Translations under genes and position numbers: made by a program
In this document: in pieces, positions 1-64,000 of the stretch
How positions within the stretch are numbered: position 1 is the first letter of the stretch
Layout: every line of letters starts with the position of its first letter
Assembly: GCA_029210645.1 (NCBI GenBank)
Contig: JARGFT010000003.1
Location: forward strand, 1-64,000
Source: Anaerosomatales bacterium
GTDB lineage: Bacteria; Actinomycetota; Coriobacteriia; Anaerosomatales; SLCP01
Reading direction: 5' to 3'
Length of the DNA: 64,000 nucleotides
The notes under the pieces: model-generated
What the model was told of the DNA's origin: nothing
Seen by the model: only the letters and a program-made list of their open reading frames with translations
Database searches by the model: none

Positions 1-451
1 CGTCGTGAACGCGCAAGCGCAGACACTCCGAAAGGCGCAACCCGGCCCCGTACATGAGCGCCGCCATCAGCCAGCGGTCGCCCTCGAGCTCGGCAAGGAC
101 GTCTTGTACCTCGGCCCTGGTCATCACCACGGGCACCCGCTGTGACCTGCGGGCCCGGATCAGGCCACCGAGATCGCCAACCTCCCGTCCGAGCACATGG
201 CGGTAGAGGAAGAGCAGCGCCGATAACGCCTGCGTCTGAGTCGATGCGCTGACGTGTTGCTCGACCGCAAGGTGCGTGAGGAACTCGTTGATCTCCCGCT
301 CGCCCATCTCGGACGGGTGCCGCACATCATGGAAGCGGATGTAACGGCGCACCCACAAGCAGTACGCCTGTTCGGTGCGCTTGCTGTAGTGACGTGCGTG
401 CAGCGCCTCGCGCATCTCGTCCATCAGTCGTGGAGGTCGAACTCGGCCCAT
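1..451 (-). CDS. Tyrosine recombinase / integron-integrase-like protein (N-terminal part only, truncated by window edge)
   Basis: Hand translation of minus strand from ATG at 451: [88 protein letters not shown]...[26 protein letters not shown]-like N-terminal domain and the box-[15 protein letters not shown] motif. Not in ORF track because it is open at the edge. Confidence 0.88.
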
Positions 452-620
452 CGACTCCCGTCCAATCCGCGCCCGCCTGCCGCATCCACCCGTAGCGCAT
501 GCCCGTGAAGCATGAACCGCCCGGCTTACCAGGCTCCAACCGTCATCGTTCCTTATGCGACTCGCTTGGTGCATTCGGGAATGTAGGAACAGGAGCACAA
601 CGCTATGCGAGGAGGCAGAC

Positions 621-1136
621 ATGAGCGCTGGCGGAACCGGGCGCTGGGATGATGATCGGCTCGAAAGGGACGAGGGCGTCCTCATCCGAGACGACGCGAC
701 CGCAGCCGAAGGCTGCGACGACGAGACGGACCGCTGCGCTCCGGACGAGATCGTCGAAGATCCGATCGAGGACCGCCACGTGCCCGGGACCCCCGACGAT
801 CTGCCCTACGACTACGGTGTCGAGATCCCGCCTCCCGCGGATCAGGCTCTGGACACCATCGATCATGCCGGCACGCACGGCGGCTGGGGTGTCGGCGAGA
901 CGGGCCCCGCAGACGAGGGCGACGAGCCCCAGCTCGGCCGGCCGGAGGAGAGGGAGCTCTGGGGCAGGCAGAAACCCCTCATCGAGGCGGCCGAACGCGA
1001 GGAGCAGCACTACCGGGGCCTCGCACCCGAGCATGCCGAGGCGATTCATGAAGCACTTGCCGAGAACGCCGAGGAGCCTCTGTCCGAGGCGCCTGACGGA
1101 ACGAGTGCGACCGGCTCGGCATCGAAGCCCGAGTGA
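621..1136 (+). CDS. Hypothetical acidic protein
   Basis: ORF with GAGGAGG RBS just upstream of ATG 621; strongly acidic composition, no recognised domain. Confidence 0.6.
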
Positions 1137-1196
1137 GCTGACGCTCGCCCACAGCGCGCCGGGCGACAAGATCCGTCTCGAGTTCCGCGACCGCTC

Positions 1197-2486
1197 TTAC
1201 GGGCGCGACTCCCAGCGGCGCACGATGGTCTGCTCGCGGCTGGGCCCCACGGCGATCATCGAGACCGGCACCTCGGCCAGGTCCTCGATGAAGCCGATGT
1301 AGTCGCGCGCCTCGGCGGGCAGCTCCTCGAAGCGCCGGCACCCGGTGATGTCGGCCTTCCAGCCGGGAAGCTCCTCGTAGATCGGCTTGGCGTGGTGAAA
1401 GACCGTCTGATGGCTCGGCAGGTTGTTGTAACGGTGGCCCTCGTACTCGTAGGCCACACACACCTTGATGGTAGCGAGCTCGGAGAGCACGTCGAGCTTG
1501 GTGATTATCAGGTCGGTCAGCCCGCTCACCTGCACCGTGTAGCGCACGATCACCGCGTCGTACCAGCCGGCACGCCGCTCGCGGCCGGTGGTGGTGCCGT
1601 ACTCGTGCCCAACACGGATAAGGTGCTCACCGACCTCGTCATCGAGTTCGGTCGGGAACGGGCCGGAGCCCACGCGCGTGATGTAGGCCTTCGCGATGCC
1701 GAGCACGCGGTCGATGCGCCTCGGGCCCACGCCTACGCCCGTGCACGCACCGCCGGCGATCGGGCTCGACGAGGTCACGAACGGGTACGTGCCGTGGTCG
1801 AGATCGAGCAGCGTTCCCTGAGCGCCCTCGAAAAGTACCCACTGGTCGGCGTCGAGCGCCTTGTTCACGACGAGCGAGGTGTCCGCGATATGGTGGGCGA
1901 GCCTCTCGCCGTACGCCAGATACTCCTCGGCGATCTCATCGACGGTGTAGGTAGGCAGCCCGTAGATCTTCTCAAGCACGTCGTTCTTCTCGTGCAGCGC
2001 CGCTTCGACCTTCTTGCGGAAGATGTGCTCGTCGGTCAGGTCCTGCACGCGCAAGCCCATCCGCGAGGCCTTGTCCATGTACGCAGGCCCGATGCCTCTG
2101 CGCGTAGTGCCGATCTCGAGCTTGCCGAGGCGGCGTTCGCTCGCACCATCCAGGTCACGGTGGTACGGCATGATGAGGTGTGCATTACTGCTGATCAGAA
2201 GTCGATGGGCGGAAAGCCCGTCTGCCTCAAGCCCGTCCATCTCATCGAGCAGCACCTTGGGATCGATGACGCATCCGTTGCCGATGACCGGTGTGATGTG
2301 CGGGTACATGATCCCGCTCGGGATGAGGTGCAGCTTCAGAGTGCGCCCCGCGTGGATGACGGTGTGGCCCGCGTTGTTGCCGCCCTGGAAGCGAACGACG
2401 TAGTCGAAGTCGTCCGCGATCAGATCGGTGATCTTGCCTTTGCCCTCGTCGCCCCACTGGGCGCCGACCAAGACGATGCCAGCCAC
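1197..2486 (-). CDS. purA: Adenylosuccinate synthase
   Basis: [46 protein letters not shown] start at 2486 preferred over long ORF start. Confidence 0.97.
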
Positions 2487-2589
2487 GTACGTCCCCGCTC
2501 TATCGGTGATACGCGTCCGCGACCCGGGACGCAGGAGTGCCCTATCGGTGATATGCCCGAACGAGTATGCCCGAGAAGGGCGAAATACG

Positions 2590-2970
2590 CTAGTCGGAGA
2601 GGGGGTCGTCAGGGTCTGCCGACACCGGCGCGACACCGTCCATCGCTGCCCGAAACACCTCCTCGGCCTCGGCCCGACAGGCGGGACACCCCTTGAGCGG
2701 ATCGGCGATATCGAGGACGTGGCGATCACACCAGCACTGCACGTGCACGGTTCGAGCGAGGCCGAAGGGCAGGGCGCGAATCTTCACGCGCACGCCCAAG
2801 TCGGGGCTTCCTGCCCGGTGCAGGATCTCGGGCACGGGACAGCGCTCGCAGTCGGAAGCGCGCCACGCAAGGCTCCCGGGAGCAGTGATCGCCCTGCACT
2901 CGCGGTGCTCGGCGCCCCGGTGCAGGTCCTCGTAGTAGAATCCGCATTCGCTTCCCGCGGGCGTACGCAC
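2590..2970 (-). CDS. Conserved hypothetical Cys-containing protein
   Basis: [26 protein letters not shown]...; Cys-rich, CPAC motif. Confidence 0.65.
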
Positions 2971-2984
2971 TCCGGGCTCCCTCC

Positions 2985-3791
2985 CTACGCGAAGAGCAGC
3001 GGTATGCGGCTGTCCTTGAGGAGCGAGCGCGCGACGCTGCCGAGCACGAGTCTGCCGAGCACCCCGTGTCGTCGCGGTGCCAGCGCGATCAGCGTAGCAC
3101 CCGAGGTGTGCGCTTCGGCGATGATCGCTTCAGCAGGGTCGCGACCTTCCACTATCACGACCTCGCTGTCGTGCAGCGGAGTGCGCATGATCTCGGCCTC
3201 TACGAATCCCCTCGCCTCCTGGATACTCGCGCCCGGAGCCGCCACGTGCACGACCTGCGCTCTCTCCCGACCCGGCAACCTGCCGACTGCCAGCGCAAGC
3301 CCTTGTAGTCTCTCGTCCAGATCAGCAGCGACGAGCGGCCGGGCGAAGGGCGATCCCTTTCCGAGACTACACCACGCTGCGTCACGCTCCTCGACCCGCT
3401 CGACGAGCACCGGAACCTCCCCCGCCTGAGCGATGCGCTCGGTGGTGCTGCCGAGGAAACGTCCGGGGGCTCCACCTTTGCCCCGGTCGGTGACCACGAT
3501 GATCTCGGCCGGTATCTCGGCCGCCACGGCCTGAACCACATCCGCCGCACGCCCCTCCTCGACACGGTAGTCAGTCCGGAACCCTGCGTTCTTCAGAGCG
3601 TCTGCCTCCTCGGCCAGGCGTTTCCGCGCCCACTCGACGGCCTCTTGGATCGGACCACCGGCCATGAACTCCTCGAGCTCGAGTACGTGGACGAGCGTCA
3701 CGCCGTCGAAGAGGTCCGGATTGCAGCCGAGCAGGGCCTCGATCGAGAGCAACCCTGCTTCTGAAAGGTCTGTTGCCACGAGCACCCGCAT
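2985..3791 (-). CDS. Universal stress protein, tandem UspA domains
   Basis: Two Usp repeats with ATP-binding motifs GKGGAPGRFLGSTTERI and RRHGVLGRLVLGSVARSLL. Confidence 0.9.
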   Translation of the reverse strand: MRVLVATDLSEAGLLSIEALLGCNPDLFDGVTLVHVLELEEFMAGGPIQEAVEWARKRLAEEADALKNAGFRTDYRVEEGRAADVVQAVAAEIPAEIIVVTDRGKGGAPGRFLGSTTERIAQAGEVPVLVERVEERDAAWCSLGKGSPFARPLVAADLDERLQGLALAVGRLPGRERAQVVHVAAPGASIQEARGFVEAEIMRTPLHDSEVVIVEGRDPAEAIIAEAHTSGATLIALAPRRHGVLGRLVLGSVARSLLKDSRIPLLFA

Positions 3792-3852
3792 GACCCGACA
3801 CCTCCGTGTGGCGCGTCGCGCCCTGGGTCGCTACTGCCCCTACAGGTAGAAC

Positions 3853-4869
3853 CTACCCATCGGCGGCCGAGCGACTCGTCGGCGCCGCCGGCCCGAACAC
3901 CCTGTCGGTGAGGCGGACGTACCATGCGGCGGCCTGGACCTGCACGATGTAGCCCGCCGCAAGCACGAGTGCCGCCTCGGGGCCGAAGGTCGTGACCGCG
4001 ATGCCGAGCGCGATCGAGAGGTTGCGCATCACCGTCCCGTACACGAGCGCAATCGCATCGCCGCGCCCGAAGAGCGCGCGGCCCACGATCGTCGAGAGTG
4101 CGAAATTTGCCAGGTAGAAGAGGAGGACCGGCGCCGCGATGGCGAGCGTGAGCTCCGGGCGCTCGACGATCATCTCGGCCTTGAGCCCCACTGCGATGAA
4201 GACGATGCCAAGGACGCCGAGAACCGAGATCCCGGGAAAGACCGGGGCAATGCGGGTCGCGAACCGCTCGTTCCCGTAGCGCCTCAGGAGCACGACACGG
4301 GTCAACTGCGCCGCGCCGAGCGGCAGTGCCACGACGAGCACGACCGTGCCGAGCACGCCGAGCAGGTCCACCGGAACCATCCGTCCCGCGAGCACTTTGA
4401 GGTAGACGGGAGCGAGCAGCGAGGCGGCGATAAGGCCGACCACCGTCATTTTGATTGCGGCGCCCACGTTGCCCTTCGCGAAACCGGTCCACGAGATAGT
4501 CATGCCGCTCGTGGGGAAGAGTCCCGCGAGCACCATCCCAACGAACAGACCGGCGTCACTCGCGAAGAAGAGCTTCGCCAGCACCCACGCCCCGACCGGC
4601 AGGACGAGGAAGTTCAGCGCCATGGCGACTCCGACGACCCGGGAATCGACGAGGCTGAACGCGTCACGCATCTTCACGTTCACGAGCATCGGATAGACCA
4701 TCAGCATCGTGAGCGGCAAGACGAGGGACTTCAGCGGATCCAGGTCGACAAGCAACCCGGCCCCGAAACCTGCTGCCATCGAAAACGGGATCGCCCAGAT
4801 GAGCGAGGCCGAGAGCCTTCGTGCGAGACGCACGATACGCGCGCCCGCTCCATCGCGTGTAGTGTCCAC
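3853..4869 (-). CDS. ACR3 / bile acid:sodium symporter family transporter (arsenical-resistance type)
   Basis: About 10 TM protein; FPTSGMTISWTGFAKGNVGAAIKMTVVGL motif; GTG start 4869 proposed. Confidence 0.75.
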   Translation of the reverse strand: MDTTRDGAGARIVRLARRLSASLIWAIPFSMAAGFGAGLLVDLDPLKSLVLPLTMLMVYPMLVNVKMRDAFSLVDSRVVGVAMALNFLVLPVGAWVLAKLFFASDAGLFVGMVLAGLFPTSGMTISWTGFAKGNVGAAIKMTVVGLIAASLLAPVYLKVLAGRMVPVDLLGVLGTVVLVVALPLGAAQLTRVVLLRRYGNERFATRIAPVFPGISVLGVLGIVFIAVGLKAEMIVERPELTLAIAAPVLLFYLANFALSTIVGRALFGRGDAIALVYGTVMRNLSIALGIAVTTFGPEAALVLAAGYIVQVQAAAWYVRLTDRVFGPAAPTSRSAADG

Positions 4870-4913
4870 CAAACCGGCCTCCGCGTCCGGGCAGATCGTG
4901 CTGCCGCTGTCAT

Positions 4914-4929
4914 ATACCCCATGGGGTAT
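4914..4929. promoter_or_regulatory. Perfect 16-bp palindrome ATACCCCATGGGGTAT, CsoR/CstR-like operator
   Basis: Exact inverted repeat about 45 bp upstream of the transporter start; resembles G/C-tract operators of the CsoR family. Confidence 0.6.
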
Positions 4930-4977
4930 CCTAGCAGCGACGCGGGCCGACCGCAACACCCTCGGCAACTGGAGGTA

Positions 4978-6357
4978 TCAGCCGCGCGATTTCACGACGC
5001 CGCGCGCAGCGACCACCCCGCTCGCGCCCGACTGCACCAGGCCGCGGGTCACGCCCGCCCCGTCACCGATCGCATACAGACCTCTGACCGGTGTCTGCAG
5101 GTCGGCGTCGAGCTCGAGCCGCGACGAGTAGAACTTCACCTCGACTCCGTAGAGCAGCGTCGAGGGCGCGGCGACGCCGGGCGCCAGCGCATCCATCGCG
5201 TCGAGGAACTCCAGAATGTCGGTCAGGTGGCGGTAGGGGAGCACCGAGGAGAGGTCGCCGGCGGTCGCACTCGGCATTGTCGGCTCAACGATCGAGTCGG
5301 CCAGCCGCTGGGGAGTCGATCGCCGCCCTGCCCGCAGGTCGCCGAGACGCTGGACGAGGATGCCTTCGCCGAGAAGGTTGGCGAGCCGCGCGATGGAGCG
5401 GCCGTACGTGATCGGCTCGCGAAACGGCTCGGTGAACGTCTGGCTCACGAGTACCGCGAAGTTCGTGTACGGGGTGCGCTTCTCGGCATACGAGTGCCCG
5501 TTGACCGTGACCACATCGCCGTACGATTCGGTCGTGACCTCCCCGTACGGGTTCATGCAAAACGTGCGAACCCGGTCGCCGAAGCTCGGCGAGAAGAACG
5601 TGAGTTTCGCCTCGTACAGCTCGTCGGTAAGCGGCTCCATCACCGGTGCCGGTGCCTCCACCCTCACACCGATGTCGACCTGGTTGTTAGAGACCCGGAT
5701 GCCGAGTCCCGTCGCCTGCGCGGCAAGCCACTCCGCACCTTCGCGTCCCGGTGCGACGATCACTGCCGGAGCCCGCAGCGAGCGCCCGTCGGCAAGTGTC
5801 ACGCCGGTCACCCTACCGTCTTCGGCGTCGATCGTGGCTGCGCTCGTGCCGATCATCACCTCGACGTCTCTGGACACCAGGTAGTCGTGCATCGCGCCGA
5901 GAACGCGCGGGGAACGGTCGGTGCCGAGATGGCGGATGCGCATCGGGGTCAGCGCCATCCCGGCAAGCGTCGCCTCTCGTTCGAGACGAGCGGCCGCATC
6001 CAGATCCGGGCCGTGAATGTGGTCGTCGGCACCAAACTCGAGCCAGATCGTGTCCGCGTACTCGATGAGATCATCAAGAGCCTCGGCCCCGACATAATCG
6101 GCAAGCCAGCCGCCGACCTCACCGGTCAGCGTGAGCTTGCCGTCTGAGAACGCGCCCGCTCCTCCCCAGCCGGACATGATGTCGCATCGAGCGCAGCGCA
6201 GGCATCCCTTCTCGTGCACCGGGCAGCGTCGCGCCTCGATCGCCTTGCCCTTCTCGACGATCGCGATGTCGCGTACCCCGGAGCGCAGCAGTTCTAGAGC
6301 GGCGAAGATGCCCGCCGGCCCCGCTCCGACGATCACCGCCTCGTAGCGCTCGCTCAT
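4978..6357 (-). CDS. NAD(P)/FAD-dependent oxidoreductase (COG2509-like)
   Basis: MSERYEAVIVGAGPAGIFAALELLRSG (GxGxxG) and C-terminal LYAIGDGAGVTRGLVQSGASGVVAARGV. Confidence 0.88.
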   Translation of the reverse strand: MSERYEAVIVGAGPAGIFAALELLRSGVRDIAIVEKGKAIEARRCPVHEKGCLRCARCDIMSGWGGAGAFSDGKLTLTGEVGGWLADYVGAEALDDLIEYADTIWLEFGADDHIHGPDLDAAARLEREATLAGMALTPMRIRHLGTDRSPRVLGAMHDYLVSRDVEVMIGTSAATIDAEDGRVTGVTLADGRSLRAPAVIVAPGREGAEWLAAQATGLGIRVSNNQVDIGVRVEAPAPVMEPLTDELYEAKLTFFSPSFGDRVRTFCMNPYGEVTTESYGDVVTVNGHSYAEKRTPYTNFAVLVSQTFTEPFREPITYGRSIARLANLLGEGILVQRLGDLRAGRRSTPQRLADSIVEPTMPSATAGDLSSVLPYRHLTDILEFLDAMDALAPGVAAPSTLLYGVEVKFYSSRLELDADLQTPVRGLYAIGDGAGVTRGLVQSGASGVVAARGVVKSRG

Positions 6358-6479
6358 CGAGACTCCCTGTCTGCCTGCGGTTCCGGCCACCGCTTATGTT
6401 CCCCGGTCCGCCTCGCGCCTCACGGTACCAGCCGCCGCGCCGGGGAAGGATTAGCCCCCGCGGCACAGAAGGAGCGTGC

Positions 6480-6725
6480 ATGGCGGATCAGTTCAAACAG
6501 GTCACGCTCTACACCACTCCAACGTGCCCGTGGTGCGTCGTTGCCAAGCGCTACCTGGCCGAGCGTGGCGTTGACTTCTCGGAGGTCGACATCGCGAGTG
6601 ACCGTGCCGGCCTGCGCGAGATGGTGCTGATGACCGCGCAACACGGCGTGCCCGTGATCCGGGTCGGCGAGAAGGCGATGGTCGGCTGGAATCCCGAGGA
6701 GTTCGAGCGTCTCTTCACGCCCTGA
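6480..6725 (+). CDS. Glutaredoxin family protein
   Basis: VTLYTTPTCPWCVVAKRYLAERGVDFSEVDI; CPWC active site; RBS aaggagcg. Confidence 0.92.
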   Translation: MADQFKQVTLYTTPTCPWCVVAKRYLAERGVDFSEVDIASDRAGLREMVLMTAQHGVPVIRVGEKAMVGWNPEEFERLFTP

Positions 6726-6785
6726 CGCCTCTGCGTGCCGCAGCCGCCCTCCGACGACCGCGGCACGCACTGGCCGAGGCGACGG

Positions 6786-8162
6786 CTATACCTTGTTGGT
6801 GAAGCTCACGAACTTCGTGTAGCGCTCGTTGAAGACGAGTGGAACATTGCCTGTCGGGCCGTTGCGATGCTTCGCCACGATGATCTCGGCCATACCCTTT
6901 TGGGGACGACCTTCCTCGTCATCATCCCCGCGCGGGTCGGTATTGCGGTCGATGAACATGACGACGTCCGCGTCCTGCTCGATAGCGCCGGACTCCCGCA
7001 GGTCTGAAAGCTGCGGGCGTTTGCCTGCCCGCTGCTCGACGGCACGCGAGAGCTGGGAGAGCGCAAGCACCGGCACGTTGAGTTCCTTGGCGAGGATCTT
7101 CAGTCCCCGGCTGATCTCGGCGATCTCTGTCTGGCGGTTCTCCGAGCGGCGGCCCTGGGGCTGCATCAGCTGCAGATAGTCGACGATGATCAGGCCGTTT
7201 GGCTTGTCGCGCAGCTGCCTGCGTGCCTTGGCGCGCACCTCGAGGATCGAGATCGAGGGCGTGTCGTCGACGTAGAACTCGAGGTTAGCAAGCTGCCCCA
7301 TCGCCCGGTGGATGCTCGACCAGTCCGCCTCCTTGATGCGCCCCGTGCGAACGTCCTGGGAATTGATACGCGCCTCGGAGCAGAGCACGCGCTGAATGAG
7401 CTGTTCGGCCGCCATCTCGAGGCTGAAGAGCGCAACCGGCGCGCCTGCCTTCGCGGCGTTCACCGCGATGTTGAGCGCAAAGGCGGTCTTGCCCACCGAC
7501 GGCCGGGCCGCCAGGATGATCAGATCGCCCCGGTGCATGCCGGCGAGCAGTTTGTCGAGATCCTCGAAGCCGGTGGGGACGCCACTGATGTGCTCCTGGC
7601 GCTCGAAGAGCTCCTCGAGCTGCTTGAAGCTCACCTCGAGCAACTCCTCCATGTCCTGGAACTTGCTCGCCACCCGCTTGTTGGTTACCTGGAAGAGTGT
7701 GCGCTCGGCCTCCTCGACCACTTCTTGCATGTCGTCGGGCGCCTCGTAGCCAAGGGACACGATCTGGCTGGCGGCGGCGATCAGCTCGCGCAGCATCGCC
7801 GTGCGCCGGACGATCTCGGCGTAGCGGGCCGCGTTGGCCGCGGTCGGGACCACCCCGGTGATGTCGAGCAGATACGCTTTGCCGCCGATCTGCTCGAGGG
7901 TGTTCACCGCGTCGAGCCTGTCGGCTACGCTCACCTGGTCGATCGGAATCGAACGCGTGTGCAGATGGTAGATGGCGTCGAAGATCTTCTGATGACTGGG
8001 CCGGTAGAAGTCCTCGCGGCTGACCGCGGCCATGCCGACCTCGACCGCCTCCGATGACAGGAACATCGACCCGAGCAGCGCCTGCTCCGCCTCGACGTTG
8101 TGGGGCGGTACCCGCAGCGGCGTGGCCGGCGGCGCCGCAAGCGTCCCACGGAGCTCGCTCAT
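6786..8162 (-). CDS. dnaB: Replicative DNA helicase
   Basis: PPHNVEAEQALLGSMFL, Walker A ARPSVGKTAFALNIA, SQLSRAVEQR. Confidence 0.97.
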   Translation of the reverse strand: MSELRGTLAAPPATPLRVPPHNVEAEQALLGSMFLSSEAVEVGMAAVSREDFYRPSHQKIFDAIYHLHTRSIPIDQVSVADRLDAVNTLEQIGGKAYLLDITGVVPTAANAARYAEIVRRTAMLRELIAAASQIVSLGYEAPDDMQEVVEEAERTLFQVTNKRVASKFQDMEELLEVSFKQLEELFERQEHISGVPTGFEDLDKLLAGMHRGDLIILAARPSVGKTAFALNIAVNAAKAGAPVALFSLEMAAEQLIQRVLCSEARINSQDVRTGRIKEADWSSIHRAMGQLANLEFYVDDTPSISILEVRAKARRQLRDKPNGLIIVDYLQLMQPQGRRSENRQTEIAEISRGLKILAKELNVPVLALSQLSRAVEQRAGKRPQLSDLRESGAIEQDADVVMFIDRNTDPRGDDDEEGRPQKGMAEIIVAKHRNGPTGNVPLVFNERYTKFVSFTNKV

Positions 8163-8356
8163 ATCCCCTCCATTGTCGAAACTGTCGTTGGCCCACGCAC
8201 AGCCACTCCGGCCCGCGGGACGCACCGATTCTAACGGAGGGGTCTGACATCTCGTCCGGGGCTGCGCGCGCTTTCCACAGGCAGCCGGGCGCGACACCTC
8301 ACCGGAGGCAGGTTATCCCCGCTATCCACAGATTCCTGAGCGGTTGTGGCCCACAA

Positions 8357-8393
8357 TGCGGAAGCGCCGCCCACGGGGGACGGCGCCTTCGCA
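8357..8393 (-). terminator. Hairpin downstream of rplI
   Basis: tgcggaagcgccg / cggcgccttcgca stem (one wobble, one mismatch) between rplI stop and dnaB start. Confidence 0.5.
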
Positions 8394-8417
8394 CAGGTTC
8401 ACTGCAGGGTGGCCAAG

Positions 8418-9002
8418 CTACTCGGCCACCTCTTCGTTCTCGGAAGCCTCCTCGGCCTCGGCCTCATCGGTCTCCGCCTCTGCTTCGGCGGCTTCCTCGG
8501 CCTCGACTGCGGCGATGACTTCCTCGACGGTGGGCTCGGCCTGTTCGACCACGCCCCCCTCGGGAACGACCACCACGGTGACCTCGGTCTTGATGTCGCG
8601 GTAGACCTGCACCGTGACGGTGTGCTCGCCAAGCTCCTTGATGAGACCGTGCGCGTCGACCTTGCGGCGATCCACCTCGGCATCGAGCTGGGCCGCGATC
8701 GCATCGACGATCATCGGCGAGGTGACCGAGCCGAACAGGCGGCCCTCCTCACCCGCCTTCGCCTCGATGGTCACGCGTCCGCCCTCGAGACGCTCGGCGA
8801 GCGTGCGAGCCTCACCGATGCGCTCCTCTTCACGCTTGAGAATGTTGCCCTTGCGGGCGTCGAGCTGCTTGAGGTTGCCGGGCGTCGCCTCGATGGCGAG
8901 TTTGCGCGGAAGCAGGTAGTTCACTGCATAGCCGCGGGCGACATCGACGACGTCGCCTTCACCGCCCTTGCCCTTCAGCTCCTGTGTCAGGATGACCTTC
9001 AT
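8418..9002 (-). CDS. rplI: 50S ribosomal protein L9 (bL9) with acidic C-terminal extension
   Basis: MKVILTQELKGKGGEGDVVDVARGYAVNYLLPRKLA. Confidence 0.97.
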   Translation of the reverse strand: MKVILTQELKGKGGEGDVVDVARGYAVNYLLPRKLAIEATPGNLKQLDARKGNILKREEERIGEARTLAERLEGGRVTIEAKAGEEGRLFGSVTSPMIVDAIAAQLDAEVDRRKVDAHGLIKELGEHTVTVQVYRDIKTEVTVVVVPEGGVVEQAEPTVEEVIAAVEAEEAAEAEAETDEAEAEEASENEEVAE

Positions 9003-9059
9003 CACGTACTCCTTGTCCGTCGCCGGCGCATTGTCGCCGGCACGAGCGTGCTTATGACT

Positions 9060-10025
9060 CTAGTCCCCGCTGTTCTCATCCTCAACCCTCTCGGGCAAGG
9101 TTGAGTCTTCGCGGGGCAACTTTCTGAAATTCGCCCAGAAATCGATCAGTCCCACGATACTCACGAGCGGCATCACGCTGTCGGCCAGCACGAGCAACAC
9201 GTAGCCCAGGCCACGAGCCACCCTGCCGAGCCCGATGCGCCGGTAGAACGCCGCGACCACCCCGAGCCCCTGCGCCAGCAGTAGCAACCGCGTGCCAAGC
9301 AGCAGGTTCAGGCCAACCGTCGTTGCGGTCGTCCCGTCGCTCATCACGCGTCCCGCGGCCAGGAACACGAACGCTCCGATGAACGGCCACAGCACATGCA
9401 AGCTCAGGTCGACCGCGTCCAGACGTGGCAATCGCTGCACTGTGGCACCGGTCCGGCTCGCCGCCCAGCCGGCAACGGCAACCGAGAGCACCGCCGCAAG
9501 CAGCGCGCTTGCGAAGTAGTCCACGGGCCAGAGCCGGAACATCGTGTCCGCCAGTACCTCGGCGTCCACTCCGAAGAGCATTCCGTCCGCCCCGGCACCG
9601 CCAGCCGCCTCGACGAACACCGCGACTGCCGATTGCGCACTCTCGAGCGTGATCGCAAGGAACGTCGTTCCCTGCAGCCACGCGTACAGCACCGCTGACG
9701 CCAGCGAGCCGGCTGCGATCGCCGCAGTCAGGAGCGTGACGTTTGCGAGCGCCGTGCGACGCTGCATGCCTCCGATGGCAAACAGCAACGCCACGAACGC
9801 CGGGACAAGCAATGCTGCATCGTAGGGAGCCATGAAGGTGCCGAACGCCACCGCCATGCCGCCCGCAAGAGCCGCCAGCGTGACCCTGCCGCGGTAGACC
9901 AGGCCTGCCAGCCCTGCCGCGGCCATCGGGAACCCGATGGCGGGAAGGACGGGCGCCAGGAATCCTCCAAGGACGACGGCCGCAGAAAGCAGGACGCCGT
10001 CCCGTGTGTGGGAGAGATCGGGCAC
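9060..10025 (-). CDS. DUF2232 (YybS-like) membrane protein
   Basis: Polytopic; C-terminal ...LLLGTRLLLLAQGLGVVAAFYRRIGLGRVARGLGYVLLVLADSVMPLVSIVGLIDFWANFRK; located beside rplI/rpsR as in other genomes. Confidence 0.85.
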   Translation of the reverse strand: MPDLSHTRDGVLLSAAVVLGGFLAPVLPAIGFPMAAAGLAGLVYRGRVTLAALAGGMAVAFGTFMAPYDAALLVPAFVALLFAIGGMQRRTALANVTLLTAAIAAGSLASAVLYAWLQGTTFLAITLESAQSAVAVFVEAAGGAGADGMLFGVDAEVLADTMFRLWPVDYFASALLAAVLSVAVAGWAASRTGATVQRLPRLDAVDLSLHVLWPFIGAFVFLAAGRVMSDGTTATTVGLNLLLGTRLLLLAQGLGVVAAFYRRIGLGRVARGLGYVLLVLADSVMPLVSIVGLIDFWANFRKLPREDSTLPERVEDENSGD

Positions 10026-10032
10026 TCCAGCG

Positions 10033-10296
10033 CTACCTGCCGCGGCGGCCGTCGACCTTGCCGCTGACCACCGGGACGGTGTAGGGCACGAGCGCCATCT
10101 CGCGTGCGCGCTTGACCGCGACTGAGAGCTGGTGCTGGTGCTGGGCGCAGTTGCCCGAGACCCGGCGCGGCTTGATCTTGCCGCGGTCGGTCATGAACTT
10201 CCGCAGCATCTGTACGTCTTTGTAGTCGATGTACTCGACCTTGTCCTTGCAGAAGGCGCAGTACTTGCGCCTCGGCTTGCGTACGTAATCGGACAC
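10033..10296 (-). CDS. rpsR: 30S ribosomal protein S18
   Basis: [45 protein letters not shown]. Confidence 0.97.
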
Positions 10297-10391
10297 GTCC
10301 GATCCTCCTTTCGCCTCTCTCGAAGCGACGCTTTCAACATGACGCGGACCGTTGGCGGGAGGGATCCGCCCTCCGGCCCGCTGCTACGTTC

Positions 10392-10805
10392 CTAGAACGG
10401 GATCTCGTCGTCAGACGGGAGATCCGCTGCCTCCGGCGCGGCGAACGTGCGTCCGCCACCCCCGCCGCCCTCACCGCGCGAGGACATGAACTCGATCTCG
10501 TCGACAACGACTTCGAGCTTCGAGCGCTTCTCGCCCTGCTGGCTCTCCCACGAGCTGAAGCGAAGCTTGCCTTCGATGGCGACCTTCTGCCCCTTGCTCA
10601 GGTACTGTGCCAGGGCCTCGGCACGCGTGCCGAAGATCGTGCAGTCCACGAAGTTGGGTACGTCTTCCCACTCGCCGGTCTGCTGGTTCTTGCGGCGGTC
10701 GTTCACCGCAACACCAAGCTTGAGCACGGCCATACCACCAGAAGTCGAACGCAACTCCGGGTCGCGGGTAAGGTTCCCGCTGATCACGACTCGATTGATA
10801 CTCAT
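10392..10805 (-). CDS. ssb: Single-stranded DNA-binding protein
   Basis: MSINRVVISGNLTRDPELRSTSGGMAVLKLGVAVNDR...DDEIPF tail. Confidence 0.97.
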   Translation of the reverse strand: MSINRVVISGNLTRDPELRSTSGGMAVLKLGVAVNDRRKNQQTGEWEDVPNFVDCTIFGTRAEALAQYLSKGQKVAIEGKLRFSSWESQQGEKRSKLEVVVDEIEFMSSRGEGGGGGGRTFAAPEAADLPSDDEIPF

Positions 10806-10880
10806 CTCAAACCACCACCTGTTTCTCGAAGCGAACACCGGCCACACCGCACCGGTGAACCGCCTGTGTGCTGCGTGCGA

Positions 10881-11174
10881 CTACTCGCGGTCGTCGCGAC
10901 GAAGGATCATGTAGCGGAACACCGGGTCAGTGATGTGCAGCACGCGGTCGATCTCGGCGATCGCATCGGGGGTGTTGTGGAAGTTGATGAGCACGTAGTC
11001 GCCATCGGTCGCGTCGTTGATCTCGAACGCAAGCCGGCGCTTGCCCCATGATTCGACGGCGTCGACGACGCCCCCCTCGGCGGTGATGAGACCCTGAGCC
11101 TTCTCGACGAGCCCCTCACGGGTCTCCTCGTCCAGGCTCGGGTCGAACAAGAGCAACATTTCGTAAGCCTTCAT
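10881..11174 (-). CDS. rpsF: 30S ribosomal protein S6
   Basis: MKAYEMLLLFDPSLDEETREGLVEKAQGLI. Confidence 0.96.
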   Translation of the reverse strand: MKAYEMLLLFDPSLDEETREGLVEKAQGLITAEGGVVDAVESWGKRRLAFEINDATDGDYVLINFHNTPDAIAEIDRVLHITDPVFRYMILRRDDRE

Positions 11175-11180
11175 GTGTCA

Positions 11181-11230
11181 CCTCCTCCGGGCTAAGCGGC
11201 TCCGGGACCATGAAGGCAGCTGCCCGGAGC
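11181..11230 (-). promoter_or_regulatory. Structured 5' leader of rpsF (candidate S6:S18 autoregulatory leader)
   Basis: On minus strand GCTCCGGGC, CCCGGAGC and GCCCGGAG occur in order, the last overlapping the GGAGGAGG Shine-Dalgarno. Confidence 0.45.
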
Positions 11231-11254
11231 AGGAAAATGAGCCCTCGCAGTGTA

Positions 11255-12355
11255 TCACCGAGCTACCACTGCGGCAACATCCTGTCGTTCGACTGTGACA
11301 GCAACCTCCGGAACCGGGGCCGAGCGCCAGACGGGCCACAGCAGTGCGGCACCGAGCACCGCGGCCAGCGCTGCAATCGCCGAGACGGGCAGGGGTGCTT
11401 CCCTCATCGCCTCGGCGCGCCGGTCAACCGCCAGTGAGGACACTCCGGCGTCGGGGATGACCCCCGCAACGCTGATACTCGCACGCGCCCGCCCCGGCCC
11501 CGAAAGTGCGGCGGGCGCTGCGACGTCGGGAGCAGAGGCGGCCTCAGCGCTCGCGCTCCCGGCACGCATCTCGACCGGCGCACCGACTCCCGATGCGACC
11601 GGGACACTGCTCGCCGCCGGTGGACTCTCCCCGAGCACCCCGCCCGACGGCAGTGTCACGCCGTGCGCAGGCACGGGCTGAGCCCCCGTCACCCCAACCG
11701 CTGAGCCCTGAGAAGACGGTGCCCTCATCGGTTCGACGCGGGAGGTCTCGGGAACCGGGTCTGCACTCGGACCACCGGCCACCGCGACCGGTGACGGAGC
11801 GGCGGGCACGAGGGCGGGGTCGACCGGGACGGAAACCGGCTCGGCCATGTCGTTCGCGGCCGCAGCCGGGGGCTGCAGCAAGAACGCCATCGGATCGATG
11901 TAGAGCGAGCCGCGCCGGGCCCCCAGGTGGAGATGTGACTCACCGGACGAACGGTCGCCGCTGGGGGCAAGAGTCCCGATCCGTGCCCCCGCCGCAAGCG
12001 TGTCGCCGGCGCTGACAACCGCCTCGGACAGCGGCATATAGGTCAGCCGCAGGTCACCGCTCTCTACAGTGACTGCGATGGTGGTGGCTCCCTCGCCTGC
12101 GGGCACGCGGCCCGAGAAAGTGACGGTCCCGGCGAGCACACCGGTGACTGCAGTACCTCCCGTGGCCGCAAGGTCCACTCCGCGGTGCACCGAGCTGGTT
12201 CCGTTCTCCCCGACGTAGCTCGAACCGAACCCCAGCACGACCGGGGCGGTGCCTGGCAGCGGCCAGCCCTGATCGGCACCATCGGCTGCGGCGATGCCTG
12301 TGAAGAGGACGCCGACCAGAAGCAGTCCTGCGAAGCGGAGTACACGCGCGCACAT
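11255..12355 (-). CDS. M23 family metallopeptidase with signal peptide, Ala/Pro-rich region and C-terminal TM segment
   Basis: HRGVDLAATGGTAVTGVLAGTVTF...ESHLHLGARRG (Zn ligand pattern). Confidence 0.88.
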   Translation of the reverse strand: MCARVLRFAGLLLVGVLFTGIAAADGADQGWPLPGTAPVVLGFGSSYVGENGTSSVHRGVDLAATGGTAVTGVLAGTVTFSGRVPAGEGATTIAVTVESGDLRLTYMPLSEAVVSAGDTLAAGARIGTLAPSGDRSSGESHLHLGARRGSLYIDPMAFLLQPPAAAANDMAEPVSVPVDPALVPAAPSPVAVAGGPSADPVPETSRVEPMRAPSSQGSAVGVTGAQPVPAHGVTLPSGGVLGESPPAASSVPVASGVGAPVEMRAGSASAEAASAPDVAAPAALSGPGRARASISVAGVIPDAGVSSLAVDRRAEAMREAPLPVSAIAALAAVLGAALLWPVWRSAPVPEVAVTVERQDVAAVVAR

Positions 12356-12508
12356 CACATACCTCCCGACTGACCGGGCCACGCAGGAGGTCGAGGGGAC
12401 GTGGCGCTCTACGAACAAGTGTTCGACATCGGGCGGCGGAATCCTGCCTGGGGATCGGAGAATCTCGCAAGAGCAACGGCCGCCCGGAGGCGACCGCGAT
12501 GATGGTGT

Positions 12509-12584
12509 TGGAGCGGGCAACGGGTCTCGAACCCGCGACCTACAGCTTGGGAAGCTGTCGCTCTACCTACTGAGCTATGCCCGC
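12509..12584 (-). tRNA. tRNA-Gly(CCC), CCA encoded
   Basis: gcgggcatagctcagtaggtagagcgacagcttcccaagctgtaggtcgcgggttcgagacccgttgcccgctcca folds as cloverleaf; anticodon loop TTCCCAA. Confidence 0.95.
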
Positions 12585-12632
12585 ATATCGGTTCCGCATC
12601 GTACCGCACCGCCCGGGAGCGCGGCAACTACG

Positions 12633-13301
12633 CTACGAGCCGGTCAGCGCCTTCTTCAGCGCCTTCTCGTGCGCAACCGCGGTGAATGCGATGACCTGGT
12701 CGCCGGGTTGCAGCAGCGTGTCGCCGTGCACCGTCACGACCTCGTCGTCTTCGCGAACGATCGCAACGAGGATGCAGTCGCTGGGCAGGTCCAGCTCGGA
12801 GACCGCCTTGTTGCATACAACGCACCGGTCGGTGGGCAATTCGATCTCGATGATCGCCATGTTGCCTTTGCGAAGCGCGATCAGCGTGCGGATATCACCG
12901 ACCGTCGCCTCCTCCTCGATCATGCGCGAGATGATGGTGGTCGAGGAGATCGCTTCGATCCCCAGGGCGTTGAAGATGTGCTCGTTCTTCGGGTTGTTGA
13001 CGCGAGCGAGCGCCCTCGGCACGCCGAACGCCACCTTGGCAAGCTGGCAGGCGACGAGGTTGTCATCGTCGTCCCCGGTGGCGGAAGCGAACACCTCAGC
13101 CCGCCCGACCCCCGCGTCTTCCTGGTACGCGGCATCGCAGCCATCGCCGTGGATGACGAGCGCCCGGCCGGGCAGTTCGGCAACGAGTTTCTCGACGATC
13201 TCGGCGCGCTTCTCTATCAGCCCGACCTCGTGGCCGGATTCCAACATCGTGCGAGCGAGATAGGAGCCGACCTTGCCACCGCCGTTGATGACGATGTACA
13301 T
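12633..13301 (-). CDS. trkA: TrkA family potassium uptake regulatory protein
   Basis: MYIVINGGGKVGSYLARTMLESGHEVGLIEK (TrkA_N), TrkA_C. Confidence 0.9.
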   Translation of the reverse strand: MYIVINGGGKVGSYLARTMLESGHEVGLIEKRAEIVEKLVAELPGRALVIHGDGCDAAYQEDAGVGRAEVFASATGDDDDNLVACQLAKVAFGVPRALARVNNPKNEHIFNALGIEAISSTTIISRMIEEEATVGDIRTLIALRKGNMAIIEIELPTDRCVVCNKAVSELDLPSDCILVAIVREDDEVVTVHGDTLLQPGDQVIAFTAVAHEKALKKALTGS

Positions 13302-13305
13302 GCGC

Positions 13306-13947
13306 TCACTCCTCCATGTAGCGCTCGATCTTGCCGAACGCCTCTTCTTTGACCGACGCCATCACGATGTCGCCTGCGTGCAGTACGGCCTCGGGTTCCG
13401 GCACGAACATCTCATCGCCACGCGAGATGGCGGCGATGCGGAAGCGCCGGGCGATCTCGATGTCGCCCACTCGCTTGCCCTCGACCGCCGCGCTCGCCTT
13501 GAACTGCACGATCTCGACGTCACCCAGCGCTGAGACGTGGTGCCCGTGTCCCACCTTGATCTTGTCGAGGAGGACCTCGGCCACGAGCGTCGTGCCGCAC
13601 ACGTAATCGAGCCCCAGCTGCTGGTAGGTACGCTCGCGCTGCGGGTTGTACAGCCGCGCGACGACGTGCTGCACGCCGAAGATCTTGCGCGCCACCTCAG
13701 CAGCCATCAGGTTCGTGTTGTCGAGGTTGGTCACGGCCGCAAAGGCGTGCGCCTCACGGATGCCGGCCTCCTCCAAGACGTCCTCGTCGAACCCGAGGCC
13801 CTTGATGGTCACGCCGTTGAAGATGGTGCCGAGCCTACGGAACGCCTCGGCGCTCTTGTCTATCACGACAACGTTGTGGCCCTCTATGGACAGAAGGGTC
13901 GCCAGCTGCGATCCGACTCGTCCGCACCCGACTACGATGACGTTCAT
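13306..13947 (-). CDS. trkA: TrkA family potassium uptake regulatory protein
   Basis: MNVIVVGCGRVGSQLATLLSIEGHNVVVIDK. Confidence 0.92.
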   Translation of the reverse strand: MNVIVVGCGRVGSQLATLLSIEGHNVVVIDKSAEAFRRLGTIFNGVTIKGLGFDEDVLEEAGIREAHAFAAVTNLDNTNLMAAEVARKIFGVQHVVARLYNPQRERTYQQLGLDYVCGTTLVAEVLLDKIKVGHGHHVSALGDVEIVQFKASAAVEGKRVGDIEIARRFRIAAISRGDEMFVPEPEAVLHAGDIVMASVKEEAFGKIERYMEE

Positions 13948-14095
13948 CTGCGCTCCCTGCCTCCGCCTGCCGACGTGGCATCGTCCCGGCACCGGTCATG
14001 GGACGCTACTCCCTCGGCAAGGGGGTGTCAACCGGACGCACAGCGGGCGCCGGGAGAGTCCCGACGCCCGCCGAATCACACCCTCTTACGGGCGA

Positions 14096-14242
14096 TTACT
14101 TGCCGATCTTGAACATCTTGGTGCCGCACTCGGGGCAGACACCCTGGGTCGCCGGACGGCCGTTCTTCATGGTGATGGCCTGGGCGTCCTTCATCTCCCG
14201 CTTCTCCTTGCACTTGACGCAGTAGCCTTCCTTCGCAGCCAT
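14096..14242 (-). CDS. DUF5679-like small zinc-ribbon protein (48 aa)
   Basis: Hand translation: MAAKEGYCVKCKEKREMKDAQAITMKNGRPATQGVCPECGTKMFKIGK; RBS gagaggag upstream. Below ORF-track size cutoff. Confidence 0.88.
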   Translation of the reverse strand: MAAKEGYCVKCKEKREMKDAQAITMKNGRPATQGVCPECGTKMFKIGK

Positions 14243-14365
14243 GCAACGCTCCTCTCATACCGGTACGGACGTGCCCCGACCGCGTGTGGCGGCGGGCATT
14301 AAGCCAGGAATCCCCTCGTGCGAGAACTTCCTCGACAGTCATGTTTGCACTTCCTGAGGCGCTTG

Positions 14366-15037
14366 TCATTCCCTCTCCCCCTCGGGATGGGGCCGAGTGC
14401 GTCGCCCACACAGCGCCAGGAGCGCCGCTCCGGCGAGCGATAGTGCGCCCCAGATGCCACCCGAGGCGACCCAGAAGGGCTCGGGGAAGAGCCGGATGAG
14501 GAGCGCGTCCGCCGGGAACTGCCACGTGCCCTTCTCGAAGAAGAGCGCGTGAAAGCCGGCGAAGAAGCGGTCGAAGTCGGCAAGCGCGATCACCGCAGCA
14601 AGCGCCGCGAGCGCGACGACGAACAGGGCGCCGGCGTGAAGTGAGAGCGCCAGCTCGCGTCGGCGGCGGAGTTGCAGCACAACGACAACCCAAACGATCG
14701 CCGCACCCGTGACGAGCAGCGTGACGGTGCGTGCGGCGGCAAGCACCACCCGCACGTCATCGAGGTGAGAGGTCGCGCTCTCGTCGAAGGCCGGGCGACC
14801 GTCGGCCAGGCTGGCCGGCAGCGTGGCTCCCGGCTCGTCGGCGACGAAGGCGCGGACACCCTCGGCAAGCGCACGTGCCTGCTCGACGTCAAGATCAGCC
14901 CGCGCGGGAGCGTCCACCCACACGACCAGTGTGCGCGTGTACGCGGGGAGCAGCATCAGCCGAAGAGGGAGGCCGATCACGGCAAGCGCAAGGCCGAACC
15001 CCGCCACCAGCGAGGCGAGACGCCATCCCGTTGTCAT
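14366..15037 (-). CDS. TIGR01906/DUF1461 family membrane protein
   Basis: DFDRFFAGFHALFFEKGTWQFPADALLIRLFPEPFW. Confidence 0.85.
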   Translation of the reverse strand: MTTGWRLASLVAGFGLALAVIGLPLRLMLLPAYTRTLVVWVDAPARADLDVEQARALAEGVRAFVADEPGATLPASLADGRPAFDESATSHLDDVRVVLAAARTVTLLVTGAAIVWVVVVLQLRRRRELALSLHAGALFVVALAALAAVIALADFDRFFAGFHALFFEKGTWQFPADALLIRLFPEPFWVASGGIWGALSLAGAALLALCGRRTRPHPEGERE

Positions 15038-16209
15038 GCCGGTGCACCGGCGAAGATGACGCGATTGCCGCCGCCGGTCAGGGCCGCATGAAGTGCCTCG
15101 TCGGTCGCGGAGAGCAGCGTATCAAGCGTCGGGCCGTTCTCCGGGTAGGTGGCCACCCCGATGCTCACGGTGACGCTCGCGTCTTCCAGCCTCAGGCTCT
15201 CGACCGCCGAGCGGAGCGCCTCTCCGACGGCAAGCGCATCGCCCGGACCGGGAGGCCCGCCCGCCGTTCCCTCAACGAGCAGCACGGCGAACTCCTCGCC
15301 GCCGAAGCGACTGAGCACGTTGGCGTCGTTTGAGCCCCCGACGCAGCACTCCTCGAGGGTGCGCGCGAGCGCATCGGCGACAGAAGCGATCATCGCGTCC
15401 CCTCGCGTGATGCCAAACACCTCGTTGAAGCGAGCCAGATCATCGATGTCTAGCATGAGTACGGCGAAGGGGTGCGTGTCTCGCTCGGCACGAAGAACCT
15501 CGCCCGAGAGCGACCTGAGGAAGTACTTGCGGTCGTACAGGCCGGTCTTTTCATCAACGATCGAAGCCTCGGCCAGCTGTCTCTCCCTGGAGCGCAGCTC
15601 CGATGTCATCAGTGTGGCGACCATCGCGATGCCGCCGAGCACCGTCACCTGCCACAGGTAGCGCACGGCTACGAAGGTCCTGCTGGCGTGCAAGTCGCCG
15701 AAGGTGAAGGGTATCTCCACGTGTACGAGCAGCCCGAAGTACTCGCCCCAGACAACCACGCCGTAGGCGAGCGCGCTGAAGCCCGCGACGATCCATGCGT
15801 CGCGCGACCGTGGAAGAATGAACGCTGCTTCGAGCACGAACAGGGCATACATCGCGTAGAACCACGAGTTGACGCCCCCCGAGTAGTACACGAGCACGGA
15901 GACGACGATGACGTCGAAGAGCAGCTGGGCGTGGTTGAGGAAGGCGATGTTGCCGAGGCGCTTGTACGTGAGGTGGTAGTACGCGTTGTAGAGGCAGGCG
16001 AAGGCCACGGCCAGCGCCGGCACGCGGATGTTCGGTGCGAGCTCTGCCCACGACGCCTCGGTCCCGTATATCCATACGCCGAGAAGCGTGAAGACGCTCA
16101 AGACCGCTACAAGCGCCCATCGCACGTGGATGACAAGACCGACCCGCGCGATGTTCGCCTGCAGGGCCTCGATGTCGTAACGAGTCGGCCGCTCGCGCCA
16201 TGACACCAT
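15034..16209 (-). CDS. Membrane-bound GGDEF diguanylate cyclase
   Basis: N-terminal TM segments; LTDELTGLYDRKYFLRSL-like VDEKTGLYDRKYFLRSLSGE and FGGEEFAVLLVEG. The ORF upstream of about 16209 is judged spurious. Confidence 0.88.
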   Translation of the reverse strand: MVSWRERPTRYDIEALQANIARVGLVIHVRWALVAVLSVFTLLGVWIYGTEASWAELAPNIRVPALAVAFACLYNAYYHLTYKRLGNIAFLNHAQLLFDVIVVSVLVYYSGGVNSWFYAMYALFVLEAAFILPRSRDAWIVAGFSALAYGVVVWGEYFGLLVHVEIPFTFGDLHASRTFVAVRYLWQVTVLGGIAMVATLMTSELRSRERQLAEASIVDEKTGLYDRKYFLRSLSGEVLRAERDTHPFAVLMLDIDDLARFNEVFGITRGDAMIASVADALARTLEECCVGGSNDANVLSRFGGEEFAVLLVEGTAGGPPGPGDALAVGEALRSAVESLRLEDASVTVSIGVATYPENGPTLDTLLSATDEALHAALTGGGNRVIFAGAPA

Positions 16210-16335
16210 CGCGCGACGCGCGAGCGCTTTCGTGAGGCGGTTCGGGCTGACCACACAGGCTCCCAGGCAACGGGTGCGACACGGCATCACAAATCCAGGC
16301 ACAGTATACTGGACGCACGCGAGCCCACGGAGTCG

Positions 16336-17307
16336 ATGCCCATGAACCCCGCCCTCGTGCAGGCGGAGATAGCACAGCTCATCCAAACGCTCGGCGCCAT
16401 CGGCACTCCGCTGCAGGCGCTCCTGCCTGCGGCTGCGGTGCTGCTTGTCGCGCTCGCCGCCGTGCCAGCGTGGCGACCGCTCCTCGGCCCGGCGGTTGCC
16501 GCCAGCGCCTTCATGCTGCTGCTTGGCGAGATCGTGCTTGCGTGGTTCCATTGGCGCCTCTACGACCTTGCCGTGGTGATGAGCCCCGATACCGGACGCA
16601 TCGTGGGACGGGTGGCGGTGCCGCTGTGGGTCGAGTCCGAGAAGCTCTACGTGTGGGCGCTGGCGCTCGCGCTCATGGCGGTCCTCATCCGTAGGCACCG
16701 GCAGGAACTGCTCCCCGGCGTGGCGGTCATACTCGCCGTGCTCATGGCCGGAGCCGCGATCTGGGGCAAGCCCTTCACCGAGCCGCTGCCCTCCTTCCTC
16801 GGCCAGTACCTGGGCTACCTGCAGGCAATGGGGAGCGGCGACCCGGCACGCATGTTCGGCGCGTACCAGGGCATGGAGGGCGCGCGCCAGTTCTACTACA
16901 ACACCATCTACATGTGGGTGCACCCGCCGGCGCTGTTCTTCGCCTACGCTACCTTCGCGATCTCGTTCATCGCCACGCTGATCATGGTGCGCGAGCGCCA
17001 CTCGGCCTTCGAGACCACCGCGTACCGGTGGGCGCGTTTGGGCTACCTGCCGCTGACCGCGGGCATGCTGCTCGGCTTCCCGTGGGCCATCATCGCCTGG
17101 CAGGGCGAGAGCTGGTGGTGGTCGGGCAAGGTCAACATGTCGATCATGATGTGGGTCCTCTACACCGCCCTGCTGCACGCGCGGCTCTACCTGCGACGAC
17201 GCGGCATGTGGCGCTGGGTTGCCACCATCTCGATCATCGCGTTCCTGGTCCTGATGCTGACCTACCTTGCTACCTACATCGTCCCCGGCGCGCACAGCTA
17301 CCTGTGA
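16336..17307 (+). CDS. CcsA/CcmF-like cytochrome c assembly membrane protein
   Basis: WWD-like segment GFPWAIIAWQGESWWWSGKVNMSIMMWVLYTALLHARLYLRRR; multiple TM segments, MWVHPPALFFAYATFAISF. Confidence 0.75.
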   Translation: MPMNPALVQAEIAQLIQTLGAIGTPLQALLPAAAVLLVALAAVPAWRPLLGPAVAASAFMLLLGEIVLAWFHWRLYDLAVVMSPDTGRIVGRVAVPLWVESEKLYVWALALALMAVLIRRHRQELLPGVAVILAVLMAGAAIWGKPFTEPLPSFLGQYLGYLQAMGSGDPARMFGAYQGMEGARQFYYNTIYMWVHPPALFFAYATFAISFIATLIMVRERHSAFETTAYRWARLGYLPLTAGMLLGFPWAIIAWQGESWWWSGKVNMSIMMWVLYTALLHARLYLRRRGMWRWVATISIIAFLVLMLTYLATYIVPGAHSYL

Positions 17308-17308
17308 G

Positions 17309-17971
17309 ATGAGTGAGATGACCGATCCGGTACGCCACAAGAACTGGGACTTCGCCCTGACGGTGATCACCGTGGCGCTGCTCGGCACGCTCGGTGTGCA
17401 GTCGTTCATCGGCACCGTCTACGTCTGGTGGGCCGCTACGGCGATACCGGGCTTCGAGGTCTCGGGTTACGGCCGGTTCGTCTGGTGGATGAACGCGATC
17501 GCCGCGCCCCAGGTGATCGCGCTCGTCGTGGCGATGGGGCTGTGCGTCCCCAAGCGGCTCTTCGGCCGGACCGCGCTCGTCGTGGTCTCCGGAGCGATGA
17601 TCGCCGTCGGCCTGGGGGCGTGGGCGTTGACGGGCAGCTTCGGAAACGGGCTCGCCGTGTACCTCGCGCTGGCTGCGCTGATACAGGCGGTTGTCGTGGT
17701 CATGACGGTGGCGGGCGCGCGCGGGCCTTCCTATCTTACGGAAGGGCGGCTCGTTAAGACCGGATCGGGACTGCTGCACCAGGGGTTCATCGGCTTCGCC
17801 TTCGTGGTGGTGGCACTCCAGCGCTCCGCGTTCATGCTCCCGGCGTTTTGGATCGCAACAGCGCTGACACTCCTCGGAACCCTGCTCGCCTTCTATGCGG
17901 ACCGGTTCGCCTGGCGCAAGACCGTGCGCGTGGAGGTGGACCGCTCCTTCGCCGACGAGCCACAGGGGTAG
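17309..17971 (+). CDS. Polytopic membrane protein, probable partner of the CcsA-like gene
   Basis: 1-nt gap after the CcsA-like ORF; about 6 TM segments, GLLHQGFIGFAFVVVALQ. Confidence 0.6.
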   Translation: MSEMTDPVRHKNWDFALTVITVALLGTLGVQSFIGTVYVWWAATAIPGFEVSGYGRFVWWMNAIAAPQVIALVVAMGLCVPKRLFGRTALVVVSGAMIAVGLGAWALTGSFGNGLAVYLALAALIQAVVVVMTVAGARGPSYLTEGRLVKTGSGLLHQGFIGFAFVVVALQRSAFMLPAFWIATALTLLGTLLAFYADRFAWRKTVRVEVDRSFADEPQG

Positions 17972-17993
17972 TGAACGGGTTCGGAGTTCGCGG

Positions 17994-19739
17994 TCAGAGC
18001 GAGCGTACCGTCTCGGTGACGAAGCGCTCCGCAAGTTCGAGATTGCCCGGGTCCACGTTCTCCTCGACATCCGTATGCCAGTGCCAGTTGGGCAGGCGCC
18101 CGTTGGCATCGAAGGCCATGACGCTCATCGCGCGGTAGCCCCTGGCGAGCGCGGGAGTCGCGTCGGTGGAGAGCCCGGTGTAGGGGCGCGCGCGCACCGG
18201 CATGTCGTTCTCGCGTGACGCGCGCTTGCCCGCGCTCACGAGCCGTCGGTCGGAGCGATACCTGCGAGCCATGCCCTCCTCGGTGACCATGTGCAGGACC
18301 CCGGTCCCGAGGTTGTCCAGGTTGATGATGAGCGCGCCTTTGAGGTCGGGCCCGTAGGCATCGAGAAACGCACGCATCCCCCACGTGCCCGCCTCCTCGG
18401 CACCGGTCGCCACGAACCACACCTCCTTGTCCGAGAGCGCCCGGTCGACCGTCTCCGAGACGCGGCGGCGGATACGAGATGCCTCGGCGGCGGCGAAGTC
18501 CGGGTCTCCGAGGGGGTCCTCGCCGGCCCGGCCGCCCTTGAATCCGAAGTCTTTCTCGTCCTCGTCGTCGCCGAACTTCTCCCACGAGCCGATCTTGCGG
18601 CCTGCGTCGCGCACGTCAAACCCGTCATCGACGCCAAGCCAGCCCCCGACGCCGGCCGCCTCGTCGCGGCGCTTCTTCCCGAAGCGTCCGAGCAGCCCGG
18701 TGCGCTCCGGACGCGGCTCCTCGGCGGGGACCTCCTCGGCGAAGGACTCCTCGACAGGCCGAGGCGCGGGGGCCGGAGCCTCCTGCTCGCCGATCGCGTC
18801 AAACTCGATGGTCTCGAAGTCGAGGTGCTCCTGCCGGGTGCTCGGTAGCGGCCTTTCCTCGGCCCACTCGAAATCATCGGGCAGCGCGGTGACGTCCTCC
18901 TCCTCGGGCGGGCCGGCCGGCATGTACCGGAGCTCGGCACCCTCGGGGACGACATCGGCCGCGCGCGCGGCCTCGGGACCCTGGCGGACCGGGCGGAACG
19001 ATCGGGTGCCGGCATCGTCAGGCTCGGGGATGATGCGCTCCATCACGCCGAGCATGACCGCAACACCCGACGCATTGTCATTCGCACCGTCGACCGCGGG
19101 CATGAAGATCTCGCGGTGGACGTTGATGCCGAGAGGGACGGCCAGGTACGCGCTCGCCGCGATGGTCGCGTACCACAGCCAGGGGTCCCACGCAGCCGTG
19201 AACGGCAGTGCTCCCGCGAGCACGAACACGGGTACGAGCAGCGTGCACCACTTCATCACGGCGAAGGTGGTGCTGAAGTTCTTCACCATCGAAGGCGAGA
19301 ACGCGTACGACGCCTTCGCGGTGTCGTAGTGGGCGACGACGACCACGCGCGTCGGCCGCTCGCCGCGACGCGCCTTGGGCACGTGGCGGGCGATGATGTT
19401 TTGGCTCGGACCCTTGGGCGGGAGCCAGCCGGACAGCCCGAAGCGGGTGTCGATGTCCATCCAGAAGAGAAACGCAACCAGGGCTGTCACGGCGAACGCG
19501 GGCCAGCGCAGGGAGGTCCAGCCCGAGGCCACAGCAGCACCGATAGTGAGCACGTGGTAGACGGCGAACGCCCACCCGTAGGTGCGCGGGGAGTCGAACT
19601 CCTGGCGCTCCACGTCGGCTCCGCGCTGCCGGAAGACCGACTCGATGTAGTCGGCGGCCTCGGCCTCGGCGTCCGTGGTGGCGGGACGGGGCCCGATCAC
19701 CGTGGCCAGCTGGTGAAGGTGCTCGGTTGCCTGCGACAT
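17994..19739 (-). CDS. M28 family metallopeptidase with TM segments and acidic linker insertion
   Basis: VVAHYDT, DGANDNASG, VATGAEEAGTWG, LINLDNLG motifs. Confidence 0.85.
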   Translation of the reverse strand: MSQATEHLHQLATVIGPRPATTDAEAEAADYIESVFRQRGADVERQEFDSPRTYGWAFAVYHVLTIGAAVASGWTSLRWPAFAVTALVAFLFWMDIDTRFGLSGWLPPKGPSQNIIARHVPKARRGERPTRVVVVAHYDTAKASYAFSPSMVKNFSTTFAVMKWCTLLVPVFVLAGALPFTAAWDPWLWYATIAASAYLAVPLGINVHREIFMPAVDGANDNASGVAVMLGVMERIIPEPDDAGTRSFRPVRQGPEAARAADVVPEGAELRYMPAGPPEEEDVTALPDDFEWAEERPLPSTRQEHLDFETIEFDAIGEQEAPAPAPRPVEESFAEEVPAEEPRPERTGLLGRFGKKRRDEAAGVGGWLGVDDGFDVRDAGRKIGSWEKFGDDEDEKDFGFKGGRAGEDPLGDPDFAAAEASRIRRRVSETVDRALSDKEVWFVATGAEEAGTWGMRAFLDAYGPDLKGALIINLDNLGTGVLHMVTEEGMARRYRSDRRLVSAGKRASRENDMPVRARPYTGLSTDATPALARGYRAMSVMAFDANGRLPNWHWHTDVEENVDPGNLELAERFVTETVRSL

Positions 19740-19831
19740 GCGGCCCTCCGGGTCCGTGCGGTCAGCAGCGCGCGGCGGTGACGCGCCATCCGTGGCTATG
19801 ATACTTCACCAAGGGCCTGAGACCCCATCCG

Positions 19832-21271
19832 CTACTCCCCCGAGGCGGCGAGGAGCTCGGCGCCGATCACCGTCCGGCGGAGCGACGACTGGCCGATGAC
19901 CCCGTAGACCTCGATCTGGTCGATCGCGACCAGCCTGCGTGGCTGCTCGGCCGTGAAGTAGAGCACCGACGCGGTGTGCGGGATGTGAGGTTCGGGCCGC
20001 TGCTCGGAGAAGTGGATGCCCCCGGTGGTGCCGTTGTCGAGGACCCACGTGCCGTCGCGCTCGGAGAGCGCCGGGGTGTGCGTATGGCCGAGAAGGACGA
20101 GGGGTGCGACGCCGGTGAAAGGCTCGGCCATCCCCGGGTTGTGAATCGCGATCACCGTCGGAGTCTCCTCACCCGAGCGCATCCGCAGCTGCAGGCGCGC
20201 CGACATCCGCTGGCCCTCGGCGAGCATCGTGTCGCGGTCCGACTCGACACCGGCACCGCGGGAGGCGGGGTCCGCCACGCCGAAGACGCGGATCCCCGCC
20301 TCGACCGTGGACGTGTCGTCGAGCACCCGGACCTGTTCGAGCGAGTCGAGCGCGGCGGTGATCGCCGGGGAGTCATGGTTACCGGGGACGAAGACGTACG
20401 GCCATCCGGTCGGCACCTGGGATGCGGCGACTCCCGCCTCGACGTCCGACCCGTAGTGGTTGATATCTCCGGTGTCGATGATGAGTGCGACCTCGAACTC
20501 GCTCGCGATCTCGCGCACGAGCGCCAGGCCCACCGGGTCGAGGTGGATGTCGCTGACGTGCAGCACGCGAACCGTGTCCTCCAACGAGCCCGCCGCCGCG
20601 AAGCTCTGCGGCGCGCGATAGTAGGCGTTGAGATCTCGCACGAGCTTCTCGATCTGACGCCGCAGATCGTCGACTTGCTCGGCCCTACGCTGCACGAGCT
20701 CGATGAGCGACGGCGCGTATGCCACCGCCCCGCGATACGTCGGCGTCTGAAAGGCATCGAGATCGTAGGCGGAGAGTGACCAGCCCAGGAGAAGCGCCGG
20801 TGCGAGCACGCCGAGAAGCGCCGACGCGGCGACCATCTTCCACCGGTGCCTCAGCGACCAGCCGACGAACCCGGCTGCCAGCAGTGCCGCCGCGAGCCCC
20901 TCGAAGACCGCACGGCGCGCTCCGCCGAGAGCCTCGTCTCGCAGCTGTTCCTGCACGGAGGCATCGGGAACGCCCCGGGCCGCTAGCTCCTGTAGGGCGG
21001 GGAGGTCGACCTCCGTGAGCGTGATGCGGAGCCGCAGTGGAGAGCGGTGCGTGGGGGCGGAGATGGTGCCAAACGGCGGCACGGTGACGACCGTCCCACC
21101 GCTGAGCGCGGGCGCTACCTCGGCGTTCACCCGCGCGGGGCCGACCTGGTACGCGTGGTTCGCGAAGCCGCCGAAGGCGACGAGGCCTACCCCCACGGCG
21201 ACCGCGAGTGAGAGTGCGACGCGTACGGAGGGAGGGGTCGCTGCCGGCCAGGCACGGAGGCGAACGGTCAT
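19832..21271 (-). CDS. Membrane-anchored metallophosphoesterase
   Basis: VLHVSDIHLD, DTGDINHYGSD, VFVPGNHDS, LLGHTHTPAL. Confidence 0.9.
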   Translation of the reverse strand: MTVRLRAWPAATPPSVRVALSLAVAVGVGLVAFGGFANHAYQVGPARVNAEVAPALSGGTVVTVPPFGTISAPTHRSPLRLRITLTEVDLPALQELAARGVPDASVQEQLRDEALGGARRAVFEGLAAALLAAGFVGWSLRHRWKMVAASALLGVLAPALLLGWSLSAYDLDAFQTPTYRGAVAYAPSLIELVQRRAEQVDDLRRQIEKLVRDLNAYYRAPQSFAAAGSLEDTVRVLHVSDIHLDPVGLALVREIASEFEVALIIDTGDINHYGSDVEAGVAASQVPTGWPYVFVPGNHDSPAITAALDSLEQVRVLDDTSTVEAGIRVFGVADPASRGAGVESDRDTMLAEGQRMSARLQLRMRSGEETPTVIAIHNPGMAEPFTGVAPLVLLGHTHTPALSERDGTWVLDNGTTGGIHFSEQRPEPHIPHTASVLYFTAEQPRRLVAIDQIEVYGVIGQSSLRRTVIGAELLAASGE

Positions 21272-21645
21272 CACGGGCTGCCGGCGTGGCAGCCACGACA
21301 CTGGTTCAGCCGGTAGTTCGCATGCTCCTCGACAACGACCGGATCGTCGCTGTGGCACTTGCACCCGGGAATCTGGAACGCGAACGGGCTCTGCGGGTCG
21401 GGCACGGGCACCTCGCCCTCGACAACGTCACCACCGAACGGCGCACCACCGTCACCGGCCTGCGCGTCACCGGGCGCCCCGGAGGCGGAGGGTGGGGCCA
21501 CCCCGGCCTCCGCCTCAGCGGAGACCGGGGGGCTCACGTCGACAGGCGAGGGGGTTGCCTGCGGCGTTCCGAAAGCAAATGCCAGCCCCACGAGAGCGGT
21601 TACGAACACGACCGCCAGTCCGAGTATAGGCCAGCCGCGCTTCAT
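21271..21645 (-). CDS. Secreted/anchored small cytochrome-like protein (one CxCH, one CxxCH motif)
   Basis: N-terminal signal/TM then FQIPGCKCHSDDPVVVEEHANYRLNQCRGCHAGSP; TGATG overlap with downstream metallophosphoesterase. Confidence 0.65.
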   Translation of the reverse strand: MKRGWPILGLAVVFVTALVGLAFAFGTPQATPSPVDVSPPVSAEAEAGVAPPSASGAPGDAQAGDGGAPFGGDVVEGEVPVPDPQSPFAFQIPGCKCHSDDPVVVEEHANYRLNQCRGCHAGSP

Positions 21646-21646
21646 C

Positions 21647-23272
21647 CTACGCCGCCTCGGTCCCGAGGATCGTCGCGAGGTCCTCGGCGGCCGTCTCGGC
21701 GATCGGCTTGATGTCGAACGTGTCGACGAGCACCTGCAACACGTTCGGGGTGATGAACGCCGGCAGTGTCGGCCCGAGGCGGATGTCGGTGATGCCGAGG
21801 TGCAGCAGCGTGAGCAGGATGGCGACGGCTTTCTGCTCGTACCACGAGAGGATCATGGAGAGCGGCAGCTCGTTCACGCCGACCTCGAATGCGTCGGCAA
21901 GCGCCACGGCGATCTTGATCGCCGAGTAGGCATCGTTGCACTGCCCGACGTCGAGCAGCCGCGGGATGCCGCCGATGTCGCCGAGCTGCTTGTCGAAGAA
22001 GCGGAACTTGCCGCACGCGAGCGTGAGCACCACGGTGTCGGCCGGGGCCTGCTCCACGAAGTCGGTGTAGTAGTTGCGGCCCGGCTTGGCGCCGTCACAC
22101 CCGCCCACGAGGAAGAAGTGCTTGATCGCGCCGTTCTTCACCGCATCGATGACCTGCGGGGCGACTCCGAGCACCGTGTTGCGTCCGAAGCCCACGAGCA
22201 CGCTTCCGCCGTCGGCCTCATCGGCAAAGCCGCTCATCGCGAGCGCCTTGTCCACGACGGCAGAGAAGTCGCCGTCCACGTGCGGGATGCCGGGGAAGTG
22301 CACCGGGCCGCTGGTGAACAGGCGCTCCTTGTAGCTGTCGCGCGGAGGCATGAGGCAGTTGGTGGTCATGAGGATCGCGCCCGGGAACGCCTCGAACTCC
22401 TTGTGCTGGTTCTGCCACGCGGTACCGTAGTGGCCGTAGAAGTGCGGGTGCTTCTTGAGCTCGGGGTAGGCGTGGGTGGGGAGCATCTCGCCGTGCGTGT
22501 AGACGTCGATGCCCGTGCCCTCGGTCTGCTCGAGCAGCAGCTGCAGGTCGCGCAGGTCGTGTCCGGAGACGAGGATCGCCTTGTTGGGACGGTGGCCGAG
22601 CGGGACCTCGGTGGGCACCGGGTGACCGTACGTGCCGGTGTTGCCCGCATCGAGCAGTTCCATCGTGCGCAGGTTGACCTCGCCGCACTCCAGCGTCAGG
22701 CCCACCCAGGCGTTCAGGTCGAGCGAGGCGTCGCCGAACGCATCGAGCGCCTTGAAGAGGTAGGCGTACACAGCAGAGTCCTCCTGGCCGAGGACGCGCG
22801 CGTGGTGCGCGTAGGCGGCCACGCCCTTCAGGCCGTACAGCGTCGTCTGCTGGAGCGCCTGGACATCATCGTCGCGAGAGACGTCCCACGGGCTGCCGAG
22901 CTCGATGCCCTGCGCGACCTGACCCTCGACACTCGCGGCGGGAGTGAGGTCGACGAATGGGCCGGAGACCTCGGCACACGTCTCGCATGCGAGCTCCTCG
23001 CGCAGACGGACCGCCTCGTCGACCTTCTCGGCGATCGAAGCGGCTTCGAAGTCGACGTTGGTCAGTGTGGTGAAGAGCGAGTCGGCGACGAAGCGGCCGG
23101 CCTCGGTGGTGTCGATACCGCGCCCGGCAGCGTCGATGGCGACGGTCGATAGCCCACGGCACGCGTTGACGAGCAGGTCCTGGAGGGCGGAGACGTCCTC
23201 CTTCTTGCCGCACACACCCACGGTGGTGCAGGCGACTCCCCGGGCGGTCTGTTCACACTGGTTACAGAACAT
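21647..23272 (-). CDS. hcp: Hydroxylamine reductase / hybrid cluster protein
   Basis: MFCNQCEQTARGVACTTVGVCGKKEDVSALQD...; full-length about 541 aa. Confidence 0.97.
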   Translation of the reverse strand: MFCNQCEQTARGVACTTVGVCGKKEDVSALQDLLVNACRGLSTVAIDAAGRGIDTTEAGRFVADSLFTTLTNVDFEAASIAEKVDEAVRLREELACETCAEVSGPFVDLTPAASVEGQVAQGIELGSPWDVSRDDDVQALQQTTLYGLKGVAAYAHHARVLGQEDSAVYAYLFKALDAFGDASLDLNAWVGLTLECGEVNLRTMELLDAGNTGTYGHPVPTEVPLGHRPNKAILVSGHDLRDLQLLLEQTEGTGIDVYTHGEMLPTHAYPELKKHPHFYGHYGTAWQNQHKEFEAFPGAILMTTNCLMPPRDSYKERLFTSGPVHFPGIPHVDGDFSAVVDKALAMSGFADEADGGSVLVGFGRNTVLGVAPQVIDAVKNGAIKHFFLVGGCDGAKPGRNYYTDFVEQAPADTVVLTLACGKFRFFDKQLGDIGGIPRLLDVGQCNDAYSAIKIAVALADAFEVGVNELPLSMILSWYEQKAVAILLTLLHLGITDIRLGPTLPAFITPNVLQVLVDTFDIKPIAETAAEDLATILGTEAA

Positions 23273-23428
23273 CTTCGTCCTCTCGGTTGTGGTGCGCCGG
23301 GCGGGCAGGGTCCGGCGCTCAGACAGTCCTCGGCAGGGCCCTCGGCTTCGGCGGCACAATGCGCCGCCTCGCCTCCCCTGCCTGCGGAACTCGCGGCGGA
23401 CCCTGCCCGCCGCCGCGGTTCGAACCGG

Positions 23429-23818
23429 TTACCCGTGAATGAGGGCGGGGAGGCAGCCCGTGCAGACCCACTCGCTGCGCCCCTGCTGGCGCACGGGCAA
23501 CAACGGTGCGTGGTCCTCATCAGTCCCACAGCGGAAACACTGCTGGGCGATGTAGGTCGACGGTAGCGTCGCGACGTGCTCCTCGACCGCATGGTGATCG
23601 AAGGCGACAGCCTCGCGTGTCTCGATTGTGAGTGCGCCGGTGGGGCACACGCCGAGGCAGAAGCCGGCCCCGTCGCACAGCTCCTCGCGGATGACGCGCG
23701 CCTTGCCGTCGACGATCTGAATGGCACCCTCTGCACACGGCGAGACGCATGCGCCGCATCCGTTGCAGAGATCGTCTTCGATGTGAACGATCTGTCGGGT
23801 CACGGTGTCAGTGCTCAT
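23429..23818 (-). CDS. 4Fe-4S ferredoxin domain protein
   Basis: CNGCGACVSPCAEGAI and LCDGAGFCLGVCPTGAL. Confidence 0.9.
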   Translation of the reverse strand: MSTDTVTRQIVHIEDDLCNGCGACVSPCAEGAIQIVDGKARVIREELCDGAGFCLGVCPTGALTIETREAVAFDHHAVEEHVATLPSTYIAQQCFRCGTDEDHAPLLPVRQQGRSEWVCTGCLPALIHG

Positions 23819-23878
23819 CTGGTTCCTCCTGTTGGATCGGGACGGTCGTTTATTCTCTCGCCGCCCGGGCGAGGGTTG

Positions 23879-24307
23879 TCACTGGTCGGACGAGGCTCGT
23901 GCCTCTGCCTCGCGCCTAGCACGCCTGCCCTCGATGAGGTGGCGCACCGAGTCGATCGCATGTCCCCGGGTCACCGATCTCGGCCCGCTGCAACGCATCA
24001 CGTCTCGCATGAACTCGCGCATCTCGCTCGAGTAGCAGTGCGTGTCGCAGTAGCTGCAGAACGGTTTCGGGTCCTTCGGGCAGAACGCGCGGCGCTTCTC
24101 CGCGTAGCGCAGCAACGCCGCACACTCCTCGCACACGATCGGCAGCTTGCGGCCGTACACGCCGAGCGAGGCCCCATCGCTTGCCAGCGGAACGCGATCG
24201 GCGTCGGGGTGATTGCCCCGGCAGTAGATCACCGAGAAGTCGCCGAGCAGGCGCGTGTCCTTGATGACCTGCGCATCACTCATCTTCTCGGCAAACCGCT
24301 CGTTCAC
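23879..24307 (-). CDS. Nitrous oxide-stimulated promoter family protein (PF11756-like)
   Basis: FCSYCDTHCYSSEMREFMRDVMRCSGPRSVTRGHAIDSVRHLIEG; GTG start with GAAGGAG RBS. Confidence 0.85.
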   Translation of the reverse strand: MNERFAEKMSDAQVIKDTRLLGDFSVIYCRGNHPDADRVPLASDGASLGVYGRKLPIVCEECAALLRYAEKRRAFCPKDPKPFCSYCDTHCYSSEMREFMRDVMRCSGPRSVTRGHAIDSVRHLIEGRRARREAEARASSDQ

Positions 24308-24396
24308 GTTCCGTCTCCTTCGACGGCCTGTCCCGCCCGGCGAAAGCCGACCAGCGTGGTGCTCTCTGAGACTACGTGCCCGAAACACACCTGGCC

Positions 24397-24410
24397 TTGA
24401 CGGGGGTCAA
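24397..24410. promoter_or_regulatory. TTGAC-N4-GTCAA inverted repeat, candidate Crp/Fnr-family site
   Basis: Perfect palindrome between divergent hcp cluster and Crp/Fnr regulator. Confidence 0.6.
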
Positions 24411-24478
24411 GTTCGGGAAGAATCTTGAGCGGAACGGTAAGAGACGCCAGCCGACCGCACGAGACGACAGGGAATCAC

Positions 24479-25198
24479 GTGACCGCCGATACGACCCCTC
24501 CACGCCAGGATGTGAAGGCCGCTCTGCACGAATGCCGTCTGTGGCGTGGCGCCAGCGACGCAGCCATCGACGCGCTTGCATCGGCAGCGCGAGTCAAGGA
24601 GGTCCCCCGGGGGACGACACTGGTGACCGAGGGAGAACCCGCGGATCACTTCGGCGTCATGGTGACCGGCAAGGCGCGCGTCTTTCACCTCGGCGCCGAC
24701 GGTCGCCGGATCACCTTCGAGACGCTCTCAGCCGGAGACCCCGTCGCGGTGGTTGCGGCACTGGCGGGCGGGCGCTATCCGGCACACGCCGAGACCGTCA
24801 CCCCGGCGACTATCGCGTGGCTTCCCCGCGAGGCGCTGTTCGAGCTGATGGAGAGCGAGCCTACCGTCGCCCGCACCGTGATGACCAATCTCGCCAACCG
24901 CGTCGTAGGCCTGACGAGCGTGGTCCAGACGCTCGCGCTCGACGTGCCTGCGCGTCTGGCCCGCTATCTCTTCCAGCGAGCGCTGGCCGTGGGCACTCCA
25001 AGCTCACAAGGTCTCGAGGTCGACCTCGGGATGCCCAAGAGCGAGCTGGCAGCGGCACTCGGCACCGTACCGGAGACACTGTCCCGGGCGTTCGCGAAGT
25101 TGCGCGAGGACGACCTCGTGGAGGTCCACGGCAAACGGGTCACCGTTCTCGACGTCCGCAGGCTGGCAAGTCTCGGCAGCGGGTACTCCGAGGAGTAG
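24479..25198 (+). CDS. Crp/Fnr family transcriptional regulator
   Basis: cNMP-type beta-roll plus HTH LGMPKSELAAALGTVPETLSRAFAKLREDDLVEVHGKRVTVLD; GTG start. Confidence 0.9.
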   Translation: MTADTTPPRQDVKAALHECRLWRGASDAAIDALASAARVKEVPRGTTLVTEGEPADHFGVMVTGKARVFHLGADGRRITFETLSAGDPVAVVAALAGGRYPAHAETVTPATIAWLPREALFELMESEPTVARTVMTNLANRVVGLTSVVQTLALDVPARLARYLFQRALAVGTPSSQGLEVDLGMPKSELAAALGTVPETLSRAFAKLREDDLVEVHGKRVTVLDVRRLASLGSGYSEE

Positions 25199-25233
25199 TC
25201 GCCTTCGGCGGTCCTTCGCGGCGCAACTTGCGT

Positions 25234-26268
25234 CTACTCGCTGCGGCCGTCCGCCTCCCGCAGCCGCGCGTCGGCCTCGGTTGCCCGCGCACGCGCCTGG
25301 AAGTACGACTCCGTCGCCGCTCCCGCAAGCTTCTCGTACGCGGCTGCGATCGGCTCGGCGGGTGAGTCCGGCAACTCTCTGGCCTTCTCCGCGAGCTCCT
25401 TCTCGGCCTCGTTGAACCGGTCGCCGAGCGTGTTGGCCTCAGTGGGACGGTCTGCGAGGAAGGCCTCGTCGGCCTTCATGGATATCGCAAGCGTCGCTGC
25501 CTTCTCCTCGGCGTACTCGACGTACATCGACAGATCAGCCTCCGGGAATCCGGTCGCCGCTTCGCTGAACAGCTCGGAGGCCGCCTTGACCTTGTCGTTG
25601 GACTCCCGCGTCAGCTCGGCCGAGCGTGTCACGCTCTCTTGGGTGAGCTTGTTGTACTCCTCGACGGCACTTCTCGACAGGTCGTTTGCCTCCAGAATCA
25701 GCTCCCAGCCCCGCGTCGCCGGACCGAGCGCAGAAGCGGCCTTCCGGTTCGCATCGAGAATCGACTCGGCGTACTCGAGCATCTCAAGCCGTGCTCGTGC
25801 CGAGGACTGGAGCGCTCGTGCGTACGCGATCTCATCGTCAGGAAGATCCTCCAGGGACTCATCGATCAGAGCGAGCGCCTCCTCGAGCTCGTCGACTGCC
25901 CCGGGAACCGCGTCGGCGACCTCGACCGTGCGTGTGACCAACTCCGAGCTGATTTTGGAGCGTACGATCTCGTCGAGATCGAGCACGACCGCGTCGGCAC
26001 TCTCTACCAGAGCGGTGGCGTCCTCGAGTTTGTCGACCGCGGCTCGCTGGGCGGTGGTTGTTTCGTAGTACATCCAGCCCGCAATGGCCAGAGCGATCAG
26101 TGCGATGGCCGCCACCACGACCGCTACGGCCGTCAGGTCCCTGCGGGGTCCGCCCGGCGGCGGAGTCGGCGCCTGGGCGGTCGCAGGCGGCGCCACGACG
26201 GGCGGTGCTCCCCCTGATTCCGCAGGCTCGGGGGCGTGCTCGGGATCGGGCCGCGTGGTCTCGTCCAT
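25234..26268 (-). CDS. Hypothetical membrane-anchored coiled-coil protein
   Basis: Pro/Ala-rich N-terminus, one TM (LTAVAVVVAAIALIALAIAGWMYY), long helical region. Confidence 0.7.
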   Translation of the reverse strand: MDETTRPDPEHAPEPAESGGAPPVVAPPATAQAPTPPPGGPRRDLTAVAVVVAAIALIALAIAGWMYYETTTAQRAAVDKLEDATALVESADAVVLDLDEIVRSKISSELVTRTVEVADAVPGAVDELEEALALIDESLEDLPDDEIAYARALQSSARARLEMLEYAESILDANRKAASALGPATRGWELILEANDLSRSAVEEYNKLTQESVTRSAELTRESNDKVKAASELFSEAATGFPEADLSMYVEYAEEKAATLAISMKADEAFLADRPTEANTLGDRFNEAEKELAEKARELPDSPAEPIAAAYEKLAGAATESYFQARARATEADARLREADGRSE

Positions 26269-26394
26269 CGCTGCACTCCTCTCCGGTACGCCTGTTTGCT
26301 CAAGGTATAGCATACGTCCCCGAATCTCACCGGATCATGCTTCTCCACCACGGCAAGACCACATTGTTGGCATGTCTGTTGCTACCCAGTTGTG

Positions 26395-26490
26395 CGAGGT
26401 TGGCGACCCGCCCTCTCCTCCCCCCTCAGGGGCGGATCACGCCAGCTCAACGCAGACGAGGCGCGCCCCCCACGCGCCTCGTTTCCTTTT
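26395..26490 (+). ncRNA. Probable 6C RNA (actinobacterial small RNA)
   Basis: Two hairpins each with a run of six or more C in the loop: ttggcgacccgccctctcctcccccctcaggggcggatcacgccag, then acgaggcgcgccccccacgcgcctcgt followed by ttccttttcc (intrinsic terminator). Confidence 0.65.
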
Positions 26491-26563
26491 CCGGAACATC
26501 GCGCGGCCCCTCTCCCCGCCTGCGTGCTGCGGTAGAATCGGAGTACCGATCAGGAGAGGACGC

Positions 26564-27529
26564 ATGGTCGACGCTGTCGAACGTCTGGTGAACCTGGCTC
26601 TCTTCCTTGCCGCCGCCCGCGGCCCGGCGAGCGCCGAACGGGTACGCGCGGAGGTCATCGGTTACCCCGAGGGCCAGGACGAATCCGCGTTCCTGCGCAT
26701 GTTCGAGCGAGATAAAGACGAGCTTCGTGGCCTGGGTCTGGTGATCGAGGCGACACCGGACGGTCGGTACCAGCTCGATGCCGAGCGAACTTTCGTCTCC
26801 GGGCTCGATCTGGCCGCGGAGGACGAGGCTGCGCTCAGGGCGGCCGCGGCCGTGCTCCTCGACGACCCCTCGTTCCCCTTCGCCGGCGACCTGCGCTACG
26901 CGCTGGCGAAGGTGTCGGGTACCACCGACGTCGACGTGCCCGCAGCGGCACACCTGGCCGACGAGCACCCCGAAGCGCAGGGAGAGACGGCGGCCACGCT
27001 CGCAACCTCCGCGGCGGCGCGCAAGCGCGTGACGTTCGTCTACACGAACACCACGGGGCAGTCTGCTCCCCACTCCGTGGAGCCTTACGGCCTCTTCCTG
27101 CACGCCGGACGCTGGTATCTCGTCGGCCGGGACACCGGTCGTGACGAGGTGCGTGTCTACGCCGTCGCGCGTATGGAGGATGTCACTCCCAACACCGCGC
27201 GTCCGCGCAGTGCAGACTTCGAACGGGCGGCGGACTTCGACGTGTCCGAGTACATCGGCCTGCCCTTCCAGTACGGTCCCGGTGAGGTGTTCGACGCGGT
27301 CGTGCGGTTCGCGCCACCGGTGACCTGGCGCGCACCCGCACTCACCGGTGGAGTGGGAGAGATGCGGTCCGGGGGGGACGGCCTGCTCTGGCACGTCACC
27401 GCCCGCGATGCGGCGGGCCTTGCGCGCTGGGTCATCGCACACGGACCGGGACTCGTGATCGAGTCCCCACCTGAGGCTGTGAATCTGGCGCGCTCGGGCC
27501 TCGCCGGGGTGGTGGACGAGCATGCCTAG
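26564..27529 (+). CDS. WYL domain transcriptional regulator (PafB-like)
   Basis: MVDAVERLVNLALFLAAARGP...; WYL segment VEPYGLFLHAGRWYLVGRD. Confidence 0.88.
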   Translation: MVDAVERLVNLALFLAAARGPASAERVRAEVIGYPEGQDESAFLRMFERDKDELRGLGLVIEATPDGRYQLDAERTFVSGLDLAAEDEAALRAAAAVLLDDPSFPFAGDLRYALAKVSGTTDVDVPAAAHLADEHPEAQGETAATLATSAAARKRVTFVYTNTTGQSAPHSVEPYGLFLHAGRWYLVGRDTGRDEVRVYAVARMEDVTPNTARPRSADFERAADFDVSEYIGLPFQYGPGEVFDAVVRFAPPVTWRAPALTGGVGEMRSGGDGLLWHVTARDAAGLARWVIAHGPGLVIESPPEAVNLARSGLAGVVDEHA

Positions 27530-28457
27530 GCCGTCATCGGCGGAGCAGGCCCGCAGGCTCCTCACGCTCATCGGGATGCTCGAGCCCGGGACCGAGGCAC
27601 CGCTCTCGGAGCTCGCCGGCACCCTGGGTGTGTCCGCCTCGCAGGTGGCCTCCGACCTCGAGATGCTCTCGATGTGCGGCATCGCCCCGTACTCGCCGGG
27701 AGATCTCGTCCCCCTCTACGTCGAAGGCGACAGGGTCACCGTCTACGGATCGATGCCCGCACTCGATCGCAGGGTTCGCCTCTCGGCCACCGAGGCACGG
27801 GCACTGGCCGCAGCCCTTCAGGCGGCCGGCAGGAACTCCGCCGATGCCCTCGTCAAGCGGCTGCTCCTCGCCGCCAGCGACGCCGCCGACCCGGGCGAGA
27901 TCGAACGCGTCATACGCACGGCCGCCGGTGCGGATCCCGGCATCCACGCCACGCTTTCGTGCGCGACCCGGCGCTCGGAGGCGGTTCGCATCACATATCA
28001 GGCCGGCGGTACCGAGACTCTCGCCGAACGGGTCATCGAACCGCGTGCGCTGCTCAATGAGCGTGGGGTCTGGTATGTCGACGCGTTCTGCCGCACAGCC
28101 GGAGCGATGCGCACCTTCCGGATCGACCGGGTGGCCGACGCGACGCCGACCGGCGAGCACTTCGAGCCGGGATCGGTCACCGTCCCGGGACGCGCGCTGC
28201 CCACGGAGGGGCTGCCACGCGCCGTTGTGCACCTGGCACCGGGTGTCGAGGTCCCGGAGCGCGAGTGGCCGGGGCTGCGCATCGTGTCCGAGGACGCCTC
28301 GGGCACGCTCATCGAGCTCCCGTATGCGGGCACGGAATGGATCGCCCGTCAGGTGGCATCCTTCCTCGGAGCCGCCCGCGTGCTCAAGCCCGCGGAGGTA
28401 CGCGAGAAGATCGCGCGACTCGCCGCCTCCGAACTCGGGGCCCTTACCGTCCGTTAG
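27522..28457 (+). CDS. WYL domain transcriptional regulator (PafC-like)
   Basis: HTH then IEPRALLNERGVWYVDAFCRTAGAMRTFRIDRV; overlaps upstream WYL gene by 8 nt. Confidence 0.88.
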   Translation: MPRPSSAEQARRLLTLIGMLEPGTEAPLSELAGTLGVSASQVASDLEMLSMCGIAPYSPGDLVPLYVEGDRVTVYGSMPALDRRVRLSATEARALAAALQAAGRNSADALVKRLLLAASDAADPGEIERVIRTAAGADPGIHATLSCATRRSEAVRITYQAGGTETLAERVIEPRALLNERGVWYVDAFCRTAGAMRTFRIDRVADATPTGEHFEPGSVTVPGRALPTEGLPRAVVHLAPGVEVPEREWPGLRIVSEDASGTLIELPYAGTEWIARQVASFLGAARVLKPAEVREKIARLAASELGALTVR

Positions 28458-31348
28458 GCGCCAGCTCCGGGCCCAAAGCGGCGGGACACCTCCTCGATGA
28501 CCCGCTCGGAGTCGAGTCTCTCGACGTCATCGACCGGCAGCGCAGCCAGGAACGAGCGCCCGTAGCCCTTCACCAGCACGCGCGGATCGGCGATCACCAG
28601 ACATCCGCGGTCGGTCGAGGAACGGATGAGGCGACCGGCCGCCTGCTTGAGCTCGATCACCGCCTCGGGCAGGTAGAAGCGCTCCCATGCCGCCTTGCCG
28701 TAGCGCTCCTCCCGCTCGCGGGTGAGAGGGTCACGCACGTTACCGAAGGGCAGCTTCGGAACGACCACACACCGCAGCGTGTCGCCCCGGGCGTCGAAAC
28801 CCTCCCAGAATGACTTTGTCGCGAACAGCGAGATGCGTTCGTCGGCGAGGAACTCGTCGCGCAGACGTTTGGCGGAGACCCCTCTGCTCTGGACGAGGAG
28901 CCCGAGCCCCTCATTGGCCAGACGCGGCGCGAGTACGCGGTAGAGGTGGTCCATGTCCCGGCGGTTGGTGAACAGCGTGAGCACCGAACCGTTCATAGCG
29001 AGGTGGAGCTCGAAGAGCAGCGTCTCCAACCGGCCGAGGTACGCGCTCGCTCCCGGGACCAGAAGGTCGGTCGGGACGAACACCGCCATCTGGCGCTCGA
29101 AGTCGTAGGAGGAGGGCAGCCGCACGGCATTCCAGCGCGCCTCGCCGAGCCGGTCAAGACCCACTGCCGTCGCGAAGTGGGCGAAGTCGTCACCGGCGGC
29201 GATCGTTGCCGAGGTGAAGACTGCCGAGCGCACGCGGGGGAAAAAGTCCTCCGCTAGCGCTTCGCCCACGTCGAGGCGGGAGGCGGCGAGGCGGTCGGCG
29301 CGTCCCTGCGGTCGGCGGTCGACCGTGAGGTGGTAGACGTACTCACTCGCCTCTCCCTCGAGCACCGTGACGAGCGCGATGTGCTGGCTGGCGACTCTCG
29401 TGAGCAACCCCGCGAGGTCAGCTCGGACCTCTACCCCGCTCTGGCCGGCGGCTTCGAGGAGCGTGACCAGCCGTCTTCCGGCAGCAAGCATCGCCTCCAG
29501 GCGCATCGCGAGCGAGCGCCCCACGCGCGAGACCGTTCCCCACACGCTGCCGTCACGGATGGCGGCGTCGATGCGGACCTCACTCGTGTCGTACCCGGCG
29601 TCCTCTCCCTCGGCTCGCACGTCGTGTACGAACTCGAAGAGCGATGCGGCGAGCGTAGACCCCTCTGTCACGGCGCGCTCCATCTCGGCCAGTGCGGAGA
29701 TGAGCGCGGGCCGGTCGGCATCCGAGAAAGTCGAGGCCTGCTTGCGCAGCGTGTCGATGAGCCCGCTTCGTCCCCCTCCGAGCGCGCCGAGGACAACCGA
29801 GAGCTCGAGGCGCGAACACTCCATGGAGAGCTGCTTCCGTGCCTCGCTCTCGGCGGCGTGGGCCTCGTCCACGATCCAGTGCCGGATGGGCGGCAGGATG
29901 CCGCCATCGGCGACCACGTCGCGGAAGAGCAGCGCGTGGTTGGTCACGACCACATGTGCGGAGGAGGCGCGCCGCCTCGCCCCGTGGACGTAGCAGAGGT
30001 TCGGGTAGTAGCGACACCGCTTGCGCGTGCAGTCCGCGACCGAGGCCGTGACCTCACTCTTGAGCTCCCGGCGAAGGTGCACGTTTGCCGCCGCGAAGTC
30101 GCCCCACGTACTCTGCGCCACCCACGCCAGCAACGCCGCCACGGCGCCTGCGGTCTCGGGGTCCGCATCGTCGAGCGAGGCAGCGAGCCGGTCGAGTTTG
30201 CGCAGGCAGAGGTAGTGTTCGTAGCCTTTGAGGGCGACGAAGCGCAGCGGCTCGTCGAGCACCTGGCAGAGCGCGGGCAGCTCCCCGTAGACGAGCTGGT
30301 CCATGAGCGCGTTTGTCTTGGTGGCGATACCCACCCCGACACTGTTGAGCAGCGCGAACCTGGCCGCGGGGACGAGGTAGGCGAGCGACTTTCCCACGCC
30401 GGTCCCGGCTTCGACCGCCACGCACGTGCCGCCCGAGAAGGCCTCGGTGACCGCGCGGGCCATCTGGGCCTGCTCGCGGCGATGCTCGTAGCCCGGGTAC
30501 ATACGACCGGCGATACCGTCCGGGGAGAACTCGGCAGCGATCCTGTCCGGTTCCGGGCAGGCGCACTCGAGGTCGTCGGCGTCGGCAAGCGCCGCTGCCC
30601 GCTCCGTACCCGCACGGGCCCTGCGAGCGTCCGCGAGATCGAACGCGCTCGCACGGCCGCCGGCCGCGAGGTGGGTCAGCACCGTGCGCGCAGGCCACTT
30701 CGCGCCGGGAGCGAGAGCCGCAAGCCGGCCGAGGAGCGCCGGACCGAGATCGTCCAGGCCGCAGAGCACCGCGCGCCACACCGTACCGAGCGCCCGCACG
30801 TCATCGGGCGCGCGATGCGAGGGAGCCTCACCGCCGAACGCCTCGGCAAGATCTCGCAGCCGGTGGCTGGAGAGCCGGGGAAACGCGATAAGCGCGAGCT
30901 GCAGGGTGTCGATCCACTCACCCGGGAAGCGACCGCCTCCGGCAAGCCGCTCGAGAAACCCGCGATCGAACGGAGCATTGTGCGCTACCACGTCTCGCCC
31001 GTCGACGAAGGACGCCAGAGACGACGCGGCCGCGTCCGGCGCCGGGGCACCGGAGACCTCGTCATCGGTGATCCCGGTCAGCCGGACGATCTCGGGCGGG
31101 ATCGCGCAGCCGGGGTCGACGAGCGTGTGGAAGGTGTCGAGCACCTCGGGGCCTCGCATGGCCGCCGCCGCTATCTCGATCACGCGGTCGCGGGCCGGGT
31201 CGAATCCGGTCGTCTCGATGTCGACGATGACCACGTCTTCTTCGAAGCCGAAGACAGCGTCGCGGGCGCGCTCGATCGCTGCCGCATACGACGCGGCGAC
31301 GTCCGGGTCCGTGCCCGGAACGAGAAGGCCGGGAAGTCCTGCGCTCAT
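28454..31348 (-). CDS. DinG-like helicase with N-terminal DEDDh exonuclease domain
   Basis: VIVDIETTGFDPARDRVIEIAA; Walker A VEAGTGVGKSLAYLVPA; DEAH VDEAH; Fe-S Cys cluster CTRKRCRYYPNLCYVHGAR. Confidence 0.93.
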   Translation of the reverse strand: MSAGLPGLLVPGTDPDVAASYAAAIERARDAVFGFEEDVVIVDIETTGFDPARDRVIEIAAAAMRGPEVLDTFHTLVDPGCAIPPEIVRLTGITDDEVSGAPAPDAAASSLASFVDGRDVVAHNAPFDRGFLERLAGGGRFPGEWIDTLQLALIAFPRLSSHRLRDLAEAFGGEAPSHRAPDDVRALGTVWRAVLCGLDDLGPALLGRLAALAPGAKWPARTVLTHLAAGGRASAFDLADARRARAGTERAAALADADDLECACPEPDRIAAEFSPDGIAGRMYPGYEHRREQAQMARAVTEAFSGGTCVAVEAGTGVGKSLAYLVPAARFALLNSVGVGIATKTNALMDQLVYGELPALCQVLDEPLRFVALKGYEHYLCLRKLDRLAASLDDADPETAGAVAALLAWVAQSTWGDFAAANVHLRRELKSEVTASVADCTRKRCRYYPNLCYVHGARRRASSAHVVVTNHALLFRDVVADGGILPPIRHWIVDEAHAAESEARKQLSMECSRLELSVVLGALGGGRSGLIDTLRKQASTFSDADRPALISALAEMERAVTEGSTLAASLFEFVHDVRAEGEDAGYDTSEVRIDAAIRDGSVWGTVSRVGRSLAMRLEAMLAAGRRLVTLLEAAGQSGVEVRADLAGLLTRVASQHIALVTVLEGEASEYVYHLTVDRRPQGRADRLAASRLDVGEALAEDFFPRVRSAVFTSATIAAGDDFAHFATAVGLDRLGEARWNAVRLPSSYDFERQMAVFVPTDLLVPGASAYLGRLETLLFELHLAMNGSVLTLFTNRRDMDHLYRVLAPRLANEGLGLLVQSRGVSAKRLRDEFLADERISLFATKSFWEGFDARGDTLRCVVVPKLPFGNVRDPLTREREERYGKAAWERFYLPEAVIELKQAAGRLIRSSTDRGCLVIADPRVLVKGYGRSFLAALPVDDVERLDSERVIEEVSRRFGPGAGA

Positions 31349-31429
31349 CACCGGACAAGACTAGCATGCCGCCCCGACAGGAGTCGGAGCGTGCCATGCG
31401 TGAGGTGCGGATCGTGGAGAAGCGGAACC

Positions 31430-31969
31430 CTACTGGGCGCCAGCCATCGTGCGCGACTTGACGCGCCACGTGCCGTCGTCAGCCTTGACGAAGGTCCACT
31501 CGTAACCGAAGGTCATGCCCTGCGCGACCTGCCATCCCACGATGGAGACGGTGTCGCCGCCCTCGACGGGCTCGTCCACAGAGAAGTCGCTGATGCCGTA
31601 GCCCTCGAGCGTCTGCTCGAAGGAGGCTGCGTCACCGTAGTACTGCTGCGAGGCGACCGGCAGCAGACCGTAGGCCGTCTCGTACTCCTTGGCGGCGCAT
31701 GCCTCGTAGTAGCCGGTCAGGTACTCCAGCGGCGTCTGTCCCTCGGGCACCGCAGGAGCAGTCGCCGGATCGAACTCGACTTCGGGCACCTGCGCACCCA
31801 TGCCCGTGGGTGCCTGGGCGACGGGATCGGTGCTGACGGGTGCGACCGATGCGGTCGGCGACGAGTTGGAGTTCTGCCAGACGAGGATGCCGATGACGGC
31901 GGCAAGCAGGACCGCGGCCACAGCGAGCAGGAGTGTGACCTGCTTCTGGCCGAGTGCGGACTGGGACAT
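31430..31969 (-). CDS. Hypothetical membrane-anchored protein
   Basis: Single N-terminal TM, secreted alpha+beta domain. Confidence 0.7.
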   Translation of the reverse strand: MSQSALGQKQVTLLLAVAAVLLAAVIGILVWQNSNSSPTASVAPVSTDPVAQAPTGMGAQVPEVEFDPATAPAVPEGQTPLEYLTGYYEACAAKEYETAYGLLPVASQQYYGDAASFEQTLEGYGISDFSVDEPVEGGDTVSIVGWQVAQGMTFGYEWTFVKADDGTWRVKSRTMAGAQ

Positions 31970-32079
31970 GTTCGTTCCTTCCTTCGCGTGCCTGAACTAT
32001 GTGATCGCGCTGACCGATAGTACTGCCGGATGACCCGATGCACAAACGCCGTGGTGCTCCGACGGGGTATGATTAGCGA

Positions 32080-32751
32080 ATGGCACGCCAACGCAGCGTT
32101 TTCGACATCGTGGGGCCGGTCATGGTCGGCCCCTCTTCGAGCCACACCGCCGGGGCAGTCCGCCTCGGGCTGCTCGCGCGTGCGGTGTTTGGCAGCACAC
32201 CAACGTGCGCACGAATCGGCCTGCACGGGTCGTTTGCCTCAACCGGACGCGGCCACGGAACCGACCTGGCCCTGACCGCAGGCCTGCTCGGGTTTCCCCC
32301 CGACGACCTCTCGATCCGCGATGCCGAGCACCTCGCCGCAGATGCGGGACTCGAGATCAGCTTCGACGTCGTGGACCTGGGTCAGGTCCATCCCAACACC
32401 GCCTCTTTCGAGCTGTCAGGGCCCGACGCTCGCGCGACGCATCTTCAGGGCTCGTCGCTCGGCGGAGGCGACGTGATGATCACGCACATCGACTCGTACG
32501 ACGTCGAGGTCACCGGCGAGCTGCCGCTCCTGCTCGTAGCGCACCTCGATCGGCCCGGGGAGATCGCGGCCGTGACGGCAGTACTCGCGGAGGAGGGCGT
32601 GAACGTCGCAAGCATGCAGGTCTCGCGCGAGCGGCGCGGGGCCGGGGCGCTCATGCTCATAGAGACGGACGTGCCGGTGGGCACCGCCGCCCTCGATCGC
32701 ATCTCGTCGGCCTCCGGCATCACCGGCGTACGGGTCGTTCCCGCAGTCTAG
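32080..32751 (+). CDS. sdaAB: L-serine dehydratase, iron-sulfur-dependent, beta subunit
   Basis: FDIVGPVMVGPSSSHTAGAVRLGLLAR; ACT domain at C-terminus. Confidence 0.95.
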   Translation: MARQRSVFDIVGPVMVGPSSSHTAGAVRLGLLARAVFGSTPTCARIGLHGSFASTGRGHGTDLALTAGLLGFPPDDLSIRDAEHLAADAGLEISFDVVDLGQVHPNTASFELSGPDARATHLQGSSLGGGDVMITHIDSYDVEVTGELPLLLVAHLDRPGEIAAVTAVLAEEGVNVASMQVSRERRGAGALMLIETDVPVGTAALDRISSASGITGVRVVPAV

Positions 32752-32945
32752 GACCTGCTCCCGGCATCGCCGGCGGTCCGCTGCGGGGCAGCCGCGGGAG
32801 ACCGGGCCGCCTTCGTCGAGCACCCGGTGGAGCGGCACGTGATACACCCTCCCGAGCACGACATCGCTTTCAGTGTGTTGCAGCGCGGACAGCGCAGCTC
32901 CTCGGCAACAAGCCCGCACACGGGGCACTCGCGCACGCCCGGCAT
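32748..32945 (-). CDS. Cys-rich small protein downstream of feoB
   Basis: MPGVRECPVCGLVAEELRCPRCNTLKAMSCSGGCITCRSTGCS...; starts 1 nt after feoB stop. Confidence 0.7.
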   Translation of the reverse strand: MPGVRECPVCGLVAEELRCPRCNTLKAMSCSGGCITCRSTGCSTKAARSPAAAPQRTAGDAGSRS

Positions 32946-32946
32946 G

Positions 32947-34812
32947 CTAGACCACCCCCACGATGCGGGCGAGCAAGCCTCCGGCAAGGAACGCCAGCCC
33001 TATCGAGGCCGCGAAGAGTCCCGCCACGTAGCCGGCGCCACGCTCCTTCCAGATGACCATGACACTCGCGATACACGGCACGAAGAGCGTGATCGTGACC
33101 ATGGAGACCAGCAACTGTGCGGCGGTGAGGCTCATCGTGAAGAACCCTGCGGCGCCGAAGTCGCGACGCACGAAGCCCATGACGAACGCGGTCGCAGCCT
33201 CGGCGGGCAGACCGAGCCAGCCCACGGTGAGCGGTACCGCGAAGGTCTGGATGGCGCCGAGTGCACCGGTGACGTCGAGCACCGAGATGGCTGCCGCTCC
33301 GCCGAGGAAGAACAGCGTGACCTCCTTCATGAAATGGTAGACCTTCATGAAGGACTTGCGCGCCACGTTGTCCAGGCGCGGGACGCGCAGGCTCGGCAGG
33401 TCGATGAGCAGGTCGGTGGACGTGCCCGGCACGAGCCGGCCGAGCGCGGTCCCCACTCCGACGAAGATGACGAGGAGCGCCGCGAAGTAGGCGGCCGCAT
33501 ACGCCGGCCCGACCCCGGCGATGAGCGCCGCGATGACCGCGATCTGTGCCGAGCACGGTACGGCTATGGCCATGAGCGCGGTCGCGATGAACCGCTCGCG
33601 CTTGCTTCCGAGGATGCGCGTGGTGAGCGTGCCCATCGTCACGCATCCCAGTCCCAGGATGAGCGGGATGACAGCGCGCCCGTTGAGCCCCATCGACGAG
33701 AGTGACCGATCGGCGAGCGCCGCGATCCTCGGCAGGTAGCCTGAGTCCTCGAGCACGGCCAGCAGCAGGTAGAAGCCGGTGACGAGCGGGAGTATGACGC
33801 CGAACAGGTAGGTGGGTGTCATGGTGAGGACACCGAACTCGCCGGCAAGGATGGTGTAGCCCGCAGTTCCCTCGGCAAACACGAGCCCGACGAGGCCCTC
33901 GACCACCGGAACGATCGTCTCGAGGAAGAGCGTCTCCTCGAGGAGCCCGACGACCCCGCCGGCGATCCACTCGCCGAGGACCTTGTACATGCCCCAGAGG
34001 AGTACGAGCAGCATCGGGATGCCGGTAAGAGGGTTCATCATCGCCGCCGACAGGCGCGTCGAGAAGCGCGCGCCCTCGGTGGTGTGGGTCACGACGTACC
34101 CGACGATGTCGTTCACGCGCTCGCGGCGACGCAGGTAGATCGAATCGCGACTCCCGGTTCCGGCGGGCTCGATTCCGTGGCGCCCGGCTACGACGGCGTC
34201 GTCCTCCAGGACGAGGAGTGCCTCGCTGCGACAGCCGACACGCGAGGCCATCTGCACGAGGCCCTCGTCCAGCGACGGGTCGCTGTGTCCCGTGCGGGCC
34301 GAGGCGATCGCTGTCTTCAGCTCGTCGATGCCCTGACCGCGAACGGCCACGGTCTCGACGACGGGCACGCCGAGCAGGCCTGAGAGCAGTTCGATGTCGA
34401 TGACAACGCCGCTCGCGCGCGCCTCGTCGATCATGTTGAGTGCGACCACCATCGGCTTGCCCATGTCGATCAGCTGGAGCGTCAGGAAAAGGTCCCGCTC
34501 GAGGTGCACGGCGTCCACGACGTTGATGACCGTGTCCGCTTCGACGATGACATCGCGGGCCACGCGCTCCTCGTCGTTGAAGGAGGAGACGCCGTAGACG
34601 CCGGGGGTATCGACGACGTCAGCATCGCCGAGGGCGCCTCGAGTCAACTCGACGGTCGTTCCCGGGAAGTTGCTGACGTCAACATACGTACCGGTGAGGG
34701 CGTTGAAGACGACGGACTTGCCGACGTTGGGATTGCCGGCGAGCACGATCGTTCGAACGCCCTCACGCAGGGCGCCTGATGCCGGGGCGTGACAGTGAGT
34801 GGCGGTCGGCAT
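32947..34812 (-). CDS. feoB: Ferrous iron transport protein B
   Basis: IVLAGNPNVGKSVVFNALTGTYVDVSNFPGTTVELTRG; FeoB gates. Confidence 0.97.
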   Translation of the reverse strand: MPTATHCHAPASGALREGVRTIVLAGNPNVGKSVVFNALTGTYVDVSNFPGTTVELTRGALGDADVVDTPGVYGVSSFNDEERVARDVIVEADTVINVVDAVHLERDLFLTLQLIDMGKPMVVALNMIDEARASGVVIDIELLSGLLGVPVVETVAVRGQGIDELKTAIASARTGHSDPSLDEGLVQMASRVGCRSEALLVLEDDAVVAGRHGIEPAGTGSRDSIYLRRRERVNDIVGYVVTHTTEGARFSTRLSAAMMNPLTGIPMLLVLLWGMYKVLGEWIAGGVVGLLEETLFLETIVPVVEGLVGLVFAEGTAGYTILAGEFGVLTMTPTYLFGVILPLVTGFYLLLAVLEDSGYLPRIAALADRSLSSMGLNGRAVIPLILGLGCVTMGTLTTRILGSKRERFIATALMAIAVPCSAQIAVIAALIAGVGPAYAAAYFAALLVIFVGVGTALGRLVPGTSTDLLIDLPSLRVPRLDNVARKSFMKVYHFMKEVTLFFLGGAAAISVLDVTGALGAIQTFAVPLTVGWLGLPAEAATAFVMGFVRRDFGAAGFFTMSLTAAQLLVSMVTITLFVPCIASVMVIWKERGAGYVAGLFAASIGLAFLAGGLLARIVGVV

Positions 34813-35103
34813 CTAGCGCTCCTCGCGATCGACAGGGCGAACCGTGATGCGCCTGGCCAGGCCGCGGCCGACGGCGATCTCCTGACGGCCGGAGCGCACC
34901 ACGATGGGACCCGCCGGGATCTTCGTGACACACGAGATCCGGGCGCCCTCCGACATCCCGAAGCGCATGGCAGATATGCGGGCCATCTCATCGCCGATGC
35001 CGAGTACCTCGCACGAGTCACCGCGCCGGAGCGTGTCGAGGGTGAACGACCGCACCTCGTCGGTCGCCAGATCGCCAGTCCTCATTCGCGGTGCCATCGT
35101 CAT
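34813..35103 (-). CDS. feoA: Ferrous iron transport protein A
   Basis: SH3-like FeoA fold; FTLDTLRRGDSCEVLGIGDEMARISAMRFGMSEGARI; abuts feoB. Confidence 0.9.
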   Translation of the reverse strand: MTMAPRMRTGDLATDEVRSFTLDTLRRGDSCEVLGIGDEMARISAMRFGMSEGARISCVTKIPAGPIVVRSGRQEIAVGRGLARRITVRPVDREER

Positions 35104-35121
35104 CCCTCCTTGTGCGTTGTC

Positions 35122-35137
35122 CTTAGTATGTGCTAAG
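35122..35137. promoter_or_regulatory. Inverted repeat CTTAG-N6-CTAAG upstream of feoA (metalloregulator-like)
   Basis: cttagtatgtgctaag 19 bp upstream of feoA. Confidence 0.45.
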
Positions 35138-35264
35138 TCGGTACAGCGTGCATACTACGAGCGCTGCGTAGCCACTGTCAACCCTTCAGGTGCTCGCGTC
35201 CGCACTCGGGGAGGGTCCCAGCGTTGTGCGGTACAATCCGCTCGTCGGAAAGGAGGCCGCTCCG

Positions 35265-36122
35265 ATGGCCTACACCTCATTCGCTGACCTGCTGGTTGCT
35301 GCTGAGGAGCACGAGACGCTTGCCGCAGCGGCACTGCACCTCGAAGCCCTCGAGACTGGCAGCGCTCCGGAGGACCTACGTGCCCGCATGCGTACGACAC
35401 TCGACGTCATGCGCTCGGCCGTCGCCGACGGACGTTCGGGTCGCGCCTCATCGCGCTCCGGACTCGTGGGCGGCGATGCGGCGCGTCTGACAGCCGCGGG
35501 CCCGGGCCCCGCCGGACCGTTCTTCTCGGACGCCCTGGCGTCTGCGCTGGCCGTTGCCGAGGTCAACGCCTCGATGGGTCGCATCGTCGCCGCTCCGACC
35601 GGTGGCGCCTCCGGCGTGTTGCCCGGCGTCCTGCTCGGCCTCGCCGAGCGGACCGGAGCGAGCGACGACGACCTCGTCGACGCGCTCTTCACCGCCGCAG
35701 CCGTGGGCGGGATCATCGCCGCGCGCGCCTCTCTCTCCGGCGCCGCCGGGGGATGCCAGGCGGAGATCGGCTCGGCGGCAGCGATGGCGGCGGCCGCAGG
35801 CGTCGAGATGCTTGGCCGCCAACCCGCCGTCTCCGGACACGCCGCCTCCCTTGCCCTGCAAGGGCTGCTCGGCCTGGTGTGCGACCCCGTCGGCGGGCTG
35901 GTCGAGGTCCCGTGTGTGGTGCGCAACGCGACCGGCACGGCGATCGCGCTCGCCGGCATCGAGATGGCACGTGCCGGCATCGAGTTCCCGATCCCCTTCG
36001 ATGAGGTCGTCGACGCGATGGGAAGCGTGGGACGCAGCCTCCCTCCGTCACTGCGTGAGACCGCGATCGGCGGACTCGCCGGCACCCCGACCGCTCGCAA
36101 CCTGAAACTGGAGGATCGATGA
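35265..36122 (+). CDS. sdaAA: L-serine dehydratase, iron-sulfur-dependent, alpha subunit
   Basis: NASMGRIVAAPTGGASGVLPGVLLGLAE...CQAEIGSAAAMAAAAGVEMLG...CDPVGGLVEVPC. Confidence 0.95.
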   Translation: MAYTSFADLLVAAEEHETLAAAALHLEALETGSAPEDLRARMRTTLDVMRSAVADGRSGRASSRSGLVGGDAARLTAAGPGPAGPFFSDALASALAVAEVNASMGRIVAAPTGGASGVLPGVLLGLAERTGASDDDLVDALFTAAAVGGIIAARASLSGAAGGCQAEIGSAAAMAAAAGVEMLGRQPAVSGHAASLALQGLLGLVCDPVGGLVEVPCVVRNATGTAIALAGIEMARAGIEFPIPFDEVVDAMGSVGRSLPPSLRETAIGGLAGTPTARNLKLEDR

Positions 36123-38788
36123 CCCCTCCCGGCGGAGCGCCCGCTCCCGATCCGTCGACCGCGGCCACGCGGCTCTGGCATGCGATCACGGTCGAGGAGG
36201 CCCTGGGCGCACTGGATTCAGGCCGCGACGGGCTCTCGGCCGCCGAGGTCGCCTCGCGCTTCGAGACCTACGGTGCCAACGTGCTGCCCGAGGGAGAGAA
36301 GCGCACCCTCGCTCACATGGTGCTCGACCAGTTCAAGGACTTCCTCATCCTTCTCCTGATCGGCGCAGCGGTGATCTCGGGGCTGCTCGGCGAGGTGACC
36401 GACACCGTCGCGATCATCGTGATCGTCCTGCTCAACGCAGTCATCGGTGTCGTGCAGGAGTTCCGCGCCGAGCGTGCCATGGAGGCGCTGAGGGAGATGG
36501 CCGCCACGCGCGCGTCCGTGCGCAGGGCGGGCGAGGTGCACGAGGTCGCTGCAGCCGACCTCGTGCCCGGCGACGTGGTACTCCTCGAAGCGGGCCGGGT
36601 GGTCCCGGCCGACCTTCGCATCATCGAGAGCGCCCAGCTGCGCGTGGCCGAGGCCGCGCTCACCGGCGAGTCGGAAGCGGTAGAGAAGCGGGCCGAGGCC
36701 GTCACGGGCGAGGAGACCCCGCTGGGCGACCGGCTCTCCATGGCGTACCGCGGAACCCAGATCGTACACGGCCGGGGCGAGGGGGTGGTCGCCGAGACCG
36801 GAACCGCCACCGAGCTCGGGCGCATCGCGGGCCTGCTTGCAGGCGCCGAGGGCGGGAAGACTCCCCTGCAGAAGCGGCTCGCCGGCTTCGGGCGCGCACT
36901 CGGACTGGCGGCACTGGGGCTGTGCACCATCGTCTTCGTCGTCGGCATCATCCGGGGCGAGGACGTGCTCCTCATGTTCCTCACTGCTGTCAGCCTCGCG
37001 GTCGCCGCAGTGCCCGAGGCGTTACCGGCGGTCGCGACGATCACGCTCGCGCTTGGCGCCCGGCGCATGGTTCGCACCAACGCGCTCGTGCGCAGGCTCC
37101 CTGCCGTCGAGACGCTCGGCTCGGTCACCTACATCTGCACCGACAAGACCGGCACGCTCACTCTCAACCGGATGACCGCCGAGCGCTTCCTCGCCGACGG
37201 ACAGGCCGTCGCCCATCCCGATGGCTTGTCCGGCCCGGTGTGGGAGTCGTACTGGCGGGGCATGGCGCTCTGCAGCGACGTGGTACCCGGCCCCGACGGT
37301 ACACCGGTCGGCGACCCGACCGAGACCGCGCTGTACACCGCAGCGGCCGGGGCGGGCTTCGTCCGTGGCGATGTCGAGAAGGAGTGGCCCCGCGTTGCCG
37401 AGCTGCCCTTCGACTCGGAGCGCAAGCTCATGACGACGTTTCATGCCGACCCTGACGGCGGGTTCGTCTCGTTCACGAAGGGAGCGGCCGAGGCGGTCCT
37501 CGCCCGCTCCGCGGCGCAGCTCTCCGCAGACGGGTCCGGCCCGGTCGACCTCGAGGAACTCGAGGCCGACATCGACGAGATCTCCGGAGACGGGCTGAGG
37601 GTGCTCGGCTACGCGATGCGCCGCTTCGAGACCGTGCCTGACGACCTCGACTCGGCCGAACGCGACCTGGTCTTCGTTGGACTCGTCGGGCTGATGGACC
37701 CCCCGCGCGAGGAGGCCCCCGAGGCGGTTCGGCTGTGCAAGAGCGCCGGCATCGTTCCGGTGATGATCACTGGCGACCATCCGGCGACCGCGATGTCGAT
37801 CGCACGGCGCATCGGCATCGCCCGGCGCGAGACCGAGGTCGTGACCGGTGTGGAGCTCGACCGGCTCACCCTCGAGGAGCTCGAGGCGCGCGTGCTCGAC
37901 ACGCACGTCTACGCGCGCGTGGCACCCGAGCAGAAGCTCAAGATCGTACGTGCCCTGCAGGACCGGGGCCAGTTCGTCGCGATGACCGGCGACGGGGTGA
38001 ACGACGCGCCCGCGCTGAAGCAGGCCGACATCGGTGTTGCGATGGGCGTGACCGGCACCGACGTCGCCAAGGAAGCGGCCTCGATGATCCTGCTCGACGA
38101 CAACTTCTCGACCATCGTGCGCGCCGTCGAGGAGGGTCGTCGCATCTACGACAACATCCGTAAGTTCATCCGCTACACGATGACCAGCAACGCCGGCGAG
38201 ATCTTCACCATCTTGCTCGCACCCTTCCTCGGCCTGCCCATCCCGCTCCTGCCCATCCACATCCTGTGGATCAACCTCGTGACCGACGGTCTGCCGGGCC
38301 TCGCCTACGCTGCCGAGCCCGCCGAGCGCGACATCATGAAGCGCCCGCCGCGGCCTCCGGCGCAGAGCATCCTCGCCGAGGGCATGGCGGCACAGATGAT
38401 CTGGGTCGGACTGCTGCTGGGAGGGGTCTCGCTGTCGGTGATGGCGCTCGCGCTCGAGCTCGGCATGGAGAACTGGCAGAGCATGGTGTTCACGGTGCTC
38501 TGCATCGGGCAGCTCGGCAATGCGCTGGCTATCCGCTCGCAGACCGAGTCGGTCTTCACGCAAGGACTGCTCTCGAACCGGCCGATGGCCGCCGCACTCG
38601 CACTCACCGTCGTACTGCAGCTCGCCACGCTCTACGTGCCCTTCCTCAATCCGGTGTTCCGGACGGCTCCGCTCTCCAGCCTGGAGCTCGCCATCGCGTT
38701 GGGCGCCTCCACCATCGTCTTCTGGGTCGTCGAGGCGGACAAGCTGGCGCGACGGATGCGCGCAAGGCGTCATCAGGCGACCGCATGA
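36119..38788 (+). CDS. P2-type cation-translocating ATPase (Ca2+-type)
   Basis: ICTDKTGTLTLNRM, MTGDGVNDAPALKQADIGVAMG; cation ATPase N and C domains. Confidence 0.95.
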   Translation: MTPPGGAPAPDPSTAATRLWHAITVEEALGALDSGRDGLSAAEVASRFETYGANVLPEGEKRTLAHMVLDQFKDFLILLLIGAAVISGLLGEVTDTVAIIVIVLLNAVIGVVQEFRAERAMEALREMAATRASVRRAGEVHEVAAADLVPGDVVLLEAGRVVPADLRIIESAQLRVAEAALTGESEAVEKRAEAVTGEETPLGDRLSMAYRGTQIVHGRGEGVVAETGTATELGRIAGLLAGAEGGKTPLQKRLAGFGRALGLAALGLCTIVFVVGIIRGEDVLLMFLTAVSLAVAAVPEALPAVATITLALGARRMVRTNALVRRLPAVETLGSVTYICTDKTGTLTLNRMTAERFLADGQAVAHPDGLSGPVWESYWRGMALCSDVVPGPDGTPVGDPTETALYTAAAGAGFVRGDVEKEWPRVAELPFDSERKLMTTFHADPDGGFVSFTKGAAEAVLARSAAQLSADGSGPVDLEELEADIDEISGDGLRVLGYAMRRFETVPDDLDSAERDLVFVGLVGLMDPPREEAPEAVRLCKSAGIVPVMITGDHPATAMSIARRIGIARRETEVVTGVELDRLTLEELEARVLDTHVYARVAPEQKLKIVRALQDRGQFVAMTGDGVNDAPALKQADIGVAMGVTGTDVAKEAASMILLDDNFSTIVRAVEEGRRIYDNIRKFIRYTMTSNAGEIFTILLAPFLGLPIPLLPIHILWINLVTDGLPGLAYAAEPAERDIMKRPPRPPAQSILAEGMAAQMIWVGLLLGGVSLSVMALALELGMENWQSMVFTVLCIGQLGNALAIRSQTESVFTQGLLSNRPMAAALALTVVLQLATLYVPFLNPVFRTAPLSSLELAIALGASTIVFWVVEADKLARRMRARRHQATA

Positions 38789-38801
38789 GAGGGGACCGGC
38801 C

Positions 38802-39503
38802 GTGAGCGCAGAACCGACCCGCCCCGAACGGCCCGAGGAGGACGCGGTCTTCGAGCTCGTCGCCCACGAGATCAGGGCGCCGCTCACCGTGATCTCGGGC
38901 TACCTGGAGATACTCGGTCGTCCGGTCGAGGAGGCGGTCCGGGCCCGTGCACTCGCCGAGTCCCGCCGCGCGATCGGGCGCATCGACGCCCTGCTCGACG
39001 ACCTCCTGAGTGCAGCGAGTGCCGGTGAGTACCTCTCTCCGGGAGAGCGTGCGCCCGTGTCTATGGCCGAGCTCGCGACCGACGTCGTCACCGTGTTCTC
39101 CGACACCGGGGACCACCCCTTCACGCTCGAGACCGAGAGCCCGGGGGATGTCCTCGGAGACGCCGCCCGCCTGCGACAGGTGCTCTCCAACCTTGTCGGC
39201 AATGCTACCGCCTACACCCGGCCGAGCGCCCGGATCACCGTGGGCGTGAACCGGGTCGGCGACTCGGTGATCGTCACGGTCGAGGACGAAGGCCCGGGGA
39301 TCCCGGAGGAGGCGCGAGATGCCGCCTTCGAACGCTTCGAACGACTCGGGGCCGACAACTCCGCATATCCCGGCAGCGGGCTCGGCCTCTACATCGTGAG
39401 GGCGATCGTCGAGGCGCACGGCGGTTCGGTGCGTGCCGAGGCAGGCGGCGGAGGTCGCGGAGCGAAGTTCGTGATCGAGCTGCCGGCGAGCCCGGGTTCC
39501 TGA
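38802..39503 (+). CDS. Soluble sensor-less histidine kinase
   Basis: H-box ELVAHEIRAPLTVISGYLE; N-box VLSNLVGNATAYT; EDEGPGIPEEARDAAFERF; GSGLGLYIVRAIVEAHGG. GTG start. Confidence 0.88.
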   Translation: MSAEPTRPERPEEDAVFELVAHEIRAPLTVISGYLEILGRPVEEAVRARALAESRRAIGRIDALLDDLLSAASAGEYLSPGERAPVSMAELATDVVTVFSDTGDHPFTLETESPGDVLGDAARLRQVLSNLVGNATAYTRPSARITVGVNRVGDSVIVTVEDEGPGIPEEARDAAFERFERLGADNSAYPGSGLGLYIVRAIVEAHGGSVRAEAGGGGRGAKFVIELPASPGS

Positions 39504-39512
39504 GAAGCGCTC

Positions 39513-40454
39513 CTAGCGGGGCTCGAGCGCGAGCTTAACGAGCCGGTCGCACAGCTCCGGGAACTCGATGCCTGCCGCACGCGCCGAGTCGGGAAGCAGG
39601 CTGGTGGCGGTCATTCCGGGGATCGTGTTGACCTCCAGCAGCTCGACCCGGCCGTCCTCGGTCACGATCGTGTCGGCGCGTGACATCCCCCGGCAGCCGA
39701 GCGCACGGTGCGCCTCCAGCGAGAGCCGCTGGCACTCGGCACGGACCTGCTCGCTCACGCGGGCCGGGATGATGTGCCGGCTCATGCCGGGCACGTACTT
39801 GCTCTCGTAGTCGTAGAACTCGTGCTCCGGCACGATCTCCAGCGTCGGGAGGGCGACGGGGTCCTCGTTGCCGATGACACCCACGGTGACCTCGACGCCG
39901 GCAACGAACTGCTCGATCAACACGCTGTCGTCGTGGCGGAATGCCTCTTGTAGGGCGGCGGGCAGCTCGTCCGGTCTGTGCGCGATGGTGACGCCGATCG
40001 CAGAGCCCTCGTTCGCCGGCTTCACGACCGTCTTCGGGCCGAGCGCAGAGGTGACCGCGTCTGCGTCCACCGCCTCGCCCCTGCGGACGTGTACGTATGC
40101 GGGGGACGGGATACCCGCCTGCGCGAAGAAGTGCTTCGACATCACCTTGTCCATCGCGAGCGCGCTTGCGAGCACGCCCGAGCCCACGTAGGGCAGCCCG
40201 ATCAGTTCCAGCAGCCCCTGGACGGTGCCGTCCTCGCCGAAGCGGCCGTGCAGGCAGATGAACACCACGTCCGGGCGCTCCGCTTCGAGTCTGCCGATGA
40301 ACCCGGGCTCTCCTGAATCGATGCGCACAACGTCGTGGTCCCGGGACTCGAGCGCGTCAGCCACCTGTTTCCCGGTGTTCAGCGAGACCTCCCTCTCGGC
40401 GGAGGTGCCACCCATGAGCACCGCGACCCGCAGCACGCGCTCTGAATCGGTCAC
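39513..40454 (-). CDS. ddl: D-alanine--D-alanine ligase
   Basis: VAVLMGGTSAEREVSLNTGKQV; GCRGMSRADTIV; LEVNTIPGMTATSLLPDSARAAGIEFPEL. Confidence 0.96.
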   Translation of the reverse strand: MTDSERVLRVAVLMGGTSAEREVSLNTGKQVADALESRDHDVVRIDSGEPGFIGRLEAERPDVVFICLHGRFGEDGTVQGLLELIGLPYVGSGVLASALAMDKVMSKHFFAQAGIPSPAYVHVRRGEAVDADAVTSALGPKTVVKPANEGSAIGVTIAHRPDELPAALQEAFRHDDSVLIEQFVAGVEVTVGVIGNEDPVALPTLEIVPEHEFYDYESKYVPGMSRHIIPARVSEQVRAECQRLSLEAHRALGCRGMSRADTIVTEDGRVELLEVNTIPGMTATSLLPDSARAAGIEFPELCDRLVKLALEPR

Positions 40455-40480
40455 CGTGACCCCTTCCGTTGCACAGGCAT

Positions 40481-40933
40481 CTATCGGACCATCCCGAGGC
40501 GTAGCGCGTCGACGATCAGCAGCGCGGCCCACCACGCGACCACACCGAAGAGCGTTGCCGAGGCACCCCGGACGAGTGCGGTCGTGAGCAGACCGCCACG
40601 GCACTCCGGGACCGCCCTGGCACGCGCAACGATCCACACCGTCAGCGAGAGTAACGGCCCACACGCCGCGAGCGTCAGGCCGACAAGCAGCACCACCGGG
40701 TAGGCCGGGTCATCGACCGGTACCGCGGCGGCCCCCGGGCCGGTCAGTATCACGACGGTTGCGGCGGCCATCCCGGCCCACACCATCAGATAGAGCACGA
40801 ACGGCCAGCCCGGCAGATAGCTCTTCGGACGACAGGGGGCCGGCTCGACAGCAACGGACTCGGGGTCAAGGGTCGGAGTCGTCGGCGCCCCGACAACGGC
40901 CACCTCGTCCTGTCCGGAGCCCACCTGCGTCAC
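40481..40933 (-). CDS. Hypothetical membrane protein
   Basis: Three TM segments; overlaps next ORF by 4 nt. Confidence 0.6.
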   Translation of the reverse strand: MTQVGSGQDEVAVVGAPTTPTLDPESVAVEPAPCRPKSYLPGWPFVLYLMVWAGMAAATVVILTGPGAAAVPVDDPAYPVVLLVGLTLAACGPLLSLTVWIVARARAVPECRGGLLTTALVRGASATLFGVVAWWAALLIVDALRLGMVR

Positions 40934-42435
40934 CTCCCTGTCTCCTCTCCAGGCGAGTCTACGCGAGGGTGCGCACCTGCGTCGACAGGTTCGTCCTCGA
41001 AGGCGTCACGCCCTCGTGCCCACGACGAAACCGCACCGGCCAGCGCGAACGCCGAGCCGGCGAGCAGCGCCGGGCGCATCGCAGCTACGAACAGCTGCGC
41101 CTGCTCGCGCGTCAGGGCTCCCGGGATGGCCATGATGTCCTCGCCGCGCAGGTTCACCGAGACGATCGCCGCCGTGACACCGATGCCGACGGCCATCCCG
41201 AGATTGCGCGCCTGACCAACAAGGGCCGACCCCACACCAGCTCGGCCCGGCGGCACCGCGCGCAGAATCGCCGCGGTGTTCGGCGCCTGGAAGAGAGAGA
41301 TGCCGGTTCCGACACTGAAGAGCGTGAGCGCGACGAATCCCGGTGGCGTGTCTACGCTGAGCTGTGTGGCTCCGGCCAGCGACAGCGCCAGCCATGCGAG
41401 TCCCGCGGTCGACAGCGCACGGCTTCCCCACCGGTCCGAGAGCCTTCCGGCAAGCGGGGAGAAGATCGCCATGCTGATGGGAGTCGCTGTCAGGATCAAC
41501 CCGGCCAGCTGGGCATCGATGCCACGTACCCGCAACAGGTAGAACGGCATGGTGAACGTCACTGCGAAAAGGCTTGCGTAACTGCATACAGCCGCGATCA
41601 CCCCTGCGGACAGGCCGCGCTCGGCGAAGATCGAGAGGTCGAGCATCGGGTGTGCCTGTGCACGCTCCACCGAGACGAAGGCGAAGCCTGCCGCGATCGC
41701 CACGCCGAGCGCACCCAGTACGTTCGGGGAGGTGAGGCCCGATCGGTCGACCTCGGACAGGGCGAGAAGCAACGAGGTGAGCGTGACCGCCGCGAGCACT
41801 GCTCCGGCCAGATCGAACGGCTCCGACTGGGTGCAGTCCTCTGGGAGCAGCCGGCGGGCGAGCAAGGCCATGCTGAGTGCGAGCGGGATGTTGATGAGGA
41901 AGACCGCCTGCCAGCCGAAGGAGCCCACCAGCAGGCCTCCGACCGCCGGTCCCAGGGTAAGGCCCGCCGAGACCGAAAGACTGATCCACCCGAGCGCCCA
42001 TCCTCTGCGTCGTGGAGCGAAGGTGCGCGTGACGAGCGCCGGTCCGGCCGCAAACATCGCTGCTGCTCCGACGGCCTGAAATACCCGCGCAGCGATGAGC
42101 CAGCCGATCGAGGGGGCCAGAGCACACGCCGCCGAGCCCGCCCCGAAGACGAGGAATCCGGTGACATATATCCGTCGGAGGCCGAGGATGTCGCTGAGAC
42201 GACCCATCGTGAGAACGAGGGATGCGGTGGTGAGCACGTAGGCCGTGGCGACCCAGCCCGCCGCAGCGATCCGGGCGCCGAAGTCCGCAGCGATGGCCGG
42301 AAGCGCTATGTTGACGATGCTCGAGTCCAGCGGGGCGATGAAAGTCCCCGCCACGAGCGTGAGAAGGACGATGCGTTCGTCGACCGAGTGCTCGACGCAC
42401 GTCGGTGCGGACGACTCGTTCCGGTTCCTTGCCAT
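40930..42435 (-). CDS. MFS transporter (DHA2 / EmrB-QacA-like)
   Basis: 14-TM type; LDSSIVNIALPAIAADFGARIAAAGWVATAYVLTTASLVLTMGRLSDILGLRRIYVTG. Confidence 0.93.
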   Translation of the reverse strand: MARNRNESSAPTCVEHSVDERIVLLTLVAGTFIAPLDSSIVNIALPAIAADFGARIAAAGWVATAYVLTTASLVLTMGRLSDILGLRRIYVTGFLVFGAGSAACALAPSIGWLIAARVFQAVGAAAMFAAGPALVTRTFAPRRRGWALGWISLSVSAGLTLGPAVGGLLVGSFGWQAVFLINIPLALSMALLARRLLPEDCTQSEPFDLAGAVLAAVTLTSLLLALSEVDRSGLTSPNVLGALGVAIAAGFAFVSVERAQAHPMLDLSIFAERGLSAGVIAAVCSYASLFAVTFTMPFYLLRVRGIDAQLAGLILTATPISMAIFSPLAGRLSDRWGSRALSTAGLAWLALSLAGATQLSVDTPPGFVALTLFSVGTGISLFQAPNTAAILRAVPPGRAGVGSALVGQARNLGMAVGIGVTAAIVSVNLRGEDIMAIPGALTREQAQLFVAAMRPALLAGSAFALAGAVSSWARGRDAFEDEPVDAGAHPRVDSPGEETGR

Positions 42436-42588
42436 TCCGCCTCTTCCGCCCGCTCCGGCTATGATTCTTTCGTGCAGTTTCCCACACTCGCACGGCGTGT
42501 CGCATGTCGGGAATACAATGTGCACTGAACTACTCCCGCAGCACACACAACCACGCGCCCCGAGCGGGCCCGATCACCGAGGTGACCC

Positions 42589-43947
42589 ATGAACTCCGAG
42601 AACCCCGACAACACGACACCGACCCCCTCGCCCGAGCCGGAGGCCTTACCCGTTCCGGCCGCCCCCGCAGCACCCGTGCCCCCGGCGGAACCGGTTCCCG
42701 CCCCACCCCTTCCCCAGACCGCCCCGCCGGTGGACACGCCCGGCGGCACAGGCGCCCGGCGAGCCGGACTATCGACGGGCGCCGTCATCGCGATCGCGAT
42801 CGTCGTCGCACTCATCGTCGGCGGTCTGGCCGGAGGCGTCGGCGGCTTCGCCAGCGGCTGGCTCGCGTCCCACGCCCGCGGCGGGTCCTCGAGTACGGGC
42901 ACGCTGCAGGTCCTGCCGCCCGAGACCGACGAGCCCGTCGTCGCAGCTGCCGCCGCTGCACTTCCCAGCGTCGTCAACATCGACGTGTCGGCATCGCAGG
43001 TCTCCCCCGAGGACTCGAACGCCCTTCCGGAGAGCCATCCCGGAGTCCCGCTGCGCGGCAACGGCTCGGGTGTGGCCTTCCGCTCTTCCGAGGACGGAGG
43101 GACCTACATCCTGACCAACGCACACGTCGTCGAGAACGCCGAGGACATCTTCGTCACCGGCACCGACCGCGAGCGCCGGCGCGGCGAGCTCATCGGCGCG
43201 GATGCGGAGACGGATATCGCAGTCGTGAAGATCGCGGCTTCACTGCCCTTGATAGAGATCGGGGACTCCGACGAGATCGAGGTCGGCCAGTCGGCAACGG
43301 CGATCGGCTCCCCCTTCGGCCTCTCGCACTCCGTCACCTCGGGCGTCATCTCGGCGATCGGCCGCTCGCTCCCCGGTGGCATCGGCAGCCAGCGCAACGT
43401 CTACCCGCTCGTCGACGTCATCCAGACCGACGCGGCGATCAACCCCGGCAACTCCGGCGGCGCGCTGGTCGACAGGGTCGGTCAGCTGATCGGGGTCAAC
43501 ACCGCGATCTACTCCGACACCGGGGCCAGCGGCGGTATCGGTTTCGCCGTCCCGGTCAACACCGCGATCCGCATCGCCGACCAGCTCATCGACTCCGGGA
43601 TCGCTCAGCACCCGTTCCTCGGGATCATCGGGCAGGACGTCACGCCTGAGTTCGCCGCCGCCGACGGCCTCGATGTCGACGAGGGCGCCTACGTCGTCGA
43701 GCCGATCGAGGGCACCAAAGCCGAGGTGGCGGGCATCGTGACCGGTGATGTCATCGTCTCGCTCAACGAGGTGCCGATCCGCTCCATGGACGACCTGCTC
43801 CTCCAGGTCCGGCGCCACCGGATCGGCGAGGTGGTCACACTGGAGATCTGGCGGGGAGGCGAGCTGATCGAGGTGGAGATGGAGGTCGGCATCAAGCCCG
43901 CCGACCTCGAGGTCCCCCGGCCTGAGACCGCACCCCAACTGGACTAG
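42589..43947 (+). CDS. S1C (HtrA/DegP-like) serine protease with TM anchor and PDZ domain
   Basis: ILTNAHVV, DTDIAVVKI-like ETDIAVVKI, NPGNSGGALV, PDZ AGIVTGDVIVSLNEVPI. Confidence 0.94.
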   Translation: MNSENPDNTTPTPSPEPEALPVPAAPAAPVPPAEPVPAPPLPQTAPPVDTPGGTGARRAGLSTGAVIAIAIVVALIVGGLAGGVGGFASGWLASHARGGSSSTGTLQVLPPETDEPVVAAAAAALPSVVNIDVSASQVSPEDSNALPESHPGVPLRGNGSGVAFRSSEDGGTYILTNAHVVENAEDIFVTGTDRERRRGELIGADAETDIAVVKIAASLPLIEIGDSDEIEVGQSATAIGSPFGLSHSVTSGVISAIGRSLPGGIGSQRNVYPLVDVIQTDAAINPGNSGGALVDRVGQLIGVNTAIYSDTGASGGIGFAVPVNTAIRIADQLIDSGIAQHPFLGIIGQDVTPEFAAADGLDVDEGAYVVEPIEGTKAEVAGIVTGDVIVSLNEVPIRSMDDLLLQVRRHRIGEVVTLEIWRGGELIEVEMEVGIKPADLEVPRPETAPQLD

Positions 43948-43967
43948 CACATCCTCACAGATGTGAC

Positions 43968-43996
43968 CGAGGGCCCCGTCATCGGCGGGGCCCTCG
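43968..43996 (+). terminator. Intrinsic terminator hairpin after HtrA-like gene
   Basis: cgagggccccg...cggggccctcg followed by tctt. Confidence 0.7.
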
Positions 43997-44041
43997 TCTT
44001 GTCCGAACGCTGTAGGCCGCGCCAGCGGCACCCGGCTCCTG

Positions 44042-45382
44042 CTACGCCGAGCGGCTGCGGATGGCGAAGTACGCCGCAATCGCGATGACGGCTGCCAGAC
44101 CGGCGCCCAGCATGATGAGAAGCATGGTATTGGCGCCCGGATCGGGCGCGACGCGCTGAGCCGACGCCGCCTCCTCCTGCGAGGTGTACACCGCCTTGGT
44201 CACCGAGGCCATGGTCGTGGTGGGAATGTCGACCCCGGCTGCCTTGGCGATCTCCTCGGTGCAGGAACGATAGTAGAGGGTGGCGCTGATCGTGAGAGGG
44301 CCCTTCTCGGGCATCGCGGCGTCCCAGACCTCCTCGACGTGCCCGCGAGGCGGGATCCGATCGTCACTCTCGACCGCGACCGCATTCCAGACATCAGCCG
44401 GGGAGTTGCCGTCGGCGTCGCTGAACACCGTGTGGAACTCGCGCGTGCCGATGACCGACTCGGTTCCATCGGGACCCGTCGCGACGACCTCGAGCCACAT
44501 CCGCCGGAAGTCGGTGAGCCCGGTTGGCAGGTAGTGACCGGCCCCGATGTTGGTGATGCGAACGACGACCGGCACGTCCGACCCGCCTTGGACGATCTCG
44601 GGTGCCGTGACCTCGAGCCGTGCGGCGGCCTGCAGCCGCTCTTCAGCGAGCGCCGCGTCACCGAGTCCGACGTTGCCACCCGCGAAGGTCATCGTATAGA
44701 TGTGAGGGCGCTCCGGGCCGCCGGCAGCCGCAGTACCCGGATTGGGCTTCGTCACACCCGGTCCCGGCGTCATGTGGCAGTCCTGGCATACGATGCCTTC
44801 CTCTGCGTACGGACCCTCGGACCACTCGGTATAGGTACTCTCCAGATCGAGCCCGTTGCCCGGGTGGAACACGTTGTGGCACGAACCGCAGAACTCGGCA
44901 CTGGTGTGGAAGGCCGAGAACGCGGTCTCGTGGAAGGGCGAGACAGCGTCGTCGAACTGAGCTCGCATGGTCCCGTCGGGATTGACCGCGATCGACGTGT
45001 TCCCTATCCGTCCTTCCTGGCGACCGGTGATCTGGTGACAGAGCGAGCACGTCACGCCCTCTCCGCCTTGCGGAGAGAACTCCCGGGACGGGAACTCCCC
45101 GGCCATCATGGCCACGGCACCGTGACACGTCTCGCAGAAGGGGCCGATGCCCCCGCCGGTCTCCTCGTTGGCCTTCTCGAGCTTATACAGGTAGAGGGGG
45201 TCGTGAAGCGCTTTGGAGTGCATCGTCTGTTCCCACTGGGCCACCAGTCCGCCGTGGCACCCGCAAGAGGTCGAGGGCAGGAAGAGATCGGCGGGATACT
45301 CGGGGAGTGCGACGGCCCCCGTGGAGGCCGTCACGAGAAGTGCGACCGCGAGCGTGACCGCGCGCCTGAGCACACGTTTCAT
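44042..45382 (-). CDS. Multiheme c-type cytochrome (cyt c554-like) with C-terminal TM anchor
   Basis: CETCH, CSLCH, CGSCH, CQDCH plus an unusual CGCH; signal peptide; C-terminal TM. Confidence 0.88.
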   Translation of the reverse strand: MKRVLRRAVTLAVALLVTASTGAVALPEYPADLFLPSTSCGCHGGLVAQWEQTMHSKALHDPLYLYKLEKANEETGGGIGPFCETCHGAVAMMAGEFPSREFSPQGGEGVTCSLCHQITGRQEGRIGNTSIAVNPDGTMRAQFDDAVSPFHETAFSAFHTSAEFCGSCHNVFHPGNGLDLESTYTEWSEGPYAEEGIVCQDCHMTPGPGVTKPNPGTAAAGGPERPHIYTMTFAGGNVGLGDAALAEERLQAAARLEVTAPEIVQGGSDVPVVVRITNIGAGHYLPTGLTDFRRMWLEVVATGPDGTESVIGTREFHTVFSDADGNSPADVWNAVAVESDDRIPPRGHVEEVWDAAMPEKGPLTISATLYYRSCTEEIAKAAGVDIPTTTMASVTKAVYTSQEEAASAQRVAPDPGANTMLLIMLGAGLAAVIAIAAYFAIRSRSA

Positions 45383-45558
45383 GGTGGAGACTCCCTTCAG
45401 CGACGAACACGACCGGTATCCCTAGAGACTATGGTACCCGTAAGAGCGGGCGGGAGCACGACCTGCGCGCACCGATGTGTCACCGACGCCGGTTTGGGCA
45501 AGTATCTTCGTACGGCGTCGTTCGTGAATGGGCTGAAGGCCCCCGAAAGGAGCGTGCA

Positions 45559-46065
45559 ATGGTCGAGAGATTCCGCTGCAAGTCGTGTGGGTACTACCAC
45601 GTTGGTCCGGCTCCCGATAGCTGCCCTGTATGCGGTGCGTCCGGGCAGATGTTCGTCGCCTACGAGGGACCCGGCGATCTCACGGGCACCAAGACGCTCG
45701 AGAACCTGAAAGCCGCGTTTGCGGGAGAGTCGCAGGCCAACCGCATGTACGCCCTGTTCTCTCGCATCGCCGAGCTCGAAGGCCACGATGAGGCGAAGGC
45801 CGCCTTCGACCGGGCCCTCGAAGAGGAGACCGCACACGCACTCGGGCACCTGGCCTACATGAGCGGCTTCGGTGTGACGAAGGACAACCTTGCCAAGGCG
45901 ATCGCCGGTGAGGACTACGAGTACGAGAGCATGTACCCGGAGTTCGCCGAGACGGCCGAGGCCGAGGGCTTCAGCGACATCGCGTTCTACTTCCGCTCGG
46001 TGGGCAGATTCGAGAAGGAGCACCGCGAGGAGTATAAGGACGCCGCCGAGGGCGTGGGCGAGTAG
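45559..46065 (+). CDS. Rubrerythrin with N-terminal rubredoxin domain (reverse rubrerythrin)
   Basis: FRCKSCGYYHVGPAPDSCPVCGA then ferritin-like GESQANRMYALFSRIAE...EEETAHALGHL. Confidence 0.93.
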   Translation: MVERFRCKSCGYYHVGPAPDSCPVCGASGQMFVAYEGPGDLTGTKTLENLKAAFAGESQANRMYALFSRIAELEGHDEAKAAFDRALEEETAHALGHLAYMSGFGVTKDNLAKAIAGEDYEYESMYPEFAETAEAEGFSDIAFYFRSVGRFEKEHREEYKDAAEGVGE

Positions 46066-46066
46066 T

Positions 46067-47119
46067 GTGACGACAGGGCCCGTGCCTGGCATCGGTGTGC
46101 TGGGACTCGACCGGGGCGGGCTCGAGCGATGGCTTGCCGGTGAGAGCGAGCCGCGCTTTCGGACGGGTCAGCTCGTACGCTGGCTCTACCAGCGTGGCGC
46201 TGATTCCTACGAACAGATGACCGACCTGCCAGCCGGTCTGCGGGCGACCCTCGCAGACCGGCTGCCGCTCCTCCGGCCACGCCTGGAAGCTCGCGAGGTC
46301 TCGGCGCTCGACGACACACGCAGGTACCTCTGGCGTCTTGCCGACGGAGCCACGGTCGAAAGCGTCGGACTGCCCGCCGACGACCGGCTCACCGTCTGCT
46401 TCTCGACTCAGGCGGGCTGCGCCATGGGCTGTAGCTTCTGCGCTACGGGAGCGGGCGGACTGGTGCGGGACCTCGGAGCCGGCGAGATGGCGGAGCAGGT
46501 ACGGCTCGTGGGAGCGGACTTCGGGGCGAGGGTCACGAATGCCGTTGCGATGGGCCAGGGCGAGCCGTTCACCAACTACGACGCAACGCTCGGCGGAGTC
46601 CGCCTGATGAACGACCCCGATGCACTCGGCATCGGCGCACGCCACATCACCATCTCCACCTGTGGTCTGATCGGCGAAATCGAGCGTCTCGCTTCCGAAC
46701 CCGAGCAATTCACCCTCGCCATCTCACTGCACTCGGCGGTCCAGGCCACCCGCAACCGGCTGATGCCCTCACTGCGCGCCCAGCCACTCCCCCGGCTGCA
46801 GAGCGCACTCGAGACCTATGCGACGGCGACCGGTAGGCGTCCCTCGCTCGAGTACGCCCTGGTCGAAGGGGTGAACGACTCCGCCGAAGAGCTCGCCGCA
46901 CTCATCGGGTTCTGCACGGGACTCCTGTGCCACGTGAACCTGATTCCCGTGAACCCGGTCGGAGGTCTCGGGCACGCACGTCCGGGTGGCGGGCGGGTCA
47001 TGGCCTTCCTCGACGGACTGGCCGCCGCCGGCATTCAGGCGACGATCCGCACGGAGCGGGGTACCGACATCGAAGCCGCGTGTGGGCAGCTTACCCAGCG
47101 TCACTCGGGGCCGGGCTGA
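46067..47119 (+). CDS. rlmN: 23S rRNA (adenine(2503)-C(2))-methyltransferase
   Basis: Radical SAM CAMGCSFCATGAGGLVRDLGAGEM; GTG start 1 nt after rubrerythrin stop. Confidence 0.93.
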   Translation: MTTGPVPGIGVLGLDRGGLERWLAGESEPRFRTGQLVRWLYQRGADSYEQMTDLPAGLRATLADRLPLLRPRLEAREVSALDDTRRYLWRLADGATVESVGLPADDRLTVCFSTQAGCAMGCSFCATGAGGLVRDLGAGEMAEQVRLVGADFGARVTNAVAMGQGEPFTNYDATLGGVRLMNDPDALGIGARHITISTCGLIGEIERLASEPEQFTLAISLHSAVQATRNRLMPSLRAQPLPRLQSALETYATATGRRPSLEYALVEGVNDSAEELAALIGFCTGLLCHVNLIPVNPVGGLGHARPGGGRVMAFLDGLAAAGIQATIRTERGTDIEAACGQLTQRHSGPG

Positions 47120-50100
47120 GCGGGCAGAGGGTCCCGGCGATCCGGCAATCGCTGCAGACGCGCTCGTCCCATCGCTCGAGGGCCCGGTAGGTGCTTGTCG
47201 CTATCGAGTCGTACGCGCCGAGAATGGCTTTCTCGATGACCGGAACGTCCTCCCGGCTGAACTCGAACTCGATCTGCTCCACTCCCCCGTCCGGGGACTC
47301 GACCTCGGGCCTGACGAACACGACCCGGACACGCTCACGGCCGTCCGCAAGCGCTGCGTACGCGTAGCACCGGGCTTGCATCTCGTAACGCTCCGTCAGG
47401 TCCTTCGCGTCGGCCTTCGACGTCCCCGACTTGTAGTCGAGGATGACCGCCTCCTGTCCGCGACGCCCCACCGCGTCCATCGCCCCGACGAGGTCCACCA
47501 CGTGCTTGCCGGCGGCGATGCGCACCGAGAAGGGGTGCTCACGGCGAACCGTCTCGCAGGACTCCAGCATCGCAGCCGCATCCGAACGGGCGAATCGGCC
47601 GACGCCCTCTCGCAAGCGCGCGAGCTCGTCGGCCCCGAGACGGTAGAATCGCGCGACCGCCTCGATCCGGTCTGCCGCGGGAACCGGCTCACCGGGACGA
47701 CCGAGCTGAAGCACGGCGTGCAGCGCGGAGCCGAAACACCGCGGGTCGCCCTCGGGCATGCCCTCCGCGCTCCCGAGACGGGCCACCCGCTGGGCCCAGT
47801 AACGCAGCGAGCATGACTCGAACGTAGCGATGTCGCTGTACGAGAGCCGCTCCGGGCGCTCGGGCGCAACGCCCGAGGCCACGCGGCACGCTCTCTGCTC
47901 CTCCACGACCATACTCGACGAACCCGCGGGGGGTTCCGGATCGTCTGGCGCCGCGGCGGACGGCCCCGCAGCAACGGGCACGGCCGCTCCATCGTGAATG
48001 CGGAGCGAGACACTGACTGCCCCCCCGAGCACCCGCGTCTCGTCCGTTCCGGGAGGTCCCTGGAGGGTGGGGCCGAGCGCTCTTCGGGCGAGGGAGAGAG
48101 GGCTCTCGGCGACCGCAGCCGGATCCTTCTCGAGATTGCAGGCACCGCTCAGTAGCAGGACCTCCCGGGCGCGCGTGCATGCGACGTAGAAGAGGCGCTT
48201 TGCCTCCTCCGCCTGAGCGGCGGCCTCAGACACTCTCATCTGCTCGAACAGTGGGCCACGGCGGCTCTCCGGAGTGCCGCCGTGGCTCGAAGGAAGCGCA
48301 AGCGCTACCTGGATGCGGCCTTCTCGGGCGCGGACTCGAAGCACGCCCCGGTCACCCGGAACGAAATCTCCCAGCAGCGGAAGCGCAACCACCGGGAATT
48401 CGAGTCCTTTCGACGCGTGTATGCTCATGATTCGGACTGCGGCCGATCCGTCCCCGGAAAGTGCGGAGGGGCTCTCCTGGAAGCCGAAGCGCTCCTCGGC
48501 ATCGATTCTCGCCACGAAATCGGCCGCACCTGCCCTGCCGGACTGCTCGAACTCCGCAGCCTTTCGGACGAACCGCACGACGTTGGCGAAGGCCTGCAGT
48601 CCCTCATCTCCCGAGTCAAGGATCGCGAGGTCTGCGCCTGACTCCTCCACCGCTCTCGTCAGAACCTCCGCAAGCGGTGCCGCGCCTGCCCGGTCACGCG
48701 CCCGCTCGATGACGCGGCGAAGCGCCGCCGCGGCCTCGGCGTCCGCCGGCGGCAACGTGCTCCGGGCAACACCGAGTCCGTCCCACAGATGTCTACCTGC
48801 AGCGCGCGACGCTGCGGCGTTGCGCAGCAGCCAGAGCCCGTCATCGCTCACCGCGCTCATCGGCGAGAGCAGGAGCATCGCCAGGGCGGTGTCGTCGCGC
48901 GGGTTGGCGATGACCCGTGCGAGGGCCCGCACCATCGTGACTTCGGGCAGGTCGAGGAAGCGGCGCCCCCCGACTACGAGCACGGGGAAGCCCTCCCGTC
49001 GCAGCGCAGCCGCGATCACGTCGGCGCTCGCGTATCTGCGGACGAGGACGACCATGTCACCGGGGCTCACTCCGGCATCCCTCAGTTCTGCGAACCTACG
49101 CGCCAGAGCCTCGGCTTCGACCTGTCTGGGGAGCGACTTCGAGCGTCCTTCCGCATGTACGAGATCGACGCCGATGCGGGGCATGGTGTGCTCGACGAAG
49201 GGGGGCTCGGGCTCGGTGCGACGGGCCTGCAGGTGGAGCAGGTCGTCTCCGAAGACGGCGGGATGCGAGAAGACATCGTTGACGAGCCCGATGACGTCCG
49301 GGTGCGACCGGTAGTTCTCAACGAGCTCGACCGGACGCGCTCCCGCGTGCAGCATCTCGTCGCGATGGCGACGGTACACATCGAGATCTGCTCCGCGAAA
49401 GCGGTAGATGGACTGGCGCTCGTCCCCCACCGTGCACAGGTTCTCTCCGGCGACGCTCTGTACGATCCGCAGCTGGAGCTCGTCGGTGTCCTGGAACTCG
49501 TCGACCATGACGAGCCGGAACGCCGAGCGGTATCGCTCGCTCAGGTCGGAGCGCTGCTCGAGCAAGCGCACAGTGTGTAGCTGCAGGTCGGCGAAGTCCA
49601 GGATGCCGCGCTGTGCTTTGAGTGCGGCGAGCGTCGCTGCGTAGGCGCGGGTAAGCTCGGCGAGTGCCCCGACGCCGGTCGCGGTCATCGTCGCCACCGT
49701 CTCGGCGAGCAGGCGACCCCGGATCGCCCTCACCTCTTCGCATACGTCCTTGATCGATGCAGCGGACCCTCCCCTGGCGGAGTACATCTCCAGCGCCCGC
49801 CACAGGTGAGCAGCGATCTGAGCGGGATCGGCTGACACCCCGTCGGGCGAGTCCAGAGCGTCAAGCAGCGAGCGACAAGCATCTGCGTGATTCGCGGCTC
49901 CCTTGCTCTCGCATGCGAAGTCAACCAGGTTGGCGTGGGCTCCGGCGAAGAATGCGCGGGTCTCGTCCAGGAGCGCGGCCGCATTGCGAACCGGCTCCGG
50001 CGCGATGTCGTCTGCCGTCAGCCCGTAGGTGTCGAGCGTCTGTGCGATGAGGGACGCCGCGTCCCACACCGGCTCGAACCCGTAGTCCGCGAAGAGGTCA

Positions 50101-50552
50101 CTGACCGCGACCGACGACTCATGTAGCAGCCTGGCAGCCTGTTCGAACGCTTCTTCGCGCATCTGGCGAGCGTCGGTCTCATCGGCGACCGAGAATCCCG
50201 GATCGAGTCCCGCCTCGAGGGCGTGGCGACGCAGGATTCGGGCGCAGAACCCGTGAATAGTCGAGATCCATGCGGCGTCGAGATCGCGTGCAACACGGGG
50301 CAAGCCGGCGGCCCTGAGCGATGCGCGGATGCGCTCCACGAGCTCGCCCGCAGCCTTCTCGGTAAACGTGATCGTCAGTAGCTCGTTGACGGCCGCCGGC
50401 GTCCACTCTCCATCGTCGCCGGGAATCACCGCACGAACGAATCGCTCGGTAAGTGCACGGGTCTTGCCGGTTCCCGCCCCGGCACTGATCAGGACGGGAC
50501 CCACCAGTGTGCTTGCCGCCCGTTCCTGCCCTTCGTTGAGCGGGAATGTCAT
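47091..50552 (-). CDS. UvrD/AddA-like helicase with C-terminal PD-(D/E)XK nuclease domain
   Basis: LISAGAGTGKTRALTERFV, VMVDEFQDTDELQ, ILDYKSG. Confidence 0.93.
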   Translation of the reverse strand: MTFPLNEGQERAASTLVGPVLISAGAGTGKTRALTERFVRAVIPGDDGEWTPAAVNELLTITFTEKAAGELVERIRASLRAAGLPRVARDLDAAWISTIHGFCARILRRHALEAGLDPGFSVADETDARQMREEAFEQAARLLHESSVAVSDLFADYGFEPVWDAASLIAQTLDTYGLTADDIAPEPVRNAAALLDETRAFFAGAHANLVDFACESKGAANHADACRSLLDALDSPDGVSADPAQIAAHLWRALEMYSARGGSAASIKDVCEEVRAIRGRLLAETVATMTATGVGALAELTRAYAATLAALKAQRGILDFADLQLHTVRLLEQRSDLSERYRSAFRLVMVDEFQDTDELQLRIVQSVAGENLCTVGDERQSIYRFRGADLDVYRRHRDEMLHAGARPVELVENYRSHPDVIGLVNDVFSHPAVFGDDLLHLQARRTEPEPPFVEHTMPRIGVDLVHAEGRSKSLPRQVEAEALARRFAELRDAGVSPGDMVVLVRRYASADVIAAALRREGFPVLVVGGRRFLDLPEVTMVRALARVIANPRDDTALAMLLLSPMSAVSDDGLWLLRNAAASRAAGRHLWDGLGVARSTLPPADAEAAAALRRVIERARDRAGAAPLAEVLTRAVEESGADLAILDSGDEGLQAFANVVRFVRKAAEFEQSGRAGAADFVARIDAEERFGFQESPSALSGDGSAAVRIMSIHASKGLEFPVVALPLLGDFVPGDRGVLRVRAREGRIQVALALPSSHGGTPESRRGPLFEQMRVSEAAAQAEEAKRLFYVACTRAREVLLLSGACNLEKDPAAVAESPLSLARRALGPTLQGPPGTDETRVLGGAVSVSLRIHDGAAVPVAAGPSAAAPDDPEPPAGSSSMVVEEQRACRVASGVAPERPERLSYSDIATFESCSLRYWAQRVARLGSAEGMPEGDPRCFGSALHAVLQLGRPGEPVPAADRIEAVARFYRLGADELARLREGVGRFARSDAAAMLESCETVRREHPFSVRIAAGKHVVDLVGAMDAVGRRGQEAVILDYKSGTSKADAKDLTERYEMQARCYAYAALADGRERVRVVFVRPEVESPDGGVEQIEFEFSREDVPVIEKAILGAYDSIATSTYRALERWDERVCSDCRIAGTLCPLSPAPSDAG

Positions 50553-53362
50553 CGGGGCCGCGCCTCCCCGCACGCCGCGTATGCGGAGCACGTGGCGCAT
50601 GCTTCACAGCCGCCGGAGACCGGTGCGATCGCGCCCGAACGGATGCCCTCGGCCGCGGCGAGGACCCGGTCAGCGGCTGCCGAGAGGATCGATGCCAGAG
50701 TCGGTGCGTCCACCGCGTCGACGCTCGATCCGCACTCCACCAATGAGAGGCGGTCCTCCCTCCAGAAGCCACGCGCTCTGCGCGATCGTAGCGACCGATA
50801 GATCGCACCGTGCGGTTCACCGCCGAGCAGGGCGGCCGCAGCAGACAGATAGACGGGCAGCTGGATCACGCCGCTGCCGGCGAACGAAGCGTGTCCCGAG
50901 ACGCTTGCGGCCGACTTGTAGTCCGTCACGACCAGGCCGCCATGACCTGAGTCGATCCGGTCGATCCTCCCCTTCAGGGCGACCCTGGCCAGCTCGAAGG
51001 GCCGTTCTTCCTCGCGCCCGAAGGCGAGTTCGTGATGAATCGGAGTGTACCCGGGCAGCAGATCTGCATCGTCCTCCAGAACGCCTGCAACCCACCGTCG
51101 TACGCGTCCTGCCGCAAGCTCCTCGGCAAGGCCTCTGGTGTCGGGCGTCTGTTTGAGGACTGCGTCGACGGCCTCGTCCGCCATGAGCAACGCCTCCGGC
51201 AGGTCCTCTGGAAGGACCCGCCTCGGGGCGCCCGTCCCCGACCAGCGCTCGTAGAAGACAGCGAGCGCTTCGTGTGCCGCACTCCCCGCCTCGCGGGCTT
51301 CGAACGCGACATCGATCTCGCGCGGCCTGACCGCCCGGTCGACGAACCAGCGGTAGGGACAGATGGCATACCGCTCCAGCTCCGACACCGAGAACTCGTC
51401 CTGTGTTCGGACGGCAGCAAGCACGTCACCGGAGGCAAGAGCGCCCCTGGAAGGCCGGGACGGGCGACCTCGTCCCGAGGCCCTCTCCTGCCTCCGGCCG
51501 GGTGAGTAGCAGACCGAACTCTCGGCAAGCGTATTGAGCGGCCGGCACACACGCGGGAGGCCCTCGGGGTGGCCCTCATCGTCCTGACGGGCACCGGGGT
51601 CGCGATACAGATCGAGCACCTCGTCCCAGAACACGGAGGGCCGAAGTGCCTGGCCGGTCACGTCCGTCGCCTGACGCAACAACACGAGACGCTTCCTCGG
51701 CCGCGTGACCGCCGTGTAGAAGAGGAGCCGCTCCGAACCGCGTCCGTCGGCTCCCGCAGAGATACCAAGGCGTTCGGCGAACTCCTCGGCGACCGAACGC
51801 GGTCGCTCCGGCGAGAACTCCTTAGCAGTGAGCCCGCCGAGTATCACCGCGTCAAACCGGCGCGAGCGCACTCGGTGCACCTCGGTGACGAGCACCGCGT
51901 CATCTCGCCCGGAGCCTCCGGGCGAGACGGTGGTCCGGCACAAAGCCTCTCGTGCCTCGTCCTCTCCTGCCGCCTGCGAGAGACCTCCTGCCAGGGCGGA
52001 CAACGTTCTCAGGGCTTCCCGGTGTACGGCGCAGTCCATCGTTCCGGCAGCGCCGGCCAATCCGCGGCGAGCCTCGGCCGCCACCAGAAGCGCGTCCAGC
52101 AGTTGTTTCCATTTCTTGACATTCCCTGGAGTGATGCTCTCTGCGCACACGCTGCGGGCCCCGCTGATCGCCACGGCGGTGGCCGGAACACGTGTCGCTG
52201 CATCCTGCAGCAGCCGTCGCCCGGAAGCGCGATGTCGTCTCCAGATCATGTCGAGCTGCTCTACGTCGGCGGGCGCCGCTCCGGAGTACGGTGAATGGAG
52301 GAACGCCATCATCCGTTCTCGCGATGCGTCCCGCCCCGAGGCCGTGTCCAGAAGGCCGAGAAGCGCCTTGCCCAGCGCGGTGGCAGCCAGGGGCACTGCC
52401 ACGTCTACGCTCACGGTTACTCCAGCCTGTTCGGCCGCCGCCTCGAGCGCAGCGGCCCGGGCGGCGGCGTTCCGGAATACGATGGCGATGCGAGAGGGCT
52501 CGACCCGATCCGCGATCATCTCGGCGGCGAGGTCAACGGCGAGCACGGCCTCGGCTTCCTCCCCCGCCGCCTCAGCGAATACAACCGCTCCGGTCGGCAC
52601 GATCGGCTCTGCCGGTCGATAAAGGTCGTGCTCCAGCCGGCCAAGCTCTCGGTTCGAGGGCGGTGTTTCCACATGAACATGCTCGCCGAGGGCCGCGAGG
52701 CGTCGCACCAGCGGCGTCAGCGCCTCCGTAGCCGGCGCATCCTCCTCCCACGGTAGCGCGACCCGCACGTCCGCCGCCGCGGCCAGGCCCGACACGAAGG
52801 ACTCCTGAGCTGCCGAGAGGTCTGTGAACCGATTGACCGCCACCGGGCCTTCCTGCGGCGGGGGGTCCGCCCCGAGCAGCGTCGCGGCCCAGCCGGGTTC
52901 GACGAACCCCTCCGCGCGCGCGAGGTCGCCGTAGCGCCGGAGGATCGCGACCATCTCCCTGTCCTCCGCACCAAGCGGTCGGGGATCGGCGTGGCCGGCA
53001 AGACGCTCGGCAACCGAAGCAAGCGCCCGAACGAAGCCCGGTCGTTTCGCCGAGGAGGCGATGGTGGCAAGTGGCGTCTCGGCGCACGCTCGCACCATGA
53101 GGGCCTCTCGGAGCCCTCTGTCGATCAGGCGCCGCCCGTCACCGTAGAGCGACCAGAGCTCCGCGATCCATTCGTCGAGGACGATCGTGCGCACGCCGGT
53201 GATCTGCCGAATGGCGAACTCGTCAGCAGCCCTGCGAGCATCCGGCCTCGTTGGCAGGAGAACAACGGTGCTCGTCCCCGTGCGTGCTGCCTCGAGCACC
53301 GGTCCGTACAGCAATCCTGACTTGCCCGCGTTCGGGCGCCCTGTCACGAGGGTGAGCGTCAT
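50549..53362 (-). CDS. AddB-like PD-(D/E)XK nuclease protein
   Basis: TGRPNAGKSGLL Walker A-like, VVTDYKSA nuclease motif, C-terminal CEACATCSAYAAC; overlaps AddA-like gene by 4 nt. Confidence 0.88.
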   Translation of the reverse strand: MTLTLVTGRPNAGKSGLLYGPVLEAARTGTSTVVLLPTRPDARRAADEFAIRQITGVRTIVLDEWIAELWSLYGDGRRLIDRGLREALMVRACAETPLATIASSAKRPGFVRALASVAERLAGHADPRPLGAEDREMVAILRRYGDLARAEGFVEPGWAATLLGADPPPQEGPVAVNRFTDLSAAQESFVSGLAAAADVRVALPWEEDAPATEALTPLVRRLAALGEHVHVETPPSNRELGRLEHDLYRPAEPIVPTGAVVFAEAAGEEAEAVLAVDLAAEMIADRVEPSRIAIVFRNAAARAAALEAAAEQAGVTVSVDVAVPLAATALGKALLGLLDTASGRDASRERMMAFLHSPYSGAAPADVEQLDMIWRRHRASGRRLLQDAATRVPATAVAISGARSVCAESITPGNVKKWKQLLDALLVAAEARRGLAGAAGTMDCAVHREALRTLSALAGGLSQAAGEDEAREALCRTTVSPGGSGRDDAVLVTEVHRVRSRRFDAVILGGLTAKEFSPERPRSVAEEFAERLGISAGADGRGSERLLFYTAVTRPRKRLVLLRQATDVTGQALRPSVFWDEVLDLYRDPGARQDDEGHPEGLPRVCRPLNTLAESSVCYSPGRRQERASGRGRPSRPSRGALASGDVLAAVRTQDEFSVSELERYAICPYRWFVDRAVRPREIDVAFEAREAGSAAHEALAVFYERWSGTGAPRRVLPEDLPEALLMADEAVDAVLKQTPDTRGLAEELAAGRVRRWVAGVLEDDADLLPGYTPIHHELAFGREEERPFELARVALKGRIDRIDSGHGGLVVTDYKSAASVSGHASFAGSGVIQLPVYLSAAAALLGGEPHGAIYRSLRSRRARGFWREDRLSLVECGSSVDAVDAPTLASILSAAADRVLAAAEGIRSGAIAPVSGGCEACATCSAYAACGEARPR

Positions 53363-53411
53363 GCGGTTCTCCCCTTCCGAGGAGAGAGCATCTCACCCAC
53401 GTCTGACACGA

Positions 53412-53711
53412 TCAGTGTGCGGCCTGTGCGCGCGTGTACCGCTGGACCCCCTCGCGGATCTCGCGGACCTTGCGCCAGGCGACTTCCTCCTCGCGGCCGA
53501 GATAGTGCTCGACACGATCGCCGAGATTTTCCGCGGCACGCTCGGCACTATCTGCGACGTTTCGTGCAACCTCGGCAGCACGGCGCGCCTCGGCCGCGAT
53601 CCTGCGCCGGGTTTTCGCCCCGCTTGAAGGAGCAAAAAGAATCCCGAAGATCACTCCTGCAGCCAGGCCAACGAGCGTGCCCACGACGAACCACGCCATC
53701 TTGTCCCTCAT
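53412..53711 (-). CDS. YtxH domain protein
   Basis: MRDKMAWFVVGTLVGLAAGVIFGILFAPSSGAKTRRRIAAEARRAAE. Confidence 0.85.
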   Translation of the reverse strand: MRDKMAWFVVGTLVGLAAGVIFGILFAPSSGAKTRRRIAAEARRAAEVARNVADSAERAAENLGDRVEHYLGREEEVAWRKVREIREGVQRYTRAQAAH

Positions 53712-54583
53712 CACGCCTCCTCTGCGGAGATCGCGGGTGCCTCGCCTTCGGTGAGGAGTTTGAAGATGCGTTCGAGCTCCTCCTCGCCGTGGAACTCTAT
53801 CTCTATCTTGCCCTTCTGCTGGGTCTGCTTGACCCGGACACCAGTGCCGAGGATGCGCCTGAGCTTCCGCGCGACTATCTTGAACGACTTCGGTGTCTGG
53901 GGGCGAGGCGCCCGCTCCGCCTGCCCGGCGGCGAACAATCGCGCCATGTTCTCGGTATCGCGAACGGACAGCCCCTCTGCCACGACCTTCTCCGCAAGTC
54001 TGACCCGCATCGCCTCGTCGGGCACCGAGAGGATCGTGCGGGCATGGCCGGCGGACAGAGCCCCTTCGTACACGAGCCCCTGCACTTCTTCGGGCAGATC
54101 GAGCAGGCGGAGCGCGTTGGTGACCGCGGAGCGCGACTTCGACACCTTGTCTGCGAGCTCGGCCTGGGTCATCTGATGATCCGTGAGCAGGCGCCTGAAG
54201 CCGCGCGCCTCCTCCATCGGGTTGAGGTCTTCTCGCTGCAGGTTCTCTATGAGCGCAAGCTCGAGTGACTCGGTCTCGCCGATGTTGAGCACTCTGACCG
54301 GCACCCGCTCGAGACCCGCCATTCGGGCCGCCCTCCACCGGCGCTCACCTGCGATGATCTGATAGCCGTCGCTGTAGGGACGCACGATGATCGCCTGCAG
54401 AATGCCCACCTTGCGCACGGAGTCGGCAAGCTCGGCCACGGCATCATCGTCGATGTCGGTCCTCGGCTGCTTCGGGTTCGGGGCGATCTGATCGACCGCG
54501 ACCTCCCTGACCTCCTCGTCGCCTTCCTCGATGGTGTTGGGTATGAGCGCCGACAGACCTCGTCCCAGTCCCCTCTTAGACAC
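53711..54583 (-). CDS. parB: Chromosome partitioning protein ParB
   Basis: KRGLGRGLSALI; IIAGERRWRAARMAGL; HTH VSKSRSAVTNALRLLDLP. Confidence 0.97.
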   Translation of the reverse strand: MSKRGLGRGLSALIPNTIEEGDEEVREVAVDQIAPNPKQPRTDIDDDAVAELADSVRKVGILQAIIVRPYSDGYQIIAGERRWRAARMAGLERVPVRVLNIGETESLELALIENLQREDLNPMEEARGFRRLLTDHQMTQAELADKVSKSRSAVTNALRLLDLPEEVQGLVYEGALSAGHARTILSVPDEAMRVRLAEKVVAEGLSVRDTENMARLFAAGQAERAPRPQTPKSFKIVARKLRRILGTGVRVKQTQQKGKIEIEFHGEEELERIFKLLTEGEAPAISAEEA

Positions 54584-55385
54584 GATCGATCACTTCCTTC
54601 GCTAGTGCCCGGTAGGCTTGGGCGCCCTTGCCATTGGAGTCGTAAAGCGTAACGGGTTGCCCGAAGCTCGGTGCCTCGGAGAGGCGGACCGAACGTGGGA
54701 TGAGGGTGTCGAACACCTTGCCGTCAAAGAACTCGCGCACCTCATCGACGACCTGCTGCGAGAGTCGAGTCCTCACATCGAACATCGTCATGACCACCCC
54801 GAATACCTCAAGGGCCGGGTTGAGATGGGCTCGGACCAGACGCACGCTGTCCAACAACTTGGAAAGTCCTTCCAGCGCATAGTACTCGCACTGGATTGGA
54901 ATGATCAGGCCTTCTGCCGCGGTGAGTGCGTTGACCGTCAACAATCCGAGCGAGGGGGGACAGTCGATGATGATGAACTCGAAGTCTGTGAGGACCGGCG
55001 CGAGAATCGTCTTCAGGCGAGTCTCTCGACTCATGGCAGACACCAACTCGATCTCGGCACCAGCTAGCTGGATCGTCGCAGGGACGGCGAACACGTGTTC
55101 GACTTCAACCGGCTCGATCAGTGAGGCGAGCTCCGACTCCCCGAGAAGGGCATCGTAGATGCACTCGCTGCGCTGATTGCGGTTCAGTCCGAACCCGGAG
55201 GTTGCGTTGCCCTGGGGATCCAAATCAACTAGAAGCACTTTGCGGCCGAGTTCACCGAGGCTTGCGCTGAGATTCACCGCAGTCGTGCTCTTGCCAACGC
55301 CGCCCTTCTGGTTGACAACAGCGAGGACTCGCGCTCTCTTGGCCGGAGACTGCTCCTGGCGAACGATCCCGTCACTTTGGGACAC
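54576..55385 (-). CDS. parA: Chromosome partitioning protein ParA/Soj
   Basis: VLAVVNQKGGVGKSTTAVNLSASLGELGRKVLLVDLDPQGN; GTG start. Confidence 0.97.
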   Translation of the reverse strand: MSQSDGIVRQEQSPAKRARVLAVVNQKGGVGKSTTAVNLSASLGELGRKVLLVDLDPQGNATSGFGLNRNQRSECIYDALLGESELASLIEPVEVEHVFAVPATIQLAGAEIELVSAMSRETRLKTILAPVLTDFEFIIIDCPPSLGLLTVNALTAAEGLIIPIQCEYYALEGLSKLLDSVRLVRAHLNPALEVFGVVMTMFDVRTRLSQQVVDEVREFFDGKVFDTLIPRSVRLSEAPSFGQPVTLYDSNGKGAQAYRALAKEVIDRV

Positions 55386-55465
55386 AAGTACCCCTCTCCC
55401 CGCTTGAGCGAGACGACAGCCGATAGTATAGGGCATCAGGGCAGGTGAGGGAAGCGACCGGTCCT

Positions 55466-56185
55466 CTACCCAAACGGTCGCTTCTGGGCCAGTCCGATGC
55501 GTCGAGGGAGCGGGACCGTTGGTCTCCCAATCTTCGTGTAGCGGATCACGGTTCGGAATTCCCCCGAATCTGGCAACACGTACTCCACCACTTGGCTTTC
55601 CTCCATCCCGACAGAAGCGGCAGCCGTGCGGCCGGCCTCCATCTCCCTCGCCGTTGGGGAGCCCTTCATAGCCAGCAGGTGTCCACCGACGCAAAGAAGC
55701 GGGCTCGCAAGCTCTACAAGTGAGGGCAGTGCACTCAGCGCGCGTGCGGTCACGCAGCCATAGAGTCCCGGTCTCGCATGGGCGGCCTCCTCGACTCGTA
55801 TAGGGAAAACCTCACTGCCCGATAGCCCACCAAGGCTCCTGACGCACTCTTCCAGGAAGCGCGCCTTCTTCTTCACCGACTCAACCATGTCCACCGGACG
55901 AAGAGACACGATGGAAAGCGGCACGCCAGGGTATCCGGCCCCGGTTCCGATATCGACGATCGCGTCGCCAGCACTGCGAACATGGGGCACGAGAGCGAGC
56001 GAGTCGATTACGTGAAGGCGTATCGCAGAGGCTCGGTCAGTGATTGCCGTGAGGTTAAGGTGCTCGTTGGCTGCAAGCACCGCGCTCAGGTGCTCGAGCA
56101 GCAGTTCCGCCTGAAACTCGGTCGCGACCACCCCGAGCCTCGCTGCAAGCTCGATGATCTGCTCTCTTTCCCGTTGGCTCAACAC
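55466..56185 (-). CDS. rsmG: 16S rRNA (guanine(527)-N(7))-methyltransferase
   Basis: IVDIGTGAGYPGVPLSIV; origin-proximal context. Confidence 0.94.
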   Translation of the reverse strand: MLSQREREQIIELAARLGVVATEFQAELLLEHLSAVLAANEHLNLTAITDRASAIRLHVIDSLALVPHVRSAGDAIVDIGTGAGYPGVPLSIVSLRPVDMVESVKKKARFLEECVRSLGGLSGSEVFPIRVEEAAHARPGLYGCVTARALSALPSLVELASPLLCVGGHLLAMKGSPTAREMEAGRTAAASVGMEESQVVEYVLPDSGEFRTVIRYTKIGRPTVPLPRRIGLAQKRPFG

Positions 56186-56202
56186 GAACTCCCCGTCGGA
56201 GA

Positions 56203-56218
56203 TGTTTCACGTGAAACA
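56203..56218. promoter_or_regulatory. parS site (exact TGTTTCACGTGAAACA)
   Basis: Exact match to consensus parS; extended 20-bp palindrome 56201..56220. Confidence 0.95.
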
Positions 56219-56261
56219 TCATACACCGCAGGCGTACACGGTTGGGGTCTTCCCAAGACAG

Positions 56262-56277
56262 TGTTTCACGTGAAACG
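56262..56277. promoter_or_regulatory. parS site (TGTTTCACGTGAAACG, one mismatch)
   Basis: 15/16 match to consensus parS, 59 bp from the first. Confidence 0.92.
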
Positions 56278-56812
56278 TCCGCGCTGGTCGAAGATGACCG
56301 GCGATCGGGCACGCACGACGCCAAAGCGCGAACATCCGAGAGAAGGTTGAATTGCAGCCGAACCGCCACCGAAGTGCTGAAGACGGGTCCCGGAGCGGGA
56401 CGACATCTCGGGTGCCTCCCTGGCCACGAGTGTCATCCGGGCGGGATCACCTGCGGCGTGTGGTCCGCGTCTCGATGACAAGAACCCTCGCTCCACAGAA
56501 TCCTGTCGGGAAGCCCGGAATGCTTGCCTGCAGGGCGGCTGCTTGCCTAACATGGCGCACAGGAGGGAGCCCGCTCAATGCGTCCGGAGCACGAGTCGGC
56601 ACCCGCTGCGTTTCAACAACCGCAGACGCGGGATTGGTGCGTGTCGCACCGCGCACTGAGAGTCCGAACTGTGGTGGTTGGCTTGACCTATGCACGCGCA
56701 CGCCAGATCACGGGCAACGTCGTGTGTCCCGCACGAGCCAACATCCACATCTCCACGAGTGAGCTTCATCGAAGACAAACCCGAATGGCGCCTCGAACGC
56801 ACTATCCACAAC

Positions 56813-56845
56813 GCACGAGGGCGGCCAGAATGGCCGCCCTCGTGC
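56813..56845 (-). terminator. 15-bp perfect hairpin downstream of jag
   Basis: gcacgagggcggcca-gaa-tggccgccctcgtgc, 23 nt past the jag stop. Confidence 0.75.
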
Positions 56846-56867
56846 ACGCGAGTTACTCGAAGCTGTA

Positions 56868-57656
56868 CTACCTGCGTCGCGGGCTTACCACCACGGAACG
56901 GAAAGGCTCTTCGCCTTCGCTCGCCGTGACCACTCGCTGGTCGTCCCTCAGCGCTACGTGTACCACTCTGCGCTCGAGCGCGGACATCGGACGGAGTTTG
57001 ACCGGTCCGTTCTGTCGCACAGCTCTGTCGGCCGCGCGCTGGCCGATCTCTTCGAGCTTGACACGTCGCCGGTTCCGGTAGCCCTCGACATCCACGAGGA
57101 CAGGGTACCGGAACCCCAGCCGCCGGTTGGTGATTGCGGCAACTAGTACCTGCAACGCGTCGAGTGTGCGGCCGTGCCGGCCGATCAGCAGGCCGAGGTC
57201 CGCTCCGACGATGTCCAGGATGATCTCGCCCTCGTCACCCTCGTACTCCTCGATGGTTGCCTCTATCCCAAAACCGTCCAGCACGCTCTGGATCGTACTC
57301 ACGGCCTCATCGGCAATCCGGTCGAGATCCTCATCGCTCAGCTCCTCGAGCGCAACGGTTGGAAAGCCGCCTGGCGGAACTGCACCAGGCTGCCCGGGAT
57401 CTGGCGGCGCGCCCGCGGCAGCGTCCTCACTGATAGGAGTGTCGTCTCCCTCACGTGTGTTCAGCTCGGCGACGAACTCCTCGCGCAGCCACACGCGGAC
57501 CTGTGCACGGCGCTCCGAACCAAGGCCGAACAGGCGCTTGCCCGCCTCCTCTACGACCTCGTACTGAACCGCATCCTGCTGCACGCCAAGGTCTGCCAGC
57601 GCCGCATCGAGCGCTTCCTCGACCGTTGTGCCCTCCGCTGTCGTCTCTCTCTTCAT
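56868..57656 (-). CDS. jag: Jag/KhpB KH-R3H RNA-binding protein
   Basis: Jag_N, KH (GLLIGRHGRTLDALQVLV), R3H (MSALERRVVHVALRD). Confidence 0.94.
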   Translation of the reverse strand: MKRETTAEGTTVEEALDAALADLGVQQDAVQYEVVEEAGKRLFGLGSERRAQVRVWLREEFVAELNTREGDDTPISEDAAAGAPPDPGQPGAVPPGGFPTVALEELSDEDLDRIADEAVSTIQSVLDGFGIEATIEEYEGDEGEIILDIVGADLGLLIGRHGRTLDALQVLVAAITNRRLGFRYPVLVDVEGYRNRRRVKLEEIGQRAADRAVRQNGPVKLRPMSALERRVVHVALRDDQRVVTASEGEEPFRSVVVSPRRR

Positions 57657-57659
57657 AGG

Positions 57660-58373
57660 CTATGCATCCTCTCCATGTCCGAGGAGTTTCAGCTGGATCT
57701 GCTGTTGCGCGATTCCGAGTACGCTTGAGGTGACCCAGTAGAGCAGCACTCCTGCAGGGCTGATCCAGCCGATATACAACATGAACACTGCCATGATCAT
57801 CGCAACCTGCTTCTGCTGGCCCTCGCCGGGCATGAGCATCTGCGGAAGCCAGATACTCAGGCCGAAGAGGACAACAAGCAGTGCGTAGGGGATCGCGGAC
57901 AGGAGGCCCTCCGCAGACCAGATCGACGCAGGTGTTGCGGTGAGGTCTGGAAGAATTATCCAGAATCGAGTCGCCGCAGCCTGCTGCGCTTCCGGAAGGG
58001 AGGCCACGTACTCAAGGAAGAGCCCTGGGCGATCGGGAGTCCCTCCCAGAACCTGGTAAAGGGCGATGAACACCGGCATCTGCAGAAGAAGCGGCAAACA
58101 TCCGCCGAATGGGTTGACCTTGTTCTCCTGGTAGAACTTGAGTGTTTCTTCCTGGAGCTTCTCCTTATCGTTCTTGTACTTCTTCTGCAGCTCTTTGATC
58201 TTGGGTTGGATGCGCTGCATCTCGTACATCGAACGCGTCTGCTTGACGGTGAGCGGGATCATCAGAAGACGTATGGCTACGGTGAGCAGGATGATCGCCA
58301 CTCCGTAGTCGCCGGTGACGTCGTGCAGGAACTGCAGTCCGGAGAAGATGGCTTCTTTGATTGCTAGCCACAC
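57660..58373 (-). CDS. yidC: Membrane protein insertase YidC/OxaA
   Basis: IILLTVAIRLLMIPLTVKQTRSMYEMQRIQPKIKELQKKYKND. Confidence 0.96.
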   Translation of the reverse strand: MWLAIKEAIFSGLQFLHDVTGDYGVAIILLTVAIRLLMIPLTVKQTRSMYEMQRIQPKIKELQKKYKNDKEKLQEETLKFYQENKVNPFGGCLPLLLQMPVFIALYQVLGGTPDRPGLFLEYVASLPEAQQAAATRFWIILPDLTATPASIWSAEGLLSAIPYALLVVLFGLSIWLPQMLMPGEGQQKQVAMIMAVFMLYIGWISPAGVLLYWVTSSVLGIAQQQIQLKLLGHGEDA

Positions 58374-58431
58374 GATTCGGTGACCTCCTCATTCAAGCCG
58401 CCGGGGCGGCTGGTCAGGCGTGGGTTGTACT

Positions 58432-58653
58432 TCAGGGCACCGGGTCGTGTCCACCGGGGTGCCATGGATGGCATCGACTCAGGCGTCGAAGCGAGAGCCA
58501 GCCTCCCTTGATCACACCATAGCGCTGCAGTGATGTTATCGCATACGAGGAGCAGGAGGGGGTGAATCGACATGAAGGAGGGAAGAGCGGCGATAGCACC
58601 GTCTGGTACAGGCGCACGAAAGCGATGATGATGCGTCTCGGGATCCTGCTCAT
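58432..58653 (-). CDS. yidD: Membrane protein insertion efficiency factor YidD
   Basis: [60 protein letters not shown]. Confidence 0.96.
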
Positions 58654-58982
58654 CGCTCTGAGCCAACCGCACGGGAGACCGCCGCGAGCGCCTCATCGAG
58701 CCGCGACGGGGGAGCGGTCGCCGTGGCCGGCCGGGCGATGAGGACGACGTCCGTTCCCCGCCAGGGTCCCCCAGATCGGTTCACTGCTGCCCGCATGACT
58801 CGCTTGGAGCGATTGCGCTTCACCGCGTTTCCGAGCTTCTTCCCCGCAACAAAAGCGACGCGGCCCTCAGGGCCGCGCCCGGCTGGTGTCTGTCGTGTCA
58901 GGGCGATCACGAGCGGATGAGAAACCCGGACGCCGGTACGAAACACCTCGTCGATCTCACGGTTAGACCGGATCGTGCGCAT
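58650..58982 (-). CDS. rnpA: Ribonuclease P protein component
   Basis: [24 protein letters not shown]. Confidence 0.95.
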
Positions 58983-59013
58983 TCCGTCACGCCCCGTCCA
59001 GGGATTCGAACGG

Positions 59014-59148
59014 TTACGCCGACAGGACCTCGCGGCCCTTACGGCGGCGATTCGCGAGTATCCGGCGACCGGCACGCGTCGACATGCGCACGCGGAACCC
59101 GTGCGTCTTGCTGCGCTTGCGGTTGTTCGGCTGATATGTCCTCTTCAC
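59014..59148 (-). CDS. rpmH: 50S ribosomal protein L34
   Basis: Hand translation [44 protein letters not shown]. Confidence 0.97.
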
Positions 59149-59299
59149 GACCTGCTCCTTTGATCCAGCTCCCGAACGGGAGCAAAGCCCGACGATTATA
59201 TGCGGCGCCTCCGTGCGGTGTCAACGATTCACCGCCCCCCGGGGTGGTTCAGCCGATGCTTCGTCGAGCCACGAGGGGGAAACCTCGTTCCGAAGTGTC

Positions 59300-59835
59300 C
59301 TCAAATCTGTGGACAGTGTGGAAAACGCAGCGTGTATGGCTGTTGAACCTGTGGACAAGTCCGACTTCTTCATTGTTTGACCCGATGCCCTTTGCTAGTA
59401 TCTGCCGTGCCCGAGCGTTCTCTCAGTTTCTCGGGAGCACCTTGAAAACACCTGTTCAGAGCGGATGTTGCGCTCCCCCTTTCCAGCTCGGCGCGGAGAG
59501 CGGACTGCTTTCTCCACAGAAGATCGGCCCGCTGGCCGCGTCGTAGGACCTCTATCCACAGCATCGGGTCCACAACGCGAGGTCTTTTCAACAGTCGAGG
59601 AAAGCAGGAGCCGATACGAAAGCCCATACGCTGGCAGCTTGAGGGTTTGCCCGGGCCGATACGGAAAGGTCTGTCCACAGATGTGGAAAGTTCTGTGGAC
59701 AAGGGCGAAAAGACCTTGTCAGGGACGCACGGCCTCGGGAGCCGGGCACGTACCCGCTGGTGGCTACGGCTGTTTACAGGTGTTTAAGGAGTCGGCCGCG
59801 GGCTCGCGGTTGTTGATAAGCATGTGGATGAACCA
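59300..59835. other. oriC: Origin region: DnaA-box cluster between rpmH and the GHKL gene
   Basis: TGTGGACAG 59308, TGTGGACAA 59350, CTATCCACA 59552, CTGTCCACA 59671, TGTGGACAA 59694 and weaker sites. Confidence 0.8.
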
Positions 59836-59864
59836 CCTTTGTGTGAAAAGCGATGGGGGAGAAC

Positions 59865-60731
59865 ATGAAGAGTTTTTTCGACGGCCAGACGGCCACTTCG
59901 GAGGGGGATAGCGGGGCGCTGCACGCATCAGTACTCGTGGTGCCGCCCCCCGACAAGACGATCGGCTCGCCAGAATGGTCTGCGCGGATCGCCGTGTACG
60001 ACGCTCCCGCTGCAGCTCCTCGCACCGAGGAAGTCACCGGCTCGTCCGAGGAAGAGCTCATCGAGCAGATAGCGTCCCGCGCCTTCTCTCACGCACGGGA
60101 CACGGGAGGAGATGTGCCCTACACAGTCATCCGTGAGGTGACGGAGAACTTCATCCACGCTGAGTTCCGGGAGCCTGTAGTATCTATACTAGAGGGCGGT
60201 CGTACGATTCGTTTCGCGGACCAGGGTCCCGGCATCTGCGACAAGAAGCGAGCAGTGCTGCCGGGCTTCACAACCGCAACGGGTCGCATGAAGGGCATCA
60301 TACGAGGAGTCGGGTCGGGCCTTCCCATCGTCAACGACTACCTCGGCTTCTCCGGCGGAAGCCTGGAGATTGACGACAACCTCGGCTCCGGCACGGTCGT
60401 GACCATCCGTTCGTCGTGTCGCGAAGAAGAGACGCCGGATCTTCTTCGCTCACCGGGAGAGGGAGCGGCCGTCGAGGAGGAGTCTCCTGCTGTCTCCGTT
60501 GCCGGCCTCACCCCGCTGACCACCCGCCAGAAACAGGTCCTGTCCCTCGTCCTCGAACTTGGAGAGGTCGGCCCGACCATCGTCTCCAAGGAGCTCTCGG
60601 TAGCGCTTTCAACCGCCTATCGTGACCTCGCGTATCTGGAGCAAGGCGGACTCATCGAGTCAGACGCGTCCGGGAAGCGCGTGCTCACGAGTGAGGGCTC
60701 GGCCTACCTCGATAGTCTGTTCGCCCAGTGA
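59865..60731 (+). CDS. GHKL-type ATPase with C-terminal winged-helix domain
   Basis: N-box-like [14 protein letters not shown]1 FADQGPGI, G2 [18 protein letters not shown]-terminal [57 protein letters not shown] supports ATG 59865. Confidence 0.85.
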
Positions 60732-60748
60732 CTCCACAGGGAGCATCG

Positions 60749-62137
60749 ATGCAAACGTATGACGCAGACCAGATCTGGACCGACGTGCTCGACGTCGTTC
60801 GTTCAGAGCTCAACACCCCTACCTTCAAGACGTGGTTCGAGCACACCTCACCGATGGAGGTGAGGGACGACAGTCTGGTGATCGCGGTGCAGAACGAGTT
60901 CGCCAGGGAGTGGCTCGAGTCGCGCTACTCTGGACTTCTGCGCTCCGCCCTTCTCCAGGTACTCGGCCAGGAGCTTTCTGTGGAGTTCATCGTGCCCGCG
61001 GAGGGTGTCTCGTCTGTGTCCGCGGCTTCGGGCGCGGAGGTTGCCGATGTGATATCGGCCTCAGAACCCGACGCCACCCCGAAGATTCAGAGATCAGAGA
61101 GCGGTGAGTTCAACCCCAAGTACACGTTTGGTTCGTACGTCATCGGTGCGTCAAATCAGTTTGCCCACGCTGCGGCACTCGCGGTCGCCGAGGCTCCGGG
61201 TCGTGCGTACAACCCTTTGTTCATCTACGGAGGGGTCGGGCTCGGGAAGACCCATCTCCTGCAGGCCATCGGGCACTACGTTCAGACGAGCTTCCCCCAC
61301 CTGAAGGTCAAATACGTCTCCACCGAACAGTTCACGAATGACTTCATCAACTCGATCGGAGACCGGGACAAGAAGCGGATCGACGGATTCCGTCGTCAGT
61401 ACCGGACCAACGACGTCCTGCTCGTCGATGACATCCAATTCCTGAAAGGCAAGGAAGGAACGCAGGAGGAGTTCTTCCATACCTTCAACACCCTGCAGCA
61501 AGCGGGCAAACAGGTTGTCTTGTCGTCGGACCGGCCCCCAAAAGATATCGAGAAGCTCGAGGAGAGACTTAGAAGCCGTTTCGAAATGGGTTTGATAACA
61601 GATATCCAACCACCCGACCTGGAGACGCGCATCGCCATCCTCAGGCGGAACGTAGAGGTGCAGAATCTCTCCGTACCCGACGATGTCCTTTCGTTCGTGG
61701 CAGACCGTGTCTCTTCAAACATCCGGGAACTCGAAGGTGCATTGATCCGTGTGATGGCCTTCAGCTCTCTCACCAGGCACCCCGTAGACATCGAACTGGC
61801 TCGTGATGTTCTCAAGGACATCTTCCCAGAGAGATCGAAGCGTCCTATCACACTCTCCACGATCCAGAGAGAGGTCTGTAAGTACTACTCTCTCTCCCAT
61901 TCCGAGCTCGTCGGGGGAAAGCGATCCCAGTCGATCGTCTATCCGCGCCAGATCGCGATGTATCTCGCCCGAGAGCTCACCGAACTCTCACTGCCAGCCA
62001 TCGGGGCAGAGTTCGGTGGCCGGGATCACACCACGGTCATGCACGCGAAAGCGAAGATAGAGAAGCTGATCAACGCTGACCGGGAGGTATACAACCAGAT
62101 ACAGAGTCTCACGAACCAGATCCGGCAGAAGAGCTGA
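60749..62137 (+). CDS. dnaA: Chromosomal replication initiator protein DnaA
   Basis: [67 protein letters not shown]. Confidence 0.98.
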
Positions 62138-62154
62138 TATTCATCGCTGTGGAG

Positions 62155-62340
62155 CACTATGTGGACAAGCGGGGGACGGTCTGGGGAACACCACTCCCGC
62201 CTGTTGACCGAAGAGAGCACCTGTGGAGTCTGTGGACGGACTGGAGCACTTCACACACATGTTGTCTACAGTGGATACGCCGTGCGTGATGAGGGAGTAT
62301 GTGGTCTGTCCACACACTCCACAGCCCCTATTACTACTGT
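62155..62340. other. Second DnaA-box cluster, dnaA-dnaN intergenic
   Basis: TGTGGACAA 62160, TGTGGACGG 62231, CTGTCCACA 62306 and several TGTGGA half-matches. Confidence 0.7.
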
Positions 62341-62375
62341 TGTTGTCTGAAGATATATAGAAAGGAACAGAAGAG

Positions 62376-63482
62376 ATGAAGCTGACAGTCGCCAGAGGAG
62401 AACTCGTGGAGGCCCTCGCGGTGGTAAGCAGAGGACTTTCATCGAGATCGACCCTCCCGATCCTCTCAGGCATCCTCGTGTCGGCCTCGTCAGAGGGGGC
62501 TGTGACGCTCCAATCGACCGATCTCGAGGTGTCGGTACGGAGAAGCCTCCCGTTCGTATCGGTAGAGAGGGAAGGAACAATCGTCGTACCGGGCAAACTG
62601 TTCACCGATATCGTTCGGTCTCTGCCGGAGGCGGCGGTTACCCTCTCGCTGGAAGCGGAGAGTCTCTCGGTGTCATGTCTTCAGTCGTCGTTCGCGGTGA
62701 AGACCCTGCCGGCGGATGATTTTCCCCGCTTCCCTGAAGTGGAGCCGGACAAGTCGATCACGCTCCCGGCTTCGCGAGTCTCGGAGATCGTCAGGCACGT
62801 CGCCAAGGCGGTCAGCAGAGACGAGACGCGGCCGGTTCTCACCGGAGTTCTTCTGTCGGTCGAGGGTAGAACGGTCAGGATGGTCTCCACCGATTCATAT
62901 CGCCTCGCTGTCAAGGAATTGATGATCGAGGGGGGCAGCCTCGAAGACATCCAGGTCGTGGTTCCCGGGAAGGTCATGGAGGAGGTATCCAGGCTCGCAC
63001 CCCAGGGGGAGGACGTGACTCTGGGAATCAGCGAGAACCAGGCTGTGTTCGCCTTTGGGACCACCGAATTCGTGGCTCGGAGGATCGAGGGAACGTTCCC
63101 GAACTACCGCCAGTTGATCCCGAAGGAGAGCGAGACGACCGTCGACGTCTCGCGCGAGGAGATGCTTGCGGCGGTCAAGAGGGTTTCGCTCCTGGCTCAG
63201 CACAACACCCCGCTTCGGGTGACAGTGAACAGCGAGGACCAGACCCTTGGCTTGTCTGCGACAACCCATGACGTCGGAGACGCGTCAGAAGATCTGATGT
63301 CGAAAGTCGAGGGTTCGGACGTTGAAATCGCTTTCAATCACTCGTTTCTGCTCGACGGGCTTCTTGCCGCGGAGGGGGACTCGGTGCGGATCAGCATCGT
63401 GAGCCCACTGAAGCCGGGAGTCATCACCAGCACCGATGATGAAGGATTCCTGTATCTGTTGATGCCGGTGCGGCTCGGATAG
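62376..63482 (+). CDS. dnaN: DNA polymerase III subunit beta
   Basis: MKLTVARGELVEALAVVSRGLSSRSTLPILSGILV; C-terminal YLLMPVRL. Confidence 0.97.
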   Translation: MKLTVARGELVEALAVVSRGLSSRSTLPILSGILVSASSEGAVTLQSTDLEVSVRRSLPFVSVEREGTIVVPGKLFTDIVRSLPEAAVTLSLEAESLSVSCLQSSFAVKTLPADDFPRFPEVEPDKSITLPASRVSEIVRHVAKAVSRDETRPVLTGVLLSVEGRTVRMVSTDSYRLAVKELMIEGGSLEDIQVVVPGKVMEEVSRLAPQGEDVTLGISENQAVFAFGTTEFVARRIEGTFPNYRQLIPKESETTVDVSREEMLAAVKRVSLLAQHNTPLRVTVNSEDQTLGLSATTHDVGDASEDLMSKVEGSDVEIAFNHSFLLDGLLAAEGDSVRISIVSPLKPGVITSTDDEGFLYLLMPVRLG

Positions 63483-63487
63483 GCACA

Positions 63488-64000
63488 TTGGAGGGTCTTC
63501 GGGTCTCATCGGTTTCACTGAGCCGCTTCCGGAATCACCGAGAGTGGAGCTCGGAACTTGATCCGGGTCTCACGGTGTTGGTCGGAAGGAACGCGGCGGG
63601 CAAGACGAACATACTCGAGGCGATCATGGTGACCGCAACGGGTACGTCGTTTCGCTCCTTTGTCTGGGAAGACCTCGTCATGAGGGGTGAGCAGGAAGTG
63701 CGGGTGTCGATCATGTCCTCGCGTGGTGGAACACCCACAGAGATCGATCTACGCATCACGGACCAGGGCGTTCGCGAACACTCGGTGAACGGTACAAGGA
63801 AGCGAAAGATGGCCGAGATCGTCGGACGGATTCCACTTGTCTCGTTCGTTCCCGAGGACCTCTCTATGTCCAAGGGTTCGTCCGAGAAGAGAAGAGCCCC
63901 GCTGGATGCCCTCGGCGACCGGCTCTCATCGGCGTACTCCGCGCTCAGGGTGGAGTACGCCCGGCTCGTCCGGCAGCGCAATGCTCTGTTGAGGCAGAGA
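63488..64000 (+). CDS. recF: DNA replication and repair protein RecF (N-terminal part, truncated by window edge)
   Basis: Hand translation LEGLRVSSVSLSRFRNHREWSSELDPGLTVLVGRNAAGKTNILEAI; follows dnaN. Confidence 0.95.
   Translation, partial: MEGLRVSSVSLSRFRNHREWSSELDPGLTVLVGRNAAGKTNILEAIMVTATGTSFRSFVWEDLVMRGEQEVRVSIMSSRGGTPTEIDLRITDQGVREHSVNGTRKRKMAEIVGRIPLVSFVPEDLSMSKGSSEKRRAPLDALGDRLSSAYSALRVEYARLVRQRNALLRQR

Follow-up and report, generated by a model that had tools for sequence, protein, structure and literature searches.

A GHKL ATPase–winged-helix gene at the head of the dnaA operon encodes a candidate regulator of replication initiation

The first gene of the dnaA operon in the window, that is, in the whole stretch of 64,000 nucleotides analyzed here, is an unnamed ORF of 288 aa at 59865..60731 on the + strand, which encodes a GHKL ATPase core joined to a winged helix and has 167 distinct homologs. 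Its ATP site is conserved, it is inseparable from dnaA, and it has been co-inherited with dnaA. The reading that we prefer, to which we assign a probability of about one half, is that its product acts as a nucleotide-switched DNA-binding regulator of dnaA/oriC; a role in replication initiation is suggested by the genomic association. What is known of replication initiation comes from a few model bacteria, each of which has DnaA regulators of its own, and the present gene stands first in the dnaA operon in several phylum-level groups, one of its carriers being the cultured oral bacterium Cryptobacterium curtum. These findings suggest an old means of controlling DNA replication that has so far escaped description. 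Searches of open-access full text turned up no paper that names the gene, which is weak evidence of absence, and no curated family in the libraries searched names the protein. Complete records that are numbered from dnaA place the ORF very last, a position that may have kept it out of sight.

The reading frame starts with the ATG at 59865 and stops with the TGA at 60729-60731. An alternative in-frame ATG at 59853 lies 5′ of it, in an interval (59853..59864, + strand) that also holds the Shine-Dalgarno-like ATGGGGGAG of the preferred start; the latter has a strong Shine-Dalgarno-like GGGGGAG in front and gives the N-terminal MKxFF/Y motif common to the homologs. AlphaFold2 modeling on a 44-sequence alignment (mean pLDDT 83.7) predicted a disordered N-terminus (residues 1-37), a beta-hairpin and a helix leading into the GHKL core, a disordered linker and a winged helix. 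The core (residues 38-184, 59976..60416; this and the following features all on the + strand) is opened by a conserved beta-hairpin, RIAVYDxxxxxPR (59976-60041), and contains an N-box helix with E91, N95 and H98 (residues 86-98, 60120..60158), a G1 box DQGPG (residues 119-123, 60219..60233) and a G2 box GVGSGLP (residues 148-154, 60306..60326); modeled alone, it reached a pLDDT of 91.6 and a pTM of 0.87, with a strand–helix–N-box helix topology. Pfam HATPase_c (PF02518) matched residues 86-182 (E=3.9e-7, 30.9 bits vs a cut-off of 26.4) and was also matched at E≤0.01 by 44/44 diverse homologs. Neither Pfam nor NCBIfam placed a HisKA/DHp or sensor domain in the protein, so the GHKL core lacking both, as described in an earlier note on this DNA, was confirmed; no model in NCBIfam, PHROG or PADLOC covered the protein. 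Beyond a variable linker of low pLDDT (residues 185-216, 60417..60512) lies the winged helix (residues 218-287, 60516..60725) with its recognition helix (residues 248-260, 60606-60644), which was modeled confidently over residues 220-287 (pLDDT about 96). The same note had called this domain MarR-like; the winged helix stands, and the MarR label is only loosely right: Pfam gave the window protein no MarR match, MarR ranked after TrmB and IclR among the homologs, with 14/44 matching it at E≤0.01, and TrmB, IclR and Csa3-type models matched more homologs, or better.

Comparison of the 167 distinct homologs indicated that N95, H98, D119, G121, G123, G134, G148, G152 and G176 are invariant (167/167) and that E91 is kept in 166. 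Core length is 146 residues in 154/167 homologs and wHTH length 70 residues in 130/167, the winged helix running to the end of the model in 165/167, and linkers range from 11 to 210 residues. The majority share was 0.72 in the recognition helix vs 0.15 in the linker, and the median pI was 8.2 for the wHTH vs 5.3 for the core. The dN/dS of close homolog pairs, roughly 0.05-0.15, indicated strong purifying selection, which together with the largely constant length of the core excludes a chance ORF. Host-associated Coriobacteriales have the most divergent wHTHs and, often, a long P/Q/A-rich linker; at loci L153-L158 of this group it is a long P/Q/A-rich low-complexity stretch.

Among known structures, the best PDB match of the full model by Foldseek was DIP2311 (3lmm), aligned over both domains (271 columns, E=9e-7), and the core superposed on 3lmm with a TM of 0.72-0.77, the best among the listed matches, vs about 0.5 for histidine kinases. 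DIP2311 of Corynebacterium diphtheriae, which we take to be a COG2865-type predicted regulator with the order AlbA_2–HATPase–wHTH, likewise carries a GHKL-like core followed by a wHTH in one chain, but has 477-556 residues vs 288 in the ORF protein and about 15% identity to it. It presumably also has the AlbA_2 domain as an extra; Pfam found no N-terminal AlbA_2 domain in the ORF protein, in which the GHKL core directly follows the disordered N-terminus of the model, and we know of no linkage of DIP2311 to dnaA. In PDB sequence searches, the core resembled the GHKL domains of histidine kinases, CheA and MutL. A histidine kinase catalytic domain shares HATPase_c and the N, G1 and G2 boxes with the ORF protein, whereas the latter is without a DHp/HisKA domain, sensor or response-regulator partner and has a wHTH of its own. 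Csa3/CasR, TrmB and IclR are similar in wHTH sequence only, their sensory part being CARF, TrmB or IclR, respectively, where the ORF protein has GHKL.

The nature of the core bears on the best-surviving alternative, namely a GHKL serine kinase like RsbW, RsbT, SpoIIAB or CapK: the core would phosphorylate DnaA or an unlinked partner, and the winged helix would merely recruit the protein to the origin region. SpoIIAB-type kinases have a catalytic Glu and a Mg-binding Asn in the N-box helix, and E91 and N95 of the ORF protein occupy these positions; a GHKL core with the N-box E and N is common to it and the anti-sigma-type kinases SpoIIAB, RsbW, RsbT and CapK, and the core topology also resembles that of anti-sigma kinases. 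We judge this alternative unlikely but still live, because CapK, a GHKL kinase with an HTH that is encoded upstream of the operon under its control (PMC13373217), can control the operon that it precedes. CapK differs in its HTH-STAS-GHKL order from the ORF protein, in which the wHTH is C-terminal and a STAS domain is lacking. Against a serine kinase, no STAS-domain partner gene was found beside the ORF, whose neighbors are rpmH/rnpA, dnaA and dnaN; NCBIfam spIIAB (TIGR01925) scored 14.5 bits vs a cut-off of 135; and the listed PDB and Foldseek matches were histidine-kinase cores, CheA, MutL and DIP2311, not SpoIIAB or RsbW.

The phyletic spread of the gene was then determined. Full-length homologs were found in 46/61 first-round genomes, the window's own counted, and homologs occur in 46 of 60 relatives. 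Taxon names are approximate because several MAG titles are clearly mislabelled, and under these names homologs were present in 123/297 Actinomycetota, in 34/35 and 35/36 genomes of a small phylum titled ANGP1, Armatimonadetes or Bacillota, which is probably Sysuimicrobiota, in 26/250 genomes of a Bacillota-type phylum (15/17 in one of its classes), and in 3/3 genomes of a UBP13-labelled phylum. Every carrier genome has a single copy, double rows in the homolog listing being two pieces of one ORF. A mobile-element origin was rejected, with no homolog among 72,556 plasmid and 50,697 phage records. Frequent loss was likewise rejected as a reading of the absences among relatives, since only 3 of the 17 no-match genomes proved real losses on re-examination: 13 were also without dnaA in the assembly, and in one the contig ends beside the locus. 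In the three true losses (G017, G028 and G033) the rpmH-dnaA interval is intact and the ORF absent, and the gene is therefore not universally essential. Where sampled Actinomycetota and Bacillota-type genomes lack the gene, no trace of the ORF was seen upstream of dnaA.

In the window, the ORF is followed by dnaA (60749..62137, + strand; TIGR00362, E=5e-170) and dnaN (62376..63482, + strand; TIGR00663, E=2.5e-99), and is preceded by the divergent rpmH (59014..59148, − strand). Its stop lies 17 nt before the dnaA ATG at 60749, as had been noted earlier; a dnaA start at GTG 60728, overlapping the ORF stop, is less likely, because the nearest relatives conserve the ATG, with its GGGAG, as the start. 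The earlier note had let its idea depend on homologs being linked to dnaA, and linked they are: dnaA is directly 3′ of the ORF on the same strand for 166/166 distinct testable homologs and at 214/214 loci where both genes are visible. Of four apparent exceptions, three were complete circular genomes whose numbering starts at dnaA, with dnaA at base 14-133 of the ORF's own contig, and one was a contig end. The projected ORF-dnaA gap has a median of 27 nt, with 162/214 loci at 0-50 nt, 12 overlapping and 11 at >100 nt. The pair also stays together where rpmH does not adjoin, at 6 of the 94 loci that extend far enough upstream, and in Eggerthellaceae RGIG3135 (L093), where dnaN is inverted upstream and rpmH-rnpA lies downstream of dnaA; a second dnaN break, at L158, was rejected as merely the end of the stretch examined. 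The ORF and DnaA trees largely agree, 51 of the 62 supported ORF-tree splits being common to the DnaA tree and 4 contradicted.

Such linkage might also be expected of a neighbor with other duties. A conserved gene order is a general feature of the oriC region, which counts against the regulator role, and a regulator of replication-unrelated genes could have been kept beside dnaA in this way, as rpmH, rnpA, yidC and jag are. Most loci also conserve rpmH, rnpA and jag, and three relatives do without the gene, both in keeping with this alternative, which we rank behind the serine kinase and hold to be improbable as well: the ORF keeps to dnaA where rpmH or dnaN has moved, it has the same orientation as dnaA whereas the rpmH cluster is divergent, and an unlinked copy was found in none of the genomes searched. 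An orphan histidine kinase or decayed sensor kinase remnant is very improbable, for although the PDB sequence matches are mostly histidine-kinase catalytic domains, the protein has no HisKA/DHp, its sole invariant His (H98) is inside the N-box helix, and it is intact, under purifying selection and fitted with a DNA-binding domain in place of a sensor.

The region upstream of the ORF was analyzed for promoters and binding sites. A conserved operon promoter, TTGTTTG - TGCTAGTAT, was located at 59373..59402 (+ strand), about 470 nt 5′ of the ORF, and its consensus GTTGTTG-N17-TGCTAGAATCGGC occurs about 450-490 nt 5′ of the ORF at 31/36 Coriobacteriia loci vs 2/36 shuffled; two of the three gene-loss relatives also show this -10 sequence. 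Because the promoter sits so far upstream, the ORF falls inside the dnaA transcription unit, 3′ of the DnaA-box cluster. This position and the short gap to dnaA support the co-expression with dnaA proposed earlier, and the two genes are probably cotranscribed. On the − strand, a perfect TTGACA-18-TATAAT promoter is present upstream of rpmH (59195-59224).

Counted at ≤1 mismatch, 12 DnaA boxes are present in the window, of which 7 form an oriC-like cluster in the rpmH-ORF gap (59317..59831) and one lies in the dnaA-dnaN gap; of the two clusters between which the gene had been said to lie, the first was thus recovered and the second came down to a single box. Across the 500-bp upstream regions of 44 diverse loci, 170 boxes were counted at the same threshold vs 4.6 in shuffles. 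Within the cluster are a three-box element, CTGTCCACA-GA-TGTGGAAAG-TTC-TGTGGACAA (59671..59702), and paired boxes TGTTGATAA-GCA-TGTGGATGA about 50 nt 5′ of the ORF start (59811..59831). The three-box element recurs as TTxTCCACA-N2-TGTGGAAAG-N3-TGTGGATAA, with a fixed spacing of 22-23 bp, in most of the 44 upstream regions. It was rejected as specific evidence for a target of the ORF protein, being present in genomes without the gene too; among the three ORF-loss relatives, one retains it and two do not. Upstream of dnaA (L229, L235, L257 and others), the element is common to distant phyla with or without the ORF. With the DnaA boxes masked, word enrichment yielded no separate wHTH operator in the leader, the enriched words being only DnaA-box-like or promoter-leader, e.g. 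CTTGAAAA.

Taken as a regulator of dnaA/oriC, the protein would be encoded by the first cistron of the dnaA operon, an ancient single-copy gene, and, translated from the mRNA that also yields DnaA, would act as its nucleotide-switched partner. Its GHKL core would bind and perhaps hydrolyze ATP, the nucleotide state would be passed via the flexible linker to the winged helix, and the winged helix would bind DNA, presumably in the origin/dnaA-promoter region. As a result, dnaA expression and/or DnaA assembly at oriC may be adjusted to the energy or cell-cycle state, the direction of the effect being likewise conjectural. The regulator role is favored by a same-strand dnaA adjacency that is universal and survives rearrangement of rpmH or dnaN, by the essentially invariant ATP site, the strong purifying selection and the conserved recognition helix, by the agreement of the ORF and DnaA trees, by the place of the ORF inside the dnaA transcription unit and by the lack of plasmid and phage homologs in the records searched; the leader without an operator, the three-box element of gene-less genomes and the three losses count against it. 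If the role holds, the ORF would offer a single testable entry to the coupling of initiation with energy state in the carrier lineages.

A conceptual likeness exists to the initiation control protein YabA (PF06156), in that control of DnaA-dependent initiation is suggested for the ORF; the two proteins are unrelated, YabA having neither an ATPase nor a wHTH. In a sample of 46 Bacillota-type genomes (G355-G637), YabA scored over the cut-off in 0/26 gene-bearing vs 12/20 gene-less genomes (Fisher p=3e-6, for genomes that are not independent), a contrast that is confounded by phylogeny and is therefore a lead, not proof. We tentatively suggest, as a joint proposal that is possible rather than probable, that several deep Terrabacteria lineages have in this gene an ancestral regulator of replication initiation, namely a GHKL nucleotide switch that brings a DNA-binding domain of its own and is co-expressed with DnaA, and that the gene was lost in the lineages of the model organisms, where unrelated DnaA regulators such as YabA took its place.

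Elsewhere in the window, two parS sites, one perfect and one with 1 mismatch, were observed at 56203-56218 and 56262-56277 between rsmG and jag, a place that the textbook gene order gives to mnmE/mnmG.
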